Positions 1-19,871 of a stretch of DNA of 19,871 nt are shown piece after piece. The position numbers and the translations under genes are program-made. Below the pieces are notes generated by a model. That model saw nothing but the letters and a program-made list of their open reading frames with translations. It made no database searches and had not been told where the DNA came from. The DNA lies in the NCBI GenBank assembly GCA_017649745.1, contig JAGCGE010000367.1, forward strand, positions 1 through 19,871. The letters are read 5' to 3'. This DNA comes from Clostridiales bacterium. GTDB lineage: Bacteria > Bacillota_A > Clostridia > Saccharofermentanales > Saccharofermentanaceae. Each line of letters starts with the position of its first letter. Position 1 is the stretch's first letter.

Positions 1-3000
1 GCAAGGATTGGACTGCTGCTCAGGTTAGAGAATATCTTTGTGGCGCATATTATCAAATTCAAGGTGAAATAACACTTAATAGATTTGTCGGTTTAGGTGC
101 GGCAGACAATAATACAGATGGTAGATATGCATTTAGAGGAGTAATTGTTGGAGCTTCCGGTGCAAAAATAAACAATAATTCCAATGTTCCGTTGATAAAA
201 GTCAGCAATGGTTCAGTTGTTAGAAATCTGACGATAGAGATAAATACAACAAATAACGTAGCTACAACAGCATCGACCAGTACAGCATTTGGTTATTCTA
301 CTTCAAAGAATATGTATTATGGCGGTGTTATCGGCGAAATAATGGGTGGAGATAACATTATAGATAATGTTAGAGTAAACTACAGTAATTATCTTCGTGT
401 AGGCACCACAGGTCAGTATTTGTACACTATTGGAGGTTATGTTGGTGTAGTTGTTAATGGTGGATTGATATTTAGAAATATGCCGGCCAATCCACTGAAT
501 AATCAGGAACTTACCGATGGTTCTTTCTTGGTGGGAAGTAGTTCAGCAGGCAGTAGCTATAGTCGTAGTTCAGATACCAAACATCTGTATATTAATTCGT
601 TTGTTGGTAGAGTTATAAATGGTTATGCCATTAATGAAACCAATAGTTATAGCGGAGATACAGGCAGTTATACATTGGATAACAGTAATAAGAATTACAG
701 GATCGCTGATGTAAATAAAGCACCTGGAAGCAATATTATTTCGTTTGGTGATTTTACTGCGACAAATGCAAATGATAAGCTGTGCATTCCAAACGGACAG
801 TCTCTTTTCATACTGTCTTTGATCACACAGTCCGGTGCAGGAAGTGCTCCGACAGCTGATGGAACTTACGCTTATAGCATTGGCTATGACGGAACAACAA
901 AGTATGATGGTACATCTGCTGTATCCTATGCTGCAACACATCTTGCAACTTATGAATATGTAGGTAACGTTAATAGTGACGAGGCAAGAAGTGATTGGAC
1001 ACAGTCTTGTAGAGATAGAGTTAACAGTAAAACATGTGTGCCTTACATTATTTCTAAGTATACTTTAGGATCAGGTGAGTCGTATCTTGCCAGAACGGTG
1101 ACAAGTCGTACTTACTTGATCGAGCTGACAACGTCTAATGGTGATTATAAGTTGCCGGAGTGCTTTAGAGGTATTGGTTCTATTTGTAAGTTGGATGGAA
1201 TGGCTAACGGAGCAGTAACTGAAGTTCCGTCAGTTAGTTCTAGTGATCTTGCAGATGAAGACGGCAAGTATGTAATGAAGATATACGGATTAAAGGGAAA
1301 TGATAGTAAGATATGGATCAATCTGAATTATAAAACATACTCGAATTTGAATGATAACTACATATATACTGTCTATAAATCCACAAATGATAATAGCATG
1401 ACTGACTCTCGTGTTCATGTTGGTTTTGGATTGTTTAACTATGTAAAACAGATTCCTCAAAGCGGAAAAAATAATACGACTTATAATACAACTTCCGGTT
1501 ATTATATTGGGGATTTTACGTTAACCGGACAGGTAATCGTTAAAGAGTACGGATCAGGAGGAGCAGAGATAACTCAAACTTATGGAAACTCTTCAGATGC
1601 TACAGGAAAGAATATGCAAAGATTACGTCACTCAGTAGGAGGAATGATAGGTGTTCTCTGTATTGATGACTATGTTAATCTCGTGAATGCTGATCTGGAT
1701 GACATCATTATATCCGGTCCTTATATGGTTGGAGGTTATATTGGCAGAGTGAATATAACTGAAAGAAATATGCAGTCCGGAAATAATATGAATTATATAT
1801 TTGTTAATGGATGTGATGCCAAAAAAACCAGAATAACATGCGGTGGAGGACATTGCGGAGGAATAGTTGCCGGTAGTCATGCTGGATACATGTGCGTATA
1901 TGTTAATACTGCTCCTAACACAAACACATCAGACGAGGATAATAGAGCTTCTGATGGATATTATATGAGTACTATGGAATTAAGTATGAACAGTAATTCC
2001 AACGATGGCGGTTGCGGAACAAGCGGTGTAATCGGCGGTATTAGAAATGGACATTCAGTTAAGATCTGGATCAATAATCTGGGTATTACTGGATATAGTG
2101 ATAGCGAGAAAGATTACAAAGCAGAGATTAAAAATATTGCTTCTTCTTTTAAGAAAGATAACAATTCGGTTGCTGGTTTTATAGGATATGTTCGAAAGGC
2201 AGAATCTATAGTTATTACTAATTCCTCTGTAAGTAATATTAATATACAAGGCCAAAATGCCGGTGGATTATTTGGTTATATTGATAATTTCACTACTGCT
2301 GAATTGTATGGAACTTCACCTAAGATCAAGATATATAACTGCGATGTATATGCCGATGATATTGCCAGTGGATACAATATCACTTCTGCTCTAAATGCAG
2401 GCGGTATTACAGGAGGATTTATTACAAATAAAACATACAGCAATACTGTAGTTGGCTATGATGGATCGACATATATTTATGATATAGACGGAGTTAATGT
2501 ATATAACTATACTATTTCGGGTTCGAATACATGCGGTGGCTTGATCGGTACAGCTAGTAATGGTGTCAGATCAATCGTTAATTCTTCTGTTCATAATTGC
2601 ACTTTGAGATGCGGTAGTAATAAATCAATGGGAGGTATAGTGGGCTCAACAAGCATAGCTATTAGCGGATATAATATCTCTTCTCATGATAATTTGTTTG
2701 CAGGTCTTTCAAATTCTGCTACAACATCTGCTACCAAAGGCAACTTTATAGGAACAGCAGGAAGCTATGCCATAAAAATTGTTGCTTTCAGCAGAAACAA
2801 TAACACATATAATGGAAGTGGATTATCTGCTGATTATGGATCAGGGACAAACTGTTATATAGTTTGCTCGGATTACAGAGGTGTTTGTGAAAACTCTGAA
2901 TCTCCTAACAAAACTCCTTCAAATATGACAGACCTTCCAATTGGTTCTACGTTAGCTGATGTTGGTTCAGGCGCACGTGGTGACTATTTCCCTTATGCAA

Positions 3001-5786
3001 ATGTTAATCCTAGAACAAATATGGGTGATGCAGAGGGTACGCAGTCATTCTTTACGAGCGATGGTATTGCTTTGTTTGATGTTACTCAGACAGATCAAGA
3101 GACAGGTGATGTAATATCTGATTCATTCTCTGTAGCAAAAGCGATTGTTGATGACAAGAATGGAATTTCACATGAAAACTCGTCTCTATATAATACTGCT
3201 TATACCGGTGCTTATTCAGGTACGGATAGTACAACAAATGGTGCATATGTTAAGCAAATGCTTGATGCAGGTGATGATGCCGATATCAGACTAACAACAT
3301 ATGGAACTGAAATGGGACTTCCTGACGGTTACAATGGTGATGATTTCCCTGTTATTGCTTTGGGTGGTGCTGCTAATAACTATTGGTATACTGAGTATAT
3401 CGAATCATATATCAGGTTAATGACTAATACAAAGGATTCATATAATGTAGCTTCGTCTTCGGGAAAGTACAATATTAAGATTTGGTCATGTCGTTATGAT
3501 CCGATAACAGGTCAGTATAGCGTTATCACAAATGAAGCTGATAGTGAGAAGAGTATCTATATTAACAACAACAGATTCATAATGCGAGAGAATAAAGCTG
3601 ACTCATTAAATAAGGATCAGGGACAGTTTACGCTGATAGATGTTCAGTTCCTTAATCCTATGAACAACAAGGAAGTCGCTTATCATCTGTTTATCCCTGT
3701 TCTGACTCAGAAGATGGCAAAATTCGAATTCCATTCTGACGTAAGGCAAGGTACTGATTATGTTGCATCTGATTATAATGAGATCTCAACAAATAATGTG
3801 TATGCCGGAAACTTCGATTCTTGGACAACGGCTTATGTTCAGTTTAAGTATTCCGTCTCTGATATAAATACAATACTTAATACCGGTCGTGGATTGAAGT
3901 GGAACAGTGATAAGGTTGTTACGTTCAATTATACGAGTGATAAGGATCTTGCTGACGGAACTCAATTTGTATTACTTGATGCGAATAATAATAGAGATAA
4001 GGCTTATTATTTGAACAAGAGTGCTTCAATGACATCAGCCTCTACCGGTTCTTATCCGAAAGACAGTCTTGTTTTCGCTGACTTTAAGGAAAAGGATGGT
4101 ACGACTCCATTTGAGAATGCTACTCTCTATGATCTTGTTGGAAATACAATAAGATACAGTCAGAATAGCAATGGTAAGTACTATGAGGTTGCTGAAGGTA
4201 CTGAAGGAATTGTAGCTTGTGCATATGATTCGTCAGGCGGAAATGTTAAGTATTTCAAAGAGTATACATCCGGAAATGGAACAAGATATGACCTTTCTGC
4301 AACAGAGGATATCGTCGAGTCTTATTACATCAGTATGTACGCTTATTCTAAGGATAATAAGCCGGATAATACGAAGAAGACGGATAATGCTTATGCGTTT
4401 ACCATTACATGTCCTACAACATTGAACGGTATCGTTACAAGCAGAAAGAAGGCTGAGACTAACACGACTGTATATATCGGAAATATGTTTGAGCAAACAC
4501 TTACATTCTCTGATCAGACACCTAATGTGGTTGTTTCAAACTATAATAACGAGCTTACAGTTACTTTAACTTCTGAAGTAAGATTTGCTGATACTTCTAA
4601 TAAGAGGTATTTCCAGGATAAGCTAAGTTCAGCAGGTCTGTCACTCTATCAGGGATTCTTACTCGATATGAATAAGAAGAATGACGGAGGTCAGAAGACA
4701 GGCAGTTCAAGAGTATCGGGAATTGAAGAGTACTCTTATACGATTACGACTTCTTCAGATCCGAATCAGGGCGGAACATATAGAGAGATCAATCTTGATG
4801 ATGTTCCATATATCTATGTTGAACCTGTCAGTATTTCGATACCTTCATCAACTACTGATTCTAATTGGACAAGTACTCAGCAGGCGACTGTAACGATCAA
4901 GTTCTCAGCGGATGAAGCTGAACTAGCTAATATGTTCATGGCTAGAATCGCTGAAGGATCTCTTGCAGGTAATAACTTCCATGCTTCTGCGAATATCGAT
5001 TTCACGAGCGAAGGCGTTGAGTATTCGAACATGAGATATTCGAGAGAAGATCTGAGTCACAGATACTATATGGAAAGAGAAGAGAAACTTGATCTGACTC
5101 TTACAGCAGATGAGCAGAGTTTGCCTGACGAATATGATAAGACAGGTGAGCAGAGCCAGAACTATAGTGCTTTAGGTATCAACTCGAAGTATATCAATAC
5201 CGGAAAGAAGTACTCTGAGAACTATGGTGATAAGGAACATATTGAAGCAATTGCCAATATTGATCTTTCTAAGCTTCCTGATCATTATATTGACGGATCA
5301 TATTCGTTGAGACTCACATTGACTCTTAATCAAAAGCGTGACTCCGGATCATCAGGTTATATCTATTCTGATGTGCCGATTGATACTTATCTGCAGAACT
5401 TCAAACTGTTGAGTAAGGATGCCAATAACGATGGTGTTCAGGATGAGATCACTTCAAGCACGGTGAAGAGCGCTGCAAATGGTGATTACATCTATACGTT
5501 CAATCTTAGTGGCGATCCGTCTACTTGGCTGATCAACTATGATGCGACAGGTCAATTGTTTGATGCAAGAGTAGCGTTCGATGTCATTGCTGCTGATGAC
5601 TTTGAGGCTATTACAGGTTATCTGTATTCCAATTATCAGTTGAAGATGACAGCTGAGATCGTTGATTCGGCAACAGGTAATACTGTATTTAGCTCAGATG
5701 AGGATTGGATCATCTATACAAACGCAAGAGTTAATGCTCAGTTTGTTGCTCCAGCTTCGAATAATTCTCAGAACTCAGGTGGTTGA
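1..5786 (+). CDS. Large secreted/surface repeat protein with GLUG-like repeats (5' end missing)
   Basis: The frame is open from base 3, so the real start lies upstream; about 1,927 residues are visible. The first half (to about base 2,700) carries many degenerate repeats of the form GG-[VILM]-[IVF]-G-x-[IV], for example near bases 320, 435, 1640, 1730, 2170, 2262, 2400, 2535 and 2632. These alternate with short Ile/Asn/Ser-rich beta strands and resemble GLUG-type beta-helix repeats of Gram-positive surface proteins. The second half looks like beta-sandwich modules without such repeats. Near base 5,420 a loop DANNDGVQDE matches a calcium-binding EF-hand or dockerin-like loop. The protein ends in a short Asn/Ser/Gly tail with no LPxTG motif, basic tail or hydrophobic anchor. 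An extracellular location is inferred from composition and repeats, because the signal peptide would be outside the window. Adhesion or matrix roles are possible but unproven. Confidence 0.8.
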   Translation, partial: KDWTAAQVREYLCGAYYQIQGEITLNRFVGLGAADNNTDGRYAFRGVIVGASGAKINNNSNVPLIKVSNGSVVRNLTIEINTTNNVATTASTSTAFGYSTSKNMYYGGVIGEIMGGDNIIDNVRVNYSNYLRVGTTGQYLYTIGGYVGVVVNGGLIFRNMPANPLNNQELTDGSFLVGSSSAGSSYSRSSDTKHLYINSFVGRVINGYAINETNSYSGDTGSYTLDNSNKNYRIADVNKAPGSNIISFGDFTATNANDKLCIPNGQSLFILSLITQSGAGSAPTADGTYAYSIGYDGTTKYDGTSAVSYAATHLATYEYVGNVNSDEARSDWTQSCRDRVNSKTCVPYIISKYTLGSGESYLARTVTSRTYLIELTTSNGDYKLPECFRGIGSICKLDGMANGAVTEVPSVSSSDLADEDGKYVMKIYGLKGNDSKIWINLNYKTYSNLNDNYIYTVYKSTNDNSMTDSRVHVGFGLFNYVKQIPQSGKNNTTYNTTSGYYIGDFTLTGQVIVKEYGSGGAEITQTYGNSSDATGKNMQRLRHSVGGMIGVLCIDDYVNLVNADLDDIIISGPYMVGGYIGRVNITERNMQSGNNMNYIFVNGCDAKKTRITCGGGHCGGIVAGSHAGYMCVYVNTAPNTNTSDEDNRASDGYYMSTMELSMNSNSNDGGCGTSGVIGGIRNGHSVKIWINNLGITGYSDSEKDYKAEIKNIASSFKKDNNSVAGFIGYVRKAESIVITNSSVSNINIQGQNAGGLFGYIDNFTTAELYGTSPKIKIYNCDVYADDIASGYNITSALNAGGITGGFITNKTYSNTVVGYDGSTYIYDIDGVNVYNYTISGSNTCGGLIGTASNGVRSIVNSSVHNCTLRCGSNKSMGGIVGSTSIAISGYNISSHDNLFAGLSNSATTSATKGNFIGTAGSYAIKIVAFSRNNNTYNGSGLSADYGSGTNCYIVCSDYRGVCENSESPNKTPSNMTDLPIGSTLADVGSGARGDYFPYANVNPRTNMGDAEGTQSFFTSDGIALFDVTQTDQETGDVISDSFSVAKAIVDDKNGISHENSSLYNTAYTGAYSGTDSTTNGAYVKQMLDAGDDADIRLTTYGTEMGLPDGYNGDDFPVIALGGAANNYWYTEYIESYIRLMTNTKDSYNVASSSGKYNIKIWSCRYDPITGQYSVITNEADSEKSIYINNNRFIMRENKADSLNKDQGQFTLIDVQFLNPMNNKEVAYHLFIPVLTQKMAKFEFHSDVRQGTDYVASDYNEISTNNVYAGNFDSWTTAYVQFKYSVSDINTILNTGRGLKWNSDKVVTFNYTSDKDLADGTQFVLLDANNNRDKAYYLNKSASMTSASTGSYPKDSLVFADFKEKDGTTPFENATLYDLVGNTIRYSQNSNGKYYEVAEGTEGIVACAYDSSGGNVKYFKEYTSGNGTRYDLSATEDIVESYYISMYAYSKDNKPDNTKKTDNAYAFTITCPTTLNGIVTSRKKAETNTTVYIGNMFEQTLTFSDQTPNVVVSNYNNELTVTLTSEVRFADTSNKRYFQDKLSSAGLSLYQGFLLDMNKKNDGGQKTGSSRVSGIEEYSYTITTSSDPNQGGTYREINLDDVPYIYVEPVSISIPSSTTDSNWTSTQQATVTIKFSADEAELANMFMARIAEGSLAGNNFHASANIDFTSEGVEYSNMRYSREDLSHRYYMEREEKLDLTLTADEQSLPDEYDKTGEQSQNYSALGINSKYINTGKKYSENYGDKEHIEAIANIDLSKLPDHYIDGSYSLRLTLTLNQKRDSGSSGYIYSDVPIDTYLQNFKLLSKDANNDGVQDEITSSTVKSAANGDYIYTFNLSGDPSTWLINYDATGQLFDARVAFDVIAADDFEAITGYLYSNYQLKMTAEIVDSATGNTVFSSDEDWIIYTNARVNAQFVAPASNNSQNSGG

Positions 5787-5804
5787 TATTCGTTAAACTA
5801 TCAT

Positions 5805-5832
5805 AAGAGGAAGGACTTCGGTCCTTCCTTTT
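5805..5832 (+). terminator. Intrinsic terminator of the large repeat protein gene
   Basis: A perfect 9-bp stem AGGAAGGAC/GTCCTTCCT (5808-5816 and 5821-5829) closes on a TTCG tetraloop. It is followed by TTT and flanked 5' by AAG, which extends the stem with weak pairs. It begins 19 bases after the stop codon and separates this gene from the yitT-like gene. Confidence 0.88.
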
Positions 5833-5906
5833 GTGGTGCCGCAAATTTGTCTTTTTCTGCATTATGAGTAAACTGGATATAGTGAATTAATGGGTGGGAG
5901 AAGAGA

Positions 5907-6749
5907 ATGCGCAAGAGAAACGAGATAGTTAACTTTTTTATGATCGCAGTAGGTGCTGTTATTGCAGCTTTCGCGATCGAGGATTTCCTGGCTCCGAACA
6001 ATATATTTGACGGTGGAATAGTCGGTGTGTCGATGATCGTTGCCGGATTTACAGGATGGAAGTTAAGTATTCTTACTTGGGTGTTCAACGTGCCGTTCCT
6101 GCTTTTCGCGCTGAGGAGAAAAGGAAAGATCTTTGTGGTGAGATCTGTCTTTGCTATGACGGTATTTGCTGGTGGAGTCGGATTTTTCGAGAGGACGCCT
6201 GCTATTACGGATGAGCATCTGCTGGCGGTGACTTTCGGAGGACTGATCCTGGGTGTCGGAGTCGGCCTTGTCTTAAGATATGGCGGATGCTTGGATGGAA
6301 CTGAGATCGTTGCTTCTGTACTGAGTAAGAAGATACATCAGTCGATCGGAAGACAGGTACTGTTCTTTAATATCGCACTTTATCTGTTGGTCGGCGTTAT
6401 GTACGGATGGAACAGAGGACTTTATTCGATCCTGACTTATGTGCTCGTTAGTGTCGTGATGACCAAAGTCGAGGAAGGATTCGATGCTCAGCGCGGTTGT
6501 CTTATCTTCACGAATGATAATGTTAAAGAAATAAAGACTCGCATTCATGATGAGCTCGGCAGAACTTGTACCGAGTGGAATGCAACAGGATATATCGGAG
6601 GCGAGAACAAGGCGCTCTATGTTGTTGTGAGCCAGTATGAGATGAGGCAGCTTCGCGATATCGTTGCGGCATATAACTGCTTTGTTACTGTGTGCGAGAT
6701 CGATGAGATCATCGGTAAGAATGTGAAGAGCAAGAAACAAAAACGATAG
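5907..6749 (+). CDS. YitT family membrane protein (DUF161 + DUF2179)
   Basis: A 280-residue protein with the YitT-family layout. The N-terminal part has about five hydrophobic segments (roughly residues 8-30, 35-48, 52-70, 78-96, 105-125), and another lies around 150-185. Family-like stretches are LAPNNIFDGGIVG (28-40) and the second-half motif RYGGCLDGTEIVAS (124-137). A soluble C-terminal DUF2179-like domain (about 190-270) contains RGCLIFTND and NATGYIGGENKALYVVVS. Length and order are normal for the family. The ATG at 5907 is preceded by GGGAGAAGAG; an ATG at 5890 is out of frame. A weak promoter candidate is TCTGCA-17-TATAGT (5855-5883). The transported substrate of YitT proteins is not established. 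No terminator follows, and its stop codon overlaps the next promoter's -35 box. Confidence 0.9.
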   Translation: MRKRNEIVNFFMIAVGAVIAAFAIEDFLAPNNIFDGGIVGVSMIVAGFTGWKLSILTWVFNVPFLLFALRRKGKIFVVRSVFAMTVFAGGVGFFERTPAITDEHLLAVTFGGLILGVGVGLVLRYGGCLDGTEIVASVLSKKIHQSIGRQVLFFNIALYLLVGVMYGWNRGLYSILTYVLVSVVMTKVEEGFDAQRGCLIFTNDNVKEIKTRIHDELGRTCTEWNATGYIGGENKALYVVVSQYEMRQLRDIVAAYNCFVTVCEIDEIIGKNVKSKKQKR

Positions 6750-6775
6750 ACAAGAACAATTGTTCGAGTTATAAT
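6747..6775 (+). promoter_or_regulatory. Promoter with LexA/SOS-type operator in the spacer
   Basis: TAGACA (6747-6752) and a perfect TATAAT (6770-6775) are separated by exactly 17 bases, which predicts transcription from about 6782. The perfect 12-base palindrome GAACAATTGTTC occupies 6754-6765, inside the spacer. It fits the Firmicute LexA (DinR) core GAAC-N4-GTTC. A repressor bound there would block RNA polymerase, so damage-inducible expression of the downstream RNA and DUF3800 gene is inferred. The -35 box starts at the stop codon of the yitT-like gene. Confidence 0.6.
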
Positions 6776-6781
6776 GATAAA

Positions 6782-6982
6782 GTGTTTCGAATAGTTTTAG
6801 TTTAAATTGAAGAATTATTGACAAGTTGTAGAAACTTAGGATGATTTGAATGTATTTTTTATACGGATCCTGCTTCAATCAACTTGGTAGTATTATGTTA
6901 TATGATATTATTATATTAGTTGTGGGCTGGTTATTTAACCCAGGTCCAACCGATTGGCGGGCAGACGGTCCGCCATTTTTTT
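6782..6982 (+). ncRNA. Structured leader / small RNA upstream of DUF3800 gene
   Basis: Between the predicted start (about 6782) and the terminator lies an RNA of about 200 nt. A nested stem-loop spans 6822-6886: CAAGTTG with CAACTTG (6822-6828/6880-6886), GAA with TTC (6831-6833/6874-6876), AGGAT with ATCCT (6838-6842/6867-6871), and GTAT with ATAC (6852-6855/6861-6864) around a T5 loop. An AU-rich linker follows. A second hairpin, CTGGTT-ATTT-AACC with one bulged base before AG, occupies 6927-6943, and the terminator closes the RNA. Breaker-lab comparative work described several 'DUF3800' RNA motifs upstream of such genes; whether this is one of them is untested. It could be a cis leader, an antitoxin-like RNA or a free small RNA. 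The RNA call rests on structure and context only. Confidence 0.5.
6955..6982 (+). terminator. Intrinsic terminator/attenuator just before the DUF3800 ribosome site
   Basis: Stem TGGCGG/CCGCCA (6955-6960 and 6970-6975) with a 9-base loop is followed directly by seven T (6976-6982). The AGGA ribosome site starts at 6983, so there is no spacer between terminator and translation start. An alternative hairpin, CCAA-CCGA-TTGG (6946-6957), would sequester the first bases of the terminator stem. That permits an attenuation switch, though this is inference. Confidence 0.75.
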
Positions 6983-6991
6983 AGGACAGAA

Positions 6992-7681
6992 ATGAAGGAA
7001 TTAAGCATATTTGTAGATGAATCCGGTGACTTTGGTGCATACGCACAACATTCTCCATACTATATTGTTACTATGATCTTTCATGATCAGGATAACGATA
7101 TATCTGCCAATATAGCAAAACTTAATGATGAGATGCGTAATCTCGGATATAAACATGACTTTGCTATTCATACAGAGCCTCTTATCAGGAAAGAGGAAAT
7201 CTATCATGATACTCCCCCAAATGAAAGAAGAGCTGTATTTTCAAAATTGTTCTTTTTTACTTTGAGATCCAATATTCTATATAAGAGTTTTATATTTGAG
7301 AAAAAAGAATTCATTGACACATTACAGTTGGAAGCAGGTATGGTAAAAGAGATATCATTTTTCTTAAGAAGCAACTTAGTGTACTTTCAAGGTTTTGATA
7401 ATGTAATTCTGTATTACGATAACGGCCAAAGGCAACTTACACGAATTCTTAACGCTGTGCTTGCGACTGAGTTGGTGGAGTATTCTGTGCGCAAAGTACT
7501 TCCTAAGGAGTATAAGCTCTTTCAAGCTGCGGATCTTATCTGCACATTAGCACTTCTGAATGCCAAATGTCAGCATGGTGAGTTGACGAGATCTGAAGAG
7601 ATCATATTCCATTCAAAGAGAGAACTATATAGACAATTTATTAGACCTATCAAGAAGAAATCATTTGATAACCAAAAGTAG
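6992..7681 (+). CDS. DUF3800 family protein (predicted RNase H-like fold)
   Basis: A 229-residue protein with the DUF3800 hallmarks: N-terminal IFVDESGDFG (residues 6-15), a middle strand ending ILYYDNGQ (139-146), and the C-terminal motif LFQAADLICTLAL (176-188). The acidic residues D9, E10, D143 and D181 lie where the family's putative nuclease-like site is expected, so they look intact. ATG 6992 was chosen because AGGA (6983-6986) stands in front of it and the family motif begins at residue 6; a GTG at 6920 in the same frame would start inside the structured leader and terminator. The biochemical role of DUF3800 is not established; members are common in mobile and defence-like contexts. 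Here it sits behind an SOS-type promoter, a structured RNA and a terminator. It is not cotranscribed with the yitT-like gene unless readthrough occurs. Confidence 0.85.
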   Translation: MKELSIFVDESGDFGAYAQHSPYYIVTMIFHDQDNDISANIAKLNDEMRNLGYKHDFAIHTEPLIRKEEIYHDTPPNERRAVFSKLFFFTLRSNILYKSFIFEKKEFIDTLQLEAGMVKEISFFLRSNLVYFQGFDNVILYYDNGQRQLTRILNAVLATELVEYSVRKVLPKEYKLFQAADLICTLALLNAKCQHGELTRSEEIIFHSKRELYRQFIRPIKKKSFDNQK

Positions 7682-7781
7682 AGATGCTGAAGAAGCTGCA
7701 ATAGCAGAACTTATTAATGTGGGTCTTTTTTCGGAGACCGAAAAGCATAGACGAAGAACGTTGGGATGGAGATTGCCTTAA
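7665..7781 (+). CDS. Possible 38-aa small ORF overlapping the DUF3800 3' end
   Basis: In another frame, a TTG at 7665 opens a 38-codon reading frame that overlaps the last 17 bases of the DUF3800 gene and ends at TAA 7779-7781. It has an acidic helix (RDAEEAAIAELINVGLFSE), then a basic Arg-rich tail. Purine-rich AGAAGAAA precedes the TTG and could act as a weak ribosome site. The amphipathic pattern suggests real coding, but the start is uncertain. It could instead be the decayed end of another gene or a frameshifted DUF3800 tail. No family was recognised. Confidence 0.25.
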   Translation: MITKSRDAEEAAIAELINVGLFSETEKHRRRTLGWRLP

Positions 7782-7834
7782 TCTAGAAATGACAATTCAG
7801 TAACATCAATTTGTTTGTGTTTGTCAAATCGCTC

Positions 7835-10800
7835 TTAAGTCTCGAACTTGATGTCTCGATCAAGCCTCTCATCGTTAATGATGACATTGAATCTTCCGTT
7901 AGAGATTGAGATGTCGTCGCTCGTAGCGTAAGATCCAACTCCAAGACTGTTATGGATGTTTACTCTGGTGTCTGAACCGATGAGCTTGATCTTTGTCTTG
8001 CAATCCATACCGCCTACGCCGAGGGCATGCTTTCCGACTGTCTCGAGTCTTACGCCGACTCTGTCAGCGAGGTAATCAGTCATGCCGTTAAGAGAACCAA
8101 TACATGTGGAATTATCGGAACTTATATTGATGTCGATCCTTGAATCCTTGATGGAGATTCCTGCAGGGTCATTACCGCAAGTACCGATACATGACATTAT
8201 GTTGCCGCTACCGATTATAGTGACAGATGTCTTCTCAATGCTAACGTCGGTCGTCTTTTCGAGAGAACCGATACCAACACCCTTATCGACGCTAAGATCC
8301 AGATTAATGTTACAGTTATAGATGTCGAGTGTAGACTCGGCATTAAATGAACCAATACCTACACACGTTGTTCCGCCGACCCTGATGGAGTATAGACCTC
8401 TGCGGATCTTGATGATGCCGCCCTTAACAGAGCCAATACCGACACCTGTGTTGCCGCTTCCTGTAACGGTGATCTTACCATTCTGACTGAAGATGAGTTC
8501 ACCGTGTTCGGAAGAGGAATCGTTACCAATTCCGTAGAAATCAGTGTCATTAGTATCTATTGTAAGATTACCTTCGCCTTCAAAGGTGAGGGTAGATGTT
8601 TTCGCGAGCTTGATACCAGCACCGTGCAAGGTATTGTTACCCTTTAAGGTGATCATGAGATCGCAGCCTTCTTCGATCTCGATACAAGGACGTTCCTTGA
8701 TATTGGACAGGTCAACGTTCTCGAGAGTGATCTCGCCTGTGTAGCCTTCTACTACGCGCATATGAAGATCAGTCTTCAAGTTAGGCGCACCGATGATAGA
8801 GATGTTCTTATAAACAGCGCCTTCTTTACCGACAACGATATCGGAGTAACCACCCTTGGAAAGAAGGGAAAGAGATACTCGGTTACTGTTGCCTGATTCG
8901 TAGATCATCTTGCTGTATCCGTCATCCTTCTCCTGAGTAAATCTGACGATCTCGTTACGGATCTTGTTGTCTATGCTCTGGATCGGGTTAACTGCTGGCT
9001 TTGCAGTATAGTAGCCCTGGATCAGATCGACACCCATATGGATGACTGTGCGAAGTTCTTCTGTAGTCTCGATACCTTCTGCAAGAGAGATGATCTTGTT
9101 ATCGTGGCAGAACTTGATGATCTCACGAACAAAGTGCTGCTTTTGCGGTGCTTTGTCGATTCCTGTCAGGAGGAAACGGTCGATCTTAACAAAGTTTGGC
9201 ATGTATCTAATGAGGTTATTGATGTTGGAATAACCTGTGCCGAAGTCATCGATCGCTATCTGAACGCCGAGTTTCTCCAGGAAACTCTTGTAAGCAGGAA
9301 GATCGATATCGTTGATCTCTGCTTCTTCTGTAAACTCGACGACCATTCTCTCGGCATTGCGTGTCAGAAGATCATTGACCTTATTAAGTTCGAGTTCTTC
9401 GAGTTGGACTCCCGGAATGCTGTTGATAAAGATCTTGGCATTGCCGAACTTGTCAGGGTTCTTCTCGATGTTCGAAAGGATGTTAATGAATGTTGCTCGC
9501 TCGACATCTTCAAGACGATCAAGAAGACCTGCGTATTTAACGATCATGAGAGGAGAAGCTTTCTCTTCTGTCGATGAACGCATCAAAGCTTCATACGCGA
9601 AGATCTCGCCTGTAGTAGCACTTACGATCGGCTGGAAAACATAAGACAACAGGTTGTTGTCGAGGATCTTAGAAACAAGATCGCATTCTGTCTTCTCGTC
9701 AGGTCCAAGACTGTTGTAACGTTCCTGCTTAGTGAAGAACTTACTGCTTCGCATGTTCTCCATGAGCTTCTGGTAACCGTTGACCGTGAAGGCACGTCTT
9801 AAGTATTCGAATCCGACAGAAACATCATCCATCCATTGTCTGAAAGTTTCATCATAACTTATCGGATTATCGCCGAAACTTAGTACAGCATAACCAAAGT
9901 TCTCTGTCTCGAAATAGAACGGAGTAATGAAAAATGCCGTCGGCGTACTCCTCTTGTTATCGAGATAAGGTATGAGATCCTTCGTCTCGAAAACAGCGTT
10001 AGTATTAACATAACCCTCATTAGATGAACTGTCGTAATTGACTGCCAGGATCATCTCTGACGGATAGTTGTTGTGAGTAATATGAACGTAAGGAGTATTC
10101 TGAAGGTCACGCCAAGGCTCTGACAGACACAAAGAGAACTTCTTTACGTTAGGTATCTGATATACGTAAGAATAGACAACACCGAAGAAAGAAGCGAGTT
10201 CAGTCTGGGTCATAAGGTTACGTGACATCATGTTATATACGTCATTACGTTCTTCAGCCATTCTGCAGGTAGGCCACTTCTTACGTCTCGGATCGAAAGC
10301 CTTCAGGTCGGAACACTTACATCCGCATGTCTCACCGCAAATGAACTTTGGCTTAGCCTCAAATGGCTTAGGAGTGATGCCTTCGATCTTACTCTTGATG
10401 TAATATGAAGCATACTTTCCCATCTCTTCATAAGGCATATCACTTGATGTAACGAAGAGGGGACTTAATTGTCCTTCTTCAGCTGTATCGAATCCTGCGA
10501 CCGCTACTTCGTCAGGGATCTTGACTCCCATTTCGTAAAGGGCGTTACATACACCGATAGCCATCTCATCATTAGCACATACGATAGCTTCAGGAAGACC
10601 TTTATCACCGGATGCGAATTCCTTGACAGCATATTCACCGCTACTGAACCAAAAGTCACCATGGAATATCCTTGATTCATCAACTTTAAGACCATGAGCT
10701 AACATCGTATCTTCATATGCGTGAAGTCTGCTCAATGAGTGCAGATGCCACTTTTTACCTGACATATATGCGATGTCCTTGTAGCCGTGAACTTCGATCA

Positions 10801-11179
10801 TGTGCTTCACGATCTGAGCCATGCCGTCATAGTCATCTTCAAGGACTGTAGGGAACAACTTGCTCTCTCTATCGATTATGAGGACCGGACCTGTGAAAGA
10901 TTCGCTGAGCTTGTTTTCGAGACGGTCAGCAAGATCTGATGTCTGAAGACTGTCCTTAAGGACTACGACTCCGTCATACTGATTAGGATCAAAGAGATTA
11001 TAGATATTGGTCTCTGCTTTCTCGCGAGCATCCGAAGACTGATATTTCCTATACATGGAGAATACGCACACATCAAAATCATCGGAAAAAGCCTGCTGGA
11101 GGAATCCGTTAACAAATCTCTTCTGATGCGTTTCATCGACTTGAGCTGCGAGTAACGCAATTCTTCTTCTCCTGCTCAT
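7835..11179 (-). CDS. LacI-type sensor + EAL c-di-GMP phosphodiesterase + GIGS-repeat beta-helix-like tail
   Basis: This 1114-residue protein has no signal peptide, so it is probably cytosolic. Residues 1-290 are a LacI/PurR-type ligand-binding domain without the DNA-binding helix-turn-helix (for example PEAIVCANDEMAIGVCNAL, 196-214). It ends in a Cys cluster, CGETCGCKC (281-289). Residues 300-480 form a middle domain, possibly GAF-like. Residues 500-735 are an EAL domain with the key residues present: YEALMR (E530), FINS (N586), VEFTE (E615), DDFGTGYS (D644/D645), VKID (K665), AEGIET (E701) and QGYYTAKP (Q721). Hydrolysis of c-di-GMP is therefore predicted. Residues 770-1114 contain about eight GIG[SN]-like turns (near 883, 914, 941, 969, 998, 1027, 1055, 1081), one every 26-30 residues, as in a beta-helix. 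No GGDEF domain is present. The ATG at 11179 has TGAGGT upstream. Ligand unknown. Confidence 0.88.
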   Translation of the reverse strand: MSRRRRIALLAAQVDETHQKRFVNGFLQQAFSDDFDVCVFSMYRKYQSSDAREKAETNIYNLFDPNQYDGVVVLKDSLQTSDLADRLENKLSESFTGPVLIIDRESKLFPTVLEDDYDGMAQIVKHMIEVHGYKDIAYMSGKKWHLHSLSRLHAYEDTMLAHGLKVDESRIFHGDFWFSSGEYAVKEFASGDKGLPEAIVCANDEMAIGVCNALYEMGVKIPDEVAVAGFDTAEEGQLSPLFVTSSDMPYEEMGKYASYYIKSKIEGITPKPFEAKPKFICGETCGCKCSDLKAFDPRRKKWPTCRMAEERNDVYNMMSRNLMTQTELASFFGVVYSYVYQIPNVKKFSLCLSEPWRDLQNTPYVHITHNNYPSEMILAVNYDSSSNEGYVNTNAVFETKDLIPYLDNKRSTPTAFFITPFYFETENFGYAVLSFGDNPISYDETFRQWMDDVSVGFEYLRRAFTVNGYQKLMENMRSSKFFTKQERYNSLGPDEKTECDLVSKILDNNLLSYVFQPIVSATTGEIFAYEALMRSSTEEKASPLMIVKYAGLLDRLEDVERATFINILSNIEKNPDKFGNAKIFINSIPGVQLEELELNKVNDLLTRNAERMVVEFTEEAEINDIDLPAYKSFLEKLGVQIAIDDFGTGYSNINNLIRYMPNFVKIDRFLLTGIDKAPQKQHFVREIIKFCHDNKIISLAEGIETTEELRTVIHMGVDLIQGYYTAKPAVNPIQSIDNKIRNEIVRFTQEKDDGYSKMIYESGNSNRVSLSLLSKGGYSDIVVGKEGAVYKNISIIGAPNLKTDLHMRVVEGYTGEITLENVDLSNIKERPCIEIEEGCDLMITLKGNNTLHGAGIKLAKTSTLTFEGEGNLTIDTNDTDFYGIGNDSSSEHGELIFSQNGKITVTGSGNTGVGIGSVKGGIIKIRRGLYSIRVGGTTCVGIGSFNAESTLDIYNCNINLDLSVDKGVGIGSLEKTTDVSIEKTSVTIIGSGNIMSCIGTCGNDPAGISIKDSRIDINISSDNSTCIGSLNGMTDYLADRVGVRLETVGKHALGVGGMDCKTKIKLIGSDTRVNIHNSLGVGSYATSDDISISNGRFNVIINDERLDRDIKFET

Positions 11180-11213
11180 AGCGATACCTCATATAAGAAA
11201 CTTATTTATACTG

Positions 11214-11222
11214 ATTATAACA
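11214..11222 (-). promoter_or_regulatory. Extended -10 promoter for the EAL protein gene
   Basis: On the minus strand TGTTATAAT is an extended -10 element (TGnTATAAT) with a perfect TATAAT hexamer, 35-43 bases before the start codon. No good -35 stands at 17 bases, as is common for extended -10 promoters. It suggests this gene is transcribed separately from hipBA. Confidence 0.5.
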
Positions 11223-11330
11223 TTATTCTTCTAAAATAAATGTAACTTGACAATTAACATTTTAAAATTACAATAAAAGCATTAATAGATCGCAACGAAC
11301 TATTAAAGATAATCAGCTTAACCATATGAT

Positions 11331-11362
11331 AAAGCCGTTCCCTATGTTGGGGAGACGGCTTT
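11331..11362 (-). terminator. Terminator downstream of hipA
   Basis: AAAGCCGT (11331-11338) and ACGGCTTT (11355-11362) form an 8-bp stem, with CCC/GGG giving extra pairs toward the loop. Read on the minus strand it lies 12 bases after the hipA stop. The following run is only TTTATC, so termination may be incomplete. Confidence 0.55.
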
Positions 11363-11373
11363 GTTATTCTTCA

Positions 11374-12669
11374 TTACTGATAACTGTTTTTCGCTAGAAT
11401 AGAAGACAGCATATGGATCGTTTTATCGCTGACGCCTGACTGATGTAGATAATCAGAATATTTTCCAGCAATGCTTTGGACCTGATCAATTATCTTATCG
11501 CATTTGACTTTGCTTATGCCCATTGTTTTTCCTGACGCTATAAGATCATTATAGTTGATAGATTCCGTTTTACTGTTGATACGCATTTGGTGTGCACGAA
11601 GCCAGGTGTTATCAGGGTTGTATGAGAAAGTAAGATCATATGCAGGAGCCAGTTTCCAAATACCTTTTTTATCCATTATAAATGCAGTGTTTTTTACATG
11701 ATCATCCTGGTTGACCATTATCACGTTAAATACCATCCTGCGATAAAGCTCAATAACATCAGTAACGGAATTTGTTAGTTGCATGGTTATATTCGCTGCT
11801 TCTTCGTAGCTTGTGTGACCAGGGATATTGTAATCAATATGTGCAATCGCTGCTAAAGTCTGCATGTGAAGCTTTTGATTCTGAATGCGGTCAAAACGTT
11901 TGGTCATAAAATGATAACGCCCGTTTTCTTCAAGTAGTCTGCTTTCATTCATCTTTATTCCTGAATCTTTAGCCATAAGGTAATATGCATATTCGATTCT
12001 GGTGTATTGAACATCATCTTCAAGATTATGGTCACCATTTTTATTAACACCATCAAACTTCAGCAACCAATATTCAAAACCATTTCCGGCATCGATCTGA
12101 CCGCTCTTTATCATTTGCTTTTCTTCGTTCCAAGCGATGAGAGCTTTTGCTCTTGCGCCGCCTGCGGAAGTTCCGAGTTTGATCAACTGACTATAATCCG
12201 GGTCATCAAATGACCTGATTTGTTGATCTTTCTTTTCTGACAGGATATCAGAAGCGAATTTAACCATTTTTGCGACATCAACTTCTTCGTTAAACTCTGT
12301 TTCTGGACCTGAAGCAGGATAATATTCAAGTGCACCCATTCCTCTTTTACCTGTATAACATAATCTGTCTATAGCATTGAAGTCACTTAAAGAACGTCCT
12401 TGCTCTGAGAGCCAACGATCAATTACACGATTACCGAATTTATCAGGAAGGGAATCAGCAACCAGCCCTGGTGCTCCATGAAAAGCGTTTCCCACTAATT
12501 CAGGGAATGAATATACTCTTCTGCTTAGTGGCATCTTGAGAGGAGATAATTCTATTTTGCTGTCAAGAAATCTATTATCATATTCAAAAGATATGTATGC
12601 TTTATCTTCATCCTGATGAATGATGCCTATCCTTGTACCCCATAAAAAAACTTCTGCTGTATTTATCAT
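11374..12669 (-). CDS. hipA: HipA-type serine/threonine kinase toxin
   Basis: A 431-residue HipA homologue of normal length. The N-terminal coupling domain (about 1-110) contains LSPLKMPLS, FPELVGNAFHGAPGLVADSLPDKFGN and the RMGALE-like KRGMGALEYYP. The kinase core has a glycine-rich loop GTSAGGARAKA (166-176), a catalytic lysine in YWLLKF (K204), the catalytic loop NQDDHVKN (320-327; D322 and N327), and metal-binding APAYDL (D345). All look intact, so active kinase is predicted. E. coli HipA phosphorylates glutamyl-tRNA synthetase and causes growth arrest; the target here is unknown. The start codon overlaps the hipB stop in an ATGA, which implies translational coupling. Confidence 0.9.
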   Translation of the reverse strand: MINTAEVFLWGTRIGIIHQDEDKAYISFEYDNRFLDSKIELSPLKMPLSRRVYSFPELVGNAFHGAPGLVADSLPDKFGNRVIDRWLSEQGRSLSDFNAIDRLCYTGKRGMGALEYYPASGPETEFNEEVDVAKMVKFASDILSEKKDQQIRSFDDPDYSQLIKLGTSAGGARAKALIAWNEEKQMIKSGQIDAGNGFEYWLLKFDGVNKNGDHNLEDDVQYTRIEYAYYLMAKDSGIKMNESRLLEENGRYHFMTKRFDRIQNQKLHMQTLAAIAHIDYNIPGHTSYEEAANITMQLTNSVTDVIELYRRMVFNVIMVNQDDHVKNTAFIMDKKGIWKLAPAYDLTFSYNPDNTWLRAHQMRINSKTESINYNDLIASGKTMGISKVKCDKIIDQVQSIAGKYSDYLHQSGVSDKTIHMLSSILAKNSYQ

Positions 12670-12986
12670 TTGTCCTCACCCCATACGAAAGTAACATCTT
12701 GAGCGTTTCCTCGTGAACCGGAAGCTCTGCTACGCTTCTTTTCGCTCTCGAGATAGTAAGAAGGTCTGATACTCTGATCGGGAATCATTTCAAGAAGACG
12801 ATCACCGAGATCCAAAGCGCGCATCAAACTTATGAATCTTGACATACTGATATCTTCACCATTCTCAAATCGCGATATACTTCTGACGGAAACTCCGGAT
12901 TTTTCCGCAAGTTCACTTTGGGTTAACGGGTAGTCTATCCTGTATTGTTTTAGTCTATCCACAATAATCATGTAATCCTGATTCAT
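12666..12986 (-). CDS. hipB: HipB-type Xre antitoxin / autorepressor
   Basis: A 106-residue protein with an Xre-type helix-turn-helix in residues 18-70 (LTQSELAEKSGVSVRSISRFENGEDISMSRFISLMRAL, shown here as consecutive family-like helices). The basic, Ser/Arg-rich tail (about 83-106) probably contacts the toxin. The start ATG has GGAG 8 bases upstream. It precedes hipA with a 4-base ATGA overlap, the usual antitoxin-first order. Regulation is probably autorepression through the two direct repeats at 13011-13073. Confidence 0.85.
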   Translation of the reverse strand: MNQDYMIIVDRLKQYRIDYPLTQSELAEKSGVSVRSISRFENGEDISMSRFISLMRALDLGDRLLEMIPDQSIRPSYYLESEKKRSRASGSRGNAQDVTFVWGEDK

Positions 12987-13010
12987 ATAATTCTCCTATA
13001 CAAAATATTT

Positions 13011-13073
13011 AATGCGCCAAATATGTCTTGTTATGAATATTATATAACATAATACGCCAAATTTGTCTAGTTA
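13011..13073 (-). promoter_or_regulatory. hipBA promoter with two direct-repeat operators
   Basis: Two 23-base direct repeats, 13011-13033 and 13051-13073, match at 20 of 23 positions and start exactly 40 bases apart. Their shared core is CGCCAAAT-[AT]-TGTCT. On the minus strand the upstream copy contains TAGACA, a -35-like hexamer. TATATA lies 17 bases further on and overlaps TATAAT (13039-13044) in the gap between copies. One repeat thus covers the -35 and the other the likely start of transcription, as expected for HipB autorepression. Confidence 0.65.
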
Positions 13074-13321
13074 CTTGCGGATAACGCTATTTTGATTAAC
13101 TGTACGGATATGGTTAGAGTTCGCAACTTTTTTTCCGTGAACGATAAAACTTCCAAATGTATATTCAAGATGTCTTACGGCGGTTCTGAACACCGCGACG
13201 ATGCAGGGGAGACATTCTTTCTTGGCATGTCGTGTGAGGCACATGGTAAAAGGTTGATCTCAAAAGTCTCCTGAAGTTGTTCGAATCAACACAAATACAA
13301 ATGTTATTGGTTTAAAACTTT

Positions 13322-13482
13322 GCTTCGGTTGTCCCGCGACTTTAGTCGCAGCAGATCATGAGCCTTGTCCGACCGCAGATACCGTAGTGACGGATATTAA
13401 AGCCAGGTGTAACAGCTCCGCTTTATGTTCCGCCTACTCAAGCAGACGGCCGCACATCTTTTGTGGATGATCGGGGCTTTTA
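13322..13482 (+). ncRNA. Probable structured RNA upstream of the slipin-like gene (class not identified)
   Basis: This 160-base GC-richer stretch sits in an otherwise AT-rich 530-base gap (12987-13517). Visible helices are: an outer stem GTCCC (13331-13335) with GGGGC (13473-13477); hairpin GCGAC-TTTA-GTCGC (13336-13349); hairpin CCGT-AGTG-ACGG (13382-13393); TAAAGC with GCTTTA (13398-13403/13420-13425); and CACA with TGTG (13453-13456/13462-13465). The outer pairing encloses the rest, as in a compact noncoding RNA or riboswitch. A short T4 follows. I could not match it to the riboswitch consensus sequences I know. 6S and raiA-type RNA are classes to test. The rest of the gap (13074-13321) shows no supported gene. 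Confidence 0.45.
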
Positions 13483-13517
13483 CCTAAAAAATTATTACCT
13501 AATGGAGGGTTAAAGAT

Positions 13518-14609
13518 ATGAAAAAGATTACAGTTAATGAGAATGAATTGGCATTGGTCTTCAAGGGCGGTAAGTTCGAGAAGATCTTAAGAGCAGGCAG
13601 TTATACTCTTATGGGAAAAAGAGAAGCCGAGATCATGGATATCGATCATGCGATCGTTTCCGAGAAGTCGGCTGTGGATTCTCTTTTGAAATATCAGGAG
13701 TTCAACGGCTCAGTTGAAGTTGTAGAAGTAAAGGATGACGAGTTTGCGCTCTACTATAAGGACGGCATGTTCAGACAGGTGCTTGAAGTCGGCAAACATG
13801 CTTTTCTGAAAGAGGGCGACAAAAAGTTCGAAGTGTATAAGTGCGAGCCTGAGGCAACGGCTAAGATCCCACCGTATGTTCTCTCGAAGATCCCAGCTAA
13901 ATACATTCAGATCGTTGAGATCCCTTTCGGTTATAAGGCGGTTATCTACTTTGATAATAAGCCTGTAAAAGAAGTAGGCGAGGGCGTCTATCTGTTCTGG
14001 AGAACTGTTACCAAGATCACTTACAAGTGTGCTGATACAAGGCTTCTTCAGACGACTCTTCAGGGCCAGGAGATCCTGACCCTTGATAAAGTCGCATTGA
14101 GAGTCAACTTCGTTGTAAATTACAGGATCACTGACTTTTACAAGATGAACGAGACAGTAGGTGACTTTGATACCATGATGCACTCGATCTGCCAGCTTGC
14201 GCTGCGTGAGTATATCGGTAAGTTTAAGCTCGATGATGTCCTTGAAGACAAGGACGGTATCTCAGCTTATGTTCACGCGAAACTGATCGCCCGTTGCTCG
14301 GATTATTATGTTGATATCGTTGATACCGGCGTGAAGGATATCATCCTGCCTGGTGCTATCAGCAATATCCTTAATACTGTTCTTATCGCTGAGAAGAAGG
14401 CTCAGGCTAACGTTATCACGAGAAGAGAAGAAGTGGCATCGACCAGATCGCTCCTTAATACTGCTAAGCTCATGGAGGATAATCCTACATTATATAAGCT
14501 TAAGGAACTCGAGTATGTCGAGAGGATCTGTGAGAATGTCGGCAACATCAACTTGAACGGTTCTTCAGATATCCTGGAGCAGCTCACGTCGATCTTGGGC
14601 AAGCGTTGA
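13518..14609 (+). CDS. SPFH/slipin family protein
   Basis: A 363-residue protein with an SPFH (stomatin/prohibitin/flotillin-like) core at about residues 130-300: IQIVEIPFGYKAVIYFDNKPV, then ITYKCADTRLLQTTLQGQEILTLDKVALRVNFVVNYRI split across adjacent strands, then the LREYIGKFKLDDVLEDKDGIS helix. A helical Ala/Lys/Glu tail follows (about 290-330). It lacks the N-terminal membrane hairpin typical of slipins. Instead, residues 1-125 hold two copies of a short beta unit (at 6-31 and 71-97) that resembles the start of the SPFH core at 133-160. It may be a soluble or peripheral scaffold. AATGGAGGG precedes the ATG at 13518. It follows a probable structured RNA, and the AraC-GGDEF gene ends 4 bases beyond its stop in the opposite direction. 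Confidence 0.85.
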   Translation: MKKITVNENELALVFKGGKFEKILRAGSYTLMGKREAEIMDIDHAIVSEKSAVDSLLKYQEFNGSVEVVEVKDDEFALYYKDGMFRQVLEVGKHAFLKEGDKKFEVYKCEPEATAKIPPYVLSKIPAKYIQIVEIPFGYKAVIYFDNKPVKEVGEGVYLFWRTVTKITYKCADTRLLQTTLQGQEILTLDKVALRVNFVVNYRITDFYKMNETVGDFDTMMHSICQLALREYIGKFKLDDVLEDKDGISAYVHAKLIARCSDYYVDIVDTGVKDIILPGAISNILNTVLIAEKKAQANVITRREEVASTRSLLNTAKLMEDNPTLYKLKELEYVERICENVGNINLNGSSDILEQLTSILGKR

Positions 14610-14613
14610 CGGA

Positions 14614-15414
14614 TCACTTTGATTCGCAGATAGCCTTCCACAAAGCTGTGAAAAGCTCTCCATAATGATGGGGGTCTTTCTCCAGCTTTACTGTGCAGAC
14701 ATAAAGCGACAGTGGGATCTTTTGATCTTCGAAGTCGATCGACTCGCCGTTACGAGATAGGATCTTGTCCATCTTAACTTTGGCCTTAGTTTCGTCTGGA
14801 CTATCGGTCAGGATTACGAATTCGTCTCCGCCGATCCTGAAGACTATGTCGTTTTCTTCCGCTACGTCATCGAGTCTTTTCATCGATTCGATTATCGCGA
14901 GATCTCCTGCTTTTCGAGAGATATTATTGATAGGAATGAGCTGATTGATATCAGCGCAGATGAACCAGCAGTCCTGGCGTGACTTAAATATGTCATAAAG
15001 TTCACTGATGTCAAATTTGATACGTGTTGTCATAAGATCGTCTCCTTTCTCCAAGGTCGGTAAGAGCCTCGGATAAAGTTCCGATGCGCGCTTTTTCGAG
15101 CGGTACTCGGAAGGTAGTAAGTTCCATACCTGCCTAAAAGCCCTGGTGAAAGCCTCGTGGCTCGAATAACCGTACATGACGGCGACGTCGAGGATGCTGA
15201 GGTCGGGCTGATTGACAAGAGTCGCGCCCGCTTTGGTCATGCGTCTCCTTATGATGTAATCACGAACAGAGATGTGTGTTGCAAAGCGGAACAGCTTCTC
15301 AAGATTCGAACGCGAGCAGTAGCAGGCTTCGGCAATATCATCCGTGTGGATTTCTTCTGTAATATGCTGTTCGATGTATTCCAGAACGTTAGCCAGAAGT
15401 TCGAGCTTGCTCAT
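14614..15414 (-). CDS. AraC-type DNA-binding + GGDEF domain fusion
   Basis: A 266-residue protein. Residues 5-107 are an AraC/XylS double helix-turn-helix (EIHTDDIAEACYCSRSNLEKLF; SILDVAVMYGYSSHEAFTRAFRQ; PSEYR). Residues 130-266 form a short GGDEF domain: ADINQLIPINN replaces the usual D-x-D-x-FK-x-IND, KAGD (168-171) matches the GxxxGD region, and RIGGDEFVIL (193-202) has an intact signature loop. The domain is shorter than the usual 160-170 residues and lacks the FK and the second Asp of the metal-binding strand, so it may bind nucleotide rather than make c-di-GMP. The start ATG at 15414 has GAGGAGG upstream. DNA-binding domains before GGDEF are uncommon; a transcription regulator sensing nucleotide is the favoured inference. 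Confidence 0.85.
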   Translation of the reverse strand: MSKLELLANVLEYIEQHITEEIHTDDIAEACYCSRSNLEKLFRFATHISVRDYIIRRRMTKAGATLVNQPDLSILDVAVMYGYSSHEAFTRAFRQVWNLLPSEYRSKKRASELYPRLLPTLEKGDDLMTTRIKFDISELYDIFKSRQDCWFICADINQLIPINNISRKAGDLAIIESMKRLDDVAEENDIVFRIGGDEFVILTDSPDETKAKVKMDKILSRNGESIDFEDQKIPLSLYVCTVKLEKDPHHYGELFTALWKAICESK

Positions 15415-15450
15415 ACGCGCCTCCTCTTAAGTGAGATCGATCCTGATTTA

Positions 15451-15459
15451 AGTATAGCA
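15451..15459 (-). promoter_or_regulatory. Extended -10 promoter of the AraC-GGDEF gene
   Basis: On the minus strand TGCTATACT is an extended -10 element (TGn plus TATACT), 36-44 bases ahead of the start codon. No convincing -35 was seen. A single promoter here would leave 15460-15865 as upstream noncoding DNA. Confidence 0.4.
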
Positions 15460-15534
15460 AATACAGATCCGACGGCTTGATTTTTTGAGTAATAATCAGG
15501 CCGCTTTTTGGTGTCCGGATTTCTTTTCGAACTT

Positions 15535-15855
15535 AAGGTTGGAAATCCAAAATAGTGCTTTTGGGGGATGAACCATAGGGTTGGATTTATTTTGAGGACT
15601 TTTTTGAGAGTGAATCTGTAGGTTGTAAAAAGGAGGTTTTGACGGAGCTGATCACTGATTTCCGGCGCGTTTCCTATGTTTTCATGAGGTTATCTCCTGC
15701 GGTAGGGTGGATTTCTTGAAAAGCGGTTTTTGTAAAGAAAACTAAGGGTTGGATTTATGAGAAAGGTCCAGAAGATCGGGGCCTTGGAGCGCACCGGACA
15801 GCTCCTGGCCTTTTTGTACTCGAGCGGTGTTTCTTGGACACAGGGTTGGAAAAAT
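15535..15855 (+). repeat. Dispersed degenerate repeat with core AGGGTTGGATTTAT
   Basis: The noncoding interval holds two exact copies of AGGGTTGGATTTAT (15577-15590, 15745-15758). Variants are AGGGTTGGAAAAAT (15842-15855), AAGGTTGGAAAT (15535-15546) and AGGGTGGATTTCT (15704-15716). Spacing is irregular (about 168, 97 and 42 bases), so this is not a CRISPR or simple tandem array. The first copy is also part of a palindrome, TTGGAAATCCAA (15539-15550). No reading frame in 15457-15865 looks coding. Function unknown; genome-wide dispersed repeats or decayed copies of an element are possible. Confidence 0.5.
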
Positions 15856-15865
15856 GAAATGAGCG

Positions 15866-15897
15866 CAAAAAAGAAGCCTCACACGGCGGTGAGGCTT
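15866..15897 (-). terminator. Terminator of the Rrf2 gene
   Basis: AAGCCTCAC (15874-15882) and GTGAGGCTT (15889-15897) form a perfect 9-bp stem with a 6-base loop. On the minus strand it is followed by CTTTTTT. It starts 5 bases after the Rrf2 stop codon. Confidence 0.88.
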
Positions 15898-15902
15898 GGA
15901 TC

Positions 15903-16304
15903 TTATTCTTTAATAAGGTCGCTGAGTTTCTTTTTGTAGAAGAAGTCGTGGACCATCTTGTCGTATTCCTTCCACATTGGAAGTGTCTGGCATTTAGACT
16001 TACGATCACATTCGTAACCTTTATCAGCGAGGCAGACGACTGAGGAGAGGGTGCCTTCCATGAGCTCCAGGATCTCGCCGACTTTGTACTGGCTTGGCTT
16101 CTTACAGAGTTTGTAGCCGCCGCCTTTACCACTTGCACCGACGATGAGACCTCCGTTGACCATATCCTTAACGATTATCTCTAGGTATTTTTTGGATATA
16201 TCCTGCCTCTCGGCGATGTCTTTTAACGGGATGAAAGAGCCGGTGTCATGCTCTGCAAGATCCATCATTACACGAAGTGCGTAGCGTCCTTTTGTCGAGA
16301 TCAT
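15903..16304 (-). CDS. Rrf2 family regulator with IscR-like cysteines
   Basis: A 133-residue Rrf2-type winged-helix regulator. It opens with MISTKGRYALRVMMDLA, has the recognition helix region ISKKYLEIIVKDM (36-48) and the wing GASGKGGGYKL (56-66). Three cysteines, C91, C99 and C105 (spacing C-x7-C-x5-C), match the cluster-binding trio of IscR-type proteins, so iron-sulfur or redox sensing is plausible. The spacing differs from E. coli IscR (x5, x5). C67 is an additional cysteine. The start ATG has AAAGGAGAT upstream. The gene diverges from the trp operon and has its own terminator; no iscS-iscU genes are next to it in the window. It could be IscR-, CymR- or NsrR-like; the target genes are unknown. 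Confidence 0.88.
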   Translation of the reverse strand: MISTKGRYALRVMMDLAEHDTGSFIPLKDIAERQDISKKYLEIIVKDMVNGGLIVGASGKGGGYKLCKKPSQYKVGEILELMEGTLSSVVCLADKGYECDRKSKCQTLPMWKEYDKMVHDFFYKKKLSDLIKE

Positions 16305-16328
16305 TGTCGTATCTCCTTTAATGTTTTT

Positions 16329-16362
16329 ACCTATTATACCTAAAGGTAATAGGATAAATCAA
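16329..16362 (-). promoter_or_regulatory. Rrf2 promoter with overlapping dyad operator
   Basis: On the minus strand TTGATT (16357-16362) and TATAAT (16333-16338) are 18 bases apart. The palindrome TACCT-AA-AGGTA (16337-16348) touches the -10 and fills the spacer, nested in a larger imperfect dyad CCTATT...AATAGG (16330-16353). Overlap with its own promoter suggests autoregulation by the Rrf2 protein. Confidence 0.6.
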
Positions 16363-16410
16363 GACTATAACATATTAACATAGTAGGTGAATGCAAGAGA
16401 AAGAAAAGAC

Positions 16411-16439
16411 TTTACAAACATTTTGGCTAGTGGTATTAT
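16411..16439 (+). promoter_or_regulatory. trp operon promoter
   Basis: TTTACA (16411-16416) and TATTAT (16434-16439) are separated by exactly 17 bases, predicting a start near 16446 at the 5' end of the T-box leader. It lies about 50 bases from the divergent Rrf2 promoter, so the Rrf2 operator is not expected to block it directly. Confidence 0.7.
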
Positions 16440-16445
16440 CCACGC

Positions 16446-16724
16446 ATAGATTAAACCGTTGACGCGGAGATAACGGTGATTATGATCCCACAGAGAGCCG
16501 GCGATGCTGAGAATCCGGCGGAAGTACAGATCATCAAATGGACCGCTGAGGGTGCAGTCAAATGCCGGAAGGCAAAGTATTCTGCAACGTGAGGGCATAC
16601 GTTACTTGCCGGGGATATGATGGTATCTCGCTAAGCGCACGATCTTTATATCGTGAATCAAGGTGGCACCGCGAATTATATTCGTCCTTGACAGAAATCT
16701 CAGATGTTCTGTCGAGGATTTTTT
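16446..16724 (+). promoter_or_regulatory. T-box leader, tRNA-Trp specific
   Basis: The T-box sequence AGGTGGCACCGCG is at 16661-16673. Stem I is visible: GGT with ACC (16475-16477/16542-16544) and ATGATC with GATCAT (16482-16487/16529-16534) bracket the specifier loop, whose 3' strand contains TGG (16539-16541), the Trp codon. AGAGA and the GCCGG/CCGGC hairpin (16492-16518) are the distal part. The terminator is TCCTTGACAGA/TCTGTCGAGGA (16685-16695/16708-16718) followed by six T. The antiterminator pairs AAGG (16660-16663) with CCTT (16686-16689). Uncharged tRNA-Trp is predicted to turn the operon on. Confidence 0.95.
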
Positions 16725-16757
16725 GTATCCTCCGGAACGTGAAAAGGAGGAAACAAC

Positions 16758-18224
16758 ATGAAGATCTTACCTGAACTTGATGAGGTAAAGAAGTTCGCCA
16801 AAGAAGGACGTTATGATATCGTTCCGGTTAGTATGGAAATTCTTTCAGATATCAGAACTCCGATCGAGACATTGAAGATCCTTAAAAGTGTCTCCACACA
16901 TTGCTACATGTTAGAGTCTGTAGCGGAGAATGAGAAGTGGGGAAGATACACTTTCCTGGGTTATGATCCTAAGACATCAGTAACTGTAAATAACGGCAAG
17001 ATGCTTATCGGAGACGTTAGCATCGAGACTGATGATCCTAATACATACTTAAGACAGATCTTAGGTAAATACAGAAGTCCGAAGCTCAATTATCTTCCGC
17101 CATTTACAGGTGGACTTGTCGGATATTTCTCATATGATTATCTCTATTACAGTGAACCGACAGCCAAGGTTGAGACTGATGACGAAGAGGGCTTCAAGGA
17201 TGTAGATCTTATGCTTTTCGATAAGGTCATAGCATTCGATAATTATTCCCAGAAGATCATCATCATCGTGAACATGTCTCTTGGTGATATCGAAGTTGAA
17301 TACAACAGAGCTATCATGGAGATCGGCAGGATCAAGGATCTTATCGTTAACGGTAAGGCTACAGGAGATCATAAGGGTAAGCTCTTGGGCGAGCCTCAGC
17401 CTCTCTTCAACAAGGACGAGTTCTGCGATATGGTTCAGAAAGCTAAGCACTATATCCATGAGGGCGACATCTTCCAGATCGTTCTTTCGAATAGACTCGC
17501 AGCTCCTTTCGAGGGCAGCCTTCTTGATACATACAGATACTTAAGGACTATTAATCCTTCACCTTATATGTTCTACTTCTCAGGCACAGATGTTGAGGTT
17601 GCAGGCGCTTCACCTGAGACACTCGTTAACCTTAAGAACGGTGTCCTTCACACATTCCCGCTTGCAGGTACAAGGCCTAGGGGAAGGACTGAAGCAGAGG
17701 ATAAGGCACTCGAGAGAGACCTCCTCCACGATGAGAAAGAACTTGCTGAGCACAACATGCTCGTTGATCTTGGACGTAATGACTTAGGCAAGATCAGTAA
17801 GTTCGGTACAGTCGAAGTCGAGAAGCTTCATTCCATCGAGCGTTTCTCCCATGTAATGCACATCGGTTCTACCGTAAGAGGCAAGATCAGAGACGACAAG
17901 GATGCTCTAGATGCAGTAGAGGCTGTACTTCCTGCAGGAACCCTCTCAGGCGCACCTAAGATCAGGGCATGTCAGCTCATAGGACAGCTCGAAAAGAATA
18001 AGCGCGGTATCTACGGCGGAGCTATCGGATATATCGATTTCTCAGGCAACATGGATACATGTATCGCAATAAGGATCGCATATAAGAAGAACGGCAAGGT
18101 ATTCGTTCGAAGCGGCGCGGGAATCGTTTATGATTCAGTTCCTGAGAAGGAATACGAAGAGACACTTAACAAGGCAAGAGCAGTCTTGAACGCACTTAAG
18201 AAGGCACAGGAGGAAGAAGAATGA
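16758..18224 (+). CDS. trpE: Anthranilate synthase component I
   Basis: A 488-residue TrpE that makes anthranilate from chorismate with ammonia from TrpG. The Trp-feedback element is seen as CYMLES (49-54). The catalytic domain carries SPYMFYF (268-274), GASPETLVNL (283-292), LAGTRPRG (302-309), EHNMLVDLGRNDLG (331-344), LPAGTLSGAPK (391-401) and AGAGIVYDSVPEKEYEE (453-469). All look intact, with normal length. The Trp-binding site suggests feedback inhibition in addition to the T-box. AAAAGGAGG precedes the ATG. The stop overlaps the trpG start (ATGA). Confidence 0.97.
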   Translation: MKILPELDEVKKFAKEGRYDIVPVSMEILSDIRTPIETLKILKSVSTHCYMLESVAENEKWGRYTFLGYDPKTSVTVNNGKMLIGDVSIETDDPNTYLRQILGKYRSPKLNYLPPFTGGLVGYFSYDYLYYSEPTAKVETDDEEGFKDVDLMLFDKVIAFDNYSQKIIIIVNMSLGDIEVEYNRAIMEIGRIKDLIVNGKATGDHKGKLLGEPQPLFNKDEFCDMVQKAKHYIHEGDIFQIVLSNRLAAPFEGSLLDTYRYLRTINPSPYMFYFSGTDVEVAGASPETLVNLKNGVLHTFPLAGTRPRGRTEAEDKALERDLLHDEKELAEHNMLVDLGRNDLGKISKFGTVEVEKLHSIERFSHVMHIGSTVRGKIRDDKDALDAVEAVLPAGTLSGAPKIRACQLIGQLEKNKRGIYGGAIGYIDFSGNMDTCIAIRIAYKKNGKVFVRSGAGIVYDSVPEKEYEETLNKARAVLNALKKAQEEEE

Positions 18225-18787
18225 TACTTTTAATAGATAATTATGACAGCTTCTCCTATAACCTTTATCAGATGATAGGAAGCATCGAACCTAACATTAA
18301 GGTCATCAGAAATGATGAGATGACAGTAGAAGAGATCGAAGCACTTAATCCTTCAAGGATAGTCCTTTCACCTGGACCTGGTAGACCAGAAGATGCAGGT
18401 ATCGTTCCTGAGGTGATCAAGAAGCTTAAAGGTAAATTTCCGATCATGGGCGTGTGCCTCGGACATCAGGCGATATCGATGGTCTTCGGAGCGACAGTAA
18501 CATACGCGCCAAAGCTCATGCACGGTAAGCAGTCTGAAGTCACGATCGACACGACAGATAAGCTTTTCAAAGGGCTTCCGGAGAAGATAATGGTAGCGAG
18601 GTATCATTCGCTCATAGCAGACAAGAACACGATACCTGATGAGCTTAAGGTCACAGCGGTGACTAAGGACGGCGAAGTAATGGCGGTAACGCATAAGAAA
18701 TATCCGATATACGGAATGCAGTTCCATCCGGAATCTATAATGACACCAGAAGGCAAAAAGATCTTAGAGAATTTCATAAAGGAGTGA
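18221..18787 (+). CDS. trpG: Anthranilate synthase glutamine amidotransferase (component II)
   Basis: A 188-residue class I glutamine amidotransferase: [12 protein letters not shown] at the N-terminus, [12 protein letters not shown] (49-60), nucleophile C79 in GVCLGHQAI, and the H169/E171 pair in MQFHPES. It releases ammonia from glutamine for TrpE. It is a separate gene, not fused to trpE or trpD, and is translationally coupled to trpE by an ATGA overlap. The same subunit might also serve PabA in folate synthesis, since such proteins can be shared; no pabB is in the window. Confidence 0.96.
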
Positions 18788-18794
18788 CAGAAAA

Positions 18795-19817
18795 ATGATC
18801 AAAGAAGCAATCGTAAAAATCGTTAACAAAGAAGACTTAACTTATGATGAAGCATATGCAGTAATGAACGAGATAATGAGCGGTGAGACAACACCTACTC
18901 AGAACGCAGCTTTCCTTGCTGCTTTGTCAGCAAAGAGCGCTAAGGCTGAGACAACTGACGAGATCGCAGGCTGCGCTAAGGCAATGAGAGATCACGCTAC
19001 AGCAGTTGAGACAGGAATGGATGTTCTCGAGATCGTTGGAACAGGCGGAGACGGAGCTCACAGCTTCAATATCTCAACAGTATCAGCTATCGTTTGTGCA
19101 GCAGGCGGAGTTAAGGTAGCTAAGCACGGTAACAGAGCTGCTTCTTCCAAGTGCGGAACAGCAGACTGCCTTGAGGCTTTGGGTGTAAATATCGATCAGA
19201 GTCCTGAGATGTGTAAGAAGCTCCTTAAGGAAGTAGGAATGTGCTTCTTCTTCGCACAGAAGTATCACACATCCATGAAGTATGTCGGACCCATCAGAAA
19301 AGAGCTCGGCTTCAGAACAGTATTTAACATCCTTGGACCTCTCACAAACCCTGCAACTCCTAACATGCAGCTCCTCGGTGTTTACGATGAGTATCTTATC
19401 GAACCTCTTGCTAAGGTTCTTATGTCTCTTGGCGTTAAGCGCGGTATGGTAGTTTACGGCAAGGACAAGCTCGATGAGATCTCCATGAGCGCTCCTACAA
19501 AGGTATGCGAGTTCAAGGACGGCTGGTACAAGACATATGAGATCACACCTGAGAGATTCGGCTTCACACGCTGCACAAAGGAAGATCTCGTAGGCGGCGA
19601 CCCACAAGAGAATGCTCAGATCGTAAGAGATATCTTAAGCGGTCAGAAGGGTCACAAGCGCAACACAGTTCTCATGAACGCAGGTGCTGCTCTGTATATT
19701 GCCGGTAAGGCAGAGACATTCGGCGAAGGTATCATGCTCGCAGGTTCTCTCATTGATTCCGGCAAGGCAACAGAGACTCTCGAGAAATTCATCAAGATCA
19801 GTAACGAGGAGATCTGA
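18795..19817 (+). CDS. trpD: Anthranilate phosphoribosyltransferase
   Basis: A 340-residue TrpD that joins anthranilate to PRPP. Motifs include [15 protein letters not shown] (81-95, PRPP-binding loop), [21 protein letters not shown] (110-130, split by the metal/anthranilate site), and the [22 protein letters not shown] region in two adjacent strands. Length is normal. AAAGGAGTGA precedes the ATG 7 bases after trpG, so it is cotranscribed under the T-box. Confidence 0.97.
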
Positions 19818-19819
19818 TA

Positions 19820-19871
19820 ATGACCATACTTGACGAACTCGCGGCTTATGCCAAGGAAAGAACAGAGATCA
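19820..19871 (+). CDS. trpC: Indole-3-glycerol phosphate synthase (3' end beyond window)
   Basis: Only 17 codons are visible: MTILDELAAYAKERTEI, matching the usual TrpC N-terminus (I-L-D-x-I-A-x-Y-A-K-x-R). It starts 2 bases after the trpD stop. AACGAGGAGA, inside the end of trpD, supplies its ribosome site. Position after trpD fits the standard operon order. The identification rests on the short N-terminus plus context. Confidence 0.85.
   Translation, partial: MTILDELAAYAKERTEI

What the first reader, a model, noticed from the sequence alone, without database searches (positions are those of the whole stretch)
6747..7681. SOS-type promoter driving a structured RNA, terminator and DUF3800 gene: a possible RNA-plus-protein system
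TAGACA-17-TATAAT has a perfect GAAC-N4-GTTC palindrome in its spacer. It is followed by a nested stem-loop (6822-6886), a second hairpin, an intrinsic terminator and then the DUF3800 start codon. Known: LexA boxes in Firmicutes fit this core; comparative RNA surveys reported structured motifs upstream of DUF3800 genes; type III toxin-antitoxin loci share the order RNA, terminator, protein. Inference: a damage-inducible unit in which RNA and a nuclease-like protein interact. By simple base counting the palindrome would occur about 0.3 times in 20 kb by chance, so its placement in a promoter spacer is the stronger argument.
Basis: partly seen in the sequence, partly recalled or inferred. Interest (0 to 1): 0.85.

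Follow-up and report, generated by a model that had tools for sequence, protein, structure and literature searches.

The report
RNA-plus-nuclease cassette, DUF3800-XI type
A short two-hairpin RNA sits directly in front of a nuclease-like gene in this bacterium and in many relatives; the RNA belongs to a known but unexplained family and may hold the nuclease in check, while the DNA-damage switch proposed for it is a local feature.

Summary
The RNA-plus-protein half of the finding is right; the SOS half and the first stem are not part of the conserved unit. The conserved RNA is 6923-6980: a bulged hairpin plus the "terminator" hairpin. It is Rfam DUF3800-XI (34.7 bits, below the curated 37.8). 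My own model from 82 loci, window included, gives 63 bits, with strong covariation. The RNA has a conserved promoter just upstream (here 6884-6911), is not repeated, and ends a median 17 nt before the start codon. The 6822-6886 stem lies upstream of that promoter and folds only modestly. The GAAC-N4-GTTC promoter at 6747-6775 is real and unlikely by chance (0 of 400 shuffles), but only 2 of 84 loci have the palindrome. In two samples (299 and 291 genomes) all 52 full-length DUF3800 frames carry the RNA, whereas 55 of 103 assessable RNAs have a broken or missing DUF3800. The protein models as RNase H-like, closest to RNase HII. Best reading: an RNA-neutralised nuclease that works like type III toxin-antitoxin or AbiF loci without being a member. 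No experiment supports this.

The parts
6884..6911 (+). Probable promoter of the RNA (TTGGTA-16-TATTAT, TG before the -10); the -10 ends 11 nt before the motif
   Evidence: 9 of 12; promoter excess at this position across 80 loci, mean 9.51 of 12 against 6.76 in a control stretch, MWU p 1.5e-17, and 7.47 in shuffles
6923..6948 (+). Stem 1 of DUF3800-XI RNA: bulged 10-bp hairpin (6923-6932 with 6937-6940 and 6943-6948)
   Evidence: Rfam RF02975 34.7 bits; R1 63.0 bits; covariation
6949..6955 (+). Linker, variable in length among relatives
   Evidence: alignment A2
6956..6982 (+). Stem 2 (6956-6974) and T-run: intrinsic-terminator-like hairpin that is also part of the conserved RNA
6983..6991 (+). 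Spacer with AGGA, a possible ribosome-binding site; too short for another promoter
   Evidence: sequence; motif end to start codon median 17 nt, 82 of 83 loci at most 45 nt
6992..7681 (+). DUF3800 protein, 229 aa, RNase H-like fold closest to RNase HII, with D9, E10, D143, D181 invariant in the alignment
   Evidence: PF12686; 95-row alignment; model pLDDT 92.9; fold matches
6747..6775 (+). Second, upstream promoter-like site with a LexA-type palindrome (6754-6765) in its spacer; local, not part of the conserved unit

Best explanation
The window carries a two-part cassette: a small RNA of the Rfam DUF3800-XI family and a DUF3800 protein with an RNase H-like fold. The RNA is transcribed from its own promoter; most transcripts should stop at its second hairpin and a minority read through to make the protein. 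I propose that stem 1 (with the linker and stem 2) binds the nuclease and keeps it inactive, so that RNA in excess protects the cell, and that loss of the RNA or a trigger such as phage attack frees the nuclease. Shown here by comparison: the RNA, its structure, the promoter position, the layout, the constant presence of the RNA beside a full-length protein, co-inheritance, and the predicted fold. Inferred: read-through, RNA-protein binding, nuclease activity, toxicity, neutralisation, trigger.
For: RNA: 18 pairs, 97.1% of cells paired, 10 pairs changed on both sides, 0 of 500 shuffles as high. Layout: promoter just upstream, then the terminator hairpin, then 5-57 nt to the start codon, so the gene seems reachable only by read-through or from farther upstream. 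Constant partner: in samples of 299 and 291 genomes, 52 of 52 full-length DUF3800 frames have the RNA. Of these, 48 were R1 hits and 4 were seen on reading upstream: L178 (only stem 2, cut by a contig end), L179 and L180 (L180 also 36.5 bits), and the second gene of L183. L180 and L214 lack a standard start codon in frame. RNA often without protein: of 107 R1 hits, 48 have a full-length DUF3800, 22 a broken one, 33 none, and 4 are cut by contig ends. One broken DUF3800 lacks the RNA (L181). Stem 1 is somewhat less well paired where DUF3800 is gone (310 of 340 cells) than elsewhere (690 of 720), while stem 2 is not (255 of 272 against 550 of 576): per-sequence p 0.010 and 0.27. RNA and protein distances correlate, r 0.72 over 67 loci, 0 of 2000 permutations as high, partial r 0.74 given phylum. 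Precedent: AbiF/RCd22 in C. difficile has the same order and a demonstrated RNA-protein neutralisation (PMC12373285, abstract and passages).
Against: No toxicity, binding or expression data. The excess of RNAs without protein is also expected if a dead cassette simply takes its first lesion in the larger target (690 against about 58 nt). Orphan RNAs can be kept because stem 2 serves as terminator of the upstream gene; several share one site. The stem 1 difference falls to p 0.053 when one of four orphans at a shared site is kept, cells are not independent, and R1 favours paired RNAs. The RNA is not repeated, unlike type III antitoxins. A DUF3800 gene in Legionella is listed as essential in a Tn-seq paragraph that also names antitoxin genes (PMC7811196, passage), which does not suit a plain toxin; whether it has an RNA was not examined.
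Confidence: 0.5

Rival explanations
1. RNA-dependent nuclease: the RNA is a cofactor, scaffold or sensor that the DUF3800 protein needs in order to act, for example in phage defence, rather than an inhibitor.
For: Constant pairing and co-inheritance fit equally; RNase H-like fold shared with RNA-guided enzymes, with PIWI domains among the VIA rows; DUF3800 proteins occur in some CRISPR class 2 loci (PMC10910872 passages; PMC12669027 passage).
Against: No long variable, guide-like segment in the RNA. A cofactor gives no clear reason for a terminator between RNA and gene. Loss of the RNA before the protein was seen in at most one locus (L181), though few such cases are expected.
Confidence: 0.27
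2. Leader autoregulation: the RNA is an attenuator in the DUF3800 mRNA, bound by the DUF3800 protein to adjust its own read-through, with no separate RNA function.
For: The terminator lies directly before the gene; stem 1 pairing is somewhat lower when the protein is lost.
Against: No antiterminator pairing seen by eye; both hairpins form together in the predicted folds; the presumed leader to the end of the T-run is only about 64 nt in the window.
Confidence: 0.13
3. LexA-controlled damage-inducible unit: LexA at 6754-6765 represses transcription of the RNA and DUF3800.
For: Palindrome within an 11/12 promoter, 0 of 400 shuffles.
Against: Palindrome within up to 400 nt upstream in 2 of 84 loci; a promoter-like site next to the RNA begins 109 nt downstream of this one; in L001 other coding sequence occupies that place. 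It could still modulate this one copy.
Confidence: 0.1

Closest known systems
DUF3800-XI RNA (Rfam RF02975) with DUF3800 protein (PF12686)
   Same: Same two-hairpin RNA directly upstream of the same protein family. Of 16 distinct loci scanned with Rfam, 15 reach the gathering score (11 of 11; 5 of 6, L020 missing; L030 in both)
   Different: The window's copy scores 3.1 bits below the gathering score; the printed Rfam structure pairs stem 1 only, whereas stem 2 also covaries
AbiF / RCd22 (abiF RNA, RF03085) of Clostridioides difficile
   Same: Promoter, structured RNA, Rho-independent terminator, no predicted promoter before the gene, protein by read-through (PMC12373285 passages)
   Different: Abi_2 family protein instead of DUF3800; two motif copies per RNA; neutralisation shown there, not here
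Type III toxin-antitoxin (ToxIN, CptIN, TenpIN)
   Same: RNA upstream, terminator between, nuclease-like protein
   Different: No tandem RNA repeats; different protein family; no evidence yet of toxicity
RNase HII / RNase H2

Membership tests
DUF3800-XI RNA (RF02975) | Covariance model score at or above gathering | tested here: inconclusive
   34.7 bits against gathering 37.8, E 1.6e-4; own model from 82 loci, which include the window, 63.0 bits
DUF3800-XI RNA (RF02975) | Position just upstream of a DUF3800 gene | tested here: met
DUF3800-XI RNA (RF02975) | Conserved, covarying stem 1 | tested here: met
   the window has a compensated GGUU/AACC form, as has L001
DUF3800 protein (PF12686) | Curated Pfam cut-off | tested here: met
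   42.2 bits against 21
Type III toxin-antitoxin | RNA, terminator, protein order with promoter before the RNA | tested here: met
   by sequence only:
Type III toxin-antitoxin | Tandem repeats in the antitoxin RNA | tested here: not met
   one R1 match in the window above 13 bits; no repeat family in the RNA
Type III toxin-antitoxin | Toxin of the ToxN, CptN or TenpN families | tested here: not met
   only PF12686 matched in Pfam at E 0.001; no PADLOC model at E 0.01
Type III toxin-antitoxin | Protein is toxic and the RNA neutralises it by binding | not testable with these tools
   needs expression and binding assays
AbiF | Abi_2 protein | tested here: not met
RNase HII | Structural match clearly above other RNase H-like folds | tested here: inconclusive
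LexA/SOS regulon | GAAC-N4-GTTC operator overlapping a promoter | tested here: met
LexA/SOS regulon | Operator conserved at the unit in relatives | tested here: not met
   2 of 84 loci
LexA/SOS regulon | LexA binding and induction by damage | not testable with these tools
   needs bench work

The most novel reading that the evidence does not exclude
DUF3800-XI loci are an undescribed kind of RNA-neutralised nuclease system: a single-copy, non-repeated two-hairpin RNA whose second hairpin is both binding element and terminator inhibits an RNase HII-fold toxin or abortive-infection effector. The other DUF3800 RNA families would be parallel versions, and in this strain the unit has in addition been wired to an SOS-type promoter.
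Probability: 0.4. Interest if true: 0.78.

Novelty: new member of a known kind. Interest (0 to 1): 0.55.

Why it matters
DUF3800 RNAs are curated in Rfam, and I found no function for them in the searches made. The comparative facts here (every full-length protein in two samples has its RNA, many RNAs stand without it, a readable promoter-RNA-terminator-gene layout, an RNase H-like fold) make the question directly testable: express the protein with and without its RNA. A positive result would add a nuclease fold and an RNA type to the RNA-antitoxin repertoire.

Tried and rejected
Nested stem 6822-6886 as the functional RNA: modest fold, upstream of the likely promoter, not in L001. Conserved third gene: 575 neighbouring ORFs around 83 loci; the widest cluster is in 10 loci at varying positions, every other one in at most 3. 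Phage or plasmid cargo: viral contigs gave 3 loci, phages 1 partial match, plasmids 1 match at 31% identity, so not typical in those collections. Guide RNA: no long variable segment. Small peptide: a 44-aa ORF 6850-6984, read from the sequence, overlaps the RNA, but motif length varies among relatives by numbers not divisible by three. Solved relatives by sequence: none for the protein at E 1, and one unconvincing katanin match (E 0.17) for the profile. Empty site through the YitT neighbour: nothing at E 1e-90 in 299 genomes, which shows nothing. Weinberg et al. 2017, which I recall as the source of the DUF3800 RNAs, is not held and was not read.

Rows dropped: L079 (RNA cut by contig end) and L081 (divergent; R1 36.7 bits) were left out of A2, so 82 of 84. 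L122 and L197 (likely false matches), contig-end rows and one duplicate were left out of the stem test. The earlier stem numbers were rounded and are replaced.

Full report
What is there. The DUF3800 gene runs 6992-7681 (229 aa; PF12686). Directly before it, 6923-6980 folds into two hairpins. cmscan matches 6923-6971 to Rfam DUF3800-XI at 34.7 bits, E 1.6e-4, under the gathering score of 37.8. A search with the protein gave 4822 homologues at E 1e-5, of which 120 are listed. A scan with 30 of them aligned (A1) kept the best 80 of 225 genome loci and found 3 viral contigs. With the window that makes 84 loci. I could place the RNA in 83; in L079 the contig begins inside it. Alignment A2 holds 82 of the 84. 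On it the two stems give 97.1% paired cells and 10 of 18 pairs with changes on both sides; 0 of 500 shuffles reach any of the five measures. The model R1 built from it scores the window, one of its own rows, at 63 bits.

Where transcription starts. In 80 loci the best sigma-70 match within 70 nt upstream of the RNA averages 9.51 of 12, against 6.76 in a stretch 101-170 nt upstream (p 1.5e-17) and 7.47 in shuffles. In the 60 loci scoring 9 or more, the -10 ends either 4-15 nt or 22-39 nt before the motif. Many loci have an extra 5' hairpin of unlike sequence just before the motif: perfect stems of 5 bp or more occur in 45 of 82 loci, against 12 of 82 control stretches and 23% of shuffles. In the window the site is TTGGTA-16-TATTAT, 6884-6911, without such a hairpin. 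So the RNA most likely starts near 6919 (inferred), and the 6822-6886 stem is outside it. That stem's fold is modest (z -1.73).

The SOS part. The palindrome and promoter exist as described. Palindrome plus >=11/12 promoter arose in 0 of 400 shuffles, so I take it as a probable operator, for LexA or another factor. But within up to 400 nt upstream only the window and L026 of 84 loci have GAACN4GTTC. In L001 (81% identical protein) the preceding gene ends at 4486 and the RNA starts at 4521. The operator is a local addition.

RNA and protein as a pair. In 299 genomes drawn from the family of G002 (a Lachnospiraceae MAG), R1 is in 44 genomes, 57 hits; the protein profile matches in 35 genomes. 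In 291 genomes of the order of G004 (a Spirochaetaceae MAG), R1 is in 30 genomes, 50 hits; the protein in 22. I fetched the hits not already held and searched stop-to-stop pieces downstream. First sample: 24 full-length, 12 broken, 17 absent, 4 cut by contig ends. Second: 24 full-length, 10 broken (L208, first read as full length, has an in-frame stop near residue 17), 16 absent, one of which (L197) is probably a false match. Conversely, 52 full-length frames (27 and 25) all have the RNA: 48 as R1 hits and 4 by reading upstream, one of these (L178) showing only stem 2 because the contig ends there. Two of the 52, L180 and L214, have no standard start codon in frame. One broken gene (L181) has another hairpin instead of the RNA; L182 is at a contig end.

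What the asymmetry means. This is the pattern expected if the protein is costly without the RNA. Two caveats are serious. A gene twelve times longer than the RNA is hit first by chance. And orphan RNAs can serve as terminators: in Treponema-type genomes L187, L188, L192, L194 and L201 share one upstream gene end. Stem 1 is less well paired after loss of the protein (310 of 340 cells against 690 of 720; per-sequence p 0.010), stem 2 is not (p 0.27). With one of four shared-site orphans kept, stem 1 gives p 0.053. I rate this as a hint that stem 1 is kept for the protein's sake.

Spread. In the midpoint-rooted protein tree of 77 loci, Spirochaetota, Fibrobacterota, Bacteroidota and Chloroflexota rows lie among Bacillota rows, with 6 label changes where 5 is the least possible. 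That is compatible with rare transfer between phyla but does not prove it, since many records are metagenome bins. RNA and protein distances go together (r 0.72 over 67 loci; partial 0.74 given phylum). No third gene is shared. The 26 genomes I chose because they hold a locus have 1-5 R1 matches each.

What is in print. In the held library DUF3800 occurs in 11 papers, 10 listed. I saw passages of five; none of those passages gives a tested function for an RNA-linked DUF3800. 'DUF3800-XI' occurs in none. The library lacks most subscription journals and preprints. The AbiF/RCd22 paper (abstract and passages) shows the same layout working as an RNA antitoxin. The E. coli ToxIN paper (passages) gives type III criteria, of which tandem repeats and toxin family fail here.

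Verdict. A new member of the known DUF3800-XI family, with comparative evidence that RNA and protein depend on each other. I put an RNA-neutralised nuclease at about one half, an RNA-dependent nuclease at about a quarter, and leader autoregulation and SOS control lower.

Noticed in passing
L030:2485-3820: The DUF3800-XI cassette of a Salinivirgaceae MAG is flanked on both sides by elements of about 185-195 nt, each bounded by inverted Acido-Lenti-1 (RF01687) matches.
   Followed up: partly
35-nt stretch upstream of the RNA in L018, L033, L035, L039, L045, L046, L067, L075 and others: A 5' hairpin of quite different sequence but similar position before the DUF3800-XI motif, not in the Rfam model: 45 of 82 loci against 12 of 82 controls.
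   Followed up: partly
L187, L188, L192, L194, L201: Orphan or decaying DUF3800-XI loci after the same upstream gene end in Treponema-type genomes, as if one old insertion had lost its gene.
   Followed up: partly
L052:1302-2144, L019:7914-9654, L183: Second RNA copies close to the first; in L183 a broken and a full-length cassette with unlike RNAs in tandem.
   Followed up: no
window 16450-16692: T-box leader (RF00230, 94 bits) before a TrpE-like gene at 16758 (gene name from recall of the sequence).
   Followed up: no
window 11374-12986, minus strand: HipA-like protein and HTH protein pair.
   Followed up: no
window 7835-11179, minus strand: 1114-aa protein with LacI-type sugar-binding and EAL domains.
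   Followed up: no
window 6850-6984: 44-aa ORF overlapping the RNA and its promoter; length changes of the motif in relatives do not keep the frame.
   Followed up: partly
window 5907-6749: YitT-family neighbour; its named close relatives are Butyrivibrio and Lachnospiraceae (72-80% identity), so the window probably comes from that group.
   Followed up: partly
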